Assembly (NCBI GenBank): GCA_025057015.1
Contig: JANWYG010000003.1
Coordinates: 124,001 to 188,000 of the forward strand
Direction of reading: 5' to 3'
Length of the DNA stretch: 64,000 bases
DNA from: Blastocatellia bacterium
Lineage (GTDB): Bacteria > Acidobacteriota > Blastocatellia > Chloracidobacteriales > JADJPF01
The notes beneath the pieces were generated by a model. The model saw only the letters and a program-made list of their open reading frames with translations. It did no database searches and was not told where the DNA came from. A program made the position numbers and the translations under genes. Of this stretch, positions 1 to 64,000 are shown in pieces; position 1 is the stretch's first letter, and every line of letters starts with the position of its first letter.

Positions 1-69
1 AGCAATAAAGGCCAGTAAAGGTGTGAGCATTTTGAAGTAGGCTTTTAGAGAATATCCGCCAAGCTGCAT
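1..69 (-). CDS. 5' end of an unknown gene (runs off the window)
   Basis: An ATG at 67-69 on the minus strand opens a frame of 23 codons that runs off the left edge. It lies 2 bases after the stop of the SpoIIE-type phosphatase gene, so it is probably the next gene of the same transcript. The visible residues end in a hydrophobic run (LTPLLAFIA), which hints at a first membrane helix or signal peptide. Too little is present to name a family. Confidence 0.5.
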   Translation of the reverse strand, partial: MQLGGYSLKAYFKMLTPLLAFIA

Positions 70-71
70 AA

Positions 72-1007
72 CTACTCCTTCACCTTGACTACAAGTAAGG
101 TCACGTCATCTTCGGTCTTGCCCCATTTAGTTACTGCAGTAAGCACAGCATCCTTTATCTCTACGGTCTTCCTGTCCTTGTGTTGTTCGACTACGGTTTT
201 TAGTCTTTCTATGCCAAAGTCTTCTTTGGAGTTTGTGGCTTCTATTATTCCGTCAGAGAAAAGCAGTAAAACGTCTCCCGGTAAAAGCTTTATTTCACCT
301 GTGCTGTATATCGATTCAGCAAACAGACCGAGTGGCGGACCTCCTTGCTCGAGTTGTAAGCTTTTGCCTACTAACAGCGGAGGGTAATGTCCTGCATTGA
401 CGTAGCGTAGCAACCTAGATGACTCTATCCATTCTGCATAAAACAGGGTGACGTATTTTGAGGGGTCAGTGACGTGGTACAGATGCAAATTCAGACGAGA
501 ACATACCGCATCTGCTGCTAGCCCTTGTTCTACTAGTAGTCGTAAGGCTGCCTGTACGTTAGATACTAGTATTGCTGCCGAAATACCTTTGCCACTTACG
601 TCTGCTACTACAAATACTAAGCGGTCTTTTGATGGCCTTAACACATCGTAGTAGTCACCGCTTATGCCCCTTGCTGGCAGACAAACAGCACTGATCTCTA
701 GTTGCGAATCCTCAGGTAGTGACTTAGGAAACAGAGCTTGCTGTACTTGCAACGCAAAATGTAACTCGGCCTCCTTTTGTGCAAGCGCAAACTGGCTAGC
801 TTTGAGTTCTAGCTGTAGTCTGTATAGCGAAGCAAGTAACACGGCTACGGCTGTCGTGCTGCCAAAAGTCAATCCCCAGGTGACTATAGCTTGGTCTCTT
901 ATAAGCGTTCTGCCGAGAATTAAAAGAAGGCCTGCAGTCAGGAGAAAGCCAGCTAGTAGCAGCCTATCCTTGCTCTCCACGAAAGTACCTCGAACAGTTA
1001 GATACAT
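72..1007 (-). CDS. membrane-anchored SpoIIE/RsbU-type PP2C phosphatase
   Basis: Probable serine phosphatase of the SpoIIE/RsbU family, which dephosphorylates STAS-type anti-sigma antagonists in partner-switching regulation. The N-terminus has two hydrophobic stretches (about residues 17-34 and 43-61) that should anchor it in the membrane. A short linker helix (about 62-90) follows, then the phosphatase domain with metal-binding motifs GDYYD (117-121) and ADVSGKG (135-141) and a late SDG/DDVT segment. At 311 aa it is short because there is no large sensor domain. The frame overlaps the end of the upstream CruF-like gene by 44 bases, so the true start may be a few codons downstream. A STAS protein that could be its substrate is encoded at 58688-59026, but nothing in the sequence links the two. 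The catalytic assignment is secure; the target is not known. Confidence 0.85.
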   Translation of the reverse strand: MYLTVRGTFVESKDRLLLAGFLLTAGLLLILGRTLIRDQAIVTWGLTFGSTTAVAVLLASLYRLQLELKASQFALAQKEAELHFALQVQQALFPKSLPEDSQLEISAVCLPARGISGDYYDVLRPSKDRLVFVVADVSGKGISAAILVSNVQAALRLLVEQGLAADAVCSRLNLHLYHVTDPSKYVTLFYAEWIESSRLLRYVNAGHYPPLLVGKSLQLEQGGPPLGLFAESIYSTGEIKLLPGDVLLLFSDGIIEATNSKEDFGIERLKTVVEQHKDRKTVEIKDAVLTAVTKWGKTEDDVTLLVVKVKE

Positions 1008-1770
1008 GCATGATTACCAGTAGAGCTAGCAGTATCGTAATGAATACTCCTGCCCAACCCATCGTCTTCTCGCCTATATGGAAGGTCATCGATAAGTTAA
1101 AAATCAGTATGCCAAAATAAAGCCCTACGACACCAAGCGGCTTGAACCTGTATTCAAGTATACCTGCTGTATCTGCTTTTAACTTGCTTTCTAAGAACGT
1201 GTATGTCCGAATTATGAAGACACATACGATGTACCAACCGACAAAGTTGGCTATAGTTACGCCGAAATAGTCACCTTCGTTGGGATAATAGTATATCTTG
1301 CCGAGAAACCAACGCTCGCCTTGTAGCGCTACTGGATCGATTATGATGTCTAGATAGGTCATTAGTAGCCCAGCAAGAAGGGAGGTCCAGTAGCTGCGCC
1401 TCAACTTTTCGTTAGAAATTAGCCTGACTTCCCATCGCAGTATCCTGAGCGGTGAGCGTAACAGCACGGCTAGCTCATAACTTACGTACGAGAGAAAGGT
1501 AAACGATAGAGAATCCATAAATGGTACGCCAGCTATCCATAACTCTTTGTCAATCGTAGCAGGGATATAGTAGTACTGTCCGAAGGGGAAGCCGTAGCGT
1601 ATCGAACACCACTCGCAGCTGAAAGCTATGAAATAGGCTATGCAGCTATAAAGTAGCGTTCGCTTCCATCCTATCGTGGTGATTGCCAGAAACAGATAAA
1701 CGGCTAGGAAAATAAAGACATATGGCCGCAGCGTCAGCGTGCCCCAAAGTAACCTGAGGGTTTCAGGCAT
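964..1770 (-). CDS. CruF-like carotenoid biosynthesis membrane protein
   Basis: 268-aa polytopic membrane protein with about seven hydrophobic segments. It resembles the carotenoid biosynthesis family that includes CruF (carotenoid 1',2'-hydratase) and bisanhydrobacterioruberin hydratase (DUF422). Family-like features visible are an early GFPFGQYYY segment, a GVPFMDSL segment, and the pattern DPVALQGERWFLG followed by IYYYPNEGDYFGV and NFVGW. It overlaps the squalene-hopene cyclase stop by 8 bases, so the two are probably co-transcribed and translationally coupled. The pairing suggests membrane isoprenoid (hopanoid and carotenoid) formation. The exact substrate cannot be read from the sequence. 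Confidence 0.75.
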   Translation of the reverse strand: MPETLRLLWGTLTLRPYVFIFLAVYLFLAITTIGWKRTLLYSCIAYFIAFSCEWCSIRYGFPFGQYYYIPATIDKELWIAGVPFMDSLSFTFLSYVSYELAVLLRSPLRILRWEVRLISNEKLRRSYWTSLLAGLLMTYLDIIIDPVALQGERWFLGKIYYYPNEGDYFGVTIANFVGWYIVCVFIIRTYTFLESKLKADTAGILEYRFKPLGVVGLYFGILIFNLSMTFHIGEKTMGWAGVFITILLALLVIMHVSNCSRYFRGEQG

Positions 1771-3652
1771 TCAGGTATCTCCCCAAAGCCATCAGCGGAA
1801 AGTGGTTTCTGTACAGATGATAGTTAATATAGAAATGACCAGGAAAGCCAGTACCGGTGAACTCGCGTTCGATCCAACAGCCTTCGGGAGTTTGTGTTTC
1901 AGCTAAGTATTCTATCCCGCGCCTTACGGCTTCCGAGCGTGCTTCTCCAGCGGCTATGAGTCCGAGTATTGCCCAAGCAGTTTGTGAAGCCGTGCTTTTA
2001 CCTTGCCCCATCAGATTGCGATCGACATAAGAGTTACAAGACTCACCCCAGCCACCGTCTTCGTTCTGTATGCTGTTAAGCCACTGCACGGCACGCATCA
2101 GATAGGCTTCATGCGGATCTACGCCTATAGCAGTAAGTCCGTTTAACACTCCGCTTGTGCCGTAAATATAATTTACTCCCCACCGACCGTACCAACACCC
2201 TTCAGGCTCTTGAGTTTGCTTTAGGAAAGCTTTTGCTCGTTCTACTACTTTCTGCTCAACTGCGTACTTAGTGCGACCAAGCATCTCTAATACCCGCGCA
2301 GTAAGATCTGCTGTCCCTGGATCAATCATCGCTTTTAAGTCACCGTAGGGTATTTTGTTTAAAATCTCTAGGTTATTGTCTATGTCGAAAGCTGCCCAAC
2401 TTCCGTTACTGTTTTGCATGCTAAGTATCCATTTAATGGCTCTTTGTATAGCTTTATGCTTTCTAGTTTCATCCGGCAATTTCATCCTAGATAGCGCCAT
2501 TATTATGACTGCTGTGTCGTCGACGTCTGGGTAAAAGTCGTTGTAGAACTCAAAGGCCCAGCCTCCAGGCTCGCCACTCTTGTTTTTTACTGCCCAGTCG
2601 CCTTTGCGTAGGATCTGCTTTGATAACAGCCACTCTCCGGCACGTACTATTGCTGGATGATCTGGCTTAAGGCCACCGTCGAGTAGAGCTATCGACACAA
2701 GCCCCGTGTCCCATACTGGAGATACGCAAGGTTGAATATGTAACTGGTCTTCTGTCTCTATTGCAAACCGATCTATTGCTGCAAGACCCTTAGCCATGAC
2801 AGGATGCCTCGGGTCATAGCCTAGGCAGTGTAGCGCAAGCAGTGAGTTGAGCATTGCCGGAATGATGCCTGCCCAGTCGCCCGTTTCGTCTTGATGCTCT
2901 AAAGTCCACTTTTCAGCTAGCCGCAGCGCCTCTTGCCTGCCAGGAACAAAATTAAACTTTTCGACAAGCTTCAGTATCTTGTCGAGTACTACGAAAGCTG
3001 AGCCTAGGAAGCTGCCATCTGACGGTAAGGATATGTCTTTGTCGACGTAAAGTTCTTCCGCCATGCAGCGTTTCCATACGGGTTTCTTGTCGCAGACTAT
3101 CAGCAGCGGTACAGTGCTGCTACGAGCCCAACTGGCCATCTCATAGATGGTAAAAGGTGACCAATCAGGCAAAAGCATTATCCATGGTGGTAACGTTGGT
3201 ATGCCTTCCCAAGGATAGGCACCAAAGAGTGCAAGGTGCAACTTAGTAAAGACCCGGGCCCGAGTTAAGCCTCCGCGGGAAAGTATAAATTCTCTTGCAG
3301 CACGCATTTCGGCAGCATCTGTCGGCATGCCGAGCAGTTTGAGCGCAAAATATGCTTCTATGCTAGTGCTCAGCTCGCCACCGTCGCCCCAAAATAACTC
3401 CCAGCCGCCATGCTCTCGCTGCTCACCAAGTAAGTACCTTTCAACTTTTTTCATAGGCCGCTCACTGGCCGTGCCTAGGATGCTGTGTAGCATCACGTAT
3501 TCAGCGGTCAGAGTAACGTTTGCTTCAAGCTCTGCCCACCAATATCCCTCGTCGTACTGAAGGCTTAACAAGTAGTCGGTGGCCTTCTTGATTGCTTTGG
3601 CGACTTTTTCCCGGAGTGCTGTCACTACGGTTTGCGTATGTGTGGTCTTCAT
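1763..3652 (-). CDS. shc: squalene-hopene cyclase
   Basis: Cyclises squalene to hopene/diplopterol, the first committed step of hopanoid synthesis; the enzyme is a monotopic membrane protein. It has the catalytic DxDD-type motif (DVDDT, about residue 375) and several QW repeats such as QNSNGSWAAFD and QNEDGGWGES. The 629-aa length fits the family. The chosen ATG at 3652 gives MKTTHTQ and has GAGAG about 8 bases upstream; the frame could extend to 3700, but that would add 16 residues without a good ribosome site. The CruF-like gene overlaps its 3' end. Hopanoids are typical of Acidobacteriota. Confidence 0.95.
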   Translation of the reverse strand: MKTTHTQTVVTALREKVAKAIKKATDYLLSLQYDEGYWWAELEANVTLTAEYVMLHSILGTASERPMKKVERYLLGEQREHGGWELFWGDGGELSTSIEAYFALKLLGMPTDAAEMRAAREFILSRGGLTRARVFTKLHLALFGAYPWEGIPTLPPWIMLLPDWSPFTIYEMASWARSSTVPLLIVCDKKPVWKRCMAEELYVDKDISLPSDGSFLGSAFVVLDKILKLVEKFNFVPGRQEALRLAEKWTLEHQDETGDWAGIIPAMLNSLLALHCLGYDPRHPVMAKGLAAIDRFAIETEDQLHIQPCVSPVWDTGLVSIALLDGGLKPDHPAIVRAGEWLLSKQILRKGDWAVKNKSGEPGGWAFEFYNDFYPDVDDTAVIIMALSRMKLPDETRKHKAIQRAIKWILSMQNSNGSWAAFDIDNNLEILNKIPYGDLKAMIDPGTADLTARVLEMLGRTKYAVEQKVVERAKAFLKQTQEPEGCWYGRWGVNYIYGTSGVLNGLTAIGVDPHEAYLMRAVQWLNSIQNEDGGWGESCNSYVDRNLMGQGKSTASQTAWAILGLIAAGEARSEAVRRGIEYLAETQTPEGCWIEREFTGTGFPGHFYINYHLYRNHFPLMALGRYLNA

Positions 3653-3729
3653 AAGAAATCTCTCACTTCTAAGAATCAAAAAGGTACTGCCTCTTTCCAA
3701 AATACGGCAAGCTAGTTTTCCAGCTGTCT

Positions 3730-5175
3730 TTACTGTGCTGTGTTGATTATTAGCTGTCTGTAGAACCTAATACAGTCAAGGTAGTTATCGATGGATATCC
3801 GTTCGTTTGTGCCATGAATTGAGGAGATTAGTTCGCTGTTGAGTCTCAGTGGGCAGAATCGGTAGACGTTCTTACTGAGCGAGCCAAAGTGACGAGCATC
3901 TGTAGCTGCAAGCACTAGGCTTGGAGCAACGATGGTGTCAGAAAAGACTTGCATTATGCTGCGTTGTAACGCAGCGAAAGCTGGTGAGGTGATATCGGAG
4001 ATCATAGGTGGTTCGTGCGCGCCTTCAATTACTTCTAGCTTGATTTGTGGATCAGCTATAGTGCGCTGTACGTGCTCTAGTACAGTTTCTATGCTATCTC
4101 CTGGCAAGATGCGAAAGTTGACTGTGGCAGTGGCCTTTTTCGGCAACACGTTTTCTTTTATTCCGCCATTTATCGTAGTAATCGCCGTAGTCGTTCTCAA
4201 AGTAGCCGCTGTGAGTGGTTTTGCTAGGAATTGTTTTTTGACTAGCGGTGAAAATAGCCATAAGTTCGCAAGTGTCATTTTGTTTTTAAGATTCATCTCC
4301 GGGCCGATGAATTCCAGCATTTGTGCTGTAGCTCCGTCTATCCTTGCCGGCATTTGATGCTCCTCAAGCTTTGCTAGCGCACGAGCAAGCAGCCCTATTG
4401 CGGTATGTTTCTGGGGTATCGAAGAATGCCCCGCACTGGTCTCGACATGGAGTCTAATTGAAAGGAACCCTTTTTCGGCAATACCTATAAGCGCTACGGG
4501 CCTAGTAATTCCGTCTAATACTCCTTCGGTTATTATGCTGCCTTCATCGAGTACGTACTCGATCTTTTGTCCTCTTTCTTGCAGCAACTTAGCCACCGCT
4601 TGCGCGCCGCTGCCGCCTATCTCCTCGTCATGTCCGAAAGCCAACAGTATCGTTCGGCGGGGTTGAAATCCTTCTGATAAAAGTTTTTCTACAGCCTCCA
4701 ATATGGCAGCGACGTTCACCTTATCATCTAGCGTACCACGACCCCATATGTAGCCTTCTTTCACTTCTGCACTGAAGGGGTCGTGTTTCCAACCATCTTC
4801 TGCCGGAACGACATCGAAGTGCCCCATCAGCAAGGCTGCTGCGAGTTTTGGGTCAGTTCCTTGCCAGGTGTAGAGCAAACTGTAGTGTGCTACCTTTTCA
4901 CGTCTGAGGTGCTTATGCACCAGAGGATAATTCTTTTCTAACACTTCGTGTAATCGAAGAAATTCCTCTGGATCTATCTTTGAGCGATCTTCATAGGAGA
5001 TGGTGCGCAGCTTTATCAGTTCTGCAAACCTTTCGGTTGTAGCTACCTTATCTAGCTCAACTGCGTCGGCTTGCTCTGCTTTGATTTGCTTTGATCTAAA
5101 AGTCAAGAACTTAATCGTTAAGACAGTGAGTGTTGCTATTAGTACTACTGCAAGAAGCAAAAAGGCTTTCTTCAT
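3730..5175 (-). CDS. M20 family metallopeptidase (PM20D1/CPS1-like), membrane-anchored
   Basis: Zinc-dependent carboxypeptidase/amidase of peptidase family M20, closest in look to the long PM20D1/carboxypeptidase S group. An N-terminal hydrophobic segment (about residues 4-26) should act as a signal anchor and place the enzyme outside the cytoplasm. Metal and catalytic residues are visible: GHFDVVP (H119, D121), the bridging Asp at TLDDK (150), EE at 184-185, a later Asp/Glu (DEGSI) and a C-terminal His in SSIHGTNE. At 481 aa it fits the long subgroup. It is transcribed divergently from the tyrosine-degradation operon, and the spacer between them contains a palindrome cluster. Substrate unknown. 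Confidence 0.85.
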   Translation of the reverse strand: MKKAFLLLAVVLIATLTVLTIKFLTFRSKQIKAEQADAVELDKVATTERFAELIKLRTISYEDRSKIDPEEFLRLHEVLEKNYPLVHKHLRREKVAHYSLLYTWQGTDPKLAAALLMGHFDVVPAEDGWKHDPFSAEVKEGYIWGRGTLDDKVNVAAILEAVEKLLSEGFQPRRTILLAFGHDEEIGGSGAQAVAKLLQERGQKIEYVLDEGSIITEGVLDGITRPVALIGIAEKGFLSIRLHVETSAGHSSIPQKHTAIGLLARALAKLEEHQMPARIDGATAQMLEFIGPEMNLKNKMTLANLWLFSPLVKKQFLAKPLTAATLRTTTAITTINGGIKENVLPKKATATVNFRILPGDSIETVLEHVQRTIADPQIKLEVIEGAHEPPMISDITSPAFAALQRSIMQVFSDTIVAPSLVLAATDARHFGSLSKNVYRFCPLRLNSELISSIHGTNERISIDNYLDCIRFYRQLIINTAQ

Positions 5176-5189
5176 GAAGGCTCCTTAGA

Positions 5190-5224
5190 TGCAATAAATT
5201 GCACTTTAAGTTACAGTAAGTGCA
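5190..5224. promoter_or_regulatory. overlapping TGCA-centred palindromes (candidate operator)
   Basis: Two inverted repeats share a half-site in the divergent spacer. The first is TGCAAT-AA-ATTGCA (5190-5203), a perfect 14-base palindrome. The second is TGCACTT (5200-5206) matched by AAGTGCA (5218-5224) with an 11-base centre. The TGCA core occurs three times. This arrangement looks like a binding site for a dimeric regulator of the M20 peptidase gene, the tyrosine operon, or both. The regulator itself is not recognisable in the window. Confidence 0.4.
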
Positions 5225-5230
5225 CTATAC

Positions 5231-5257
5231 TTGACTTAGGCAAGGTGATATTATATC
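5231..5257 (+). promoter_or_regulatory. candidate promoter of the tyrosine-degradation operon
   Basis: TTGACT at 5231-5236 followed after 15 bases by TATATC at 5252-5257. The -35 element is good, the spacer is shorter than the ideal 17 bases, and the -10 region is A/T-rich with several alternative registers. It lies about 75 bases upstream of the hppD start and directly after the palindrome cluster. Confidence 0.3.
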
Positions 5258-5333
5258 AAGAGCTTTTTACCGGTTGGTGTGGTATCCTCCGGTTCTTTTC
5301 GAGAAGTTAGATTCACATAGGTAGGAGCAATGT

Positions 5334-6419
5334 ATGAAAAATCCACTTGGGTTAAAGAAGATACATCATGTAAGGTTTTATGTAGGCAATGCCAAGCAAG
5401 CGGCTTATTACTATCGTCGGGCATTTGGTTTTTCGGAGGTGGCATATTCGGGGTTAGAGACGGGTGAGCGTGAGCTAGCTTCGTATGTACTTGCGCAGGG
5501 TAGGATAAAGTTTGTACTGAGTACGCCGCTTGGGGCGGATCATTTTGCGGCACAGCACATACGTAAGCATGGTGATGGGGTCTATGATATAGCGCTTGAA
5601 GTCGAGGATGCTGACGTTGCTTTTGCTGAGGCCGTACGGCGAGGAGCTGAGCCGGCACTTGAGCCGGTTACGCTATCCGATGAGCACGGATCTGTGCGGA
5701 AGGCAGCTGTTCATACTTATGGAGATACGGTACATTCATTTATATCGATAATAGATTACAAGGGGCCTTTCCTACCAGGTTTTGTAGAAACACATGTACC
5801 AGGCGAAGAGGTAGGCTTGCTTCTGATAGATCACATGGTGGGTAACGTAGAGCTTGGGAAGATGGAGTACTGGGCAAACTGGTATAGGGATGTGATGGGG
5901 TTTGAGCGGTATATAACGTTTGACGATAAGGACATATCGACCGAGTATAGTGCGCTGATGAGCATAGTTATGTCCGACGGTTCTCACAACATCAAGTTTC
6001 CGATCAACGAGCCTGCTTTGGGCAAGCGTAAGAGTCAGATACAAGAGTACATAGACTTTTATCAAGGACCTGGTGTGCAGCATATCGCTTTGTTGTGCAA
6101 GGATATAATCTCTACTGTATCCAAACTTAGGGACAACGGGGTTGAGTTTCTTTATGTTCCGCAGACTTATTACGAGAATTTGGTTGAACGCGTAGGCCCG
6201 ATAGAAGAGCCCATGGAGAAGCTTGCAGAGCTTGGCATACTTGTCGATCGTGACGATGAAGGTTATTTGCTGCAACTGTTTACTAAGCCAGTAGAGGATC
6301 GGCCTACATTGTTTTTTGAGATCATACAGCGACGTGGGTGTCGTGGTTTTGGAAAAGGAAACTTCAGAGCGTTGTTTGAATCAATAGAGCGCGAGCAAGC
6401 GCGCAGAGGTAACCTATGA
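5334..6419 (+). CDS. hppD: 4-hydroxyphenylpyruvate dioxygenase
   Basis: Converts 4-hydroxyphenylpyruvate to homogentisate with non-haem Fe(II) and O2, entering the homogentisate branch of tyrosine and phenylalanine degradation. It is a two-domain VOC-fold protein of 361 aa, a normal length. The iron ligands of the second domain are visible: H167 (LIDHMVG), H250 (GVQHIAL) and E329 ([10 protein letters not shown]). An AGGAG ribosome site lies a few bases upstream of the ATG. The stop overlaps the hmgA start in an ATGA, so translation is coupled. Confidence 0.96.
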
Positions 6420-7699
6420 AGTACATGACTGGTTTTGGCAACGAATTTGCTACGGAAGCGATAGCAGGAGCATTGCCAGAGGGGCAAAACTCACCACAGC
6501 GGCCACCGCTTGGACTGTATGCTGAGCAGTTAAGTGGTACGGCATTTACTGTTCCTCGGGCATACAACAGGCGTAGTTGGCTTTATAGGATTCGCCCGAG
6601 CGTACAGCACCTTCCGTTTCGCCAGATAGGTATGAAACTGCTGCGCAGTAGTCCTTTTGATGAGGTACCGCCGACACCAAATCAACTTCGCTGGGATCCG
6701 ATACCGATACCAGATATGCCGACAGATTTTGTAGACGGGTTAATCACGATAGCTGGCTGTGGCAGTACTGCTACACAAGTTGGTATGGCGGTGCACGTGT
6801 ATGTGTGCAATCGCTCGATGGTAGATAGATATTTCTATAACGCTGATGGTGAGCTGTTGATAGTGCCGCAGTTAGGACGGCTCAAAGTACATACCGAGAT
6901 GGGGGTGATAGAAGTCGGTAACTGTGAAGTTTGTGTCGTACAGCGCGGGATAAAGTTTCGTGTTGAGTTACTTGACTCTGAAGCTCGCGGTTACATATGC
7001 GAAAACTATGGAGCGCTGTTTAGACTGCCAGAGCTGGGGCCTATAGGAGCGAATGGTTTAGCTAATCCTCGGGATTTTTGCACGCCGGTTGCTGCATACG
7101 AAGACAGGGAAGGGAGCTTCGAATTGATAGCGAAATTTCAAGGCCAGCTATGGGCTACCGAGCTGGATCATTCGCCTTTAGACGTAGTAGCTTGGCATGG
7201 CAACTATGCGCCTTACAAGTATGATCTGCGCAATTTCAACTGTATCAATACGGTTTCTTATGATCATCCTGATCCGTCTATCTACACCGTACTTACTTCA
7301 CCTTCGGACACACCTGGTACAGCGAATGTAGATTTTGTGGTTTTTCCTCCGCGATGGATGGTAGCAGAACATACTTTTCGTCCGCCTTGGTTTCATCGCA
7401 ACGTCATGAGTGAGTATATGGGGCTACTTATCGGGCGATATGATGCAAAGGCTGAAGGGTTTGTGCCGGGTGGAGCGAGCTTACATAACTGTATGTCTGG
7501 TCATGGTCCGGATGAACAGACCTTTGAAAAAGCTTCAAATGCTGATTTGAACCCTGTATACTTGGGCAATACTATGGCATTTATGTTCGAGACGCGCTAT
7601 GTTCTGTGTCCTACCAGGTATGCCATCGAAGCACCGCAGCTACAGCGCGACTACTATAAATGCTGGCAAGGACTCAATAGGTACTTCAGGGGTGCATAG
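6416..7699 (+). CDS. hmgA: homogentisate 1,2-dioxygenase
   Basis: Opens the aromatic ring of homogentisate to give maleylacetoacetate, using Fe(II). The 427-aa length matches the family. The conserved starting pattern [12 protein letters not shown] and the iron-ligand region are present: [12 protein letters not shown] contributes His and Glu, and [12 protein letters not shown] contributes the next His. It overlaps hppD by 4 bases. Its TAG stop shares a G with the GTG start of the next gene. No separate maleylacetoacetate isomerase gene is seen in the operon. Confidence 0.96.
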
Positions 7700-8562
7700 T
7701 GAAAGCAGTAAGAAACCTTCTCGGTAACATAATAGATTATGCAGGTCTGTTTCCGCCGGCGGCGCTTTCCATGCAGGAGGCTGTGGCAAAGTACTATGAA
7801 TACTTGATGTCTGAGTATCGATGGTTACTGAGCAGGTTCATACTGCCGGTCTCACGCTTTGAGGAATTTGAAGTAGCTGCTGCAGGTTATGATGCAGAAT
7901 TTGCTGTTAGCGCTATTTCTGATGGCAATCTTGATAGAGACTTGCAAAAAATAGCCGAATTTAATGCGCGCAATTTTCTAAAATATTCGGTTGAATGTTT
8001 AGAGGTAAAAACTTCTGATCCGACAGAGGTAGGGCAAATTTCGGCAAAAGCTCCTGAGATGATGCTCACTTACGTGGAGATACCCTTTGGTAGCGAGGAG
8101 TACTTGAAGCAGCTTGCGGCGTTTGGCCGAAGAGCAAAAATTCGTACTGGCGGAGTAACCAAAGAGAATTTTCCTGCGGCGGAGTTTGTAGTAGATTTCT
8201 TAGTTGCTTCTTCTAAGCTGAATGTAGCTTTTAAGGCAACGGCAGGACTACACCATCCGTTGCGGTCTAGCTATCCGCTGACTTATGCTCTCGATAGCGA
8301 GAGATGCCTGATGCACGGCTTTTTGAATCTGTTTCTTGCTGCTATTTTCGCGAAAGATGGTCTTTCTAGAGATGAATTGTTGATGCTGCTGCTTGATGAA
8401 GATGCGGCACATTTTAGTTTTAGTGACGAAGAGATCTCTTGGTGTGGCCACTCTGTTGAAGCGTATCGCGTTGCGGAATTGCGAGAGAAATATTGTATAT
8501 CCTTCGGATCTTGTTCTTTTGAAGAGCCTGTAAATGACTTAAAACAGCTAGGCTTACTATGA
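7699..8562 (+). CDS. uncharacterised protein embedded in the tyrosine-degradation operon
   Basis: I do not recognise a named family. It is a soluble protein of 287 aa with no signal peptide or membrane segment. Patches that look conserved are AGLFPPAALSM near the N-terminus, TYVEIPFG in the middle, KATAGLHHPLR, MHGFLNLFLAA and a final GSCSFEEPVNDL. The GTG start overlaps the hmgA stop by one base and its own stop overlaps the fahA start in an ATGA. It is therefore locked between two enzymes of one pathway and must be made with them. It occupies the place where a maleylacetoacetate isomerase is often found but shows no glutathione-transferase features. A role in this catabolic step, or as a stabilising partner, is only an inference. 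Confidence 0.85.
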   Translation: MKAVRNLLGNIIDYAGLFPPAALSMQEAVAKYYEYLMSEYRWLLSRFILPVSRFEEFEVAAAGYDAEFAVSAISDGNLDRDLQKIAEFNARNFLKYSVECLEVKTSDPTEVGQISAKAPEMMLTYVEIPFGSEEYLKQLAAFGRRAKIRTGGVTKENFPAAEFVVDFLVASSKLNVAFKATAGLHHPLRSSYPLTYALDSERCLMHGFLNLFLAAIFAKDGLSRDELLMLLLDEDAAHFSFSDEEISWCGHSVEAYRVAELREKYCISFGSCSFEEPVNDLKQLGLL

Positions 8563-9857
8563 CCTACTCGATCAATTACACGCATGATGCTTCTGTAAGC
8601 AGTTGGGTAGAATCGGCCAATAGTCACCTTGATTTTCCTATTCAGAATTTACCTCTGGGTGTATGTAGGTATGCTGGTCGAAAGATCATCGTTACTGCCG
8701 TGGGTGATCTGGTGTTGAACTTGCAAGGTGTAGCTGCAAGGGGGCTACTTTCAAGTTCGGAAGTTACTGCAACACTTAGCTCAGAGAGTTTAAACGGTTT
8801 GATGTCACTGGAAACTTCTCACTGGTCGACTTTGAGAAGGGACTTACATAACTTGCTCAAAGTAGGTGCTGATGCGAACCTGCTCGACGGACTATTGTAC
8901 AAACGATCTGAAGTCGACATGTGCCTACCAGCTACAATAGGTGACTACACAGACTTTTATGCATCGATTTACCATGCTACGAACGTAGGCAGTATGTTTA
9001 GGCCTGAAAACCCGCTGCTGCCGAACTACAAATACGTACCGATAGGCTATCATGGTCGTTCGTCATCGATAGTGGTAAGCGGTACTGCTATTCGTAGGCC
9101 TTGTGGGCAGACACGTGAAGGTGGCGAAGTGCCTTCGTTCGGGCCTAGCAGAAAGCTGGATTATGAGTTAGAGGTAGCCTTTTATGTGGGCTGTGGAAAC
9201 GAACAGGGTAAGCCGATACCGATAGAGTATGCTGAAGATCATATCTTTGGGCTATGTATCTTGAATGACTGGTCGGCACGTGACATACAGGCCTGGGAGT
9301 ACCAACCTTTAGGCCCGTTCCTGGCTAAAAGTTTTGCTACGACTGTCTCACCGTGGGTAGTTACTCTTGAGGCTCTTGAGCCGTTTAGAAAGCGGGCTTA
9401 CGTTAGGCCTGAAGGTGATCCTGAGCCGCTACCGTATTTGAGCTGTTGGAGCGATATCGAGCGCGGTGCCATAGACATTACTCTTGAGGTATACATCCAG
9501 ACTGAAAAAATGGTTGCGCAAGGTTTGGAGCCGTTTAAGTTAAGTACTGCGGGCTTTGGGGATATGTACTGGACGATAGCGCAGATGCTTGCGCATCATA
9601 CTTGCAACGGCTGCAATCTTCGGCCGGGGGATTTGATAGCGAGCGGTACGGTATCTGGAGCTGAGCGTGGCTCGTGGGGGTCACTGCTAGAACTGGCTTG
9701 GCGGGGTAGTAGACCGATTGAGTTACCTTCGGGCGAGCGCCGTTCCTTTCTTGAAGACGGCGATGAGATTATCATGCGTGGCTATTGTGTAAGAGAAGGT
9801 TTTAGGCGTATAGGTTTTGGCGACTGCCGCGGCCGGATACTACCGGCATTGAAATAG
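8559..9857 (+). CDS. fahA: fumarylacetoacetase
   Basis: Hydrolyses fumarylacetoacetate to fumarate and acetoacetate, the last step of the homogentisate pathway. The 432-aa length is usual for the two-domain eukaryote-like FAH. The active-site stretch DYTDFYASIYHATNVG (around residues 128-143) holds the metal-binding Asp and the catalytic His, and PIGYHGRSSS and the DYELE/DWSARD metal-binding segments follow. It starts in an ATGA overlap with the preceding gene. Confidence 0.95.
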   Translation: MTYSINYTHDASVSSWVESANSHLDFPIQNLPLGVCRYAGRKIIVTAVGDLVLNLQGVAARGLLSSSEVTATLSSESLNGLMSLETSHWSTLRRDLHNLLKVGADANLLDGLLYKRSEVDMCLPATIGDYTDFYASIYHATNVGSMFRPENPLLPNYKYVPIGYHGRSSSIVVSGTAIRRPCGQTREGGEVPSFGPSRKLDYELEVAFYVGCGNEQGKPIPIEYAEDHIFGLCILNDWSARDIQAWEYQPLGPFLAKSFATTVSPWVVTLEALEPFRKRAYVRPEGDPEPLPYLSCWSDIERGAIDITLEVYIQTEKMVAQGLEPFKLSTAGFGDMYWTIAQMLAHHTCNGCNLRPGDLIASGTVSGAERGSWGSLLELAWRGSRPIELPSGERRSFLEDGDEIIMRGYCVREGFRRIGFGDCRGRILPALK

Positions 9858-9885
9858 TGCAAGTTGCTGCCATTGGAGTAACTCT

Positions 9886-11835
9886 ATGGGCGAGATGCTT
9901 TGGAAGCCTTCTGATGAGCGTATCCGCAATGCCAACATGACGAGCTTTATTGAGTATGTGAATAAGCGGTTTTCTCTTGAGATTTCCGATTACGGACAGC
10001 TCTATGAGTGGTCTATTACTGATATAGCTAGTTTTTGGGCTGCCTTATGGGATTTTGGATCGGTAGTACATAGCGAACCTTATAGCAGGGTAGTGGACGA
10101 TGTGCGGAAGATGCCTGGAGCGTTGTGGTTTGATGGTGCAAAGCTCAATTTTGCTGAGAATCTTTTAAGGTATAGAGATGATCTGACGGCACTTATCTTT
10201 CGCAGTGAATCAGGTCAGAGGCGCAGTTTAACTTATGGTGAACTTTACAGAGCGGTGGCGCGTCTGTCAGTAGCTCTCAGAGCGGTTAGAGTAGAGTCAG
10301 GTGACAGAGTGGTTGGGCTGATGCCGAATCTTCCGGAGACGGTGATAGCTATGCTTGCAGCGACTAGTCTAGGTGCCATTTGGTCGTCTTGTTCACCAGA
10401 CTTTGGCGAAGCGGGCGTACTTGATAGGTTTCGGCAGATAGAGCCGAAGGTAATGTTTGTTGCTGATGGGTACTATTTTAAGGGCAGGCAGATAGGCATA
10501 CTTGAAAAGGTGAGGCGCGTTGCTGCCGAGTTGCCGTCATTGCGGCAAGTAGTAGTTGTGCCTTTTATTAGTGACTGCAGAGAAATATCTAGCTTGCCGG
10601 GTGCGCAGTTGTTTTCTGATTTTGCTGATGATGCTGAGACCGTAGAGTTTGTGGAGCTGCCGTTTTCCCATCCTGTCTACATCATGTATTCTTCTGGTAC
10701 TACGGGACTTCCAAAGTGTTTGGTACAGAGTGCTGGTGGGGTTCTTTTACAGCATCTGAAGGAGCTTGCATTACATACCGATCTCAGGCGTGATGACACT
10801 ATCTTTTACTACACCACCTGTGGTTGGATGATGTGGAATTGGCTTGTTAGCTCGCTTGCTTTAGGTGCGAAGGTGTTGCTTTATGATGGTAGTCCTTTTT
10901 ACCCGGCGGCAGATGCACTTTGGAGAATAGCTCAGGAAGAGGGGATAACAGTTTTTGGTACGAGCGCGAAGTATTTAAGCATGTTGGAAAAGGAGGGAGT
11001 TGTACCGAAAGAAAGTTATGATTTAGGTGTGTTGAAAACCATCCTGTCTACAGGATCTCCGCTCTCTGCAGAGAGTTTCCGGTATGTCTATAGTGCTATT
11101 AAGGAGGATGTGCAACTTTCTTCCATATCAGGTGGCACGGATATAAACGGCTGCTTTGCTCTTGGTAATCCATTATTGCCTGTCTACGAAGGCGAGTTAC
11201 AGTGCAGAGGCTTAGGGATGCGCGTAGAAGCATTTGATGAGTCAGGTCGTAGTGTAGTCAATCAAAAGGGTGAGTTAGTATGCACAGCGGCTTTTCCCTC
11301 TATGCCACTTTATTTTTGGAACGATCCGGAGAATAAGAGGTACTTTGATTCGTATTTTGCACGTTTTCCTGGCGTATGGACTCATGGTGACTTTATAGAG
11401 ATAAACGATCGTGGAGGTGTCATAGTCTATGGTCGCTCGGATGCTACGTTGAATCCGGGAGGAGTGCGTATAGGCACGGCGGAGATCTATAGGCAGGTGG
11501 ATACTATACCTGAGGTGGTTGACAGTATCGTTGTAGGGCAGGATTGGAAGGGAGATGTTAGGGTAGTGCTGTTTGTCAAGCTTGCTGAAGGTATAGAATT
11601 AGATGAGCAGCTTTTAGAGAGGATAAAGCGCGTTATACGAGACAATACCACGCCTCGACATGTACCTGCAAAGATCATACAAGTGCCGGACATACCTTAT
11701 ACTATAAATATGAAGAAGGTAGAGCTTGCTGTAAGGCGCGTCATACATGGAGAGCCAGTGACCAATCGCGAAGCTCTACTTAATCCTGAGAGTTTGAGCT
11801 ACTACGAAAATATACCAGCTCTTGCTGAGGACTAG
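9886..11835 (+). CDS. acetoacetate-CoA ligase (acetoacetyl-CoA synthetase)
   Basis: Activates acetoacetate to acetoacetyl-CoA with ATP, which lets the acetoacetate released by fumarylacetoacetase enter central metabolism. It is a 649-aa member of the ANL adenylating superfamily. The phosphate-binding loop YSSGTTGLPK is clear, followed by the family-typical TTCGWMMWNW stretch and a C-terminal lysine segment. It starts 28 bases after fahA and is the last gene of the operon. The neighbours strongly support acetoacetate rather than acetate as substrate. An in-frame ATG three codons downstream could also be the start. Confidence 0.9.
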   Translation: MGEMLWKPSDERIRNANMTSFIEYVNKRFSLEISDYGQLYEWSITDIASFWAALWDFGSVVHSEPYSRVVDDVRKMPGALWFDGAKLNFAENLLRYRDDLTALIFRSESGQRRSLTYGELYRAVARLSVALRAVRVESGDRVVGLMPNLPETVIAMLAATSLGAIWSSCSPDFGEAGVLDRFRQIEPKVMFVADGYYFKGRQIGILEKVRRVAAELPSLRQVVVVPFISDCREISSLPGAQLFSDFADDAETVEFVELPFSHPVYIMYSSGTTGLPKCLVQSAGGVLLQHLKELALHTDLRRDDTIFYYTTCGWMMWNWLVSSLALGAKVLLYDGSPFYPAADALWRIAQEEGITVFGTSAKYLSMLEKEGVVPKESYDLGVLKTILSTGSPLSAESFRYVYSAIKEDVQLSSISGGTDINGCFALGNPLLPVYEGELQCRGLGMRVEAFDESGRSVVNQKGELVCTAAFPSMPLYFWNDPENKRYFDSYFARFPGVWTHGDFIEINDRGGVIVYGRSDATLNPGGVRIGTAEIYRQVDTIPEVVDSIVVGQDWKGDVRVVLFVKLAEGIELDEQLLERIKRVIRDNTTPRHVPAKIIQVPDIPYTINMKKVELAVRRVIHGEPVTNREALLNPESLSYYENIPALAED

Positions 11836-11938
11836 AACTAGCTTAAGTACCTACCGAAAGCTTAAATCCATGAGCCTAGAGGTTGCGGTTATAGTTAGAT
11901 AGTGGTATGTATTATTACAGGCTGAGGAGGTAGGAAGT

Positions 11939-12889
11939 GTGGCTTTGAAGTATGTATTACTGGCTATCCTGACTTTCTATGTTCTAGGCTACGGTCAGAC
12001 TACTGGTAGGACATATGATACTTCGCCAAAAGCAGGGAAAAAGTCACCGAAAGGTGGAAGGACACCGTCTCAGCAGCCGGTAGTGCAGCAGCAAGGAACG
12101 CGTACGGATGGAACAAAAGTTGCTGAGCAACCGACGCCTCGTCCGCCGATTGTGCCTGTTATGGTACGTATTCCTGCTGGTAGCTTTGATATGGGTTATG
12201 AGGGTGGGTTTAGGTATGCTTCTCCGGTACATACGGTGGAGATGCATGCTTTTGAGATAGGTGCTTACGAAGTGACAAACGAAGAATTTGAAGCTTTTGT
12301 GGATGATACCGGCTATAAAACTGAGCCTGAGTTACGTAATGCACCGGTTACTTGGCGGAGCTACTTTACTGAAGGGCGAGAGAAATACCCTGTAGTTCTA
12401 GTCAGCTGGCATGATGCTAACAATTTCTGTAAGTGGCTATCTTCTAAGACGGGTAGCAAGTTCAGGTTACCTACGGAGGCTGAGTGGGAGTATGCTGCGC
12501 GTGGGGGTCTTGAAGGGATGCTCTATCCTTGGGGTGACGATATAAGTCCGGAGCAGGCCAACTATGATGAAACTGGTACTCGGAAGATGGTAATAGGTCT
12601 TGGTTTGGATTACATAAGACAAGTAGGCAGCTATAAGCCTAATGGGTATGGGCTGTACGACGTAGCTGGTAATGTGTGGGAGTGGTGTTCAGACTGGTTT
12701 GACGACTACTATTACAGGATTTCGCCTGAGGCCAGTCCTACGGGGCCTGAGGCTGGCATTTTTAAGGTCATGCGGGGTGGAGGATGGATGGATCCAGCGA
12801 CTGCTTGTAGTGTGGCTTATCGGGGCTACAATTCAGTAAATTACTCGGCGGCTTTTGTTGGCTTTAGGGTTGTGAGGGAAGCTAAGTGA
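11939..12889 (+). CDS. secreted SUMF1 (formylglycine-generating-enzyme-like) protein
   Basis: A signal peptide (about residues 1-20) is followed by a Pro/Gln/Lys-rich linker (about 21-75) and a SUMF1/FGE-sulfatase domain. Domain hallmarks are IPAGSFDMG, AYEVTNEEFEAF, FRLPTEAEWEYAARGG, GLYDVAGNVWEWC and VMRGGGWMD. True aerobic FGE has a Cys pair near the C-terminal RGG motif. Here the first position is Asp (WMD) and only one Cys follows, so formylglycine formation is unlikely. Many bacterial members of this fold have other or unknown roles. A GTG start is used, with a strong GAGGAGGTAGGA ribosome site just upstream. Its stop overlaps the GTG of the next gene. Confidence 0.85.
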   Translation: MALKYVLLAILTFYVLGYGQTTGRTYDTSPKAGKKSPKGGRTPSQQPVVQQQGTRTDGTKVAEQPTPRPPIVPVMVRIPAGSFDMGYEGGFRYASPVHTVEMHAFEIGAYEVTNEEFEAFVDDTGYKTEPELRNAPVTWRSYFTEGREKYPVVLVSWHDANNFCKWLSSKTGSKFRLPTEAEWEYAARGGLEGMLYPWGDDISPEQANYDETGTRKMVIGLGLDYIRQVGSYKPNGYGLYDVAGNVWEWCSDWFDDYYYRISPEASPTGPEAGIFKVMRGGGWMDPATACSVAYRGYNSVNYSAAFVGFRVVREAK

Positions 12890-14238
12890 TACACAGGCTT
12901 TTGATAGAAGATTTTCCCAGGGATTGGACTGCTGAAGACCTCCACAAGTTGTTGGCAGAGGTTGGTGATGTTGCTTGGATCTACGTAGAGTTAGACGGGA
13001 ACCTTCTGCCATGGGGCTATGCTTATGTTGGGTTTATTGGTGGTCAGGCTGCTGAGCATGCTATGGGTTTGCTGCAAGGAGAAGCCTTTGGACGACGGCT
13101 GAAGGCTAGGCTTGTAGATCATGGTCCGGATGAATATTTTGACAGGAAGATGCAGCTTTCTTGTCCGCCTCAGTATCTATACACGACCTCGTGTATCAGA
13201 ATAGAAGGGGGATTGCCAGGGAGTAAAGTTTACATAGATGGTGTAGAAAAGTCTTTTATAGATGGTGATGGTTACTCTAAGGTGCCGTTACTGCCTGGGA
13301 AGTACACTGTTGCAGTTCGCACTCCAGATGGTGGCAAGTTTAGCAAGATGGTGGTGTTAAATGCTGGGCAAGAGCTGGTATTTGAGCCTGTAGAGGACGC
13401 TAGTAAGTATTATGCTATTGCTGGATATAGCATATGGGGATGGATTGCTGTTGCTTTGTGTCTTTTTGGGGGCTTACCTATATTGGCCGTCGGTTGGCTG
13501 TATTATGACCAAGGCTTTTTGGGAGAGTTGCCGCTATCTGAAAGTTCACATACAACAACTGTAGTTCCGCCTCCGGGCATGGTAATGGTTCGAGCGGGAC
13601 GTTTTGTGATGGGGCGTTTCAGTGAAGATCCTTATGAGTCCCCGCCTCATACTGTAGAAGTGACGAAAGACTTTTTTATAGATGCTACTGAAGTTACTAA
13701 TCAAAAATACTACGAGTTTGTCGTGACGCAAGGTAGGATTCCTCCCAAGCACTGGAAGGGACAGGCTCCCTCGAAGGAGATTATGTATTTGCCGGTAGTG
13801 CATGTCAGTTGGCAGGATGCCGCCGACTATTGTGCTTGGCGTAGTTCTCGGTACTTCAAGTGCCGGCTGCCGTCGGAAGCCGAGTGGGAACTAGCAGCAA
13901 GGGGAAGTGAAGGTTGGATTTATCCTTGGGGAAACGAGTGGGTTGTTGGTGCTGCGAATGCTGAAAATGTGAGGCACTCTCCGGTAGAAGTTGCCAGTTT
14001 TAAGCTAGGAGTTTCACCTTCTGGTGCATATGATATGGTCGGCAACGTTTGGGAATGGACGGCTGACGATCTAGTGCTTTATCCTCTTAGTAAGGCAAAA
14101 ACACAGAAAGGGAAGGTAGTGCGGGGAGGAGCCTTTTCTAGCAGTAGGAAAGAGGCAACGGCTACCTTTAGAGGATTTCTTGACCCTGATAGTCGAAACT
14201 ACGATCGTACTGGCTTCAGGTGTGTTTGTGAGAATTGA
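12886..14238 (+). CDS. RRM-PEGA-transmembrane-SUMF1 fusion protein
   Basis: A 450-aa protein with an unusual domain order. Residues 1-78 look like an RNA-recognition motif: RLLIEDFPRDW as an RNP2-like strand and GYAYVGFIGG as an RNP1-like strand, then a helix and RRLKARLV. Residues about 105-170 resemble a PEGA domain (GSKVYIDGV, LPGKYTVAVRTPDG). One membrane helix spans about 184-205. A SUMF1 domain covers about 228-450 (RAGRFVMG, ATEVTNQKYYEF, CRLPSEAEWELAARG, GAYDMVGNVWEWT, VRGGAFSSS). The C-terminal Cys pair of catalytic FGE is missing. It starts with GTG overlapping the preceding SUMF1 gene's stop, so the two are coupled. With an internal helix the RRM should face the cytoplasm and the SUMF1 domain the periplasm. 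Function unknown. Confidence 0.85.
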   Translation: MIHRLLIEDFPRDWTAEDLHKLLAEVGDVAWIYVELDGNLLPWGYAYVGFIGGQAAEHAMGLLQGEAFGRRLKARLVDHGPDEYFDRKMQLSCPPQYLYTTSCIRIEGGLPGSKVYIDGVEKSFIDGDGYSKVPLLPGKYTVAVRTPDGGKFSKMVVLNAGQELVFEPVEDASKYYAIAGYSIWGWIAVALCLFGGLPILAVGWLYYDQGFLGELPLSESSHTTTVVPPPGMVMVRAGRFVMGRFSEDPYESPPHTVEVTKDFFIDATEVTNQKYYEFVVTQGRIPPKHWKGQAPSKEIMYLPVVHVSWQDAADYCAWRSSRYFKCRLPSEAEWELAARGSEGWIYPWGNEWVVGAANAENVRHSPVEVASFKLGVSPSGAYDMVGNVWEWTADDLVLYPLSKAKTQKGKVVRGGAFSSSRKEATATFRGFLDPDSRNYDRTGFRCVCEN

Positions 14239-14259
14239 ATCACATCGTTGTGATTCAAT
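14234..14259. terminator. perfect palindrome containing both convergent stop codons
   Basis: ATTGAATCACA (14234-14244) and TGTGATTCAAT (14249-14259) form a perfect 11-bp stem with a TCGT loop. The TGA stops of the plus-strand SUMF1 gene (14236-14238) and the minus-strand HD-GYP gene (14255-14257) both lie inside the stem. There is no T-run, so it is not a classical intrinsic terminator. It probably acts on both convergent transcripts as a hairpin. Confidence 0.55.
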
Positions 14260-15748
14260 GCGAAGTCTGCTTAAATGAAGCCTTAAAGCAGGAGATCGCT
14301 TCTGGCTCTTCCTTGAATTCGCCTCGCTGAATAGCAGCTGCAAAAACGGCGGCTAGTTCTGGATCAAACTGTATCCCGCTGAAACGTAACAGCTCATCGT
14401 ATGCTTGTTGCTGACTAAGCCCTTTTCGGTATGGCCTTGTGGTAGTCATAGCATCAAAGGTATCTGCTATGGCTACTATACGCCCCATCAGGGGAATCTC
14501 TTCACCAGCTAGCTGACGAGGGTAGCCTTTTCCGTCATATGATTCATGGTGACAGTATATGCAGGGTACTGACTGCTGGAGCTGCTTAATATGCTCTACT
14601 ATGCGCATCCCGTACTCTGGATGACGCTTGATGATCTCGTATTCTTCTTCTGTCAATCGGCCTGGTTTGTTGAGGATGTGGTCCCGAATGCGAATCTTGC
14701 CTACGTCGTGTAGTAAGGCACCTATCTCTATTATCTTAACTTGGTCTTCTGGCAATCCTATCGCTCTAGCCAGGTAAACTGCGTAGTATGAAACTCTTAC
14801 GGAGTGTCCTCTGGTGTAGCTGTCTCGGGCATCTATGCATTCGACCAGCATTCTTATGGAGTCTAAGAAAAGCATTTCTAGCTTGCTGTAAAGTAAGGCG
14901 CTTTCTATTTTTCCGGCGGTTTGCTTAGCCATCATCTCGACGATTTTCTTCTCCGAGTATTTAAAAGGTGCTTTGAGCATTCTAAATAGACTAAGTACGC
15001 CTATCGGGTGAGATTTCTTCAAACATATTGGTACATGTAGTTGGGCAAGCTCTTCTAAACGACCTTTTTCTACGGGGTTGTTTACTACTTGTGTGATAGG
15101 CGTCTTAAAGCATTCAGCAGCTGGGTCGTTTGCCGGATCGTATGCTAGTGTAGAAGCTACTAGAGGCGAGCTGGTCTTGATTCTCTCGAAGTACTTTTGT
15201 TGCTCTTCGTCTAATACTATCAGCCGTCCAGCTTTGCATCGTACACGTTCGATCACTTGCAGTAGCATTTCATCCGCCACGTCATCTAGACTTGGTAGAT
15301 GTTCCAGCCGTTCGCTTATGTCATATAGCAACGTCAGCTCTTCATATTTCTCCATTAGCTCCAGTATGGCTGATCGGTGTGCTGCGTCGTAGTTTATGCA
15401 GCTTTGTAGCGTAGTTGCTAAGCTGCGCAGTAGCTCAGCCTGTATATCTTCCGATAAAACAGACTCTTTCGACCGCGCCATCGAAAGTATGAACAGTAAC
15501 TCGCCGTAAGTGTCTTTGATAGTTGCTGAAGAAATGAAAATCCCGTCCAGACAGAGATCGAACTCGCTGCTTATAGATGCTTGCTTGCGCAGTTGCTGTA
15601 CGGTAGTCTTGCTTTCAAGAGGACCTTCTTGACCTGCGTAAAGTAGCCTTTCATCCTTGCTGAAAATGGCTATCGATACTTTGTGAACCTTCGAAAGAGT
15701 TCGTGCTAACGGCTCTATGGAAGCTATGACCGCCTTGTACCTAGACAT
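14255..15748 (-). CDS. GAF-HD-GYP domain protein (probable c-di-GMP phosphodiesterase)
   Basis: A 497-aa cytoplasmic protein. Residues about 1-130 form an unassigned sensory region, about 145-300 look like a GAF domain, and about 310-480 form an HD-GYP domain. The metal-binding and signature residues are intact: ALLHDVGK, the KRHPEYG His, CHHESYDGKGYP (the HHExxDGxGYP signature) and ADTFDAMTT. HD-GYP enzymes hydrolyse cyclic di-GMP, and in some cases related dinucleotides. No diguanylate cyclase is encoded nearby. It is transcribed towards the SUMF1 pair and divergently from dsbD. Confidence 0.9.
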   Translation of the reverse strand: MSRYKAVIASIEPLARTLSKVHKVSIAIFSKDERLLYAGQEGPLESKTTVQQLRKQASISSEFDLCLDGIFISSATIKDTYGELLFILSMARSKESVLSEDIQAELLRSLATTLQSCINYDAAHRSAILELMEKYEELTLLYDISERLEHLPSLDDVADEMLLQVIERVRCKAGRLIVLDEEQQKYFERIKTSSPLVASTLAYDPANDPAAECFKTPITQVVNNPVEKGRLEELAQLHVPICLKKSHPIGVLSLFRMLKAPFKYSEKKIVEMMAKQTAGKIESALLYSKLEMLFLDSIRMLVECIDARDSYTRGHSVRVSYYAVYLARAIGLPEDQVKIIEIGALLHDVGKIRIRDHILNKPGRLTEEEYEIIKRHPEYGMRIVEHIKQLQQSVPCIYCHHESYDGKGYPRQLAGEEIPLMGRIVAIADTFDAMTTTRPYRKGLSQQQAYDELLRFSGIQFDPELAAVFAAAIQRGEFKEEPEAISCFKASFKQTSH

Positions 15749-15874
15749 TATCTAATTCCTACAGCAGGATCTAAACGTCTATTTTACCTGAGAGAACGAA
15801 CTTTTCTCCAGTATGTTCGGCTGCTTAGCGGTCTTAAGTTGCAAGTCGCAGCCTCGACAGCCCATAATTCTTTT

Positions 15875-17950
15875 ATGCTGGTTTTGATTGTGCTCCTACT
15901 TAGTGCCGTAGTCATAGCCGCACCAGTTAAAACTCCTCATGTTGAGGCGGAGCTAGTCAGCGAAGTGCGGACTTTTACGGCGAGTGAGCCTTTTTGGGTT
16001 GCCGTTAGGCTCAGAATGAAGCCTCAATGGCATACCTACTGGATTAATCCCGGCGATTCTGGATTAGCTACAAAGGTTGAATGGGACTTGCCGGAAGGGT
16101 TTCGCATAGGTGAGCTTCTTTGGCCTGTACCGGAAAAGATAGTGTCCGGCCCGCTTGTGACCTTTGGGTATTTTGGCGAAGTCTTTCTACTTGCGAAAAT
16201 AGTTCCTCCTGATGAACTTATTGTTGGAAATTATAAGTTTTCTGCGAAAGTAAATTGGCTAGTATGTCGTGAAGAATGCATACCAGAGTCTGCAGAACTA
16301 GCCCTTGTTTTAAAGGGTACCCGAGAGTTTGCTTTGCCTGATCCTAAGTGGAAACGGCCTCTTGGAGAAGCAAAGTTACGGCTACCTGCTAGCTTGCCAA
16401 ACTGGTCTGTTACTGCATCTGTAATTGATGATGAACTGTTGCTAAATTTTAGCACTCCTTCTAAAGTTGGTAATCTCGAAGGTTTGATTTTTTATTGTGA
16501 GCAGTCAGGCATAATAGACTATGCCGCTGAGCAGAAAGTTAGCTTGTCCCAATCTGGTTTCCAATTGCGGCTGAAGAGGTCGCAATATGCTGCCTCGCTA
16601 CCAGAGGAGATACGCGGTGTGCTGTACAACCCAGCAGGATGGGGACAGGCTGTAGTAGCTTTGTCTGTTAGAGGAAAGTTAATCCAACAGGCTTATGCAG
16701 CTACCAGTAGCCCAACTGGCTTCAGGCCGATACAGCAGATAACAAGCGTATGGCTAGCTGTACTGCTAGCCTTTTTAGGTGGGCTAATACTCAACCTGAT
16801 GCCGTGTGTCTTACCGGTATTGTCGATAAAGGTTTTGGGCTTTGTCAGGCGTGCTGAGGATGGTAAAGCTTGGAAACATGGGCTAGTCTTCACTTTGGGC
16901 GTATTGGTGTCATTTTGGCTCTTAGCGGGTTTGCTCTTGCTGCTACGTTCTGGCGGTGAACAGCTAGGCTGGGGATTTCAGCTTCAATCGCCGAGCTTTC
17001 TAATATGCCTATCGATGTTTCTATTTTTACTTGGACTTAGCTTGTTCGGAGTTTTTGAAATAGGGCTTTCGCTAGGAAGATTTCAAAACACTGGTTATTC
17101 AGGCTACACTTCTTCTTTTCTAAGCGGCGCTTTGGCGACTGTGGTAGCTACGCCCTGCACAGGACCTTTTATGGGTTCGGCCTTGGGTTACGCCTTGCTA
17201 CAACCCGCTTTGACGACCCTGGTCGTGTTTACCGCTTTAGCGCTTGGAATGGCAACACCATACCTGCTACTATGTAGCTTTCCTTCTTTGCTCAAGTATG
17301 TGCCCAAATCCGGCCCTTGGATGGAAAGTTTTAAGAAGTTGATGGGCTTCCTCATGATGGGTACTGTAGTTTGGCTAGTGTGGGTACTTGGATTACAAGC
17401 TGGTATGAATGCTGTAGCAATGCAGCTTGCCGCCTTCGTCGTTGCTTCTCTTGGAGTTTGGATCTATGGCCGTTGGGCAAGCATACTAAACGAGTCGAGA
17501 GTAAGACTTGCAGCTTCTGCCTTGGCCGGGCTACTGGTTTTTTCAAGTTTATTGGGCGTCCTTTTCTTTGTCAGAAGAGATGATGTAGATGCACGCTCTG
17601 AAATACAGTGGCAAGAATACTCTCCAGCGCTGGTAGCTCAGCTGCTTGCTGCCCGTCAGCCTGTATTTATAGACTTTACGGCTGCTTGGTGCCTGAGCTG
17701 TCAGGTCAATGAACGCGTTACGTTCACCTCACAAGAAGTAATCGACGAACTCAGAAAGCGTAACGTGACTATGGTGAAAGCTGATTGGACGCTTCGTGAT
17801 GACACTATAACTAGAGCACTAGCTGAGTTCGGTAGAAGTGGTGTGCCTTTATACGTGCTTTATTCAGGGATACCTGGTGACAGTCCCAAAATCCTTCCAG
17901 AAGTGATTACTCCTAGCATACTGATTGAAGAGTTAAAAAAACTTAAGTGA
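15875..17950 (+). CDS. dsbD: DsbD-type thiol:disulfide interchange protein
   Basis: Moves reducing equivalents from cytoplasmic thioredoxin across the membrane to periplasmic partners. After a signal peptide, a periplasmic domain of about 240 residues carries the Cys pair LVCREECIP. A multi-helix membrane domain follows with the Cys positions NLMPCVLP and ATPCTGPFMG, then a C-terminal thioredoxin domain with AAWCLSCQV (CxxC). All three Cys pairs of DsbD are therefore present. The ATG at 15875 is preferred because it starts the signal peptide directly (MLVLIVLLLS); an upstream TTG at 15839 is possible. The redoxin gene follows after 9 bases and is a likely electron acceptor. Confidence 0.92.
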   Translation: MLVLIVLLLSAVVIAAPVKTPHVEAELVSEVRTFTASEPFWVAVRLRMKPQWHTYWINPGDSGLATKVEWDLPEGFRIGELLWPVPEKIVSGPLVTFGYFGEVFLLAKIVPPDELIVGNYKFSAKVNWLVCREECIPESAELALVLKGTREFALPDPKWKRPLGEAKLRLPASLPNWSVTASVIDDELLLNFSTPSKVGNLEGLIFYCEQSGIIDYAAEQKVSLSQSGFQLRLKRSQYAASLPEEIRGVLYNPAGWGQAVVALSVRGKLIQQAYAATSSPTGFRPIQQITSVWLAVLLAFLGGLILNLMPCVLPVLSIKVLGFVRRAEDGKAWKHGLVFTLGVLVSFWLLAGLLLLLRSGGEQLGWGFQLQSPSFLICLSMFLFLLGLSLFGVFEIGLSLGRFQNTGYSGYTSSFLSGALATVVATPCTGPFMGSALGYALLQPALTTLVVFTALALGMATPYLLLCSFPSLLKYVPKSGPWMESFKKLMGFLMMGTVVWLVWVLGLQAGMNAVAMQLAAFVVASLGVWIYGRWASILNESRVRLAASALAGLLVFSSLLGVLFFVRRDDVDARSEIQWQEYSPALVAQLLAARQPVFIDFTAAWCLSCQVNERVTFTSQEVIDELRKRNVTMVKADWTLRDDTITRALAEFGRSGVPLYVLYSGIPGDSPKILPEVITPSILIEELKKLK

Positions 17951-17959
17951 GGGGTGTTT

Positions 17960-18571
17960 ATGAAAGCTATCTCAACTTTTTTGGCTCTAGTGTTGGTTTG
18001 TGCTGCTTGCTATCCGACAGCCGGTGCTAGTGGTGTTGCTGTGGGTAAGCCTGCGCCGGCCTTTAGCTTGAAAGACGCTGATGGAAAGACGCACAGTCTA
18101 GCTGACTTCAAAGGCAAATATGTCGTTTTGGAGTGGGTCAACTATGAATGTCCGTTCGTTAAAAAACACTATGACACGGCGAACATGCAGAAGTTGCAGA
18201 AGGAATTTACTGCAAAAGGCGTGGTGTGGCTTTCTATTAACTCTTCTGCGCCTGGTAAGCAGGGACATTTTCCGCCGGAGAGGATAAACGCTTTAATGAA
18301 AGAAAAAGGTGCAGCTCCTACGGCTTACTTGATTGATTCTGATGGAACTGTAGGCAAACTGTATGGAGCGAAGACTACTCCGCATATGTACATCATCGAT
18401 CCTCAAGGCAACTTGATCTACATGGGAGCAATAGATGATAAACCTTCTACGGAGAAGGCGGACGTAGAGACGGCACGTAATTATGTTCGTGCGGCTTTGG
18501 AAGAGGCTCTTTCTGGTAAGCCCGTAAGCGTAGTGACTACACAGCCCTATGGTTGCTCGGTCAAGTACTGA
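17960..18571 (+). CDS. secreted peroxiredoxin-like redoxin
   Basis: A thioredoxin-fold protein of the AhpC/TSA-redoxin group, exported by a signal peptide (about residues 1-23). The core reads GKPAPAFSLKDADGKTHSL and then WVNYECPFVKKHY, in which the single Cys sits where the peroxidatic/resolving motif normally lies. The domain ends with HMYIIDPQGNLIYMGAIDD. The length is about 203 aa. The ATG at 17960 follows GAGGGG at a 5-base distance. Because it directly follows dsbD, it is probably reduced by it in the periplasm. Whether it reduces peroxides or protein disulfides cannot be told. Confidence 0.85.
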   Translation: MKAISTFLALVLVCAACYPTAGASGVAVGKPAPAFSLKDADGKTHSLADFKGKYVVLEWVNYECPFVKKHYDTANMQKLQKEFTAKGVVWLSINSSAPGKQGHFPPERINALMKEKGAAPTAYLIDSDGTVGKLYGAKTTPHMYIIDPQGNLIYMGAIDDKPSTEKADVETARNYVRAALEEALSGKPVSVVTTQPYGCSVKY

Positions 18572-18600
18572 CCAAAGGGTTTATTGCCAACAGCTCGGTC

Positions 18601-19428
18601 TTAGATGCCATGTTGTCTGAACCACTTCAAGAGTCTGTTCCAACCGTCTTTGGCTTGTTCAGCTCTATACGAAGGTCTGTAGTCTGCATAAAAGCCATGG
18701 GGTGTGTCCGGGTAGAGCACTATCTCTGATGGGGATTTTGCCTGCTTGAGCGCTTCACGCATTTGCTCTACGGTTTCGTTCGGTATACCAGAGTCGCTAC
18801 CTCCATATAGACCAAGAACAGGCGCCTTCAGTTCAGCAGCTACGTCAATAGGGTGGCGTGGCTGTAGTTCTGAAGGCTTACCAACCAACCTGCCGTACCA
18901 GGCAACACCGGCCTTCAGCTTGCTGCTATGCGCTGCGTACAGCCAGACTATTCGACCGCCCCAGCAAAAGCCTGTGATGCCAAGTCGGGAACCGTTGCCG
19001 CCGTTTGCCGTTGCCCAGGCAGCCGTAGCATCCAGGTCAGCCATTACTTGCTTATCGGGTACTTTTGAAACTACTTTGTCTATTATCTCGCGATAGTCAG
19101 AAATATTTGATACGTTGCCTTGGCGTGCAAAGAGTTCTGGTGCTATGGCTAGGTATCCTACTTTGGCTAATCGTCTGCAGACGTCCTTGATGTGTTCGTG
19201 TACGCCGAAGATCTCCTGTACGACAAGAATTATGGAGCAGTTTTTGGCATCCTGTGGCATTGCCCGATAAGCTGGCATCTGACCGTCATCGGTAGGAATT
19301 TTAACCTCACCGGCGGACAGACCCTCTGTGTCGGTAGTGATGGTATCGGCAGAGACTGGTAACACAGCCACGGCAAATCCGGCACTTAGCACTGTTACTA
19401 CAAAGTCTCTGCGGCTAATCTCCTTCAT
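18601..19428 (-). CDS. Tat-exported dienelactone hydrolase family protein
   Basis: An alpha/beta-hydrolase of the dienelactone hydrolase family, 275 aa. The N-terminus [19 protein letters not shown] has the twin-arginine motif SRRDF and a hydrophobic core, so Tat export is likely. The catalytic triad is visible: nucleophile Cys in [10 protein letters not shown], Asp in GLYGGSDSG and His in DTPHGFYAD. Members hydrolyse cyclic lactones or related esters. The real substrate is unknown and no chlorocatechol genes are nearby. It is convergent with the redoxin gene and lies 3 bases downstream of the AP2 gene's stop. Confidence 0.9.
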
Positions 19429-19431
19429 TAT

Positions 19432-19890
19432 TCACCTACTAATTTCACCCTTCTCTTCATTGCGAGTAAGTGGTCTACCATATATTTCCCGTTCTTTACG
19501 GCGCCTGAGACGGACAGCCATCTTAAACGCCTTTTCCTCACCATACTTGTCTATGGAGATTGAGGTGCGTTTAAGTACACCTGGTCTAGGCGTCCAGTTA
19601 ACTTCGTAGACCTCATGCCCATCTTTTTTAAGCCTTACGACACCTATGATTCCAGTTTTGTTACGAGGACTGCGAGTAACAATCACGCGGTCAGTTCGAG
19701 GTTTGCCAAGCTCTTTTTCGGCAGCATTTCTGAACTTTATCGCCTGTTTAAGTGCCTTTTCGCTACTGCCATATTTGCCATCTGAGAAGAATTTGCAGCA
19801 GATTTTGCCTTGATAGATTACTCGCACATACCATCCGTGAGTTCTGTTGGAGTCTATCCTGCTTATCCCTTTGTGGCCACTTTTGCTCAT
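19432..19890 (-). CDS. tandem AP2-domain-like DNA-binding protein
   Basis: A small basic protein of 153 aa built from two AP2/ERF-like repeats. Repeat one starts at KGISRIDSNRTHGWYVRV and runs through KFFSDGKYGSSEKALKQA to RNAAEKELG. Repeat two starts at GIIGVVRLKKDG and runs through ISIDKYGEEKAFKMAVRLR to RRKEREIYG. Each has the three-strand-plus-helix pattern of AP2 domains. In bacteria this domain is best known from HNH endonucleases and phage, but free-standing tandem AP2 proteins also exist. No nuclease domain is present. Start ambiguous: ATGs at 19902 and 19890 are both possible, and the latter gives MSKSGHKG. Probably a DNA-binding regulator. Confidence 0.7.
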   Translation of the reverse strand: MSKSGHKGISRIDSNRTHGWYVRVIYQGKICCKFFSDGKYGSSEKALKQAIKFRNAAEKELGKPRTDRVIVTRSPRNKTGIIGVVRLKKDGHEVYEVNWTPRPGVLKRTSISIDKYGEEKAFKMAVRLRRRKEREIYGRPLTRNEEKGEISR

Positions 19891-19977
19891 GGTCACCATT
19901 ACTCTTGGTGGAAGCAAGTATAGCTAATTGCAAGCTAGAAGTAAACTTGCAAGATAATAGATATTTCAGGACGGTCT

Positions 19978-20748
19978 TCAGTTGATGTGTTTATCTTTGT
20001 TGATCTGGTCTTCAAGTTCATCCCAGAGTCGCTTGACATCTTCATCAACCACACGAAAGTTGCGATACTTGCGGCGTATCTTCCAAATTCTCAGCTTTTC
20101 CCTGAATCTGTTATGCAGAAGTGTCAGCGTGCGTAGCCGCAGCTTAACGTAGGCTATACCCATAAGTAAACCGGCAAGATGCACGGCATGAGCTACATTG
20201 CCACCGAACTCTAGCCCACTTGTTCCTAGCAGTGCCGGAATGAGATAGACAAATATCACAAGATACTTCATCTTGATTGGAAAAATGTACAAAATTACTT
20301 CGCGATCGGGATATAGCGCTGCATAAGCGCCAACAATGGCAAGTACTGCTCCAGATGCTCCTATCGTTGGTATCGTGCTGTGGGTGTCTAGCAGGTAAGC
20401 AAAAACGTTAGCTGTTATGCCTACGGTAAAGTAAAAGGCCAAGAACCTGCTTTTACCCCAAAGCCACTCTAGCTCGGGACCGAAGAAAAACACACCGAGC
20501 ATATTAAACAGTAGGTGAAATATGTCACCGTGTAGGAACATCGCTGTCAAAAACTGCCACAGATATAACTTTGTTGTGATGAGCTCTGGGACCATTGCCA
20601 GCAAAAATGTAAATGTTCTGTTATATCCGGAAAGCTTTGCGACCAGCATGAGCAAATATGCAGCTATATTCGCTATAATGATGGCTTTGACTATAGGCAT
20701 TCTAGGCCGCTGTAGCAGAGGATTGTAAAACTGGTATCTGTAACTCAT
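19978..20748 (-). CDS. rhomboid-family intramembrane serine protease
   Basis: A 256-aa integral membrane protein with about six helices. The rhomboid catalytic Ser motif GASGAVLAIVGAY and the catalytic His helix HAVHLAGLLMGIAY are present, as is the HGDIFHLLFNMLGVFFFG segment. The C-terminus is a charged cytoplasmic tail (about residues 205-256) ending in VKRLWDELEDQ. The ATG at 20748 is preceded by GGAG at 7 bases; the frame extends further upstream, but the extra 38 residues are not membrane-compatible. Substrates unknown. Confidence 0.9.
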   Translation of the reverse strand: MSYRYQFYNPLLQRPRMPIVKAIIIANIAAYLLMLVAKLSGYNRTFTFLLAMVPELITTKLYLWQFLTAMFLHGDIFHLLFNMLGVFFFGPELEWLWGKSRFLAFYFTVGITANVFAYLLDTHSTIPTIGASGAVLAIVGAYAALYPDREVILYIFPIKMKYLVIFVYLIPALLGTSGLEFGGNVAHAVHLAGLLMGIAYVKLRLRTLTLLHNRFREKLRIWKIRRKYRNFRVVDEDVKRLWDELEDQINKDKHIN

Positions 20749-20871
20749 AGTAGGTCTCCAGTTTTTTCTGTTTTCTTTGTGTTCAGAAGAGTTTAACCAA
20801 ACAGGGAGACACGGTATTGTGTGTAATATCGCGCACGTATCCAGCTTTTGCAACGATAGCAAAGGAGAAGT

Positions 20872-21429
20872 ATGATAATTGTCTTGTTAGCGAGTCTACT
20901 TTTAAGCTCTTGGAAAGGGGAATGTATGACTGTTTATTTTCCACAAAACGATGGTGACTATCGTGTGTATGTCAAGGGAAGGGCAAGAGGACTGAATGCT
21001 ACGTGGACTGACTCTGTAAAGCAAGTAGCAGACGGTTACGTGCATACTAACTATTGGGGTGACGGTATTGAGCGTCGTGTGAGCGTAGACGCTGATGGAA
21101 ATGTACGTGAAGGAAAGGCTTTGTGGTATAGGTTGAGCCAGGGTGCTGTGGCTTGGCAGCTACAGCTTGAGGTCGACGGACCTCCTTGCGTCGATGGTTC
21201 GCAGGTCAGAATAGTCTCTGATGATGAAACTGTGGAAGTGCCCGCAGGGAAATTTGAGAATTGTTTGCTGCTTGAATTTGAGAATAACTGTTTAGACGCA
21301 GGTGTGCTGAAACAATGGTTTGCACCTGGCGTAGGGTTAGTCAAACAACTAGAAGATAGTATTGCCGGACCTGTTGCTGTTGAACTTACAAGTGCCGTTG
21401 TCGGTGGAGTTAAGTATCCAAAGGAATAG
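20872..21429 (+). CDS. uncharacterised exported protein
   Basis: I do not recognise a named family. It has 185 aa with an N-terminal hydrophobic segment (MIIVLLASLLLSSW), which suggests export. The body is beta-rich with three Cys. The segment VPAGKFENCLLLEF followed by LKQWFAPGVGLVKQ resembles the closing strands of lipoprotein-like beta proteins (DUF3108-like or similar), in which a processed compound gives an end product 'amount' readout, but the match is weak. An AAAGGAG ribosome site lies just upstream of the ATG. It is divergent from the rhomboid gene. Confidence 0.7.
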   Translation: MIIVLLASLLLSSWKGECMTVYFPQNDGDYRVYVKGRARGLNATWTDSVKQVADGYVHTNYWGDGIERRVSVDADGNVREGKALWYRLSQGAVAWQLQLEVDGPPCVDGSQVRIVSDDETVEVPAGKFENCLLLEFENNCLDAGVLKQWFAPGVGLVKQLEDSIAGPVAVELTSAVVGGVKYPKE

Positions 21430-21453
21430 TTGTGAAGGCTTGAACTAAGATGC

Positions 21454-22830
21454 TTACGAATATCGCAAGCTTAGTTCGAGCTTCTCACCGAGAGTTTCTT
21501 TGAGCTTGTCATGTACCTTACGAGGAATTCTAACCGCAACATTGGTTGAGTCTTCGCAGATTACTGTAGCTGTTCTCGGCTTACCAGTGAGCATTTCACT
21601 TCCGCCAGTGAAAAACTGGCGCTTGACGCGTACGTACTCCAACATCGAACGGATTTCCTCATCACTGCGCCGGTCAGTAGGTGAGACCATAAAGGCTATG
21701 GTTTCCCGTCTTCCATCGGGTCTTTGGTGTTCTACGCGGTATCGGCCAGAAATGAGCAGATAATAGCTGTCAGAAGGTTCTTCGTTTTGTACGAAGAGAG
21801 TATCGCCTCTGCGCAGCAAGATATATTCGCCATAATCGCTAAGCTGAGCTAGCTTGTCATACTGTTGTTTGTCTTGAACGAAGTGTTCTACTAAGGCACT
21901 GGCCAATAAGTCATCAAATGTCGCAGCGCGAGTCTCACGTTTTGGCCTGGGCTGACCTTCTTGATGCGGATTAAACCGCGAAATCGTAGTCATAGTGTCG
22001 GTAATAGTGGAAATCATATCTGGTTTGAATAAACTGCTGCCCTCAAACTTAGCTATCACGAGCGTTATGTTGTCATCGCCACCTCTTTGCTTGGCAAATT
22101 GAACGAGGGTTCTTGCCGCGGTCTCTAAATTGGCTGAGTTGTTTACCACGTTCTTTATCTCTTCATCCTTGACCTTGCCATGTAGGCCATCAGTGCAAAG
22201 CAGTAATATATCGCCAGAGCAGAGCCTCAGCGAAGAGACAGCTACCTGCAAATATTCGTCATCACCTATAGCCTGTAGTAGCATGTTCTTCATGGGGCTG
22301 CGTGCGGCTGTCTCTGGACGGAGTGCTCCGGCGTCGATCATTACCTGTGCCATGGTTTGGTCTTTGGTTATTTGTTTAATACGATTACCTCGGATAATAT
22401 AGCAACGAGAATCACCGACTTCAGCTACATACGCTACGCCACTTTCTATGTATGCTACAGTTACGGTAGCTCCCATTCCTTCAAGGTTAGGATCGGTTTT
22501 GGCATACTCCCAGACAACACTATTGGCTTCTTCTACGGAGGCTTCTAGTCGGCTTTGGGGTGATAGCCGCTTTGAGAGTTTTGGAAAATAGTCTCTTATC
22601 GTCTCTACGGTTAGCTTGCTAGCAATTTCACCGCCTTCTGCTCCGCCCATCCCATCTGAGACGACCAGCAATAGCCGTTGTTGCTTCAACGGTTGAACTA
22701 TTGTGCTACTTGGAGAATCGTAGACCTTAGCTTCTGCTGGGTCAACTATAACGTATGCATCCTCGTTGTTTGCACGTACAAGACCTATGTCGGATATTGC
22801 TGTAAGCGTGATTTTTATCTCGTTTGACAT
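21454..22830 (-). CDS. PP2C phosphatase with C-terminal CRP-like (cNMP-binding-fold) domain
   Basis: Residues about 1-265 form a PP2C Ser/Thr phosphatase: NNEDAY, SDGMGGAEGGEIAS, GMGATVT, VGDSRCYIIR, CTDGLHGKV and GGDDNITLV are all present, so the metal sites look intact. A linker rich in Thr/Arg follows, then residues about 330-458 look like a cyclic-nucleotide-binding/CRP fold (GEYILLRRGDTLFVQNEEP then YYLLISGRYRV). The combination suggests a phosphatase gated by a ligand or by interaction. A second PP2C gene at 59188 shares the catalytic half but has a coiled-coil tail instead. Likely counterpart of the Ser/Thr kinases in this genome. Confidence 0.85.
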   Translation of the reverse strand: MSNEIKITLTAISDIGLVRANNEDAYVIVDPAEAKVYDSPSSTIVQPLKQQRLLLVVSDGMGGAEGGEIASKLTVETIRDYFPKLSKRLSPQSRLEASVEEANSVVWEYAKTDPNLEGMGATVTVAYIESGVAYVAEVGDSRCYIIRGNRIKQITKDQTMAQVMIDAGALRPETAARSPMKNMLLQAIGDDEYLQVAVSSLRLCSGDILLLCTDGLHGKVKDEEIKNVVNNSANLETAARTLVQFAKQRGGDDNITLVIAKFEGSSLFKPDMISTITDTMTTISRFNPHQEGQPRPKRETRAATFDDLLASALVEHFVQDKQQYDKLAQLSDYGEYILLRRGDTLFVQNEEPSDSYYLLISGRYRVEHQRPDGRRETIAFMVSPTDRRSDEEIRSMLEYVRVKRQFFTGGSEMLTGKPRTATVICEDSTNVAVRIPRKVHDKLKETLGEKLELSLRYS

Positions 22831-22874
22831 AAGATTAACCGTTTAATCAGTGTGAATAATAAAATATCTTAAAA

Positions 22875-22908
22875 TATGCTAACTTATCAAGTATGCTAAC
22901 TTATTAAG
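22875..22908. repeat. tandem 17-base direct repeat
   Basis: TATGCTAACTTATCAAG (22875-22891) is followed immediately by TATGCTAACTTATTAAG (22892-22908), a head-to-tail pair with one mismatch. It lies in the divergent spacer between the PP2C gene and the FGGY kinase gene, 26 bases before the chosen kinase start. The position suggests binding sites for a regulator. No third copy was noticed nearby. Confidence 0.7.
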
Positions 22909-22934
22909 CTTGCTTCTTGTTTGATAAAGACTTT

Positions 22935-24347
22935 ATGATACTTACCCTAGACATAGGCACCTCTTCTGTCCGAGCCATATGTTGGTCTCGAACCTTGCAG
23001 CAACTGTTTGCCGTAAGTGCTGAATATCGCATGAACTATGCTCTGGATGGTAGTGCTACTGTTGACGCTGATGAGCTTGTAAACCTGGTCTTTACTACTG
23101 TCGATGATGTTGTACGTAAATGCTCGGTTGAGTATCTGGCTGTTGCAGTATCGACTTTTTGGCATTCTTTGATAGCGCTTGACGAAGATTACAAGCCAAA
23201 GAGTGAGTTGTTGAGTTGGAATGACACGCGTAGCAGGCAGGCAGCGTCGCTTCTGCGATCCCATTTTGATGAACGTAGCACGCACCTGCGTACAGGCTGC
23301 CGATTTCACTCATCTTACTGGCCTGCAAAGATAGTCTACTTGCAAAGTCTTGGCGTGCGAGCAGCTAAATACGCTTCATTTTCTGACTACTTGTTTTTAA
23401 AACTGTTCGGTAAATTTAAGACAACCCACTCCATAGCTTCAGCAACTGGCCTGTATCAACAGTCAACTGGCACTTGGGATGAGGTTCTTTCAGAATATTT
23501 GGCAGTTCAAGATAAGTTGCCTGCCATAGACGATGAGCCTGAAACTTACCTCCTGCAGGAATATGCCCAAAGATGGCCTGCCCTTAAGAAGGCTATTTGG
23601 TATCCCCCGGTAGGCGATGGTGCTGCAAGTAATGTCGGTTGTGGCTGCTTGAGTGATGACAAAGCTGCACTAATGATAGGTACTTCCGGGGCAATTCGTA
23701 TAGTGACGCAGAAAGCACTTCTACTGCCGGCCTTGTGGCAGTATAAACTTGATCGTTCGAGGGCAATAGTTGGTGCAGCTGTGTCTAATGGAGGTAACCT
23801 TTATCGATGGTTGGTCGATACTCTGAAGCTCGATAGTCGCTTGGAAGAAGTAGCAGCCCAGCTGGCTGCTGATTCGCACGGGCTAACGATCTTGCCTCAT
23901 CTTAGCGGTGAGCGTAGCCCTTGTTGGAATGATGCTTCTGTAGGAGTAATTCTTGGACTCAGACTATCTACAACAGCTTTAGATATCTTTCGCGCCACAC
24001 TTGAAGCATTGGCACTGCAGTTTTATCCTGTGTTTGCCCAGCTTGAGCAGGCCGTGGGAAAACCGGTGTCAACCGTGGTGGCTACGGGCAGAGCGCTTAT
24101 CGAGAGCCAACTTCTGCAGAGAATATTTTGCGATGTACTTGGCGTGCATTTGCTGGTCTCAGATGTAGCTGAAGCTAGCAGTCGCGGCGCTGCCTTGCTT
24201 GCACTAAAATACTGTGGTGAGCATATTACCAACTTGCCATCAGGGCGTTGGCTAGCACCTGATCCTCGTGCTCATGAGGTCTATGTTGCAGCGGCTTCTA
24301 GGCAATACCGACTATATAAAACCCTTTATCCTGATGTGACTTGTTAA
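22935..24347 (+). CDS. FGGY-family carbohydrate kinase (gluconokinase-like)
   Basis: An ATP-dependent sugar kinase of the FGGY family, 470 aa. The phosphate-binding start LDIGTSSVRAICW, substrate-site stretch SWNDTRSRQA, GDGAASNVGCG, SGAIRIV and the C-terminal VVATGRALIESQL are visible. The LDIGTSSVRA pattern is close to FGGY gluconokinases, so gluconate is the best guess; xylulose or another sugar acid is possible. ATG 22935 is preferred over an upstream TTG at 22917 because the nucleotide-binding strand starts at once. Tandem repeats precede it. The -35 box of the tRNA promoter overlaps its stop codon. Confidence 0.85.
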   Translation: MILTLDIGTSSVRAICWSRTLQQLFAVSAEYRMNYALDGSATVDADELVNLVFTTVDDVVRKCSVEYLAVAVSTFWHSLIALDEDYKPKSELLSWNDTRSRQAASLLRSHFDERSTHLRTGCRFHSSYWPAKIVYLQSLGVRAAKYASFSDYLFLKLFGKFKTTHSIASATGLYQQSTGTWDEVLSEYLAVQDKLPAIDDEPETYLLQEYAQRWPALKKAIWYPPVGDGAASNVGCGCLSDDKAALMIGTSGAIRIVTQKALLLPALWQYKLDRSRAIVGAAVSNGGNLYRWLVDTLKLDSRLEEVAAQLAADSHGLTILPHLSGERSPCWNDASVGVILGLRLSTTALDIFRATLEALALQFYPVFAQLEQAVGKPVSTVVATGRALIESQLLQRIFCDVLGVHLLVSDVAEASSRGAALLALKYCGEHITNLPSGRWLAPDPRAHEVYVAAASRQYRLYKTLYPDVTC

Positions 24348-24369
24348 CTTTTGCTAAACCGTTTATAAT
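24341..24369 (+). promoter_or_regulatory. sigma-70-type promoter of tRNA-Ser
   Basis: TTGTTA (24341-24346), a 17-base spacer, and a consensus TATAAT (24364-24369), ending 10 bases before the mature tRNA. The -35 box overlaps the stop codon of the sugar kinase. Confidence 0.7.
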
Positions 24370-24379
24370 CCCTCTCTTC

Positions 24380-24468
24380 GGAAAGGTGGCCGAGTGGTTT
24401 AAGGCAATGGTCTTGAAAACCATCGTAGGTTTTAAAGCCTACCGTGGGTTCGAATCCCACCCTTTCCG
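24380..24468 (+). tRNA. tRNA-Ser (anticodon UGA)
   Basis: A class II tRNA of 89 bases. The acceptor arms GGAAAGG (24380-24386) and CCTTTCC (24461-24467) pair perfectly, with discriminator G at 24468. The anticodon stem-loop ATGGT-CTTGAAA-ACCAT gives anticodon TGA, which reads UCA and related Ser codons. A long variable arm (GTAGG..CCTAC) and a T arm with GGTTCGAATCC are present. CCA is not encoded. A CRISPR relic lies directly downstream. Confidence 0.97.
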
Positions 24469-24637
24469 TCGACGCTCATCCTATCTTGTAGTGGCTTAGC
24501 TGATAGGCTTTTAATCTTGCAATGCTCTCCAGGTGTGACGGTAATGCGCGTATCTTTGGCAGGCAGGCCTAGGCCAAGGTTCGGCTACTTGGTTTTACTT
24601 GCCTAAGTAATTCGTATTTCTTTAGTATCTGTAGGGG

Positions 24638-25721
24638 CTAGATGAGACAGTCTATTAACTGAGTCATTAGCTCTGCTGGAAAATCTATTTTGTAGATTGG
24701 TACCCCGCGAACACCTACGTTTGTCGGAAGACAACTTTCAGATAGCCTAACGTCTTGGAACTTCTTCTTTATTTTTGCCATTACTTGAGAGAAAGTTTCT
24801 CGAAGACTTTCCCTATTAGTCTTGTCAGGTTTATTTGTGTCACATAAGAGATCTTTTATGAAACCAAATCTGGAGTTGCTAACGTCGGCAGTTGTTTGCA
24901 GTTCATCTCTAGCTTGAGAAATTTCACTGAATAAGTTCTCAATTTTTTCTGGAGTAAAGTCATTGAAGCACAGGCATCCTGCTTCACCCCAATTGTTTTT
25001 GCGAAACTTAGCCAGTAAAGCATAAATAAACAGTTCTCGCTCGGTGAGAATAGCAGCCAGTTCGCCTACGCTTACGGACTTGTTCTTGAAGTTTATATTC
25101 AGGTCTTCTTTGTTTTCTAGCAAATCTAGCTCTTCTTGGGCTTGCTTCACAAGATCACTGTAACTTGTAGTAGAAGTGCGTGCAAGCCAGTTTGTGAGTA
25201 TGCCACTCACCCTGATAAACGATATTTCGGCTAAGTAGATCTTTGCGTTGGCAGTTGAAACGGTCTTCACCAAATTGCCTTGCCTATCTCTTACTTCAAG
25301 TTTTTTAGGCTCTTTTGGAATATAGTAGAAATCTGGATGCTGCTTGAAATCTTCGCTTACAAGTAAATGTGGGAGCTTGTCTTGTCCCGACCAAATAGCT
25401 GCATCGCTGCAGTTAGATATATTCTCATAGTCCTTGCGTCCACCAGCCCCTGAAGCGTGTATTCTGGTGTTGGGATCTGCAGTAAGCTTGGCTATCACAC
25501 GGCAAATTAGATCTGCTGCTGCAGCATTGTCTTCTACCGTGCGAATGTCCTCTAAAGACATCACATTGTCGGAAGTAAGTAGTAATATAGTCTTTTGAGA
25601 GTGATAATGACCCTATCTCATCCGCTCGCTCGCCGTTTTCTATCATAAGAGCATACAGCTTTTCTGTTATCACCTGAGGCGTCATTCTTGCCAGACATAC
25701 GAGTACTTGCTTCATTTGCAT
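24638..25721 (-). pseudogene. Cas_NE0113/TIGR02584-type CARF gene, frameshifted
   Basis: Two frames together match the layout of the CRISPR-associated CARF family Cas_NE0113 (TIGR02584). The first piece, starting at 25721, holds VLVCLARMTPQVITEKLYALM. The second, open from about 25605 to 24638, holds SLEDIRTVEDNAAAADLI, then IHASGAGGRKDYENISN and LPHLLVSEDFKQHPDFYYIP, the ligand-binding strands of the family. Between them the frame changes after DEI and the usual stretch of some 35-45 residues is missing, so a deletion and frameshift are inferred. The C-terminal part keeps an open frame of over 300 codons. Members are linked to type III CRISPR systems and some act on cyclic oligoadenylate. 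It follows the cas2 relic by 13 bases. Probably non-functional. Confidence 0.8.
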
Positions 25722-25734
25722 CTTTCCTCCTTAG

Positions 25735-26004
25735 CTAGTATATATACATATCAGGATTATCACTGACAGTACCTATGCCTTTGATGAAGATCGCTTTGTG
25801 GCAAGAATCGCATAGCTTGTAGATCCTTGCGCTGTCGACTCTGATCTATATAGGCCTCGATATTAAATACCATCTCGGCTAACTTTTGGTCATCTATGAG
25901 ACACTCAAAAACACTTGTACTCTGAGTCCATAATCCTTCATTACCTTGGAAATTTTATGTAAACTCTTGCTGTCGCTTACATCATAAGTTACTAAAACAA
26001 ACAT
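25735..26004 (-). pseudogene. cas2: cas2 ghost with two frameshifts
   Basis: Too broken to give one open frame, but three pieces read in order as Cas2. The piece from ATG 26004 gives MFVLVTYDVSDSKSLHKISK and VMKDYGLRVQ. After a first frameshift near 25915, the second frame gives VFECLIDDQKLAEMVFNIEAYID. After a second near 25840, the third frame gives IRVDSARIYKLCDSCHKAI, then FIKGIGTVSD, ending with TAG at 25735-25737. YDV at the N-terminus, VFEC and RIY-LC are typical Cas2 features. The total span of 270 bases equals a normal cas2. It is 29 bases downstream of the copA stop. No cas1 is next to it. Confidence 0.88.
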
Positions 26005-26033
26005 ACACTAGTTTACTATACAGTAAGAATACG

Positions 26034-28220
26034 TCAATATGAAATTGATTTGTGTAGTTTGGCACGTAGCCTTAGGGCATTGGTGAGAACTGAGAGGCTC
26101 GAAAGTGACATGGCAGCTGCAGCTAGTATGGGCGAAAGAGTAATGCCTAATGTGTGAAAGACACCTGCAGCAACTGGTATTAAAACGGCATTGTATGCCA
26201 TTGCCCAGAAAAGATTCTGTCGGACGTTTTTCATAGTTTCTATTGACAGCGTTATGGCACTAGTGACCCCGCAAAGATTGTCCCGCACGAGCACTACTGA
26301 AGCTGTTTCTACGGCAATATCTGTGCCTGTACCTATTGCTATGCCCACGTCTGCGGCTGCTAGCGCCGGGGCATCGTTGATACCGTCACCTACAAAGACA
26401 ATTTGTCGGTTTTTCCTGAGTCTCCTGACTATATCTGCTTTTTCTAAGGGAAGCGTTTCTGCATACACTTCTGTCACGTTGAGCTGGCTAGCTACGGCTT
26501 CTGTAGATTTGCGCGAATCGCCGCTTACGATGACTATCCGTTTACCTAAGCTACGAAGTTTATTCATAGCTATGCAAGCAGAGCTTTTGAGCGGATCTGT
26601 TATCTGAATGGCTGCAGCAAACTGCCCATCTATTGCAACGTATACTGAAGAACCTTCGTCATTTGTGTGTAGCTGTACGCCGTTTGCCTGTAGGTAGCGC
26701 TTAGAGCCGACTTGTAGGTAATGACCTCCTACATAGCCTGCGATGCCTTGTCCAGGTGTAACTTCGTGCTTTTCTACGGGTAGCAGTTCTTGTGATACTA
26801 ATGAGGTTATTGCCTTTGCTAGAGGATGTTCAGAGACTGCTTCAAGTGAGGCGACAAGTCGTAGCAGCTCTTCTTTAGCCATATCAGTGTAGACAGCAAC
26901 TGCTGATACTTTCGCTTTCCCTTCAGTGAGAGTGCCAGTCTTGTCAAAAATGATAGTATCTGTCTCACTAAGTAACTGTAGAGCCTGAGCATTACGGACA
27001 AGAAGTCCATGCTTTGCGGCTGCTAGAATCGCTATCGCAACAGAAACCGGCGTAGCTAGGCCTACGGCGCAGGGACAAGCGACTATTAATACCGACACAG
27101 CTGATAGCATTGCTTGTGGCAAGGTTCCGTATGCTAGCCAAAACAAGAACGTGATAGCGGCTATCACTGTTACAATCGGGACAAAGTAGGCTACAACTTT
27201 GTCAGCTAGTTGCTGTATAGGTGGGCGGGAAGCCTGTGCTTCGGCTACTGTCTTGATGATTCCAGCAAGTACGGTAGCCTCGCCAGTAGCGGTGATGCTG
27301 AACTTGAAGCTTCCAGCTTGATTGATGGTACCAGCGATTACTTTGTCGCCTACGCCCTTGTAAACCGGTGTAGCTTCCCCAGTCAGCATAGATTCGTCTA
27401 TGTAGCTGCTGCCGTCGACTATGATCCCGTCTGCTGGTATACGTTCGCCGGGTTTGACTAATACTGTGTCTCCTACGGAGAGCTTTTCTATATGTATCTC
27501 TATCGCTTGTGTACCTTTAATGACCGTAGCAAAGACAGGCTGTAGGGTTATCAAAGCGTATAACGACTCGGCGGTTTTTCTTTTAGACTTAGCTTCTATA
27601 TACTTGCCCAACAGTACCAAAGTGATGATCGTCGCTGAAGTCTCGTAGTAAACTTGAGCTGTACCTTCGGGCAGTATTGTTGGCAGATACGTAGCTACCA
27701 GCGAATAGCTGTAAGCAGCGCTAGTACCTATCATCACTAGAGCATTCATGTCTGGAGCAAGTGCCCGAAGTGAAGCCAGACCGTGCCTGTAGAACCGTAG
27801 TCCCGGCCAGAATTGGACTGCTGAGGCAAGTATAGAGGCGAGGATACACCATCGCTGCTCGTCAAGTAGCTGCATTACTGCCATATGTAGCGATGGTAGA
27901 AGCATCGTCATTTCTACTACCAGAAGCGGTATCGTCAGTACTAAAGCAGCTGAAAGCGACCGTCTGATAGCTACGTCGTCGTCCTCTTGGGAGCTGAAGA
28001 CCGACGTCTTAACTGTAGCACTATATCCAGCAACTCTTATCGTATCTAAGAGCTTCTGCGGGGTTATAAGTTCGGCTACGTACTCTACTACCGCTTCTTC
28101 AGTTGCTAGATTGACTTGTGCAGTAAGGACACCGTTTGCTTTAGACAGCGCTCTTTCGATCCTGCGTACACAGGCAGCACAGGTCATACCTGTAACCGAG
28201 AGGATTATCTTATGTGGCAT
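26034..28220 (-). CDS. copA: copper-exporting P1B-type ATPase
   Basis: Pumps Cu(I) out of the cytoplasm using ATP. The N-terminal metal-binding domain has GMTCAACVRR (CxxC). The membrane domain has the copper-site motif VACPCAVGLA (CPC), the phosphorylation loop is FDKTGTLTEG, the actuator loop has TGEATP, and the hinge is VGDGINDAPAL. The 728-aa length with one metal-binding domain is ordinary. It overlaps copZ by 11 bases and ends the six-gene minus-strand operon. Confidence 0.95.
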   Translation of the reverse strand: MPHKIILSVTGMTCAACVRRIERALSKANGVLTAQVNLATEEAVVEYVAELITPQKLLDTIRVAGYSATVKTSVFSSQEDDDVAIRRSLSAALVLTIPLLVVEMTMLLPSLHMAVMQLLDEQRWCILASILASAVQFWPGLRFYRHGLASLRALAPDMNALVMIGTSAAYSYSLVATYLPTILPEGTAQVYYETSATIITLVLLGKYIEAKSKRKTAESLYALITLQPVFATVIKGTQAIEIHIEKLSVGDTVLVKPGERIPADGIIVDGSSYIDESMLTGEATPVYKGVGDKVIAGTINQAGSFKFSITATGEATVLAGIIKTVAEAQASRPPIQQLADKVVAYFVPIVTVIAAITFLFWLAYGTLPQAMLSAVSVLIVACPCAVGLATPVSVAIAILAAAKHGLLVRNAQALQLLSETDTIIFDKTGTLTEGKAKVSAVAVYTDMAKEELLRLVASLEAVSEHPLAKAITSLVSQELLPVEKHEVTPGQGIAGYVGGHYLQVGSKRYLQANGVQLHTNDEGSSVYVAIDGQFAAAIQITDPLKSSACIAMNKLRSLGKRIVIVSGDSRKSTEAVASQLNVTEVYAETLPLEKADIVRRLRKNRQIVFVGDGINDAPALAAADVGIAIGTGTDIAVETASVVLVRDNLCGVTSAITLSIETMKNVRQNLFWAMAYNAVLIPVAAGVFHTLGITLSPILAAAAMSLSSLSVLTNALRLRAKLHKSISY

Positions 28221-28422
28221 CGTTTAAACTGAGCAGTTCGTAGCCAGCTTCTGCTATAGCGGCTTTGAGTTTTGCAAGATCATATTCCTTAGTCTCTATT
28301 ACTGCCCGGCCTATTTGGACCTCTTTGGCTTCTAAGCCGGCTTCCTGTAGTGCTTTGCGTATGGCATGGCAACAATGCTCACAGCTCATACCCTGAATAA
28401 CAAGCTCTATTAACATATTCAT
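28210..28422 (-). CDS. copZ: CopZ-like copper chaperone
   Basis: A 70-aa heavy-metal-associated domain protein with the Cu(I)-binding motif GMSCEHC near the N-terminus and a ferredoxin-like beta-alpha-beta pattern ending AEAGYELL. Small free-standing HMA proteins next to copA deliver Cu(I) to the pump. It overlaps copA by 11 bases and the upstream YCF48-like gene by 4. An alternative ATG lies two codons in. Confidence 0.88.
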   Translation of the reverse strand: MNMLIELVIQGMSCEHCCHAIRKALQEAGLEAKEVQIGRAVIETKEYDLAKLKAAIAEAGYELLSLNDAT

Positions 28423-29345
28423 CTTGCCTTTTTAAACAGAATACCTTTTGCTGATGTTACGAAGAACGAGTTTTTGGCTACAGCTATGTCTGTTAAGTTA
28501 GCTTTGCGAGCGAGCTGAAAGACTGTCCATCGCTTACCGCCGTCGCTGCTAGAAACTATTGTACCTGCTGCACCGACAGCTAAGAGATTTTGTCCATCGT
28601 TTGTTATTGCCCGCAATAGCCTGTCGGTGCCTGATTCCAGCTTTTGCCAAGCGTCGCTGTTAGTGGTTTCTAAAATTGTTCCGCCTTCGCCAACTATTAT
28701 TACTCGATCTTTGAGTATTATGGCATCGTAGAAAGCCAGATCGTAACCAACAAACTGTTTAGTCCAAGTTTTGCCACTGTCATATGACCATAAAACGGTG
28801 CCTGACTCACCGGTGATTATGCCACGTCCATCTTCCGAAACTGTTATACTCCAAAGATCTTCAGTCGTCTCAGTGTTCAACTTGCTCCAGCTGTTGCCAC
28901 CATCAGTAGTGTGGAGTAGCAGTCCTTCTGCACCAACAACCCAACCTGTACTTTCGTCGAACATACTTAACGAGTTCAATATCTCGGTTCCTGTGCGCAA
29001 CGTGCGCCAGCTTCTACCACCATTTTCTGTAACTATTATCGTGCCTGCATAACCTATAGCGTAACCACGGTGGCGATCGAGAAAGTCTACGTCGGTAAGA
29101 AATTCTGTTACTTTGCCGATGTTGTACCAGCTTTTTCCTCCATCAATAGTTTGTATTACGGCGCCTTCTATCTGCCCGATATCGCCTACTATCCAGCCTA
29201 AGGAACCATCTTCGAGGAAGTCTATGGCGTTCAGGCTAAGTTGTGAGACAAGTTGTTCGCTCCATTGCTCGCTCTTGGAAGGTGTTGTAGCAGATTGAGC
29301 ACAACAAGTGAAGAGTAGCAAGATCAGTATCAGATGGTTTCTCAT
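28419..29345 (-). CDS. exported YCF48-like beta-propeller protein
   Basis: 308 aa with a signal peptide (about 1-20) and repeated beta-propeller blades of the YCF48/BNR kind. The repeats contain TTDGGNSWSKL, TENGGRSWRTL, SYDSGKTWTKQ and SSDGGKRWTVF with intervening GWVVG/GYAIG segments. YCF48 (HCF136) assists photosystem II assembly in phototrophs. In heterotrophs this repeat occurs in many exported proteins of unknown role, and no photosystem genes are present here. It sits inside the copper/cell-wall operon with 4-base overlaps on both sides. Confidence 0.85.
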   Translation of the reverse strand: MRNHLILILLLFTCCAQSATTPSKSEQWSEQLVSQLSLNAIDFLEDGSLGWIVGDIGQIEGAVIQTIDGGKSWYNIGKVTEFLTDVDFLDRHRGYAIGYAGTIIVTENGGRSWRTLRTGTEILNSLSMFDESTGWVVGAEGLLLHTTDGGNSWSKLNTETTEDLWSITVSEDGRGIITGESGTVLWSYDSGKTWTKQFVGYDLAFYDAIILKDRVIIVGEGGTILETTNSDAWQKLESGTDRLLRAITNDGQNLLAVGAAGTIVSSSDGGKRWTVFQLARKANLTDIAVAKNSFFVTSAKGILFKKAR

Positions 29346-30862
29346 CGGTTTAGCTTCAGACTCTGATGCGATGATGATAGAAGCGATATGACTTTATCTT
29401 GGAATTCTCGCATCTTTTGTTGTCCGCCGGGATGATTATTGATGAGGATGCTGAAGACTAGTTCGTCGCCATGAGCGGTAGTAATATAGCCAGACAGCGC
29501 GCTTACATTCGCCAAGGTACCGGTTTTGGCTCTAACTCGCTGTTGTAGTGCTACATTTTTGCGGTTAGCAAGAGTACCGTCTAAGCCGATAACGGGCAGG
29601 GATTTCTCAAAGTCTGCAGCTATTTGACTCTTGGCAACATACCTGAGCAACGAAACTATGCTTGACGCGTTTGTCAAGGATCGGCGCGACAAGCCGCTTC
29701 CGTCATAAAACACCACGCGGCCATCGAGCTGCTTACGACTTAGCCAGTCTTTTAGAACCTCTATACCTGCTTGATCACTGTCGATGCTAGGATTACCAAG
29801 CTCTCGACCGAGAACACGCAGTAACAGCTCAGCGTAGAGATTATTGCTGAATTTGTTGATTATCCTAACAAGTTCTGTAAGTGGTGGTGACTCAACATAC
29901 GCTAGCTCTAGCATCTCAGATGGGTTTGTCGGAAGTGCTTCCGATAGCAGGGAACTATCGGCTAGCTTTATGTTGCCGGAAATTGAGATACCAGCTTTTT
30001 CGAGAGCAGATTTAAACAAGATTGCCGCTAGTCTTGCAGGTTGATATATAGAGACAGGACAAGCGAATCCAGCATCGTCTTTTGGTATGCTACCCCATAC
30101 AAGCAATTTGTTGTTTTCTAGCCCGCGATGTAGACCTATGTCGCGCTTTCCACGTGCTGCAGTAGTGCGACAAAGGTTTTTTACTGTGACGTAGCCTACA
30201 TCTGGAGAGACAGTCACTTCTGCAAGCTCACCGACCTGAGTTGGTCGTATGTGCACTTCGAAGCTATTGTCTAGGATGCTTAAGGCACTGAGTTGAGAAC
30301 CGTATGGCCATTGTATGTCTAGCCATTCCCAACCATAACCGAGTGAGGTCCCTTTAAAATAACTCTCGTCAGCTATGATATTTCCCTCGATGCGCTTTAT
30401 GCCTTTATTGCGTAGTTGATCAACAAGGCTACTCAGACCGTCGATCGAGTTGAAACGACTTTTGAAACTTGGATCACCTCGGCCATATAGTACTATATCA
30501 CCTTCTAGCTTGCCGTTTCTGTCAGGTAGCGATCGAGCTAGTACCGAGGTTCTTATTTTATAATTTCGTCCAAGTAGCTCTAATGCCACTGCCGTAGTGT
30601 AGAGTTTTAAATTAGATGCAGGTACTAGCAGGCGTTCGGCATCTCGGGCATATATCGTCTCGCCGCTATCTCTATGTTGTATGAGTATGCTTACAGAACT
30701 AGCAGCCATTTCGGCTTCAGCGAGCAAGGCATTTATTTGACTGCTAAGCCGTCTTGCTGCTCTTGTTTTTGGGGCTAAAGAGGGCGAATGCTGGTTTTCT
30801 ACTTGTGCAGAAACAGTTATTGCTGCCAAGATGACGGCTACTGTCTTTACTGTCTGTTTCAA
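29342..30862 (-). CDS. dacB: D-alanyl-D-alanine carboxypeptidase/endopeptidase (PBP4 type, S13)
   Basis: A periplasmic penicillin-binding protein that trims or cleaves peptidoglycan cross-links. It has a signal peptide and the three active-site motifs: SxxK as PASNLKLY (about residue 82), SxN as KFSNNLYAE, and KTG as AKTGTLANVS. The large insert between the first two motifs (about residues 95-290) and the 506-aa length are typical of peptidase family S13/DacB. It overlaps its neighbours on both sides by 4 bases. Confidence 0.92.
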   Translation of the reverse strand: MKQTVKTVAVILAAITVSAQVENQHSPSLAPKTRAARRLSSQINALLAEAEMAASSVSILIQHRDSGETIYARDAERLLVPASNLKLYTTAVALELLGRNYKIRTSVLARSLPDRNGKLEGDIVLYGRGDPSFKSRFNSIDGLSSLVDQLRNKGIKRIEGNIIADESYFKGTSLGYGWEWLDIQWPYGSQLSALSILDNSFEVHIRPTQVGELAEVTVSPDVGYVTVKNLCRTTAARGKRDIGLHRGLENNKLLVWGSIPKDDAGFACPVSIYQPARLAAILFKSALEKAGISISGNIKLADSSLLSEALPTNPSEMLELAYVESPPLTELVRIINKFSNNLYAELLLRVLGRELGNPSIDSDQAGIEVLKDWLSRKQLDGRVVFYDGSGLSRRSLTNASSIVSLLRYVAKSQIAADFEKSLPVIGLDGTLANRKNVALQQRVRAKTGTLANVSALSGYITTAHGDELVFSILINNHPGGQQKMREFQDKVISLLSSSHQSLKLNR

Positions 30863-31533
30863 TTTCTTTCTCCAAAGATGTGAGCTAGAACTTCATCGGT
30901 TACATTATCAAGAGTAGATACTACTAACGATGCTTTGGTAGAGGCTAGCTCATCGATTGTGTAAGTATTAGCTACTGCGATGCACTTCATGCCGGCAGCT
31001 ATGGCTGAAGCTATGCCACCGACTGAATCTTCTATTGCAGTACAGTCTTGTGGCTCTAAGTTTAGGCAGTAGTCAGCGTTAAGCTGTTTAAGTGCCAGCA
31101 GATATCCTTCTGGATCTGGTTTACATCTAGTTATGTCTTCCGTGCTTACTATTACTTTAAAGAAAGGTGTGAGCTCAAACTTTGTTAGCACCTGAGCTAT
31201 TTCTGAGCGTCTTGCTCCAGAATTGATTGCCAGTAGATACCGGTCTGAGAGGCGGTGAATTAGTCTGATGGCATCAGGATAGATAGAAGTCTCTGAAGAG
31301 TTGAAATAGTGGGCCTTACGTTCTATTAAACTTCCGATATCTGGCATAGGTTTGGAGGCATTGCGAAAAGCTACGGCGAATGCTGTTTTGTCGTCGTAGG
31401 CCAGATAAAGGCGGTAATAGTCTGCGAGCGATATATGTATACCTTCTTCGGCGAGCACGCGCTGCAAGGCTGCAAAGTGTTTAGGCTCACTGTTGGCTAT
31501 TACTCCGTCGAAATCAAATATGACTGCTTTCAT
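30859..31533 (-). CDS. HAD-superfamily phosphatase/phosphomutase (beta-phosphoglucomutase-like)
   Basis: A 224-aa HAD hydrolase with nucleophile motif FDFDGVIANSEP, motif II Ser/Thr in LLAINSGA, motif III Lys in KPDPEGY and motif IV ED in AIEDSVGGI. The helical cap after motif I resembles the beta-phosphoglucomutase/phosphoglycolate phosphatase subfamily. Substrate cannot be read from the sequence. It overlaps both neighbours by 4 bases. Confidence 0.85.
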   Translation of the reverse strand: MKAVIFDFDGVIANSEPKHFAALQRVLAEEGIHISLADYYRLYLAYDDKTAFAVAFRNASKPMPDIGSLIERKAHYFNSSETSIYPDAIRLIHRLSDRYLLAINSGARRSEIAQVLTKFELTPFFKVIVSTEDITRCKPDPEGYLLALKQLNADYCLNLEPQDCTAIEDSVGGIASAIAAGMKCIAVANTYTIDELASTKASLVVSTLDNVTDEVLAHIFGERN

Positions 31534-31955
31534 TTTCCTTCACCGAAGGCTGTTACGACGATGCTTCGCCGTAGTGGTCTGGCGCGGTGTTCCCATATAT
31601 AAACTGCTTGCCAAGTGCCTAGTGCGAGCCGGCCAGCAACGATTGGTATTTGCAATGAAACGCCACAGAGCATGCTGCGCAGGTGTGCCGGCATGTCGTC
31701 TCGTCCCTCGAGATCATGCTCCCAGTCAAAATCTTCAGGTACATAACATTTCATCCATCGCTCTAGATCGCGTAGTACCGTAGGATCTGAGTTTTCTTGA
31801 ATGCAGATGCTTGCTGAAGTGTGTTGTAGAAATAGGTTACAGATTCCTGTGGAGATTTCGCTACGAGCTACTATGTCTTGAATACTAGAGGTGATGTCGA
31901 CTATACGGCGTGTGGCGTCTGCTTGCACTTCTATCGTTTCTTGATAAAGCTTCAC
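31530..31955 (-). CDS. YjbQ/UPF0047 family protein
   Basis: 141 aa, the full length of the YjbQ (UPF0047) family. It shows TGICNLFLQHTSASICIQEN, WEHDLEGRDDMPAHLR and GRLALGTWQAVYIWEHR, which include the conserved His and Glu/Asp positions. Some members have a secondary thiamin-phosphate synthase activity, but the physiological role is unclear. First gene of the six-gene operon that ends with copA. Confidence 0.92.
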   Translation of the reverse strand: MKLYQETIEVQADATRRIVDITSSIQDIVARSEISTGICNLFLQHTSASICIQENSDPTVLRDLERWMKCYVPEDFDWEHDLEGRDDMPAHLRSMLCGVSLQIPIVAGRLALGTWQAVYIWEHRARPLRRSIVVTAFGEGK

Positions 31956-31980
31956 TAGCAGCTACTCCTTGAATATGAGA

Positions 31981-32009
31981 TTGCTCAGTTATAAGGATCA
32001 TGATACAAA
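31981..32009 (+). promoter_or_regulatory. candidate promoter for the 32.0-33.6 kb genes
   Basis: TTGCTC (31981-31986), a 17-base spacer and TACAAA (32004-32009) in the divergent spacer, 25 bases before the start of the small gene at 32034. Both boxes are imperfect. Confidence 0.35.
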
Positions 32010-32033
32010 AAAGACACAGATTGCGGAGAGGGT

Positions 32034-32351
32034 ATGAATAAAAAAGGAGCTACGAAGAAAACTGAAAGAAGCTATCAGCTGGGTGACGAAGTTTCGTATG
32101 CTACGCCGAACGGTATGATGTATGGCACTGTGGTACGAGTAATAAGCGATCCGTCTTCACCGGCTGTAGAGGTAGAGTTTGAGGATGGTAAACGCGAGAT
32201 CAAGAAGGTTCGTGATAGAGCTCTACATCTTGTGCGTAGAGCAAGTGGTAAAAGTGAGTTAGACGAAAGACGACAAGAACCGCTACGTCAGCGTGACACT
32301 GAGATAGAGGAAGTTCGTCGTAGTGATCAGCGGCGCGGGAGGTACAGGTGA
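32034..32351 (+). CDS. small basic protein of unknown function (SH3/KOW-like barrel plus charged tail)
   Basis: I do not recognise a named family. The protein has 105 aa. The first half (about residues 12-65) reads as a small beta-barrel: YQLGDEVSYATPNGMMYGTV then VEVEFEDGKREIKKV, like an SH3 or KOW-type fold. The last 40 residues are strongly charged and Arg-rich. A GGAGAGG ribosome site precedes the ATG. It overlaps the HD hydrolase gene by 4 bases, so the two are co-translated. Confidence 0.75.
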   Translation: MNKKGATKKTERSYQLGDEVSYATPNGMMYGTVVRVISDPSSPAVEVEFEDGKREIKKVRDRALHLVRRASGKSELDERRQEPLRQRDTEIEEVRRSDQRRGRYR

Positions 32352-32959
32352 GTTTTGAAGTAAAAGCTCGCCTGCTTATTTTGCTCGACGGATACGTCGA
32401 GCAACAAGCACAGATGATAAAAAGCGCGCTAACGCTTGCTGAAGAAGTACATGCCGGGGCTTACCGCAAGCCTAGAAAAGGTGCCGATCAAGCAGACCCT
32501 TACATAGTTCATCCCATACGAGTAGCACTGATTTTGACAGAGGAGTTAGGGATAAATGATAGCGATATGATTATTGCTGCCTTGCTACACGATGTCGTAG
32601 AAGATAGTGGTGGCAGTGTTACGATAGCTTCTATCAGAACTCGTTTTGGAGCTACGGTAGCTGATATGGTAAATACTCTTACTAAGCCGTCGTCTTCAGA
32701 TGTCCCAAAGCAAATGCAGCTAGATAGTTACTACAAAGCGCTGCTAGCAGCACCGGAGAAGACTCGCAAAGTCAAGCTAGCTGATAGATTAGACAATATT
32801 CGCGAGGCGCTGCTTACTTCAGACGTGGCTTTTCAGCGTAGATATCTAGCTGAAACTGTCTCTTATTACTTACCTATGGCGCTTGCAACCGACAGTTACT
32901 TGTATTCTCAAATAAAAGATGCTTGCGAGAGGCTAAGCCTATTGCTAGATATGGCATGA
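32348..32959 (+). CDS. single-domain SpoT/Mesh1-like HD hydrolase
   Basis: 203 aa made of one HD domain of the RelA/SpoT hydrolase kind. It shows VHPIRVALIL, ALLHDVVEDSGG (the HD pair with the ED pair), FGATVADMVNTLTK and KLADRLDNIREAL. There is no synthetase, TGS or ACT domain, so it matches small alarmone hydrolases that remove pyrophosphate from (p)ppGpp. Its GTG start overlaps the stop of the preceding small gene, and its stop overlaps the PHP gene start (ATGA). Confidence 0.87.
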   Translation: MSFEVKARLLILLDGYVEQQAQMIKSALTLAEEVHAGAYRKPRKGADQADPYIVHPIRVALILTEELGINDSDMIIAALLHDVVEDSGGSVTIASIRTRFGATVADMVNTLTKPSSSDVPKQMQLDSYYKALLAAPEKTRKVKLADRLDNIREALLTSDVAFQRRYLAETVSYYLPMALATDSYLYSQIKDACERLSLLLDMA

Positions 32960-33582
32960 TAGTAGACTTACATGTTCATACCATCTACTCTGGTGACTCA
33001 CTGATAGCACCCGAGGAAGTAATAGATCAGGCTGTAGAGCTTGGCCTAGACGGCATTTGTATTACAGAACATGACTGCTATGAACTAAGCGGGGTAGCTG
33101 AACTGCTTGCTGAAAACATGCCGATTAAAGTTTTTCGCGGCGTAGAAGTCAGTACTGACCTTGGACATATGCTCGTCTACGGTGTAAGTGATTGGCAAAA
33201 TTTCCCAAAAGTAAAGCCAGTACCGGCGCAGATGCTGATAGATTTTGCACGAGAACGGGGAGGCGTATGTATTCCTGCGCATCCTTTTAGATTTGCCTCT
33301 GATGGAATTGCTGATCGCATAGAGACACTTGCGGGCATCTTTGCCATAGAAGGCTGGAATGGTCGCTGCGATGCCCAAGAAACACGCCTTGCACTTGATT
33401 ATGCAGAACGCTGCGGTTTGAAAGTGATAGGTGGTAGCGACGCGCATGTGCTAGGACATTTAGGTACTTGTGTAACGGTGTTTGAGAATCGCGTCGAGAC
33501 GATTGCTGAACTAGTCGCCGAATTGAAGGCAGGCCGCTTTGAAGCTTGTAGGCTGACTGTTTCTACCGAGTACTTTCTATAA
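32956..33582 (+). CDS. PHP-domain metal-dependent phosphoesterase
   Basis: A 208-aa PHP domain with the metal-binding signature LHVHTIYSGDS, the following ITEHDCYEL, an inner IPAHPFRF and the C-terminal GGSDAHVLGHLG. Stand-alone PHP proteins include phosphatases acting on nucleotides, histidinol phosphate or 3',5'-bisphosphates. The ATG at 32956 is chosen because it overlaps the previous stop in ATGA and starts just before the metal motif; an upstream in-frame ATG at 32923 lies inside the previous gene. Confidence 0.88.
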   Translation: MIVDLHVHTIYSGDSLIAPEEVIDQAVELGLDGICITEHDCYELSGVAELLAENMPIKVFRGVEVSTDLGHMLVYGVSDWQNFPKVKPVPAQMLIDFARERGGVCIPAHPFRFASDGIADRIETLAGIFAIEGWNGRCDAQETRLALDYAERCGLKVIGGSDAHVLGHLGTCVTVFENRVETIAELVAELKAGRFEACRLTVSTEYFL

Positions 33583-33658
33583 AAAGGAGCTGATATCTTG
33601 CCGAGTGTACAAGGTTGAGAGAACAGTGTATACGTGTTTGTAGTAGGGTTTGGTCGTG

Positions 33659-34465
33659 ATGAGAGAAGAAGCGATAGAAAAGTTTCATATAAGCAAGGAG
33701 CCTTTTTACTTACCAGTAAGAGACGAAGTAGATATTTTCTTAGCTGCATATAAATCTAAGCTGCCAGTTATGCTTAAAGGGCCTACTGGCTGTGGCAAGA
33801 CTCGGTTCGTCGAATACATGGCATGGAAGCTTGAACGTCCGCTAATTACCGTAGCTTGCCACGAGGACCTGTCTGCTACTGATTTGGTCGGACGTTTTTT
33901 GCTTGAAGGCGAACAGACAGTGTGGCATGACGGACCACTTACTCTTGCCGTAAAGCACGGTGCGATTTGCTATCTAGACGAAGTAGTAGAAGCCCGCAAG
34001 GACACCGTAGTTCTTGTGCATCCTTTAACGGACGATCGTAGAATCCTGCCTGTTGAGAAGCGAGGAGTGATACTTACTGCGCCAGACGATTTCTTACTGG
34101 TCGTGTCTTATAATCCAGGCTATCAGAGTGCAGTTAAAGAGCTCAAGCAATCAACGCGACAGCGCTTTATTAGCATCGAGTTTGACTATCCACCTACAGA
34201 GCTAGAAATAGAAATAGTTGTAAGAGAAGGTGGTGTAGATCCGACTACTGCGGCAGATTTGGTAAAAATAGGTCAAAAGATTCGCAATCTGAAAGGCCAC
34301 GGTTTAGAAGAAGGCGTCTCTACACGACTGCTTATCTATGCGGCACAGCTTATTGGCAGAGGCATCAAACCTGTCGTGGCTTGCGAAGTAGCTATTGCAA
34401 ATACTGTTACTGATGACAGAGACTTGCAAAAAAGCATAATGGAAATAGTCACTACTGTAATGTAA
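33659..34465 (+). CDS. CbbQ/NirQ/NorQ-type AAA+ ATPase
   Basis: 268-aa AAA+ protein of the MoxR superclass, CbbQ/NirQ branch. Walker A is GPTGCGKT, Walker B is AICYLDEV, and the sensor region is VSYNPGYQ followed by TRQRFI. Such ATPases work with a von Willebrand factor A partner (CbbO, NorD) to activate or remodel a metalloenzyme such as Rubisco or nitric oxide reductase. No VWA gene or such target lies next to it here, so the client is unknown. ATG 33659 is preferred over an upstream TTG. Confidence 0.87.
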
Positions 34466-34765
34466 TAGACTATTTGCCCTTACTGGCTTGGAAGGAATCT
34501 GCTGTATAAATTAAGTGACGATAGCGACGACCATGTCCTTTATTAACTTTATGAAAGCTAATCTCAGGGGCTTTTTAACTACATTCTGAGTTTATAGTTT
34601 CAATTTAGCCTCATCCCAGATTAAATCACCTACGCTATAGCTAATGTTTTGGAGTTTATTAGATCCTAGCTTTAATTGGATTCAATAATCGAGTTGATTT
34701 GTGTATTATTCGCTACGGACGCTAGGAGATTTTAACAGGTGGGTTTGATAGGAGGGGCTTTTTCA
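34466..34765. other. 300-base spacer without a gene
   Basis: A/T-rich spacer ahead of the PTS genes. No open frame with coding character, clear terminator or repeat was seen. TATTAT at about 34704 near TTGATT is a possible promoter fragment but has the wrong spacing. An AGGAG about 10 bases before GTG 34739 offers a second possible start for the EIIA gene. Confidence 0.5.
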
Positions 34766-35164
34766 GTGATAGGAGCAGTAATTGTCTCCCACGGTAAGCT
34801 GGCTGTCGAGCTGCTTTCTTCAGCAGAGACCATAGTAGGCAAGATCGATCACATGAGGGCTGTATCGATAGGTTGGTACGATGACGTAGATATGGCTCGC
34901 AAGCAGATAGCAGATGCTATAGTTAGCGTCGATGACGGTCAAGGCGTGTTAATATTGACCGATATGTTTGGTGGTACGCCGACAAATTTGGCTATGACCT
35001 TTTTAGATACGCACAAAGTGGAGGTATTGACCGGCGTCAATTTGGCGATGGTGATTAGAGTGGCCAATCAGAAGCCGGGTGAGACACTTAAGCTCCTTGC
35101 TAAAAAGACTAAAGAGCAAGGCCAAAACAGCATTTACCTTGCTAGTGAGATACTAAATGCTTAA
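34766..35164 (+). CDS. PTS EIIA, mannose family (EIIA-Man-like)
   Basis: A 132-aa EIIA-Man domain that would accept phosphate from HPr on the His in VIVSHGKLA (about residue 10). A second conserved stretch, LILTDMFGGTPTNLAM, follows. The GTG at 34766 (GTG ATA GGA) is chosen because family members begin MIG-VIVSHG; it follows GGAGGGG by 8 bases. GTG 34739 is an alternative. Its stop lies 8 bases inside the HPr gene. No EIIB/EIIC/EIID gene follows, so the role is more likely regulatory than transport. Confidence 0.9.
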   Translation: MIGAVIVSHGKLAVELLSSAETIVGKIDHMRAVSIGWYDDVDMARKQIADAIVSVDDGQGVLILTDMFGGTPTNLAMTFLDTHKVEVLTGVNLAMVIRVANQKPGETLKLLAKKTKEQGQNSIYLASEILNA

Positions 35165-35441
35165 ACGAAATGTTAGAATAACAAATCGGCTTGGGCTGCA
35201 TGCGCGGGCTGCTGCTAGGTTTGTCAATCTAGCTAACCAGTATGAAAGTGACGTTCGAGTGTGTAGACCTGACGTTGACAGAGAAGTCGATGGCAGATCT
35301 ATACTAGGATTGCTGCTCCTGGCAGCGGGCTGCGGTGTCGAACTTGTAATCAAAGTAGAAGGCAAAGACGAAGAAAGGGTACTTTCCGCACTTTGCTCTC
35401 TTGTAGAGAGCAAGTTTGGAGAAGAGGCCGATGTCTTCTAG
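35157..35441 (+). CDS. ptsH: PTS phosphocarrier HPr
   Basis: A 94-aa HPr with the active His in GLHARAAARF (about residue 15) and the regulatory Ser in VDGRSILGLLLLAA. It passes phosphate from EI to EIIA. It overlaps EIIA by 8 bases and EI by 11 bases. The Ser region is typical of HPr proteins that can be targeted by HPr kinase; no such kinase is encoded in the window. Confidence 0.95.
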   Translation: MLKRNVRITNRLGLHARAAARFVNLANQYESDVRVCRPDVDREVDGRSILGLLLLAAGCGVELVIKVEGKDEERVLSALCSLVESKFGEEADVF

Positions 35442-37218
35442 CATATGTAAAGCAGCGTCTGAAATAGTAATTCGAGGTCAATCGGCAAGTCCTGGTATCG
35501 CTTTTGGTACTGTAGTTAGGCCCGAAGATGCTCGCCTGCAATTCAATTTCTCTCATATCGCTGCAGATGAAGTGCCTGCCGAGTTAAAACGGTTATATAA
35601 AGGTTTGGCAAAAGCGCGAAGGCAGTTAAACATCCTCAAAGAAAGAATGGCTAAAGAGCTTGGTCAAGAGCACGCATACATTCTGGATGCTCAAATACTA
35701 ATGCTACAAGATAGCTCTCTGTTTGAGAGCGTCGAGCGAATAATTTCTGAAAAACTGGTAAATGCTGAGTGGGCAATAAAGCTTGCCATAGAGCCGTTTC
35801 TTGCAGCTTATGCTTCTATCTCAGACGGTTACTTGCGTGAACGCGGCAGCGACATAGAAGATGTAGCAAATCGCCTGATGCGCGTGATAGCTGGTAAACG
35901 TAGGTCTCGTAGCGCGCTCAAAAGTAACTCTATACTGGTTAGTGATGACTTACCGCCAAGCATTTTTGCAGAGTTGAAACTCTCGCAACTTGCCGGCATA
36001 GCTACCTCTAGCGGCGGATGGGCATCGCATACTTCCATTATAGCGCGAGGGCTGCGTATACCTTGCGTAGTAGGCCTAGGTAGCATAACTGAACTCTGCA
36101 GCGGCCAGTCTGCAATAATCGATGGTAGCGAAGGACTTATAGTAGTTAATCCAACTGAAGCAACCATCGATCACTTCAGAGAGCTTAGTCAGCAACGCAA
36201 GCGCAGTTTTCATGCTCTACTAGCACAATCAAAATATCCCGCTATTACGGCCGATGGTAAGGAGATCAAACTCCGAGCAAACATAGAACTACCTTCTGAA
36301 GTGAGTTCGGTCACTCGTTTTGGAGCCCAAGGTATAGGTCTCTTCCGCTCAGAATACCTTTATTTAAATATGTTACCGCAGGCACGCTCTGAAGAAGGTC
36401 AATACGAGATCTACTCTAGATTAGTAGATGTCTGCGGCAAACAACCAGTGACGATAAGAACTTTTGATCTCGGGCCGGTGGCTTTCGATGCTGAACCAGA
36501 ACCGAATCCAGCGCTGGGACTAAGGGGCATTCGACTGTTGCTTCGCTATAAAGACCTGTTAAATACGCAGCTACGAGCTATACTGCGAGTTTCGTCTAAA
36601 GGAAACATCAGAGTCTTGCTTCCTATGGTCTCTCAGGTAGATGAGGTGTTGACTGTTCGCAAAACCATCTCCGAACTAAGTGCTAAACTGCAAGCCTCTG
36701 GCACTGATTGCAGCAAGCATATACCACTAGGAATAATGGTAGAGGTGCCAGCAACGGTGATAATTCTTGATAGACTCTTGCCTTATGTGGACTTTGTCAA
36801 TATAGGTACGAATGATCTTGTCCAGTACCTTTTAGCAGTAGACCGCGACAACCAAAGTGTGAGCTCGCTTTATTTGCCGCTCCATCTATCGGTGCTAAGA
36901 GCAATCAAACACATAGTAGACACAGTACGTAGCGCCAATAAAGCTGTTGAGGTCTGTGGGGAAATGGCTTGTAGCCCCGTAGGTAGTGCTGCCTTGCTGG
37001 CAGTCGGAGTAGAGACTCTTAGTGTTACTCCTTCTGCAATCCCGGTACTTAAGGATGCTATAAGGCATCTTCACTTGGCTAAGCTAAAAGAGCTGCTAGA
37101 TGAAATTAAAAATATTGACGATCCTCTGCAAGCTGAACGATGCTTCGTTACAGCATTGCAATCCCATTCACCAGGCTTCCTAGACGCCTTTAAGCTTGTC
37201 GAACCTCAACGAAGATAA
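35431..37218 (+). CDS. ptsI: PTS enzyme I (phosphoenolpyruvate-protein phosphotransferase)
   Basis: Uses phosphoenolpyruvate to phosphorylate itself and then HPr. About 595 aa, the normal length. The phospho-His lies in SSGGWASHTSIIARG. The PEP-binding C-terminal barrel shows GIGLFRSEYLY, ALGLRGIRL, IMVEVPA, DFVNIGTNDLVQYLLAVDRDN and VCGEMA. ATG 35431 (MSSSICK) is preferred to an upstream TTG at 35416. It is the third gene of the EIIA-HPr-EI cluster. Confidence 0.95.
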   Translation: MSSSICKAASEIVIRGQSASPGIAFGTVVRPEDARLQFNFSHIAADEVPAELKRLYKGLAKARRQLNILKERMAKELGQEHAYILDAQILMLQDSSLFESVERIISEKLVNAEWAIKLAIEPFLAAYASISDGYLRERGSDIEDVANRLMRVIAGKRRSRSALKSNSILVSDDLPPSIFAELKLSQLAGIATSSGGWASHTSIIARGLRIPCVVGLGSITELCSGQSAIIDGSEGLIVVNPTEATIDHFRELSQQRKRSFHALLAQSKYPAITADGKEIKLRANIELPSEVSSVTRFGAQGIGLFRSEYLYLNMLPQARSEEGQYEIYSRLVDVCGKQPVTIRTFDLGPVAFDAEPEPNPALGLRGIRLLLRYKDLLNTQLRAILRVSSKGNIRVLLPMVSQVDEVLTVRKTISELSAKLQASGTDCSKHIPLGIMVEVPATVIILDRLLPYVDFVNIGTNDLVQYLLAVDRDNQSVSSLYLPLHLSVLRAIKHIVDTVRSANKAVEVCGEMACSPVGSAALLAVGVETLSVTPSAIPVLKDAIRHLHLAKLKELLDEIKNIDDPLQAERCFVTALQSHSPGFLDAFKLVEPQRR

Positions 37219-37440
37219 CTCTCCTATTGTTTGTTTCATAAGTTGTGTAACTTTTTTAGGTTGTAGCTGTCATCTGTTTTGATCTACTACACGTAACTTG
37301 GTAGATTGGCACTTCATCGCATTTCTGCGATATAGCAGTCTTTCCAGCAATGTTCTGGCAATGTTGCTGATATTTTCCGATTGTTGCCGTAATGCTTCTA
37401 GTCATCTTAATAACCTTAGCTTGTGAGGACGTTTTAACAG

Positions 37441-39278
37441 ATGAAACTGTTGGTTGTTATTAGCATAGGGCCTCAAGACTTTATAGCTGCAGCACGCCGT
37501 AGCCACCACCTCTGGTTCGGATCCTGGTTGCTGAGCGAGCTTTCTCGAGCTGCTGCATCTAGCTTGAACCAACAAAAAGCAAAATTGCCCTTTCCTTCAC
37601 CGGAAAAGCCAGAAGATTTATACCCAAATAGCGATTTTAATGTGGCAAACAAGATTACTGCCATAGTAGCTTGTGACGATGTGCGGCAGATCATAGATCA
37701 AGTAAAAACTGCCGTAATTCAAAGACTTAAGGATTTGATGAAAGATGCTTTTGGTAAGGTCCGCAGAAAGTTTCAGAGAGATACTGCTAAAAAACAAGTG
37801 CTTGACCTTGTGGAATTCTTTGCTGCTGCTGTGCCCATACAAGATGATTTGAGTGACTACCGCAAGCTCTGGAACAGGCAAGTAGCTTTCTCGCAGCGAG
37901 GAAGAATACGAGGGAATTCGCTCAAGTTACTTGGGGCAAAGACGTGCCGAAACCTTCTCTGGACGGTCAACATAATCGGTCATACCTGAGGAGGTCTTTG
38001 ACGAGCTAGAAAGTGACAAGCTACGCCGTCTGCACGGAATAGCTCCTGCTGAACGACTCTGCGGAGTGGGTTCACTTAAACATCATGGCAGCTCAGAAGA
38101 GCAAAGAGGACGCTTTTTTAGTACTGGACACGTAGCAGCTCTGCCGTTGATGAAAAGATTTACCAAAAGAGCATAAACCTGCTGCCGAGGAATATATCTG
38201 CAGGCTTGAGGAGCTGGGGATTTGGACTAAACCCCACCTCAAGCGAAAAGTAATATTTCCTCAGGCTTGAGGAGCTGGGAGTAAGTAACGAAGACCTCGG
38301 TCGAGTAGACGTTCTTAATCCCGCTTTAGAAAAGTGGGATGGAAGTATTCTTTTTTGAAGAAAGACTTGTAGGCCTTTTTGATGAAAGTAAGCCTGAGTG
38401 TAGAGGAAAATTGGAAGAAGCTGGAAAAGCGCTTAGGAAGTTTCTGAAGACAACTGTCGATAAAAACCTAATCCTTATTATGCAATACTGCAAGCAGACG
38501 GCGATCGCATGGATGCTCTCCTGGACAGTGAAAAGTCGGCAGAAAAGCATCAGGAAATATCTAAGCAGTTATCTCGTTTTGCTTTCGAGGCACGCACAAT
38601 AGTACATAAATATGTAAGGCTCGCTTGTCTATTCTGGAGGTGATGATGTCCTTGCGTTTGTTCCGCTTCATACCGTGTTAGATTGCTCTGGCAAGCTAGC
38701 AGAAAGTTTTGCTGAACTGCTCAGTCCGGTTAGTGCAAAAGTTGAGGCTAAACCTACCCTTTCTTATGGCTATATCCCATCATATAGATCCGATGTATGA
38801 TGCTCTTGAGCTTGTTCGTGCTACTGAAAAACGGGCTAGGTCAGTGCCTGAGAAAAACGCTCTAGCAGTAACTGTAAGCAAGCGAGGCGGTGTCCGACTT
38901 AACCGTTAGCTATAAGGTGCGGTGCTTGATCCGGCGTTTGAAACAACTTGCTTACTTTCATGCTCTTGAAGAGATTCTGGATGGTTTTGCATATGAGCTA
39001 CGCTGACTTTGCTTGCAGTTTCAGCAAGATGAAAACTCTGAAATTGTGCAAGAGATAGTGTATAAAAAACACTACAAATTCTTGATTGAAAACATACTAA
39101 AAAAGTGGCACAGAAGACAAGCTGCAAAGCAGATGTAAAGCAGCAGATATCGACATATCTTGAGAATTCTCAGCTCAAACTTGCTGAAGAGCTAATAGTA
39201 GCCAGGCTTTTTGCAAACATTTACTTATTAGCTTACGACAAAGGAAAACTGACAGATGTTTTGGGAAATTGTGCCTAG
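37441..39278 (+). pseudogene. cmr2: cas10/cmr2 of a type III-B CRISPR system, multiply disrupted
   Basis: The first 183 codons are open and match Cmr2: VVISIGPQDFIAAARRSHHLWFGS with SWLLSELSRAAA, although one residue of the usual IGPVQDFI is lacking. Further pieces appear in other frames in the right order: DELESDKLRRLHGIAPAERL, RGRFFSTGHVAALPLMKRF, QADGDRMDALLDSEKSA, the palm motif SLVYSGGDDVLAFVP (GGDD at 38636-38647), then AISHHIDPMYDALELVRATEKRAR, and a C-terminal piece ELIVARLFANIYLLAYDKG that ends at TAG 39276. Intact Cas10 makes cyclic oligoadenylate through GGDD when the complex binds target RNA. Several frameshifts, internal stops and short deletions separate the pieces. The following cmr3 start overlaps its end by 23 bases. 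The gene can no longer give a full protein. Confidence 0.92.
38201..38279. repeat. direct and inverted repeat inside the cmr2 relic
   Basis: CAGGCTTGAGGAGCTGGG occurs at 38201-38218 and again at 38262-38279. Between the copies, CCCCACCTCAAGC (38232-38244) is the inverse of the GCTTGAGG..TGGGG part of the first copy, so 38204-38244 can form a hairpin with a 3-base bulge. The direct repeats straddle a disrupted part of the gene. Confidence 0.7.
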
Positions 39279-39651
39279 AGATCCAATCGTAGTAGGTGAT
39301 GGAAGGCCCTTGCATGCTGGTACTGGTCAAGGAATAGGAGTGATTGACTTACCGATAGCGCGAGAGCGGTCTACTAATCTACCTTACTTGCCAGGCTCAT
39401 CTTTAAAAGGAGTGCTGCGTGATTGTTGCCCAAACGATATTGCCAGGAAGATCTTCGGTGCAGAAAGAATGGAGCAAGAACTATATGCTAGGTCTCTACA
39501 TTTGACCGATCAACGTTTGTTACTGCTGCCAGTACGTAGCCTTGCTGGAACTTTTGCTTGGACAACCTCTAAGTTGGTGCTTACGCGTTTTAGTAGAGAC
39601 CTGAAAGGAGCAGGTATCGATCGGAGAGAGGGATGTAGAAAGCTTTTCTAG
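39256..39651 (+). pseudogene. cmr3 start fused to cmr4 N-terminal half by deletion
   Basis: One open frame of 131 codons. The first about 18 residues (FWEIVPRDPIVVGDGRP) look like the start of Cmr3, whose usual beginning is a PRDPL-RDGRPF pattern. From LHAGTGQGIGVIDLPIARER on it reads as Cmr4, with LPYLPGSSLKGVLRD, IFGAER, LTDQRLLLLPVRSLAGTFAW and TSKLVLTRFSRDL. The junction suggests a deletion of nearly all of cmr3 plus the first residues of cmr4. Cmr4 is the backbone and target-cleaving subunit and is normally about 290 aa, so more than half is missing here. A cmr5 remnant follows directly. Confidence 0.8.
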
Positions 39652-39775
39652 GAAATGTCGAGAGGCAGATCTGGTTGAGTGCATACGCTTGACTCAGAAG
39701 GCAATTGATGCGCTTGTCTGGTGTAAGCGTTTTGCTAAATCTGTGCTGGGTGTTAACCCTGGGCATGAAGAGTAG
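39623..39775 (+). pseudogene. cmr5 C-terminal remnant
   Basis: In a frame different from the cmr4 piece, 50 codons end at TAG 39773-39775: GERDVESFSRKCREADLVEC then IRLTQKAIDALVWCKRFAKSV. The pattern of a helical tail with RLT..A...L.W.KRFA resembles the C-terminus of Cmr5, the small helical subunit. It lies directly before cmr6, where cmr5 is expected. There is no start, so a second deletion has probably joined cmr4 to cmr5. The family call rests on a short stretch. Confidence 0.5.
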
Positions 39776-39781
39776 GAGAAG

Positions 39782-40793
39782 ATGGCAATGTCGCATTCGA
39801 GACGAAGCAAGCTGAAGAACCTAGGAAAAGCAGGCACTACTAATGCTGGGCTATGGCTCGACAGATACCTGGAGTTCCACGACAAGAAGACAGGTGAAAC
39901 TAGTTCTCAAGAGCAGAAGTCTAGGCAGAAGCTAGTAGAACAGGTTGCTGAAATCTGTGCCAGAAGATTAAACATTTTTATGAATTATGGAAGAAAAGTT
40001 TGAAGCTGCTTGATGCAAAAACTCGTGAGGCTAAGGTTGAAGGTAGGATGATAGTAGGCCTCGGTCAAGAAAGCGTTCTGGAAGCTTCAGTAACGCTACA
40101 TAGAACTTATGGTGTGCCTTACATACCAGGTAGTGCGATAAAAGTAGCAGCTGCATTTACAAAGATGCTAGGAGATGACTGGAACGAAAATTCTGCTGCG
40201 TATAAGACGTTTTTCGGGACTACTGATGACGCGGGTTATGTGCTCTTTTTTGACGCGCTCTATGTTCCTGATAGTGGATTTGAAGGTGAGCCTCTCTGGC
40301 CAGACATAATGACAGTTCATCATCAGAAGTACTATGTCGAAGCTACAAAACCTCCTGCAGACTGGGATAACCCAATACCTGTACCTTTTCTCTCAGCTAC
40401 GGGCAAGTACCTTGTTGCGCCGAGCGGGACTGAAAAGTAGATAGACAAAGTTTTTCAAATCCTTTCATATGCCTTCTCTGAACTAGGCATAGGTGCTAAG
40501 ACTTCTAGCGGCTATGGTAGGTTGAAGCTTGACTTTCGGTTAGCACAGATTCACCTGAAAAGGCTAAAAAGAAGTACCCGGAAATGGAGAGAATTATCCT
40601 GGGAATCGAAAACATTCCCAAGAATCAGTTGGCTGGTCAGATAAAGCAGAAAGGATATGATGAGTGGAAAAAGCTTTCAAATCCTGAAGACAAATTAGGG
40701 GTAGCTAAGACAATCTTGGGAAAGATTGAGAAAGAGAAGATGCAGAAGACCTTCAAGGATTGTAAAGAGCTTAAGGAGTTTGTGAAAGTTTAG
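39782..40793 (+). pseudogene. cmr6: cmr6 with frameshifts and an internal stop
   Basis: The pieces read in order as Cmr6, a RAMP subunit of the Cmr complex. TTNAGLWLDRYLEF comes first; a frameshift near 39965-39995 leads to ELWKKSLKLLDAKTREAKVE, then RMIVGLGQESVLEASVTLH and YGVPYIPGSAIKVAAAFTK, with FFGTTDDAGYVLFFDALYVP, MTVHHQKYYVEATKPPADWD and PIPVPFLSATGKY. A TAG at 40438 interrupts, after which LSYAFSELGIGAKTSSGYGR continues in the same frame. A frameshift near 40540 leads to a charged C-terminal tail ending at 40793. The AGSAIK and GIGAKTSSGYGR motifs are strong family marks. ATG 39782 follows GGAGAAG. Non-functional as it stands. Confidence 0.88.
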
Positions 40794-40797
40794 AGGT

Positions 40798-42173
40798 GTG
40801 CGTTTGTTTTTTGGGCTTGATAGGAGAGCTAGTATCAAAGATGTTTTTAAGGCTCTCTATAGCGAATTTAGCAAAATCTCAGCTCGTGAATGGTCTATAG
40901 CTGAGCTCAGACTAGATGAGGAAGATTATCGGTGGCTTTGCGGTTACTTTTTTTAGCTAGATGCTTACTCTGTTAAGGCTTTTTTGGAGACTGTCATGCT
41001 GATGGACAAAATGCCCTCGATTGGAGACGCTTTTGGATTGGTTTTATTAGTCTACGAAGCAGAGGTAGCACGGCGAGAATCAACTGAAGGTGAGATGTGG
41101 TCAGCGATATTTAAGAAGCTACCGCGTCATTTGCGTCAAATTTTATTTTCGGCAAACAGACAACCGAAGTCGCTACATAAGAAGATACTGGAGCAAGCAG
41201 CGCGCAGATGGTGATTGCGTCATGTGTTTGGTCAAGAGGGAGTCTGTGAATTGTTAGTTAGCGTATTTGCAGTTTGGCTTTACGAGAAGAGGTTTTGTAA
41301 ACCGACTGCCTGCATGGCTTAACGGATATGGCTTGCCTGTTGCTGTAGAGAAGCTCATTAACCAGTCAGATAGTTTCAACAAGTTATGGTCGGCGCTCAA
41401 GAATTATAATCGTGGAAATCTACCTCTTAGGCAACTAAAGAAGGTAGTTGAGAAGAAAGTCCTTGGGTGCTTGAAAGCTGGCATCAGCAGTTGTTCGAGG
41501 TTGCAGCAAAAAGATCGATTACTACTCGTCAGCAGCTGAAAAAGAGGACGAAGTAGCTGCAGTGCGGTTTGTGGACAAACCAAGGTTCGTTCGTGATCGC
41601 AACAAAGTTTGCTTTGCCGTAGAGTTGGTAAATCTCTCTGAGCTAGGGCTTGTGGAAGATGAATACTTTATTTACGTAGGAGAACAACTTGTCGGCAAAT
41701 TATTAAAACGGTCAGATGGTAGCTATTGCCAAAGTATTTACAGGCAGGTGGATGACTCGTCATTAATGCTAGAATTTGCCGAGCAAGCAGAGATAAAGGT
41801 AGTTGGTAGAGATGGTGTGGAACAAGCTAGCTGTCTGTTGGAGTTGCTTGATCCGAATGGAGAAATAACTGTCTATAGCTTGCCTGATGGGAGACGGGTT
41901 GAAGCTATCAACCGAGGATTGGAGGCTGGCCATCAATATGCATTGATAGTGAGCCCGGATCTGGAAATTGTTCCTGAAGTTGATGATGTGCTGTATGTTG
42001 CAGGCAAAGAAGTGTTCTTGTTGAATAGAGACTGGCCAGAAGCTAGCAAGCTTGTACTAGACGGAGAGGACTTTTGGACTATACGAGTTGCTAATAAGGA
42101 GCCTGAGTTTGCAGGAGATCTGAAAGTGAGAGTGAAGGGAAAGTTACAACTCGATCTGTTCGATGGGCTTTAG
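40798..42173 (+). pseudogene. disrupted defence-associated protein (STY4851/DruH-like)
   Basis: A gene of about 455 codons, broken by a TAG at 40954, a TGA at 41212 and frameshifts near 41260 and 41480-41560. Readable pieces are RLFFGLDRRASIKDVFKALYSE, KAFLETVMLMDKMPSIGDAF, LRHVFGQEGV, QFGFTRRGFVNRLPAWLNGY, PWVLESWHQQLFEVAAKRS and an intact last 200 codons (FVDKPRFVRDRNKVCFAVEL to KLQLDLFDGL) rich in beta strands. From memory of the pattern (FGFTRRGF..RLPAWL and a final beta domain with TVYSLPDGRRVEAINRG), it resembles the STY4851/ECs_5259 family, which I associate with the Druantia type III protein DruH. That link is tentative. A DUF1998 helicase relic follows, as would be expected for such a pair. 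Confidence 0.45.
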
Positions 42174-43790
42174 TTCAAGGTAGGCGGTGGTTGGCAACGT
42201 TGAAAGACTCGGCAACGCAGATGAGAACTGATTCTCTTTGTACTTCTTTAGTTGGCTTAGGTGATCCTTTGAGCCTTGTTGTAGGACCTTGCTGGCACGG
42301 CTACTCTTTCTAGAGTAGAGCTTAAGCGAGATGTAGCTAGTTTCGTTTCTTCTAAGGAAGAGCAAATAAAGCAGTTATTGAGCAGCTTCTGTATAGAGCA
42401 GACTATAAGAGAAAGCGGATAAATCAGACTTAGTTCAGGATCGCGAACTGTGTGTGTCTCTCGGGGAGAAGCTAGTTTACTTGTAGAGGAAAGATTTGTC
42501 AAAGAAGCTCTTAGCTGTGAAGATGCAGTGGCAAGGTTTCTCTATAAACACTTATATATTCTCCTGTCATTCACAAGCTTGAAGAGATTCTTTGGGAGAA
42601 GCGGTTTCTTCCGCTAGATGAACTTTGCAAGCGGTTGTGGGCGACTTCTGATGAGAGATCTCAGTAAGCTACGTTAGCTTTACTCGGTTTAGGTGCTTCT
42701 GCGCGGATGCAGATTAATGAGCTTCCTCTTGTTGCTCACAAGATACATTTGCTGGTTCAAAGACCTGCTGGTTTAGGAGTATGCCTGAATCCTGACTGTA
42801 ATGGGCCTAGAGATATCACACTAGATATATTGTGTGCGGTAACTGCAAGCGTTACTGACAGATGTCGGTACTGTGATAGCATAGTTCTCTCTATATATCT
42901 ATGTGAAACTTGTGGTGAGTGGATACTTGTCGGTAAAGGGCATGGAGAAAAATATCACCAGGTTGGAATGTGTGGAGAGATGAGGACTGGAACGCTCTGG
43001 ATTTTAGCCATTAGGGAGTATGTGCTAGGCACGAAATTGCTTGTTGGAGGTAAAGTAGTTAACCCTCGCTGACTATATGGGCCCTGGTTTCGTAATCAGG
43101 ATGATAGATCTTTTGATGAAATTTGTTATCTGTATCCTTGTGAGAATGGGCATGCTTTTTACGAGCTAGCGTCTAAAGCTGATTCAACACTTGGGTTCAA
43201 GTTATGTTGGATGTGCAGAGAAAGTGAACATAGAAAGATTTCGCCCTGTAAGGTGTTGGTGCTGAAATACGATTTTTCAACTGCTAGGTGGGATCCACCT
43301 GGATTTGCAGAAGTGGAAACTGTAGCTAAGTCTGTGGGCAGTGTTGGCAGGCTACGGTAACTTTTGTAGAGCTTACGATAAAGAGATAGATAAAGAGATA
43401 ATAACAGAACGCTCATATGCTGGGATAAGTTCTCTTACTGCTGAGTACCATGAAAAAGGCGAGATTTTAATATACAACACTGGGAAAAACCAGCGAGGAT
43501 TTGATATTTGCACCAAATGCGGATATGCCGAAAGCGTAGGTTTGTACCAGTTTTATATAACAACGTTCCGGGTGGTGCAGGTCATGTGCTTGAGCTGATG
43601 AAACTAGGGCGCAGTGGGTTAGAGGAGGTGCTCAGAGTGCTTTATGTAGACGAAGCTCATCATAGAACTTGCGAGCGGTGGTGCTTGGATTGCCTGCTTA
43701 CTTTTGAGACCTCTCAACTTGGGCATCGAGCCTTGTAGGAAGCTGGCGTATTCTTGGCTTAGTACGATGCTTGACGGGAACGAGAGTTAG
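42174..43790 (+). pseudogene. DUF1998-type helicase remnant
   Basis: Only the C-terminal part of a large defence helicase survives, in many frames. Pieces in order: VELKRDVASFVSSKEEQIKQ, LPLVAHKIHLLVQRPAGLGV with CLNPDC and CRYCDSIVLSIYLCETCGEW (zinc-binding Cys), YLYPCENGHAFYELASK, RGFDICTKCGYAES, then NVPGGAGHVLELMKLG and HRTCERWCLDCLLTFET, ending KLAYSWLSTMLDGNES at TAG 43788. The NVPGGAGHV and C..WCLDCL..FET features are typical of DUF1998 domains in DruE, DrmB, DpdJ and related helicases. No Walker A or DEAD/DEAH core is found, so the N-terminal motor domains have been deleted. Clearly non-functional. Confidence 0.7.
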
Positions 43791-43880
43791 TCTTCTGGAG
43801 CCAATAGTAAGGCGCAGGTAGTAAAATACAGCTTTCTAAGCTAATAACTTTAGGCTACAAGAGGTATTTGGAGGTTGAAG

Positions 43881-45158
43881 ATGCCAAAAGCTTTGATAGT
43901 GTCAGTAGGGGGATCAGAGGATCCTATAGTTAAGAGTATCTTGGAGCATAATCCCGACTACATCTGCTTTTTCTGTTCGCAGGGATCTGTTGATAAAATA
44001 GCTGTTATCAAAAATAAAGTACTAGAAGAGAGACCGGAATTCAACTTCCAGGACTATAAGATAGTGGTAGATGATGCGAACGATCTTGAAGAGTGCTATT
44101 TGAAAGCGAGGGGCTGTAAAAAGAAGCTAGATGAATGGGAAATAAAGGCTTCAGATGTAGTGATAGACTATACCTGTGGTACCAAGAATATGTCGGTAGC
44201 TCTTGCGTTTGCTACTTTAGATTTTGGGTACGAGTTTTCTTATGTTGGCGGCCGGGAACGTACTAAAGGTGGACTAGGTATAGTTATCTCTGGTACTGAG
44301 GAGCTTAGGGTGAGCAGAAATCCTTGGAATCTTTTTGCTTTGGGGAAGCTTGGGTTAATCGAGGAGCTGTTTAATCGCTATAGGTTTCAAGCAGTGAGGC
44401 AAGTGCTAGGTGAGGTTAGAGGACGGAATTTGGATCGGAAATTAGAGCAGTTTTTTGAAATACTGGACAAGCTTTGCGAGGCATACTTTCTTTGGGATAC
44501 ATTTAGGCATGCTGAGGCTGCTGAGAGGATGAAGTTGGCTACGAAAGAACTTACTAGCTATGTTGATTATGGTGGAAGGGAACAATATAGAGGGTTTTTA
44601 CATTCGGTACAGGGCAATTTGGATTGGTTAGGCCGTATAAGGGAGAAAACTCAAGGTGGTCGGTGCCTGGATGAAGTTTTGGTGGTGGATCTGTTTGCAA
44701 ATGCTTCGCGACGTGCTGAAGAAGAAAAGTTTGATGACGCAGTGGCGAGGCTTTACAGAACCATAGAGATGTGTGCTCAAGTAGAAGCTGAAAAGCGTTA
44801 TGGTATGCGTTCGAGTGAGATCTTGCGTGGCCAGGTACCTGAAGAGCTCAGAGATGAGTATGTTAGAAAATATGAAGCAGAGGAGAACGGCAAGTTGAAG
44901 GTACCGCTTAAAGCGTTATTCCGCTTGCTTGAAGCAAAGGGAAGTGAAGTAGGCAAGGTATTTATGGAGCGGCATGATAAGTTCAAAGAGATACTTCATG
45001 CTAGGAACAATTCGATACTTGCGCATGGAGTTTCATCTGTTAAAAAGGAAGCTTATCATAAGTTTTATGATTTAGTGTGCGATTTTCTGCTGTCTGTAGG
45101 TTATGAGCAGCAGGACATGGCTATGCAGTTTGCTAAATTAGAGTTAAATCCACTCTAA
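43881..45158 (+). CDS. CARF-HEPN ribonuclease (TIGR02710/Csm6-like), intact
   Basis: A complete 425-aa frame. The N-terminal CARF domain (about residues 1-150) has VSVGGSEDPIVKSI and the ligand-loop motif IDYTCGTKNMSVALAFA (D96 to S105), the place of TGGTK in relatives. The C-terminal half is helical (RLYRTIEMCAQVEAEKRYG, then KVPLKALFRLLEA) and ends with the HEPN catalytic motif RNNSILAH (R375-x6-H382). Family knowledge: such proteins bind cyclic oligoadenylate made by Cas10 and then cleave RNA. ATG 43881 follows GGAGG by 6 bases. All upstream partners, including cas10, are ruined, yet this frame is unbroken and its key residues are present. Its 3' end overlaps the convergent TauE gene by 15 bases. 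Confidence 0.88.
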   Translation: MPKALIVSVGGSEDPIVKSILEHNPDYICFFCSQGSVDKIAVIKNKVLEERPEFNFQDYKIVVDDANDLEECYLKARGCKKKLDEWEIKASDVVIDYTCGTKNMSVALAFATLDFGYEFSYVGGRERTKGGLGIVISGTEELRVSRNPWNLFALGKLGLIEELFNRYRFQAVRQVLGEVRGRNLDRKLEQFFEILDKLCEAYFLWDTFRHAEAAERMKLATKELTSYVDYGGREQYRGFLHSVQGNLDWLGRIREKTQGGRCLDEVLVVDLFANASRRAEEEKFDDAVARLYRTIEMCAQVEAEKRYGMRSSEILRGQVPEELRDEYVRKYEAEENGKLKVPLKALFRLLEAKGSEVGKVFMERHDKFKEILHARNNSILAHGVSSVKKEAYHKFYDLVCDFLLSVGYEQQDMAMQFAKLELNPL

Positions 45159-45527
45159 TCGTTTGAGTGCTCCATAGATGAGGTAGAGGCCCATGCCTAG
45201 GACGAATATTCCGAAGAGCAGTCGCAGGTATGGGCCGCTTATCTTGTTTGCCAGATATGCGCCGAGGTAGCTACCGGCTACTACGGCGACTGCAATAAAC
45301 ATAGCAGCTTTCAGGTCTACGTTGCCGTTGCGGTAGTATTCCAGTACAGCGGCTATACCTACTGGGGGTAGCAGCACGGCTAGACTGGTTCCTGTAGCTT
45401 TATGTTGAGAGAATCCTACGAAATAGATAAGAGACGGAACTATTATAAGTCCGCCTCCTATGCCGAACAGGCCTGAAAGCAGGCCTGCGCTCAGACCGAT
45501 GACTAGGAAAAGGGTTGCATCTTTCAT
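45144..45527 (-). CDS. TauE/SafE family permease, short (half-size)
   Basis: A 127-aa membrane protein with four hydrophobic segments and the family motif GLLSGLFGIGGGLIIVPSL, then HKATGTSLAVLLPP and a closing GIFVLGMGLYLI. Full TauE/SafE proteins are about twice this size; half-size versions occur and may dimerise. The family exports or imports sulfite and organosulfonates, but substrates of short forms are unknown. It overlaps the OPT gene by 4 bases and the CARF gene (opposite strand) by 15 bases. Confidence 0.87.
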   Translation of the reverse strand: MKDATLFLVIGLSAGLLSGLFGIGGGLIIVPSLIYFVGFSQHKATGTSLAVLLPPVGIAAVLEYYRNGNVDLKAAMFIAVAVVAGSYLGAYLANKISGPYLRLLFGIFVLGMGLYLIYGALKRLEWI

Positions 45528-47452
45528 TTTGCTTCTGAGTTTTCCTTGGAAGAGTGATACAAAGCAAACAGCACTATTGCTATGATGGCAAGTGCGCCTA
45601 TTATGCCGGCGGTACCGGTAAGCAGGGTGGTTACGTCTTTGGATACTTTACCGAATGCTACAGCGGCAGCGATGCATATACCAGCTATGCCTTCGCCTGC
45701 GATGAGGCCTGAGGCGCAGAGTATGCCTGCACCGGATTCGCTTTTTGCTGCATCTTTGCCATCGACAAATTTTCGTACCAAGCCACCCAGGAAGATAGGC
45801 GTCATAGAGGCGAGCGGTAGATATAGGCCGATAGCGAAGGCAAGGCCTGGCAAGCCGGCTAGTACGGCAGCTATAGCAAAAGCTACGCCTACGCCTACAA
45901 GGCTCCACGGCAATGAGCCAGAAAGTACACCTTCTATTACGGTTTTCATCAGCGTTGCCTGTGGTGCGGGCAGTTGTTGAGAGCCGAATTGATAAGCTGC
46001 GCCTAGGGCAAGTACAGTGCCTGCTACTGCCCAACAAGCTACGGAGGCACTTAGCAGTTGACCTGCTTGTTGTCTGTATGGAGTGGCTTTTACTAAGTAG
46101 CCGGTTTTCAGGTCTTGTGATATATCGCCTGATTTAGATGCTGCTATACAGACGACCGTACCTACGGTAAGTACTGCGAACTTTGCGTTGTCATCTACCC
46201 AGCCCAAAGCGACGAAGATTGCGCTTGTAGCAAGTAGTGTAACTAGCGTCATTCCTGAGACTGGATTACTGGATACGCCGATTAGACCAACTATGCGCGA
46301 AGAGACGGCGACGAAGAGTATGCCGAAGATAGCGACGCCGAGTGCAGCTAAGATTCGTTGCGTAGTGCTTAGATTACCTGCCAGCAGACCTGGTATAGTG
46401 GCAAGTGTCAGTACTACTAAGGCTGCTCCGGCTAGGACTACTTGAGCTGGCAGATCTCGGTCTAATCGCTCAGTTTCTGTCATGCCGGTAGAACTTTTCT
46501 TTTTAAGACCTGCTAGGATTGCGGTAAGCGAGGCATACATCGTAGGGATAGAGCCGAGTACGGTAAGCGTACCGGCGGCAGCGACTGCGCCAGCGCCTAT
46601 GTAGCGGACGTAGGATGCCCAGATTTGGTTAGCACTCATAGCCGAGATAGTGAGTTTATCTTTAAGGATTTCGGGAAACAGCGGTGCTACGGTGCTTTGG
46701 CCTACGATTGCGATAAGTGGAATCAAGACTATGGCTGCTATGAGGCTACCTGAGACCATTATTCCTGAAGCGCGATAGCCTACTATGTAGCCTACGGCTA
46801 TTAGTGCAGGGGCTACTTCGAGCGAGAGGATAGCCTTAGGTAGTCCGGGCAGAGTGTAGGTAAGTTGGTCGGGGACTAGGTGAATGAGTCCGAGTGTGAG
46901 CTTGATGAAGATGCCTATGGCTAGACCGATAAATATCCACTGCGAAGCACCGATTCCGCGTTCGGAAGCTTTGAGAACCTCGGCACAGGCACGACCTTCT
47001 GGGTACGGCAATTCTCGGTCAGCTTCGACTATGAGCAGCCTTCTTAGCGGTATCATCGCACATACACCTAGTATGCCGCCAAGCAGTGCTAGTATAGCTA
47101 CCTGTAAGTAGCCTGGCTTGCTGCCCCAAAGAAACAGTGCTGGGATGGTGAAGATCGTTCCGGTAGCCAAGGATGAGCTTGCGCTACCTATCGTTTGAGC
47201 TAGGTTGGCCTCTAGTATTGTTCCTTTACCCCAGAAAGCTGAGCCAGCTCGGAAGACGGCTATTGATAAAACTGCTATCGGTATCGAGGTTGATACTGTA
47301 AGGCCTACGCGCAGGCCTAGGTAAGCATTTGCAGCGCCGAAGATTACTCCGAAGATAAGTCCAGTTGCCACAGCCTTTGTGCTTACTTCTAGAATTTCTG
47401 CGACTACCTCTGTGGGCTGATTCTGTAACTTCTTCTTGCTAGCAACAGACAT
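45524..47452 (-). CDS. OPT family oligopeptide transporter
   Basis: A 642-aa membrane protein with about 14-16 hydrophobic segments. It has the OPT-family start GLIFGVIFGAANAYLGLRVGLTVSTSIPIAVL, the YPEGRACAEVLKA segment and the VSSNPVSGMT segment. OPT proteins move oligopeptides or metal chelates driven by proton gradients. The gene lies directly upstream of the TauE/SafE gene, with a 4-base overlap, and divergent from uvrB. Confidence 0.92.
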   Translation of the reverse strand: MSVASKKKLQNQPTEVVAEILEVSTKAVATGLIFGVIFGAANAYLGLRVGLTVSTSIPIAVLSIAVFRAGSAFWGKGTILEANLAQTIGSASSSLATGTIFTIPALFLWGSKPGYLQVAILALLGGILGVCAMIPLRRLLIVEADRELPYPEGRACAEVLKASERGIGASQWIFIGLAIGIFIKLTLGLIHLVPDQLTYTLPGLPKAILSLEVAPALIAVGYIVGYRASGIMVSGSLIAAIVLIPLIAIVGQSTVAPLFPEILKDKLTISAMSANQIWASYVRYIGAGAVAAAGTLTVLGSIPTMYASLTAILAGLKKKSSTGMTETERLDRDLPAQVVLAGAALVVLTLATIPGLLAGNLSTTQRILAALGVAIFGILFVAVSSRIVGLIGVSSNPVSGMTLVTLLATSAIFVALGWVDDNAKFAVLTVGTVVCIAASKSGDISQDLKTGYLVKATPYRQQAGQLLSASVACWAVAGTVLALGAAYQFGSQQLPAPQATLMKTVIEGVLSGSLPWSLVGVGVAFAIAAVLAGLPGLAFAIGLYLPLASMTPIFLGGLVRKFVDGKDAAKSESGAGILCASGLIAGEGIAGICIAAAVAFGKVSKDVTTLLTGTAGIIGALAIIAIVLFALYHSSKENSEAK

Positions 47453-47528
47453 CGACTATTATCCTTTCAGACGGTGTGAAGATGCCTATTCAAACATAAA
47501 CTGATGGAAGAGAAAAGACGAAAAAGAG

Positions 47529-49550
47529 GTGCCATTGAAATCGGGAATCGAGAAGGTTAATGGTAAATTTCGTTTAGTAGCTGACTATGTGCCGCAAGGT
47601 GATCAACCGCACGCAATAGATGCGTTGGTAGCTGGGCTTAGAGAGGGGCGGCAGTTTCAGACACTTCTTGGCATAACTGGTTCTGGAAAGACTTTTACTA
47701 TGGCATCGGTTATAGAGCGTATTCAAAGACCGGTGTTGGTAATGGTGCATAACAAGACGCTAGCGGCACAGCTCTATCAGGAATTCCGCAGATTTTTTCC
47801 TGACAATGCCGTTGAGTATTTTGTAAGTTACTATGATTATTATCAACCTGAAGCGTACATACCTGCCACAGACACTTATATAGAGAAGGAAGCTACGATC
47901 AACGAAGAGATCGATCGGTTAAGGCTTTCCGCTACTCGATCGCTTTTTGAGCGTCGCGACTGCATCATCGTTGCGTCTGTTTCCTGCATTTATGGTATAG
48001 GGTCGCCAGAGTCTTACTATGGTATGTTACTGACTTTAGAGGTAGGGCAGCGGATAAGGCGTCCCGAGCTGCTTAGAAAGCTGGTCGAGTTACAGTATGA
48101 GCGCTGTGACGATGAATTTACTCGTGGTAAGTTTCGAGTAAGAGGTGACATAGTAGAGCTATTTCCGAGCTATCAGGATCAAGCTATTAGGATAGAGTTC
48201 TGGGGCGATGAAATAGATGGGATATATGGCGTAGAGCCGCTGCTTGCTGAGGTGTTGTCGCGTCATGAGAGTGTTGTTATCTTTCCGCGCTCTCACTATG
48301 TGATGTCTAAGGATGTGATCAGGCGTGCTGTTAAGAGCATAGGCCAGGAGCTGGAGTTATGGGAGCGTGAGCTTGTTGCCCAGGGCAAGACTTTGGAGGC
48401 TACTAGGTTACGTCAGCGTACTATCTATGACTTAGAGATGATCAAGCAGATAGGCTTTTGTCGTGGGATAGAGAACTATTCTCGGCATCTTACTGGACGT
48501 GCTCCTGGTGAACCACCGCCTACTTTGTTTGATTATTTACCTGCTGACGCTTTGGTTATTGTAGATGAAAGTCACCAGACGTTACCGCAGTTGCGGGGGA
48601 TGTATAATGGTGACCGTTCGCGCAAGCAGACTCTAGTAGAGCATGGTTTTAGGTTACCTTCTGCATTAGACAACCGTCCGCTTAAATTCGAGGAGTGGGA
48701 AAGTAGGGTTGGCCAAGTGATTTTTGTTTCGGCGACACCTGGTCAATATGAATTATCTGTTTGTGGTGGTGAAGTTGTAGAGCAGTTAGTACGGCCTACG
48801 GGGCTACTAGATCCGGAAGTAGAGGTGAGGCCTGTAAGGGGTCAGGTAGATGATTTGCTCGAGGAGATACGCTTGCGCGTCGAACGAGGTGAGCGAGTTT
48901 TAGTAACTACGTTGACCAAAAAGATGGCCGAGGATCTGTGTGAGTACTACTCTGAGCTAGGTTTGCGCGTGAGGTATCTACATTCGGAGATAGACACACT
49001 TGAAAGGGTTAAGATCTTGCGTGACTTAAGGCGCGGCGAGTTTGACGTGCTTATAGGAGTGAACTTGCTAAGAGAGGGTTTAGATCTGCCGGAAGTATCG
49101 CTGGTAGCAATTTTTGACGCTGACAAAGAGGGTTTTTTGCGCAGTGCTTCGTCTTTGATTCAGACCATAGGTCGAGCAGCACGCAATGCTTCTGGGAAGG
49201 CTATTCTGTATGCTGACAAGGTGACTGAAGCCATGCGCTTGGCTATAGAGGAGACCCGCAGGAGGCGGCGTGTACAGCAGGAGTACAATTCTCGTCATGG
49301 GATTACACCGCAGACTATAGTCAAGCCTGTCGATAGTACCCTCGTTACTATCTATGAAGCAGATTACTTCAAGGTACCTATTGAGCTAGACTCTTATGAA
49401 GAATATAGCGGCGACAAGCTTGAGCGAACTGTAGCGCAGCTCGAGGCCGAGATGCGCGAACAAGCTCGGAAATTGAATTTTGAGCAAGCTGCACAGCTAC
49501 GTGATAAAGTAAAGTACCTCAGGCAAAGACAGCTTGGACTGAAGCCATAA
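47529..49550 (+). CDS. uvrB: excinuclease ABC subunit B
   Basis: The damage-recognition and loading helicase of nucleotide excision repair. 673 aa, typical length. Walker A is GITGSGKT; the beta-hairpin region is [12 protein letters not shown]; the sequence continues with [22 protein letters not shown] and the helicase motif QTIGRAARN. The C-terminal UVR motif, [22 protein letters not shown], is the UvrC contact. The start is GTG with a weak GAAAAAGAG site. The gene stands alone, divergent from the OPT transporter. Confidence 0.96.
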
Positions 49551-49672
49551 GCACAAGTTTTTCAATAACGTAGCTCAGACTTGCTTTCAACTATTCTTTG
49601 TAATATCATTGCTCATCCTCAGCATACGCTCCTCGGGGCAATGCTTAAACACCGAAAAGGAGGTCTCACATT

Positions 49673-49906
49673 ATGAGCGTATCCACAGCCGATCTGAAGG
49701 CAGAGCTTATGAAGATAAATCCTGAATTTCGCGAACTGGCTAAAGAACATCGTCGGTATGAAGAGCGACTAGCACAACTTGCAGCGCTACATTATCCTAG
49801 CCAGGATGAACAGACCGAAGAGACCATCCTTAAGAAAAAGAAACTGATGGTCAAAGACAAGATGGAGGCAATCATACGTAACTACAAACGTACTAGGAAT
49901 GCTTAA
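49673..49906 (+). CDS. DUF465/YdcH-like small helical protein
   Basis: A 77-aa, highly charged, all-helical protein with a coiled-coil pattern: KINPEFRELAKEHRRYEERL, then ILKKKKLMVKDKMEAIIRNY. This matches the small DUF465 (YdcH) family in length and layout. Function unknown. A GGAGGTCTC ribosome site lies upstream of the ATG. Confidence 0.75.
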   Translation: MSVSTADLKAELMKINPEFRELAKEHRRYEERLAQLAALHYPSQDEQTEETILKKKKLMVKDKMEAIIRNYKRTRNA

Positions 49907-49915
49907 GTTTTTAAG

Positions 49916-49937
49916 GCGGGAGAGCGTGACCTCCCGC
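49916..49937 (+). terminator. GC-rich hairpin between the DUF465 gene and psd
   Basis: GCGGGAG (49916-49922) pairs with CTCCCGC (49931-49937) around an 8-base loop. It has no T-run, so it may be a weak terminator, an attenuator or an RNA-stability element; it ends one base before GTG 49939. Confidence 0.4.
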
Positions 49938-49938
49938 T

Positions 49939-50580
49939 GTGCGTAGCGGTTCTATGGCACGTGAAGCCTATCCTTACCTTGGAGTCCTCCTTTCGCTGGC
50001 TGTATTTCTGTCTTTTGTAGGTATATATTTTCCTGTGGGATTTTATTTAGCTGCTGTAGCAGTAGCGGTTGCTGCCTTTGTTGCGTATTTTTTTCGTGAT
50101 CCAGAAAGGATTGTCCCGAAAGAGGAAGGTATATGTGTTGCTCCTGCTGATGGGACGGTTACTAGGTGTGAGCCTCTAGATGGGAGTGAAGGAGCGTATC
50201 TTATCAGCATATTTTTGTCTCCACTTGATGTGCATATCAACCGTGCTCCTATAGCTGGTAGGATAACTCGCGTGGATTATGTTAAGGGGCGCTTTGTGCC
50301 AGCAACGAGGCAGGACTCTTCTTTGATAAACGAGCAAAACATAGTGACTATAGAAGATGGTGCGTGCCGGGTAATAGTTAAGCAAGTAGCGGGGATAGTG
50401 GCTAGAAGGTGTGTGTTGTGGAAGCGTGAAGGTGAGTATGTGTCAATTGGTGAGCGGCTGGGATTGATAAAATTTAGCTCTAGGACCGACTTAGTGTTGC
50501 CATCAGATTTCAAGGTATCTGTTAAGACAGGCGATCGAGTAAGAGGTGGCGTTACTATAATCGCAAGGAAAACAAGATGA
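49939..50580 (+). CDS. psd: phosphatidylserine decarboxylase (short, type II-like)
   Basis: Decarboxylates phosphatidylserine to phosphatidylethanolamine; it is a membrane-associated pyruvoyl enzyme that cleaves itself. 213 aa with two hydrophobic stretches (about residues 12-50), FFRDPER, GICVAPADGTV, FLSPLDVHINRAP and the C-terminal processing region IKFSSRTDLVLP. Short family members normally have a Gly-Ser pair (GS) at the processing site; here the pair reads Ser-Ser (180-181). Alternative start ATG 49954. It overlaps pssA by 4 bases, and together they make PE from CDP-diacylglycerol and serine. Confidence 0.88.
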   Translation: MRSGSMAREAYPYLGVLLSLAVFLSFVGIYFPVGFYLAAVAVAVAAFVAYFFRDPERIVPKEEGICVAPADGTVTRCEPLDGSEGAYLISIFLSPLDVHINRAPIAGRITRVDYVKGRFVPATRQDSSLINEQNIVTIEDGACRVIVKQVAGIVARRCVLWKREGEYVSIGERLGLIKFSSRTDLVLPSDFKVSVKTGDRVRGGVTIIARKTR

Positions 50581-51470
50581 ATAGTTTTGGTTACAGGGTT
50601 TTGAACAGGCGCAAGCCAGATTTACGTAAGGGTGTTTATGTAGTACCTAGCTTATTTACTACGGCAAATATTTTCTGTGGGTTCTATTCAGTTATAGAGT
50701 CTTTCAAGGGTTTTCAGAGCTTGGGTTTAAATGATGTATTGGCAGCGACAGCTCATTTTGACGTGTCAGCACAATGCATTGGCTGGGCTGTGCTTTTTGA
50801 TTTGCTTGATGGGCGTATAGCTCGCATGACGAAAGCAACTACAGAGTTTGGTGTAGAACTTGATTCGATAGCTGATGTGCTCAGTTTTGGCATAGCACCT
50901 GCGGCTTTGGCATTTGCTTGGGGAGCAAATCCGGCACCACAGATGCAGAAGCTTGCTTGGGCTGTCTCTTTTATGTTTCTTGTCTGCGGTGCGTTGCGAC
51001 TAGCTCGCTTCAATGTCTTATCTCGTAAGCCGCAGGAACCTGCACTCAAGCGCTACTTCGTAGGTATGCCGATACCGGCCGGCGCAAGCGTAATTGCTGC
51101 TATCGTCCACTTTACGCCTGTGCCTTTGTCTAAGCGTGAAGTCTCGTTGAGGATTTTTGGATATCATTTTGACAGCATGCTCTATAGTTTTGCTTTGCTT
51201 ATACTTTTAGCCGTACTTGCCTTGCTTATGATTAGCACGATTCGCTACAACAACTTTAAGGGTAGTGGTGAGCCTCAGCGCCGTAGTCATACTAAGACGG
51301 TACTGTTGATAGCGATCCTAATGTTTGCGATATATTCTTGGTCACAAGTGACTTTGTTACTAATGGCAGTGGCGTATGCTTCTATGGGGCCGCTTGCGCG
51401 TCTTATTGGAATGTTCAGACCCGGGCGGCCACTTACGCATGAAGTGACGGAAGTGGAGTTAAACAGGTAG
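50577..51470 (+). CDS. pssA: CDP-diacylglycerol-serine O-phosphatidyltransferase
   Basis: Makes phosphatidylserine from CDP-diacylglycerol and serine, supplying the substrate for Psd. 297 aa with several membrane helices. The CDP-alcohol phosphotransferase signature is complete: DLLDGRIARM followed by TEFGVELDSIADV (D-x2-DG-x2-AR...G-x3-D-x3-D). It overlaps psd by 4 bases, and its TAG overlaps the GTG start of the aminotransferase. Confidence 0.94.
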   Translation: MNSFGYRVLNRRKPDLRKGVYVVPSLFTTANIFCGFYSVIESFKGFQSLGLNDVLAATAHFDVSAQCIGWAVLFDLLDGRIARMTKATTEFGVELDSIADVLSFGIAPAALAFAWGANPAPQMQKLAWAVSFMFLVCGALRLARFNVLSRKPQEPALKRYFVGMPIPAGASVIAAIVHFTPVPLSKREVSLRIFGYHFDSMLYSFALLILLAVLALLMISTIRYNNFKGSGEPQRRSHTKTVLLIAILMFAIYSWSQVTLLLMAVAYASMGPLARLIGMFRPGRPLTHEVTEVELNR

Positions 51471-52648
51471 TGTCTTTATATGCTTCTCGACTTAAGCCAA
51501 ACGCTATAAGAGCGTTAGCCCACTTGATAAATAGGCCCTCAGTGATAAGTTTTGCTGGTGGAGTACCTAGCTCACAGACTTTTCCTGCGGATGAAATTGC
51601 TGAAATAGCAGCTCGGCTCATACGTGAGCGTGGCAGCGAAGTGCTTCAGTACGGAGTAACACGTGGTAGAGCTGAATTAATAAGGCGCGTCTGCGATTAC
51701 ATGCGCGCTAGAAGTATAGAGGCTGTGCCTGAGCAAGTAATACTGACTGCTGGTTCTCAGCAGGCCTTAGATCTTTTGTGTCGGGTATTGCTAGATCCTG
51801 GCGACGTAGTGATAGTTGAAGCTCCAAGTTATATAGGTGCTCTATGTGCTATACGTAATAGTGGAGCGCGGATTGTTGCGGTAGATCTAGATGATGATGG
51901 TATCAAGATAGATGAATTGGAGTTGGTGTTGCGACAGAGTGGTCGCAGCGTGAAGTTCATCTATACTGTAACTAACTTTCAAAATCCTTCTGGAGTGACT
52001 CTTTCTTCTGAGCGGCGCCAGCAACTAATGGATTTAGCTAATCGGTATGACGTTATGGTAGTCGAGGATGACCCTTACGGTGAGCTTTACTTCGAGCATT
52101 CTCCGCCGAGGCCTATCAAGAGTCTGGATGAAGAGCAGAAGGTGGTGTATCTAGGGAGCTTTTCGAAGATGTTAGCGCCAGGTTTGCGTACGGGATGGGC
52201 AGTAGGCCCTACTGGGCTAATCAGATTGATGGAGTTAGCAAAAGAGGCTGCAGATCTTTGTTCTGGAGGGCTGGATCAGGCATTAGTAGAGGAATGTCTT
52301 TCCTGCGGGTTGCTTGAGCGACGGTTGCCTGTGCTGCGCGATTTCTACAAGCTGCGTTGTCAAACCATGCTCGAGGCCTTATCTGAATATGCCCCGCAGG
52401 GTGTCCGTTGGACTTATCCCAGAGGTGGATTTTTCGTTTGGGTCTGGCTAGATAATATGGATGCCACCTCTTTGCTGGAAGTGGCAGTAGAACAAGGTGT
52501 GGCATTTGTTCCGGGTCAGCCGTTCTTTGCAGACGAGCAGGTTGGCGGTAATACCCTAAGGCTGGCGTTTTCTAAGGAAACCCCGCAGCGCGTAAGCGAG
52601 GGTATCAGCAAGTTGATGATGCTTATTCGTCAAGCCCAGTGCAGTTAG
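51470..52648 (+). CDS. PLP-dependent aminotransferase (2-aminoadipate/GntR-class-like)
   Basis: A fold type I aminotransferase of 392 aa, similar to the 2-aminoadipate/LysN and MocR-related aminotransferase group. Features: ISFAGGVPSSQTFP, LTAGSQQALDLLC, YTVTNFQNPSGVTLS, EDDPYGELYFE, the PLP lysine in LGSFSKMLAPGLRTGW, and the substrate-carboxylate Arg near LRLAFSKE. The exact amino acid cannot be told. The GTG start shares a base with the pssA stop, so it is coupled to the phospholipid genes, though a metabolic link is not obvious. Confidence 0.88.
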   Translation: MSLYASRLKPNAIRALAHLINRPSVISFAGGVPSSQTFPADEIAEIAARLIRERGSEVLQYGVTRGRAELIRRVCDYMRARSIEAVPEQVILTAGSQQALDLLCRVLLDPGDVVIVEAPSYIGALCAIRNSGARIVAVDLDDDGIKIDELELVLRQSGRSVKFIYTVTNFQNPSGVTLSSERRQQLMDLANRYDVMVVEDDPYGELYFEHSPPRPIKSLDEEQKVVYLGSFSKMLAPGLRTGWAVGPTGLIRLMELAKEAADLCSGGLDQALVEECLSCGLLERRLPVLRDFYKLRCQTMLEALSEYAPQGVRWTYPRGGFFVWVWLDNMDATSLLEVAVEQGVAFVPGQPFFADEQVGGNTLRLAFSKETPQRVSEGISKLMMLIRQAQCS

Positions 52649-52675
52649 GAGTGATTCCGTCCCGAGATTTGGTAT

Positions 52676-55600
52676 ATGCGCGATGCCGAAAAAGCTTACT
52701 ACAAATCATTGTTGGGCAGCGTCATAGACCGTAAGTACAAGCTCGTTTCGCTTATCGGGCAGGGTGGTATGGCAATGGTTTTTCTTGCTGAAAGGCTGCA
52801 CCTGCACGATATGGTAGCAGTTAAGGTGCTAAGAGCACGTGGTTTAGACACTGGTTCTAGCAAAGGAGCAGTGGATGAACCGATAGGGCGTTTTCGCATA
52901 GAAGCTGCTGCTGCTGCTAAGGTTAAGCATCCTAACGTTGTGGCTATATATGACTTTGGGTCTACGGACGATGGTATAGTGTACATAGTCATGGAATTAC
53001 TCGAAGGGCCTGGGCTGGATGCTGAAATGCGCCGGCATAGGCGCTTGAGTATAGAGCGAACCTTAGAGATACTCAAACCTGTTTGTTCGGCTATAGCAGC
53101 AGCCCATGCTACCGGACTATTACATCGTGACATAAAGCCTTCGAACATTATTCTCCATCGCAGCAGGTATGACAACTCAGAGGTGGCCAAAGTGGTAGAC
53201 TTTGGCATAGCGAAGTTTTATGAATCGCCGGAGTTTGTTGTAAAGACTACCGAGGGAGTAGTCTTGGGCACTGCTGAATATATGTCACCAGAACAATGCC
53301 AGGGACAGCCCTTGGATGGCCGCTCGGACATTTACTCGCTAGCAGTTGTATGTTATCAGATGCTTACCGGTAGCCTGCCTTATTTTGCAAGGACTACGAG
53401 CGAGTATTTAGTAAAGCATGTGCGGGCTGTGCCGATACCGCTGCGTGATCATAACAGTGACATACCGCCGCAGGTCGAGCGTGTAGTGATGAGGGCGTTG
53501 TCAAAGAATCCGGCGATGCGGCCGGCTACAGCTACTGAGTTTTATGAAGAGTTAGAGAAGGCTTGGCTTGAGAGTAAAGCCTGTAGGCAAGCTCTAGAGA
53601 CTGGAACTAAAATCGAGCAGAAGGTATCTGAGGCAGGAGCTTATGTCGAACCTAGGTTTACAGCTTTTGGTGGGAGGAAAGCTGAGCTGAACAGACTGTT
53701 TGATGCTTGGCGGCAGGTTTACAAAGGTGAAGGCAAATTGCTACTTATCTTAGGTGAGCCTGGTATAGGAAAGAGTTCCCTGCTTGACGAATTTTGTAGC
53801 CAGGTGGCTGCAACAGCCTCAGCGGTGGTTCTGCGCGGTAGGTTCTATGAATCTGCTGGCATCCGTTCGTATCACGGAATGATAATAGAACTCAAAGGCT
53901 ATCTTAGAAAGTTGCGTTCTGGCAGCGAGAGAGCAGAAATTTTTGGTGCCGAAGCCGAAATTTTAATGCAAAGGCTAGCTCAAATATGGCAGACCGGCGG
54001 ACTAGCGAATTATACGACTGAAATCGAAGTTCGAGCTCGAAATTTTGTTACGCTAGCAAGGGTATTTTGCTTGATTTCGCGGCATAAACCTGTGCTTCTA
54101 GCCGTAGATGACATACATTGGGCGGATGAGTCGGTCTACAGTTTGCTAGCTCATCTGACGCATACCTTGGCTGCTGAAAGATTGTTGATAGCAGTTACGG
54201 CTCGTAACAGCAACACAAACCAAGCTTTCAGAGACTGGCTAAGTACTTTCGGGAGAAATAGCGACATACTCGAACTGGTGCGTCTTCAAGAGCCGCAGAT
54301 TAAGGAGCTGTTGGAGTCTATTTTTGGGCGTGTAGCGATTGACGAACAGCAGGTTGAATTCTTGCACTTAGTAAGCGGTGGTAGTCCTTTCTTTCTCATA
54401 GAGCACTTGAAGTCGCTAGTAGCTGAGCGGCGGATAGTTTTGGATAGTCAACAGTGGGTTTTTGGAGATTTAAACATCAGTCCGCCGCGTTCTTTAGTTG
54501 ATTACATTGAGCTAGTACTTGAAAAGGTAAGCCAGGAAACTCGTCAAGTGTTGACGTTTGCTGCAGTTATAGGAGAGCAATTTGACGTAGAGCTGCTTAG
54601 TTACCTGCTACAAGAGCAAGAAGCACAAGATTCTGTACGATCGGCTTTGAGGACTGGCTTGGAGCTGGGTTTTGTAGCACAGTTGCCGGAAGACGTCTAT
54701 AGGTTTAGCAATGCTACAGTGAGGACTGTCCTTTGCGAGTCGCTCAACAAGCGAGTACGAAGAAAGCTACACAAGGCTATAGCAGATTATTTGACTCGTC
54801 ATCGTGCAGGTACTGCACTTTGTGAACAGGCGTATCACTATTATGAAGCCATGCAGTTTGAGCAGGCTTTCACTTGCTGTGTAAAAGCGGCGGAAATTGC
54901 TCGCAAGCAATCTCAAATAAATGATCTCAGTAGGTTTGTTCGATGGGGTGAGAAGTGTATAGAAGAGTCGGATAGACTAAAGCAGTTGGAGAATTCCGAT
55001 GGAGGCCTTGCTGATTGTTCAGTTACTCCTGATTTAGTTGCTCGATTCAGATGGCTGAATGCCCTCAGCTTGCTTTATCACGGGCATACAGTTCTTGCCG
55101 AGCAGCAGTTACAGAAGGCCCTTGCTTGTAGATCGCTCCAACCACAGCTTTGTGGTCATGTTTTTCTTACTTTTGGTCTTGCTCGCTTCGGAGCAGGATT
55201 GTCTTCTGATGCTATAGATTACTATCGTCAAGCCTTGCAGCGGTATCGCGAATGTTTTGATTTAGCTGGCCAGGGGTGGGTACTGCACAATCTCTGTATA
55301 CTTTATGAGCAGCGCGGAGATTACACACTTGCCCTGGATTGTGCTCGCGCTGCTGCTCAAATAGCAGTGCTTGTGGATTCTAGATTGCTCGAGAGCTTTG
55401 CTATGTCTGCTGAAGCTTGGATACTAGCTCGGTTGCGGCGGTTTGAGGAGGCAGAAATTGTGTGTAAAAAAGCTCTTGCTATAGCCCGCAATGCTAACCG
55501 AGCTGCTTGTTGTGCCTGTAGTAATGCACTGGCGGAAATTTATGCTCAGATGGGTAACTACGATCAAGCTTTAGAGCACTATAGCGAAGCGCTTAAATTA

Positions 55601-56179
55601 GCAAAAGCACTTGGAAATACTCGTTATGAGTGGATTGTAATTACTAATCTTGCTGAGATTTATGTAGCTAGACAGAAGTTTACTGAAGCTGAAAGTTGTT
55701 ACTTGACGGCGCTGAAAATGCTTGAACAGACAGGTAATAGGCTCTACGAGCACATGGTGTTAGGGCGGTTGGTCAGGAATGCTATCAGGCTTGACAAAAT
55801 AACTCAGGCGCAGGCCTACAAGGCGCAAGCCGAGGTGCTAGTAAGAGAGATTGATCTGCTCAAGCAAAAATGTGAGTATAGTCTAGCTGTGGCGGAGCTG
55901 TTTTTTGCAGAGGGTAATAATCAAGAAGTGTTGAGAGAAACTGAGCATGGCTTGCAGCTTGCTCGTAGGCTAGGGAGCGTAGAGCTTGAGTGGCCATTTT
56001 TGCTTGTCAGAGCGCGCTCGCTTAATGCTTTGGGTATGGTGGCTCAGGCTCGTGAGGTGCTTAAAGATTGTGTCGATTTGATAGAGCGTGCAGCTGAAGA
56101 CATACCAGGTGAGCAACTTCGTAAAAGTTATCTTGACCATCCTGATCGTGCACTTGCCTTGAGTATGGTTGTGGGTTAA
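52676..56179 (+). CDS. Ser/Thr protein kinase with AAA ATPase and TPR repeats
   Basis: A 1167-aa multidomain signalling protein. Residues about 18-300 are a Hanks-type kinase: glycine loop IGQGGMAMVF, catalytic LLHRDIKPSN (about 150), DFGIAK (about 175) and APE-like SPEQ. Residues about 325-620 hold an AAA/NTPase module with Walker A LGEPGIGKSSLLDE (about 360) and Walker B LLAVDDIHWAD. The C-terminal third (about 720-1140) is helical and carries tetratricopeptide repeats such as YDQALEHYSEALKLAKALGN. The layout resembles bacterial kinases of the PknK/LuxR-associated STAND kind. No membrane segment. It ends in a 4-base convergent overlap with the next kinase gene. Confidence 0.92.
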   Translation: MRDAEKAYYKSLLGSVIDRKYKLVSLIGQGGMAMVFLAERLHLHDMVAVKVLRARGLDTGSSKGAVDEPIGRFRIEAAAAAKVKHPNVVAIYDFGSTDDGIVYIVMELLEGPGLDAEMRRHRRLSIERTLEILKPVCSAIAAAHATGLLHRDIKPSNIILHRSRYDNSEVAKVVDFGIAKFYESPEFVVKTTEGVVLGTAEYMSPEQCQGQPLDGRSDIYSLAVVCYQMLTGSLPYFARTTSEYLVKHVRAVPIPLRDHNSDIPPQVERVVMRALSKNPAMRPATATEFYEELEKAWLESKACRQALETGTKIEQKVSEAGAYVEPRFTAFGGRKAELNRLFDAWRQVYKGEGKLLLILGEPGIGKSSLLDEFCSQVAATASAVVLRGRFYESAGIRSYHGMIIELKGYLRKLRSGSERAEIFGAEAEILMQRLAQIWQTGGLANYTTEIEVRARNFVTLARVFCLISRHKPVLLAVDDIHWADESVYSLLAHLTHTLAAERLLIAVTARNSNTNQAFRDWLSTFGRNSDILELVRLQEPQIKELLESIFGRVAIDEQQVEFLHLVSGGSPFFLIEHLKSLVAERRIVLDSQQWVFGDLNISPPRSLVDYIELVLEKVSQETRQVLTFAAVIGEQFDVELLSYLLQEQEAQDSVRSALRTGLELGFVAQLPEDVYRFSNATVRTVLCESLNKRVRRKLHKAIADYLTRHRAGTALCEQAYHYYEAMQFEQAFTCCVKAAEIARKQSQINDLSRFVRWGEKCIEESDRLKQLENSDGGLADCSVTPDLVARFRWLNALSLLYHGHTVLAEQQLQKALACRSLQPQLCGHVFLTFGLARFGAGLSSDAIDYYRQALQRYRECFDLAGQGWVLHNLCILYEQRGDYTLALDCARAAAQIAVLVDSRLLESFAMSAEAWILARLRRFEEAEIVCKKALAIARNANRAACCACSNALAEIYAQMGNYDQALEHYSEALKLAKALGNTRYEWIVITNLAEIYVARQKFTEAESCYLTALKMLEQTGNRLYEHMVLGRLVRNAIRLDKITQAQAYKAQAEVLVREIDLLKQKCEYSLAVAELFFAEGNNQEVLRETEHGLQLARRLGSVELEWPFLLVRARSLNALGMVAQAREVLKDCVDLIERAAEDIPGEQLRKSYLDHPDRALALSMVVG

Positions 56180-57657
56180 TCATCGTTTTTACCTAACTTC
56201 CGTAGCATCTCGCGTAATATTTTGCGTTTTTTTCTGTGCTTTGTATAAAGTGTTTCTTCTATAGATATTCTGAAATTTTCTTCAAGATGTTCATCATTCT
56301 GTTTGCCTCTTTTTTGCCTGCGTTTATCTTCACGCAGATCAGATTTCCTAGATGCGATATGCTTACTTGGCACTTCCTCGTTTGTTTTTGGCTTGGATGG
56401 AGAAGTTTTTACTGTTTGATCGGATTGAGTTTGTGTTGGCTGTGTTTCTGGCAGAGGGGGCTGTTGAAAAATTATTTTCGGAGTGGCTGGTGAAACGGTT
56501 GGTTTCTGGGGCTCGGCAGAAAGAGAGTTTGAGATGTAGTAAATGCCGACGCCCATTGCTGAGGCTATGCCAGCTAGGATGAAGCGTCTAGTGCGGGTAG
56601 GCGGTTCAGTCGGGACTACTACTGTGGCTGGGACTGTAGGATTGTCTGCGGTAGGTTTGGTTTCTTTTTGCAAAGTCTGAGTGAGCTGAATCTTTGTTGG
56701 TACCAGTTCTTGTAATATTGGGTTTGCTAAGTTGTCTGAGCTTGCGATGACGCTTTGTAGTTCGTTTAGTAGTTTTAGAGCGGAAGAGAAGCGTTTTTCT
56801 GGTTGCTTACATAAGGCTTTTTCCAATACTTCATCAAGGCGTTTGTCAAGGTTTGGCACATAAGAGCGCACTGGAGGCAGTGGTTTTAGCAGATGTCCTG
56901 CTATTATTGCCTCAAGAGATCCTGTGTAAGGTGGACTGCCAGCAATCATTTCGTAGAAAATGATTCCGAGAGCGTATATGTCTACGCTAGGAGTTGACAG
57001 ATTTCCTTCGAACATCTCGGGTGACATATAATAAGGAGTACCCATTATTTGTCCCGTTTGAGTGAGCTTTGGGTCATCTGCGTGTAGTATCTTTGCAAGG
57101 CCAAAGTCGACTACTTTAACGACGAAACTACCGTCCTCGGTTTGTTTAAGCATGACATTTTCGGGTTTTAAGTCGCGATGCACTATTCCTATCTTATGCG
57201 CTGCTTCTACTACGGAGCAGATCGGAGCAAACAGTGAAAGAGCTTGTTTTGGCGTAAGTCGTCCAGTTTTGTTGAGCATTTCTCTTAGACTTATCCCGTT
57301 TATAAACTCCATCACTATGAAGGCTTTGTCGTCTATTGTTCCGAAGTCGTAGATAGTCACTGCGTTTGGATGCTCTAGCATTGCCGTTGCTTTTGCTTCA
57401 CGCATGAAGCGGAAAGTCATACTTTCGCCAGTAAGAGCACTTGATTGCATGACTTTAATAGCAACTTTGCGTCCGAGTTGTAGATGGCGGCCTTCATAAA
57501 CTGTACCCATGCCGCCGCGACCGAGCAATCGTAGTATTTCGTAGCGTTCTAAGAATACCTGACCTATTAGTGGGTCATCGTCTAATGGGCAGCCATCTTG
57601 CGGGCAGTGGGTCATTTCGGCTGGGAAAGCCTTGTTGCATTTTGCACAAACCTTCAC
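56176..57657 (-). CDS. zinc-ribbon Ser/Thr protein kinase, membrane-anchored
   Basis: 493 aa. It begins with a zinc-ribbon-like knuckle, VCAKCNKAFPAEMTHCPQDGC, then a Hanks kinase domain (about residues 35-300) with LLGRGGMGTVYEG, VHRDLKPENVM, DFGLAK and GTPYYMSPE, so the catalytic residues are intact. One membrane helix follows at about residue 350 (FILAGIASAMGVGIYYI), then a Pro/Thr/Lys-rich external tail. Start: GTG at 57657 with GGAG 7 bases upstream, giving MKVCAKCNK; a longer frame exists but its extra residues lack similarity. Together with the two PP2C genes it suggests active Ser/Thr phosphorylation. Confidence 0.9.
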   Translation of the reverse strand: MKVCAKCNKAFPAEMTHCPQDGCPLDDDPLIGQVFLERYEILRLLGRGGMGTVYEGRHLQLGRKVAIKVMQSSALTGESMTFRFMREAKATAMLEHPNAVTIYDFGTIDDKAFIVMEFINGISLREMLNKTGRLTPKQALSLFAPICSVVEAAHKIGIVHRDLKPENVMLKQTEDGSFVVKVVDFGLAKILHADDPKLTQTGQIMGTPYYMSPEMFEGNLSTPSVDIYALGIIFYEMIAGSPPYTGSLEAIIAGHLLKPLPPVRSYVPNLDKRLDEVLEKALCKQPEKRFSSALKLLNELQSVIASSDNLANPILQELVPTKIQLTQTLQKETKPTADNPTVPATVVVPTEPPTRTRRFILAGIASAMGVGIYYISNSLSAEPQKPTVSPATPKIIFQQPPLPETQPTQTQSDQTVKTSPSKPKTNEEVPSKHIASRKSDLREDKRRQKRGKQNDEHLEENFRISIEETLYTKHRKKRKILREMLRKLGKNDD

Positions 57658-57899
57658 CTTGCTTCTCCGATTGGATTTAAGGGTGACATAATTCTGGACT
57701 ATCTTGCATTGAGCCGACAAGGGATCATTTTAGGGCTATATGATGATTTTGCGTGAGCAGCTCAAGTTTTCTTACATTTGCTTACTTTGCAGCAAGGCAG
57801 GTTTTCAGCAATCATGCATATTCACTTCAAGCGTAATTTGTGCCTGATCTTCTAGGTGAGACCTGGATTGAAGCATTTGCCAACACAAGTTTGCAGTTC

Positions 57900-58688
57900 T
57901 CACTCGGATTCACCTTTAGACTTGCGTTTGCTGTGCTGTTGCGCTGCCAATTGTTCAGCCCTTTTCAGTATGGTTTTTAAAGGAGCTAGATCCACAGTCA
58001 ATTTGCCTGTGGTAGCGAGTATGGCAGCTTCGTGTGTTTTAGCCATGTCGGCTATTATTTGTAGTGCTTTTGAAAAGAACTCTGTAGGAGTATGTTGAGG
58101 TTGGTGTGCTTGTAAGCCTTCTATGGTCTTTAGGAGTATTTGTTGTGTGCTTGAGATTTTAGCTAGTTGTGTATTTATCTGCTGTAGCTCCTTTGACTGC
58201 TCGGCTTGTAGTTTTCCTACGAGCTCAGCTAGTGCTGATAGTTGCTTTTCAAGGGTGTTGACTTTGAGCAGTATATTTGCTGTTTCAGGTATGCTGCTAG
58301 TGCTAAGGTCATTTGTTGTGCCAGCTATTTGTGGCAGTTGTGTGGTAGTGGTGGGGGGCTGTTCTTGGACAGAGGGCTGGAGTTTAGATAAGCGTTGGCG
58401 GGTTTTGGGTGGGTGTTGGGGAGAGATGGCCTTTTCTACGTCAGGTTTGTAGAAGAGCTTTACTTTCCAGTTCGTTGATGAACGGAGGCTGCGCGACAAT
58501 CCATGTTCGCGTAGCATTTTTAACCAACGGAAGTAGCTTCTTTCAGAGATGCCGTACCCACTCTTGAGTGAGTTGCGGTGTAACCATAGGGAAGGGTTGT
58601 AGAAGTTTTCTTCGGGTACATCAGCCCATAATGCTTTCTCTTGGTCTGTTTCGGGTAGACAGGGTAGATGTTCGTGGGTGGCGTCCAT
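57900..58688 (-). CDS. uncharacterised protein with helical DNA-binding-like N-terminus and coiled coil
   Basis: I do not recognise a named family. 262 aa, no signal peptide. Residues about 40-90 (SGYGISERSYFRWLKMLREH then VKLFYKPDVEKAI) have the look of a winged-helix or MerR-like recognition unit. A Pro/Gln/Thr-rich linker follows (about 92-135), then a long coiled coil (about 135-180: NTLEKQLSALAELVGKLQAE) and a second helical part with ALQIIADMAKTHEAAILAT. The tail is basic (QHSKRKSKGESE). It overlaps the STAS gene by one base, so the two are coupled, which could tie it to the STAS regulatory pathway. Confidence 0.7.
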   Translation of the reverse strand: MDATHEHLPCLPETDQEKALWADVPEENFYNPSLWLHRNSLKSGYGISERSYFRWLKMLREHGLSRSLRSSTNWKVKLFYKPDVEKAISPQHPPKTRQRLSKLQPSVQEQPPTTTTQLPQIAGTTNDLSTSSIPETANILLKVNTLEKQLSALAELVGKLQAEQSKELQQINTQLAKISSTQQILLKTIEGLQAHQPQHTPTEFFSKALQIIADMAKTHEAAILATTGKLTVDLAPLKTILKRAEQLAAQQHSKRKSKGESE

Positions 58689-59026
58689 TATTTAAAGCTT
58701 CTTATAGCAGCTTCTTCAGAGTCGAAAGTTTCGAAGACGGTAATGAGTTTAGTGATGGTCAGCAGATATACGAGCCTTTTGGACAAGTTTACTAGCTTAA
58801 GTTCTCCTCCAGCACGCTTAACTGCTGTGTAGCAGCGAACTACTTCGCCTAAACCAGAGCTGTCCATGTATGGGACATCCTTGCAGTTGAGTAGGACACG
58901 CCGTACTCCTCGAGCTATCAGATCTGCAACATATTGCTTAAGCTGTACGTCGCCATCTCCGAGCAAAATTTTTCCTTCGAGGTCAAGTATAGTGACATCT
59001 TCTATTTGTCGCTCCGAGATGTTCAT
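58688..59026 (-). CDS. STAS-domain anti-sigma factor antagonist
   Basis: 112 aa, the full length of a single STAS domain of the SpoIIAA/RsbV type. The phosphorylatable Ser lies in DVPYMDSSGLGEVVRCY. In partner switching, a kinase/anti-sigma factor phosphorylates this Ser and a SpoIIE/RsbU phosphatase removes the phosphate. A RsbU-type phosphatase is encoded at 72-1007 in the same window, but 58 kb away. No RsbW-type kinase is encoded nearby. First gene of a two-gene unit with the uncharacterised coiled-coil protein. Confidence 0.92.
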   Translation of the reverse strand: MNISERQIEDVTILDLEGKILLGDGDVQLKQYVADLIARGVRRVLLNCKDVPYMDSSGLGEVVRCYTAVKRAGGELKLVNLSKRLVYLLTITKLITVFETFDSEEAAIRSFK

Positions 59027-59187
59027 TTGTCGGTATCTCCTTGAGTAATTTTTGTGATTTTGATTAAATGTTCATCCAGGCTCACTTCGGACCTCAAGTG
59101 GGTGGAGACTACAACAGCAGAAGTTTACAACAGGGCAGGTGATTTGGCAATAAGTTAGGGTAGAGATGAAGCTTTGGGGGTGGCTCT

Positions 59188-60417
59188 TTGAGTGAGAAAG
59201 CGCCTTTCGTGTTGACTTCCATTTATGCTCGCTCGGATAAAGGTAGTGTACGCGAGAATAACGAGGATAACTTCATAGTGGCGGATATATTGACTGGAAA
59301 GTCATATAGTGCACCGCAGTCGATAGAGCGTTCGCTTGAACGGAACTTGCTGCTGCTTGCAGTCTCTGATGGTATGGGTGGAGCAAGTGCCGGTGAAATA
59401 GCTTCTGCAGTGACCGTTTATTCTCTCAAGGCTGAGTTGATACGTTTGTCAGCTGTCGGGAATTCTGTTGACCGGCTGACTGAGGCTGTCAAGCAGGTAA
59501 ATAATGTAGTCCTAAGGTTAGGCGAAAGTTGTCAGGAGCTGAAAGGTATGGGAGCGACGTTGACGGCGGTGCTTATAGAAGGTGCTCGGGCCTACATAGC
59601 AGAAGTGGGCGACAGTCGGGCTTACATCATCCGGCAGGGACGTATTAAGCAGGTGACCGTAGACCAGTCGCTATATGCTATGTTGGCTGAGACTGAGGGG
59701 TACAAGGGAAAGCAAATGCCAGCAGCGACATCTAAGAACGTACTTTTACAGTCTTTGGGTGGGCAACCTTCGGTGCAGGTTGCTTTAAGTACGGTTGAAC
59801 TGCGCGCCGGAGATCACCTGTTGCTGTGTTCCGATGGACTTTCAAACAAGCTAGAAAATGACGAGATAAGAAAACTTGTCGAGCGCTCACCTAATCTAGA
59901 GGCTGCTTGCAGAACCATGATAGATGTAGCCAAGAGACGTGGTGGTGAAGATAATGTTACTGTGATACTAGCTCGTTTTGATGGTACTGGTTTGCGAGTT
60001 GGTAGCAGGGCCTCTCTCAATCAGACTATAGATATGCTGGCGCTGTTTGATCCTATGTCGGATAGACCTGACAGATCTACGCGTCCGCTTGTTTCTGAGC
60101 AAGGTGAAGGTGAAGAGTTTGTATCAACTGTAGGTATGTTGCCGCATAGAGGCAATTATGAGGGCAGAGATAAACTGCTGGATGCTGGACAAAGGGTCTC
60201 AAGGTTACTTGCAGAGAGCCGTAAGGCGTGCAATGAATTGTGTATGGAGCTTAAGCTTTTGGAAGCGTGGCTGCAAGAGTGTGGTGAATATGATGCTGAA
60301 CTACGGCGTGTGCTTGCGCACCTTGAGTACACCAATAGGCGCCTTCATACTGCTGAATCGTTTGCAAAACGGTATAATGCGTTGATAGATCGTCTGAGCA
60401 AAGTGAGTATGCCTTGA
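59188..60417 (+). CDS. PP2C phosphatase with C-terminal coiled coil
   Basis: 409 aa. The catalytic domain (about residues 1-270) resembles that of the gene at 21454: NNEDNFIV, SDGMGGASAGEIAS, GMGATLTA, VGDSRAYII, CSDGLSNKL and GGEDNVTVILARF, so the metal sites are intact. The C-terminal part is different: a coiled coil of about 90 residues (LLDAGQRVSRLLAESRKACN to the end). It probably reverses the Ser/Thr kinases. The start is TTG at 59188, with GGGGGTGGC upstream. The spacer 59027-59187 towards the STAS gene is a divergent promoter region without recognisable elements. Confidence 0.88.
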   Translation: MSEKAPFVLTSIYARSDKGSVRENNEDNFIVADILTGKSYSAPQSIERSLERNLLLLAVSDGMGGASAGEIASAVTVYSLKAELIRLSAVGNSVDRLTEAVKQVNNVVLRLGESCQELKGMGATLTAVLIEGARAYIAEVGDSRAYIIRQGRIKQVTVDQSLYAMLAETEGYKGKQMPAATSKNVLLQSLGGQPSVQVALSTVELRAGDHLLLCSDGLSNKLENDEIRKLVERSPNLEAACRTMIDVAKRRGGEDNVTVILARFDGTGLRVGSRASLNQTIDMLALFDPMSDRPDRSTRPLVSEQGEGEEFVSTVGMLPHRGNYEGRDKLLDAGQRVSRLLAESRKACNELCMELKLLEAWLQECGEYDAELRRVLAHLEYTNRRLHTAESFAKRYNALIDRLSKVSMP

Positions 60418-60456
60418 CAGTAGCCTACTGGATTTTGTACCAAACCCGGAGGAAGA

Positions 60457-61680
60457 ATGAAACCATACGATGATTTTCCGAGATGTTCGTTTTGTCATAA
60501 GACGAACCGAGAGGTCAAAAAACTTATAGCCGGCCCTTCGGTCTATATTTGTAACGAGTGTGTCAGTATATGTAATGAGATAATAGTGGATGATGCAAAA
60601 GAGATGGAAGCAAAGCGTGCTGGTTTGCCAACACCGGCTGAAATAAAGGCGACGTTGGATCAGTACATAGTACAGCAGGAAGAGACTAAAAAGCGCTTAG
60701 CCGTTGCTGTCTATCAGCACTACAAGCGTGTCTCGTTTTCTAGAAAAAGGCCTAAGAAAGACGATGTCGAAGTACAGAAAAGCAACGTCTTGCTGATAGG
60801 ACCTACAGGCACGGGCAAGACTCTTTTTGCTCAGACGCTTGCCAGGATGATAGATGTACCGTTTTGTGTGGCTGATGCAACGACACTTACCGAAGCAGGG
60901 TACGTGGGCGAGGATGTGGAAAATATCATTGCTAAGCTTCTTGACGCGGCTGGCGGAGATGTAGAGCGGGCTCAGATAGGAATAGTCTATATAGATGAGA
61001 TAGATAAGATAGCGCGTAAGGATGAGAACCCGTCTCCTACTCGAGACGTCTCTGGCGAAGGTGTACAACAGTCTTTGCTAAAGATTTTGGAAGGTACGGA
61101 TGTGATGGTGCCACAAACTCGCTCGCCTCGATATCATCAACAGGAACGTATAAAAGTTAATACAAACAACATACTTTTCATTTGTGGGGGAGCTTTCGTG
61201 GGGTTAGAAAAGATAGTCGAGCGGCGACTCGGCGCAAAGACTATAGGTTTTGGTTCGGACTTGAACGCTAGATCCCGTCCAAGATCCATGAAGGTCGAGC
61301 CGGAAGATCTCATCAAATACGGTATGATTCCAGAATTTGTCGGCCGACTACCGATAGTCAGTACGTTACATGAGCTTGATGTAGATGCTTTGAAAGAAAT
61401 TTTGATCAGACCCAAAAATGCTCTGATAAAGCAGTATCAAGCCCTATTTGAGCTTGATGGCATTAAGGTGACATTTGCTGATGAAGCTGTCGAAGCGATA
61501 GCTAGAAAGGCTATAGAGCTTAAAGTGGGTGCTCGAGGCCTGCGGATGATAATGGAAAAGATAATGCTAGATGCCTTCTATACGCTCCCGTCGCAACGTA
61601 AGGTGAAGAAATTTACCGTGACGCTCGATGTAGTAGAATCTGGCCTGCTTTCGCTTCATGCGCTAGAACAGGCCAGTTAG
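60457..61680 (+). CDS. clpX: ClpX, ATPase subunit of Clp protease
   Basis: Unfolds substrates and feeds them to ClpP. 407 aa. An N-terminal zinc finger ([18 protein letters not shown], then [11 protein letters not shown]) recognises adaptors. The AAA+ core has Walker [13 protein letters not shown], pore loop GYVGEDVEN, Walker [14 protein letters not shown] and GARGLR. GGAGGAA lies 5 bases before the ATG. clpP is not adjacent (the upstream gene is PP2C), so the usual clpP-clpX pairing is absent. Confidence 0.96.
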
Positions 61681-61691
61681 TCAAAAAGTTT

Positions 61692-63746
61692 CTAAGAGTT
61701 AGTTAGCTGCTGTACGAGCTCTTCTGCGTCAGTTGCTGGCTTTTGACAGGCCAAGTCCTTGCAAACATAGGCCGTGGCTTTGTCGTCAATCATCCTTCGG
61801 CCTTCTAACAGTGGCCAGGGCCTGGATTGTTCTTGCGGTGAAACAAAGGCTATTACCTTCTTCAAGTCGGCGCTGCTGTAAGCTGCGCGCAGCAGTTCTT
61901 GGGTGTCTTTCCTAGAACGCGGGCCAACGATTACTATTTCTGTCGGACGGTTGAGATATATGTCCAAAGCGCACAGCATTTGACCAAATCCTGCAGGAAA
62001 ACGTTGCATTGCTTGGGCAGCACAGCGTAGTACTTGCACGGCTTTCTCTTCGTATTTTTGCTCTCCTGTAAGCGCGTGTAGCTTTAGCAGTGCCGTTGCT
62101 GCTATGGAATTGCCCGAAGGTGTAGCGTCGTCGGTGTAGTCTTTTAGTCGCGCAATTAGCTCTTCATGGTCGTGGGCCGTAAAGAAAAAGCCACCATGCT
62201 CTGCGTCCCAGAAAAGTTCTATCATCTTGTCTGCTAGCTGTATAGCGCGATCTATCCAGCTAACATCGAGCGTGGCTTCATATAGTGAGATTAAGGCGTT
62301 CGATAGGTAAGCATAATCTTCTACATAGGCGTCGAACTTTGCCGTATTGTTTTTGTAGCTGTGCATTAATCTATCGCCTTTAAAGCAGTTGCTGAAGATA
62401 AACTCCGTAGCTTTTACGGCAGCTTGTATGAAGTCTGGCCTATCTAAGACGGCGCCGGCTTCAGCAAGAGCGCTGATCATCAGGCCATTCCAGCTGGTCA
62501 GAATTTTGTCATCTCGTCCAGGGGGAATTCTTTTTGCCCGTGCTTCTAGCAGCTTAGATCTACAGCTTTCAAGTAGAGCAGCAAAATCTGCTGTCTTGTG
62601 CTTTTTGGCACAGAGGTTAAGCATCTCGTCTATGGGCCTGGGGATGTGCAAGATGTTCTTGCCTTCAAAGTTGCCTTCGGTAGTTACTCCATAGTAACAG
62701 GCAAAAGCAGCTGCTTGATCACCTAGTAGCGAGTCTATTTCTTGCTTATCCCAAAGGTAGAACTTTCCTTCGATGCCCTCGCTGTCGGCGTCCAAAGTAC
62801 TGTAAAAGCCGCCACTTGCGTCGGTCATCTCGCGAAGCACCCACTCTAAGGTCTCAACGCATGCCTTGCGAAATCGCTCTCGTTTTGTAACTAGATATGC
62901 TCGTAGGTAGAGTGGAGCAAGCAGAGCGTTGTCGTAGAGCATTTTTTCGAAATGTGGAACTAGCCATTTTGCGTCTGTGGAGTAACGAGCAAAGCCTCCG
63001 CCTAAGTGATCGTAAATCCCACCTCGTGCCATACAATCGAGGGTATGTTCTACCATTTCTAGGCATTCTGGATCTTTTGTTTTGTGGTAGCGTTGCAGTA
63101 GGAAGTTCAAGTTCATAGGTTGGGGGAATTTAGGTGCCTGACCAAACCCACCATATCTGTCGTCGTATTTTTGTGCGAGATTGTGATATGCCTTGCGCAA
63201 AATATGCTCGGTCAGAAGTTCATAGCTTGGAGCAAAGGAAGTGACTTTGTTTAGCTCCTCTAGGATCTCTTTTGCTGTGCTTTGTATTTCGTGCTTACGG
63301 GTTTTGTAGGCTTCTGCTACGCTTTTGAGCACTCTTGGAAAGCTGGGCATGTTGTATTTATCTACTGGTGGAAAATAAGTCCCACCGTAAAAGGGTACGC
63401 CGTCGGGTGTAAGAAAAACTGTAAGCGGCCAACCGCCGCTTCCGGTCATCATCTGTACGGCGTTCATATAGATTTGGTCTAAGTCCGGCCGCTCCTCCCT
63501 ATCTACTTTAATGCATATGAAGAGTTTGTTCATCAGATCAGCTATCTGTTCGTTTTCGAAAGATTCCCGTTCCATGACATGGCACCAGTGGCAAGCTGAA
63601 TAGCCTATTGATAGCAAGATGGGTTTGTCTTCTGCCTTTGCCTTTTGTAGTGCCTCATTGCACCAAGGATACCAGTCTACGGGATTGTATGCATGTTGTA
63701 GTAGGTACGGACTAGTTTCGTTTATCAGTCTATTGCTTTTCTTCAT
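61692..63746 (-). CDS. YyaL/SSP411-like thioredoxin-domain protein (DUF255)
   Basis: A 684-aa cytosolic protein: an N-terminal thioredoxin-like DUF255 domain with [19 protein letters not shown], and a long helical (alpha/alpha)6-like domain (about residues 200-560) resembling N-acylglucosamine epimerases and cellulases ([29 protein letters not shown]). Function is unproven. ATG 63746 follows AAGGTGG; an upstream frame would add 39 residues with no support. Convergent with clpX. Confidence 0.92.
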
Positions 63747-63925
63747 ACTACCACCTTTTTGCAAAATCTTATGTCGGTAGAGCGGGATTAGGAAGCCATC
63801 TCGGCAATTTTTTGGATAGTGTAAGTTGTAGTTGCTGTTGGTGTGTGAATAATATATCGGCACGAATCTGATTTTATGGCTTGATTCTTCTTAGGCTTGT
63901 AGATGACTTGAAAAGGAATTAAGGC

Positions 63926-64000
63926 ATGAAAGTCTGCATACTTACTATAGGTAACGAGTTGTTGATAGGTGAGACGCAGGATACGAACTCTTACTGGCTT
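63926..64000 (+). CDS. cinA: 5' end of cinA (competence/damage-inducible protein)
   Basis: 25 codons to the window edge: VCILTIGNELLIGETQDTNS, which matches the MoaB/MogA-like N-terminal domain of CinA proteins. Members usually also carry a C-terminal nicotinamide-nucleotide amidase domain, which lies outside the window. ATG 63926 follows AAAAGGAATTAAGGC. Confidence 0.75.
   Translation, partial: MKVCILTIGNELLIGETQDTNSYWL

What the first reader, a model, noticed from the sequence alone, without database searches (positions are those of the whole stretch)
37441..40793. Cmr (type III-B CRISPR) operon decayed gene by gene
The pieces of cmr2/cas10, cmr3, cmr4, cmr5 and cmr6 stand in the usual order over 3.4 kb, broken by many frameshifts, stops and deletions. 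The flanking genes (ptsI, the CARF gene, uvrB) have long unbroken frames, so the damage is not general sequencing noise. The GGDD motif (38636-38647) and the RAMP motifs are still readable, which suggests fairly recent decay.
Basis: partly seen in the sequence, partly recalled or inferred. Interest (0 to 1): 0.75.

Follow-up and report, generated by a model that had tools for sequence, protein, structure and literature searches.

The report
Dead Cmr CRISPR operon, surviving RNase
A bacterial immune operon (CRISPR type III-B) has been destroyed by many small mutations and two large deletions, while one toxic RNase gene that belonged to it is still intact and could now take its alarm signal from a second, intact type III system elsewhere in the genome.

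Summary
At 37441-40784 lie remains of one III-B operon whose intact relatives read cmr2-3-1-4-5-6. I count 14 frameshifts or stops plus two large deletions. cmr2 is full length with 11 lesions. Only about 16 codons of cmr3 survive, fused in frame to codon 13 of cmr4. cmr1 is absent. cmr4 keeps about 104 codons and cmr5 its C-terminal 45-55. cmr6 has three lesions. The GGDD codons are at 38636-38647 as stated. Amino-acid divergence is not raised, so the decay looks recent.

In this window the decay is confined to defence genes: cas2 and a ring-nuclease-like CARF gene (24638-26004) and pieces of a DruE-like gene are also broken. The CARF-HEPN gene (43881-45158) is intact with its motifs kept; about 5 lesions were expected (P about 0.005). 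Its closest relative directly follows an intact cmr6, so it was probably this operon's own RNase.

The genome also holds an intact III-A locus with a cyclase motif and no recognised CARF effector. Most likely the RNase is kept as its effector in trans (inferred, about 50%). A broken Cmr operon is ordinary; the surviving effector makes a published open question testable.

The parts
37441..39248 (+). cmr2/cas10 pseudogene: full length but about 11 lesions (frameshifts near 37861, 37974, 38165, 38205-38256, 38353, 38462, 38605-38617, 38750-38777, 38892, 39064-39137; stop 39004); GGDD codons at 38636-38647 still readable
   Evidence: Cmr2_N match; frameshift-tolerant alignment to five intact Cmr2
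38188..38279 (+). 31-nt direct repeat 61 nt apart inside cmr2, where the reading has an extra 14-19 codons: a small tandem duplication
39256..39309 (+). cmr3 stub: start codon and about 16 further codons (MFWEIVPRDPIVVGDGRP), fused in frame to cmr4
39307..39620 (+). cmr4 fragment, codons 13-117 of about 300; cmr1 that should precede it is absent
39610..39772 (+). cmr5 fragment, C-terminal 45-55 codons
39782..40784 (+). cmr6 pseudogene: nearly full length, frameshift 39956-39969, stop 40438, frameshift 40534-40556
40799..42173 (+). decayed sequence of unknown origin, broken frames; includes a 203-aa ORF 41562-42173 without family match
42545..43540 (+). pieces of a DruE-family (Druantia) gene: profile positions 362-500 and 1470-1504 only, in two frames
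43881..45158 (+). intact CARF-HEPN (Csm6/Csx1-like, TIGR02710) RNase gene, 425 codons, GGAGG site upstream
24638..25721 (-). decayed NE0113-type CARF gene (annotated as a ring nuclease by NCBIfam): three frameshifts and a 35-codon deletion; intact homologues sit beside cmr operons in G017 and G004
25774..26004 (-). cas2 relic with two frameshifts

Best explanation
37441-40784 is the non-functional wreck of a type III-B (Cmr) operon that lost its selective value in a genome that also holds I-C, I-E and III-A systems. Small indels and stops, and two large deletions, removed cmr3, cmr1 and parts of cmr4 and cmr5, so no Cmr complex and no Cmr2 signal can be made. The operon's accessory CARF-HEPN RNase (43881-45158) has been kept intact. 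Most likely it now answers the cyclic oligoadenylate (probably cA4) made by the III-A Cas10 on contig C13, whose locus has no recognised CARF effector; on binding, the HEPN domain cuts RNA. Shown: the decay, the intact frame and motifs, the operon membership of its closest relative, the intact III-A locus. Inferred: that the RNase is still under selection (about 0.6), that III-A activates it (about 0.5), and the cA4 specificity. The confidence below is for the decayed-operon part together with the intact gene; the trans step alone is about 0.5.
For: Cmr fragments in order with 14 point lesions and two large deletions. Neighbouring non-defence genes open. Recent: branch length and invariant residues as in intact operons. 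CARF-HEPN: zero lesions against two relatives where 5.3 are expected at the relic's density, P about 0.005; start codon with GGAGG site; native codon usage; CARF D-T-GTK-M and HEPN R-N-x-S-I-L-A-H-G kept; model closest to Thermus thermophilus Csm6, which is activated by cA4. Closest relative, in G017, overlaps cmr6 of an intact operon. Intact III-A cas6-cas10-csm2-5 on C13 with GGDD and HD motifs and no CARF-HEPN gene; the only PF09670 protein in the genome is the one in the window. Published association of effector-less type III loci with genomes that hold several type III loci (PMC11229360).
Against: No expression, reads or dN/dS. The III-A Cas10 has an HD motif and may need no RNase effector. 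A CARF4-PDDEXK-like protein without the CARF part lies near cas6 and could be an undetected effector. Searches for two effector families (SAVED, APE2256) were uninformative because their controls were silent. No CRISPR array was found in the stretches around the III-A locus, and most of the genome was not scanned for arrays. P about 0.005 assumes that all genes began to decay together.
Confidence: 0.88

Rival explanations
1. The whole III-B module, CARF-HEPN included, is unselected; the RNase gene has simply not been hit yet, or came under relaxed selection later than the cmr genes.
For: The NE0113-type CARF gene that accompanies the RNase in G017 is decayed; decay is recent; no direct measure of selection.
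Against: 5.3 lesions expected, none seen, P about 0.005; all family motifs, start codon and ribosome site kept.
Confidence: 0.35
2. The CARF-HEPN gene is kept for a role apart from type III signalling, for example with another nucleotide-signalling system.
For: The genome was not exhaustively searched for other second-messenger systems.
Against: Best relative and best solved match are type III effectors; an intact cyclase-positive Cas10 is present.
Confidence: 0.08
3. The broken frames are sequencing or assembly errors and the operon is functional.
For: Reads were not available; single-base indels are the commonest lesion.
Against: Loss of cmr3 and cmr1 (about 2.5-3 kb) and of the cmr4/cmr5 middle (about 0.8 kb) cannot be base-calling errors; errors would have to cluster in defence genes and spare ptsI, uvrB and the 1167-aa gene nearby.
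Confidence: 0.02
4. The chimeric cmr3-cmr4 ORF (39256-39651) or another fragment has a new function.
For: It is an open 131-codon frame with conserved RAMP residues.
Against: It holds only the first third of Cmr4 and stops by frameshift in cmr5 sequence; flanking relics are all broken; its codon signal is the weakest of those measured.
Confidence: 0.02

Closest known systems
Type III-B (Cmr) operon with accessory CARF-HEPN and NE0113 genes, intact in same-class genome G017 (L071)
   Same: Same cmr genes in the same order, same two accessory CARF families
   Different: In the window cmr3 and cmr1 are lost, cmr2/4/5/6 are broken, and the NE0113 gene lies 12 kb away and is broken
Csm6 of Thermus thermophilus (TtCsm6; PDB 5fsh, 8jbb, 8jh1)
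   Same: CARF plus HEPN architecture, best fold match, K137, T133, G135, Y161 and HEPN R-N...H equivalents present
   Different: About 20% identity; T59 and N164 equivalents differ; found beside a dead III-B, not a III-A, operon
[quoted passage not shown]
   Same: A cyclase-positive type III locus without a recognised effector, and an effector elsewhere in the same genome
   Different: Here the effector's own signal source is dead, so use by the other locus would be its sole use; the III-A Cas10 still has an HD motif, unlike the loci counted in the paper
Cmr2 stump beside a CARF7-type gene in sister-genus genome G002 (L074)
   Same: cmr operon destroyed, neighbouring CARF gene with an open frame
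   Different: Nearly everything is deleted (about 55 codons of cmr2 left), a different CARF family, opposite strand

Membership tests
Type III-B CRISPR-Cas (ancestor of the relic) | Cmr2/Cas10 with Cmr2_N and GGDD palm | tested here: met
   Cmr2_N E 8e-12, GGDD at 38636-38647, but the frame is broken
Type III-B CRISPR-Cas (ancestor of the relic) | Cmr4, Cmr5, Cmr6 in operon order | tested here: met
   fragments in order
Type III-B CRISPR-Cas (ancestor of the relic) | Cmr1 and Cmr3 present | tested here: not met
   cmr1 absent, cmr3 a 16-codon stub; explained by deletion, since both are present in intact relatives
Functional type III-B system | open frames for all subunits | tested here: not met
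   14 point lesions and two large deletions
Csm6/Csx1-like CARF-HEPN RNase | CARF domain with D-x-T-x-GTK-x-M motif | tested here: met
Csm6/Csx1-like CARF-HEPN RNase | HEPN R-X4-6-H motif | tested here: met
   R375 and H382 of the 425-aa protein
Csm6/Csx1-like CARF-HEPN RNase | RNase activity switched on by a cyclic oligoadenylate | not testable with these tools
   needs purified protein
Effector shared between type III loci | another cyclase-positive type III locus in the genome | tested here: met
   C13 III-A with GGDD
Effector shared between type III loci | that locus lacks an effector of its own | tested here: inconclusive
   no CARF-HEPN, no Card1 endonuclease match, but a CARF4-PDDEXK-like protein without CARF part lies near
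Druantia (DruE pieces) | complete DruE with partner genes | tested here: not met
   two short profile stretches in different frames, no partner recognised

The most novel reading that the evidence does not exclude
The CARF-HEPN RNase has been rewired: its own III-B signal source is dead and its sole activator is now the cyclic oligoadenylate of an unlinked III-A complex that has no effector of its own, so that orphaned effectors can pass from one type III locus to another.
Probability: 0.5. Interest if true: 0.6.

Novelty: new member of a known kind. Interest (0 to 1): 0.4.

Why it matters
Broken CRISPR operons are common. This one is useful because it is a natural knock-out of one of two type III systems that leaves that system's effector intact, in a genome with a second, signal-making complex that has no recognised effector. 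Whether type III loci share effectors is posed as an open question in PMC11229360; here the prediction is clear-cut and can be tested with purified parts.

Tried and rejected
cmr1 in the window: only short matches inside cmr6 sequence, rejected. Programmed frameshifting: excluded by the number and kinds of lesion. General genome decay: rejected for the window, where non-defence genes are open. What 40.8-42.2 kb encoded stays unknown: no Pfam or PADLOC match, no plasmid match for the two pieces tried. SAVED and APE2256 searches of the genome were empty but their controls were silent too, so other effectors are not excluded. dN/dS was not attempted because the closest relatives are too distant. 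The single-sequence search of the RNase against solved structures found nothing; only the profile and the fold comparison did. Literature searches for decayed cmr operons with orphan CARF genes found nothing direct.

Full report
What is there. The window is G000:C23:124001-188000 of a 3.33-Mb genome (23 contigs, 97% complete). Same-order relatives include a group with 3.7-Mb, two-contig genomes, which suggests Chloracidobacterium (inference from general knowledge). Between ptsI (ends 37218) and the CARF-HEPN gene lies a 6.6-kb stretch whose frames are short or broken. Its first half matches Cmr2, Cmr4, Cmr5 and Cmr6 of Acidobacteria, Chloroflexi and Thermaceae, in order.

Damage. I aligned intact proteins to the DNA with a frameshift-tolerant dynamic programme. 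Against five intact Cmr2 proteins the relic shows 11-14 lesions each, most at the same places; with one reference the set is unchanged over frameshift penalties 10-26. Intact operons run cmr2-cmr3-cmr1-cmr4-cmr5-cmr6. In the window the Cmr3 start (FWEIVPRDPIVVGDGRP) runs in frame straight into Cmr4 from codon 13 (LHAGTGQGIG), so the rest of cmr3, all of cmr1 and the start of cmr4 are deleted. Cmr4 stops matching near 39620 and only the C-terminal part of Cmr5 follows, a second deletion. cmr6 has a frameshift near 39960, a stop at 40438 and a frameshift near 40540. An intact operon covers about 7.1 kb (L007), the relic 3.35 kb.

Age. In a tree of concatenated Cmr2, Cmr4 and Cmr6 the window's terminal branch (0.85) lies within the range of intact operons (0.40-1.02). 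Residues invariant among intact relatives are kept at 56/64, 32/33 and 48/50; leave-one-out values for intact operons are 0.85-1.00. Little substitution has accumulated since inactivation. The estimate leans towards 'recent', because the reading was aligned to intact proteins.

Scope of decay. A second patch beside tRNA-Ser (24379-24470) holds a broken cas2 and a broken NE0113-family CARF gene with three frameshifts and a 35-codon deletion, the only NE0113 copy found in the genome. DruE-like pieces lie at about 42.5-43.5 kb. A lone cas1 on contig C3 is split in two. I-C and I-E loci elsewhere have long open cas frames (the I-E reading rests on gene lengths and the Cas1 match).

The intact gene. 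43881-45158 has no lesion against two relatives, a GGAGG site before its ATG, native codon usage, CARF and HEPN family matches, and the conserved residues including D-x-T-x-GTK-x-M and RNxSILAHG. The Cmr relic has one lesion per 240 bp, so 5.3 are expected here and P(0) is about 0.005; this assumes independent lesions and a common start of decay. An AlphaFold2 model (mean pLDDT 77, pTM 0.61) matches Thermus thermophilus Csm6 best, a cA4-bound form among the matches. Residues that the TtCsm6 paper found essential for cA4 binding (K137) or implicated (T133, G135, Y161) have equivalents here; T59 and N164 differ. The profile used contains Thermaceae proteins, which inflates that match.

Whose effector. 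The closest relative (G017, 41% identity) overlaps cmr6 in an intact operon and is followed by an NE0113 gene; both accessory genes of this window thus fit the lost operon. The genome has a second, intact type III system, III-A, on C13: cas6, cas10 (822 aa, GGDD and HD), csm2-csm5, with no CARF-HEPN gene. The only PF09670 protein in the genome is the one in the window. PMC11229360 reports that effector-less loci are 2.57 times more likely to lie in genomes with several type III loci, and proposes sharing. In the sister genus, genome G002 keeps a cmr2 stump of about 55 codons 1 kb from an open CARF7-type gene, and other Cas10 genes remain; G003 of that genus has an intact cmr operon. This fits repeated loss of Cmr with survival of CARF genes, but it is one parallel case.

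How it would work. Shown: a Csm locus with a cyclase motif, an intact RNase with sensor and catalytic motifs, a dead Cmr locus. Inferred: Csm binds phage RNA, Cas10 makes a cyclic oligoadenylate, the CARF dimer of the RNase binds it, the HEPN pair cuts RNA. Because the NE0113 gene is broken, switching off would rest on the RNase's own CARF domain, as in TtCsm6, or on an enzyme not found here.

Verdict. Decay: about 0.97. Retention of the RNase by selection: about 0.6. III-A as its signal source: about 0.5. Nothing here is a new kind of system; the value is a clean natural case for a stated open question.

Noticed in passing
window 24638-26004 (-), next to tRNA-Ser 24379-24470: Second decayed CRISPR patch: cas2 relic and NE0113-type CARF gene with three frameshifts and a 35-codon deletion, abutting a tRNA gene.
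   Followed up: yes
window 42545-43540 (+): Pieces of a DruE-family (Druantia) gene in two frames, most of the protein missing.
   Followed up: partly
window 40799-42173 (+): Decayed coding-like sequence without any family match, with a 203-aa open frame at 41562-42173.
   Followed up: partly
L049:9908-10902 (+), contig C3: Lone cas1 split by a frameshift into 60 and 266 codons, with no other cas gene noticed beside it.
   Followed up: partly
L062:9432-10349 (-), contig C13: 305-aa protein like the PD-(D/E)XK part of CARF4 nucleases but without a recognisable CARF domain, 0.5 kb from cas6 of the III-A locus.
   Followed up: partly
L074:4113-6660 (genome G002, sister genus): cmr2 cut to about 55 codons, 1 kb from an open CARF7-type gene: a parallel loss of Cmr.
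   Followed up: partly
L087:4421-6841 (+) (genome G001, same family): III-A Cas10 begins ALLHGIVNLW where the window's genome has ALLHDIGKFW, which suggests a lost HD nuclease motif.
   Followed up: no
L048:10844-11186, contig C16 end: I-C array of at least five repeats cut by the contig end; only a short array of three was seen near the I-E locus (L050:8870-9006) and none near III-A.
   Followed up: no
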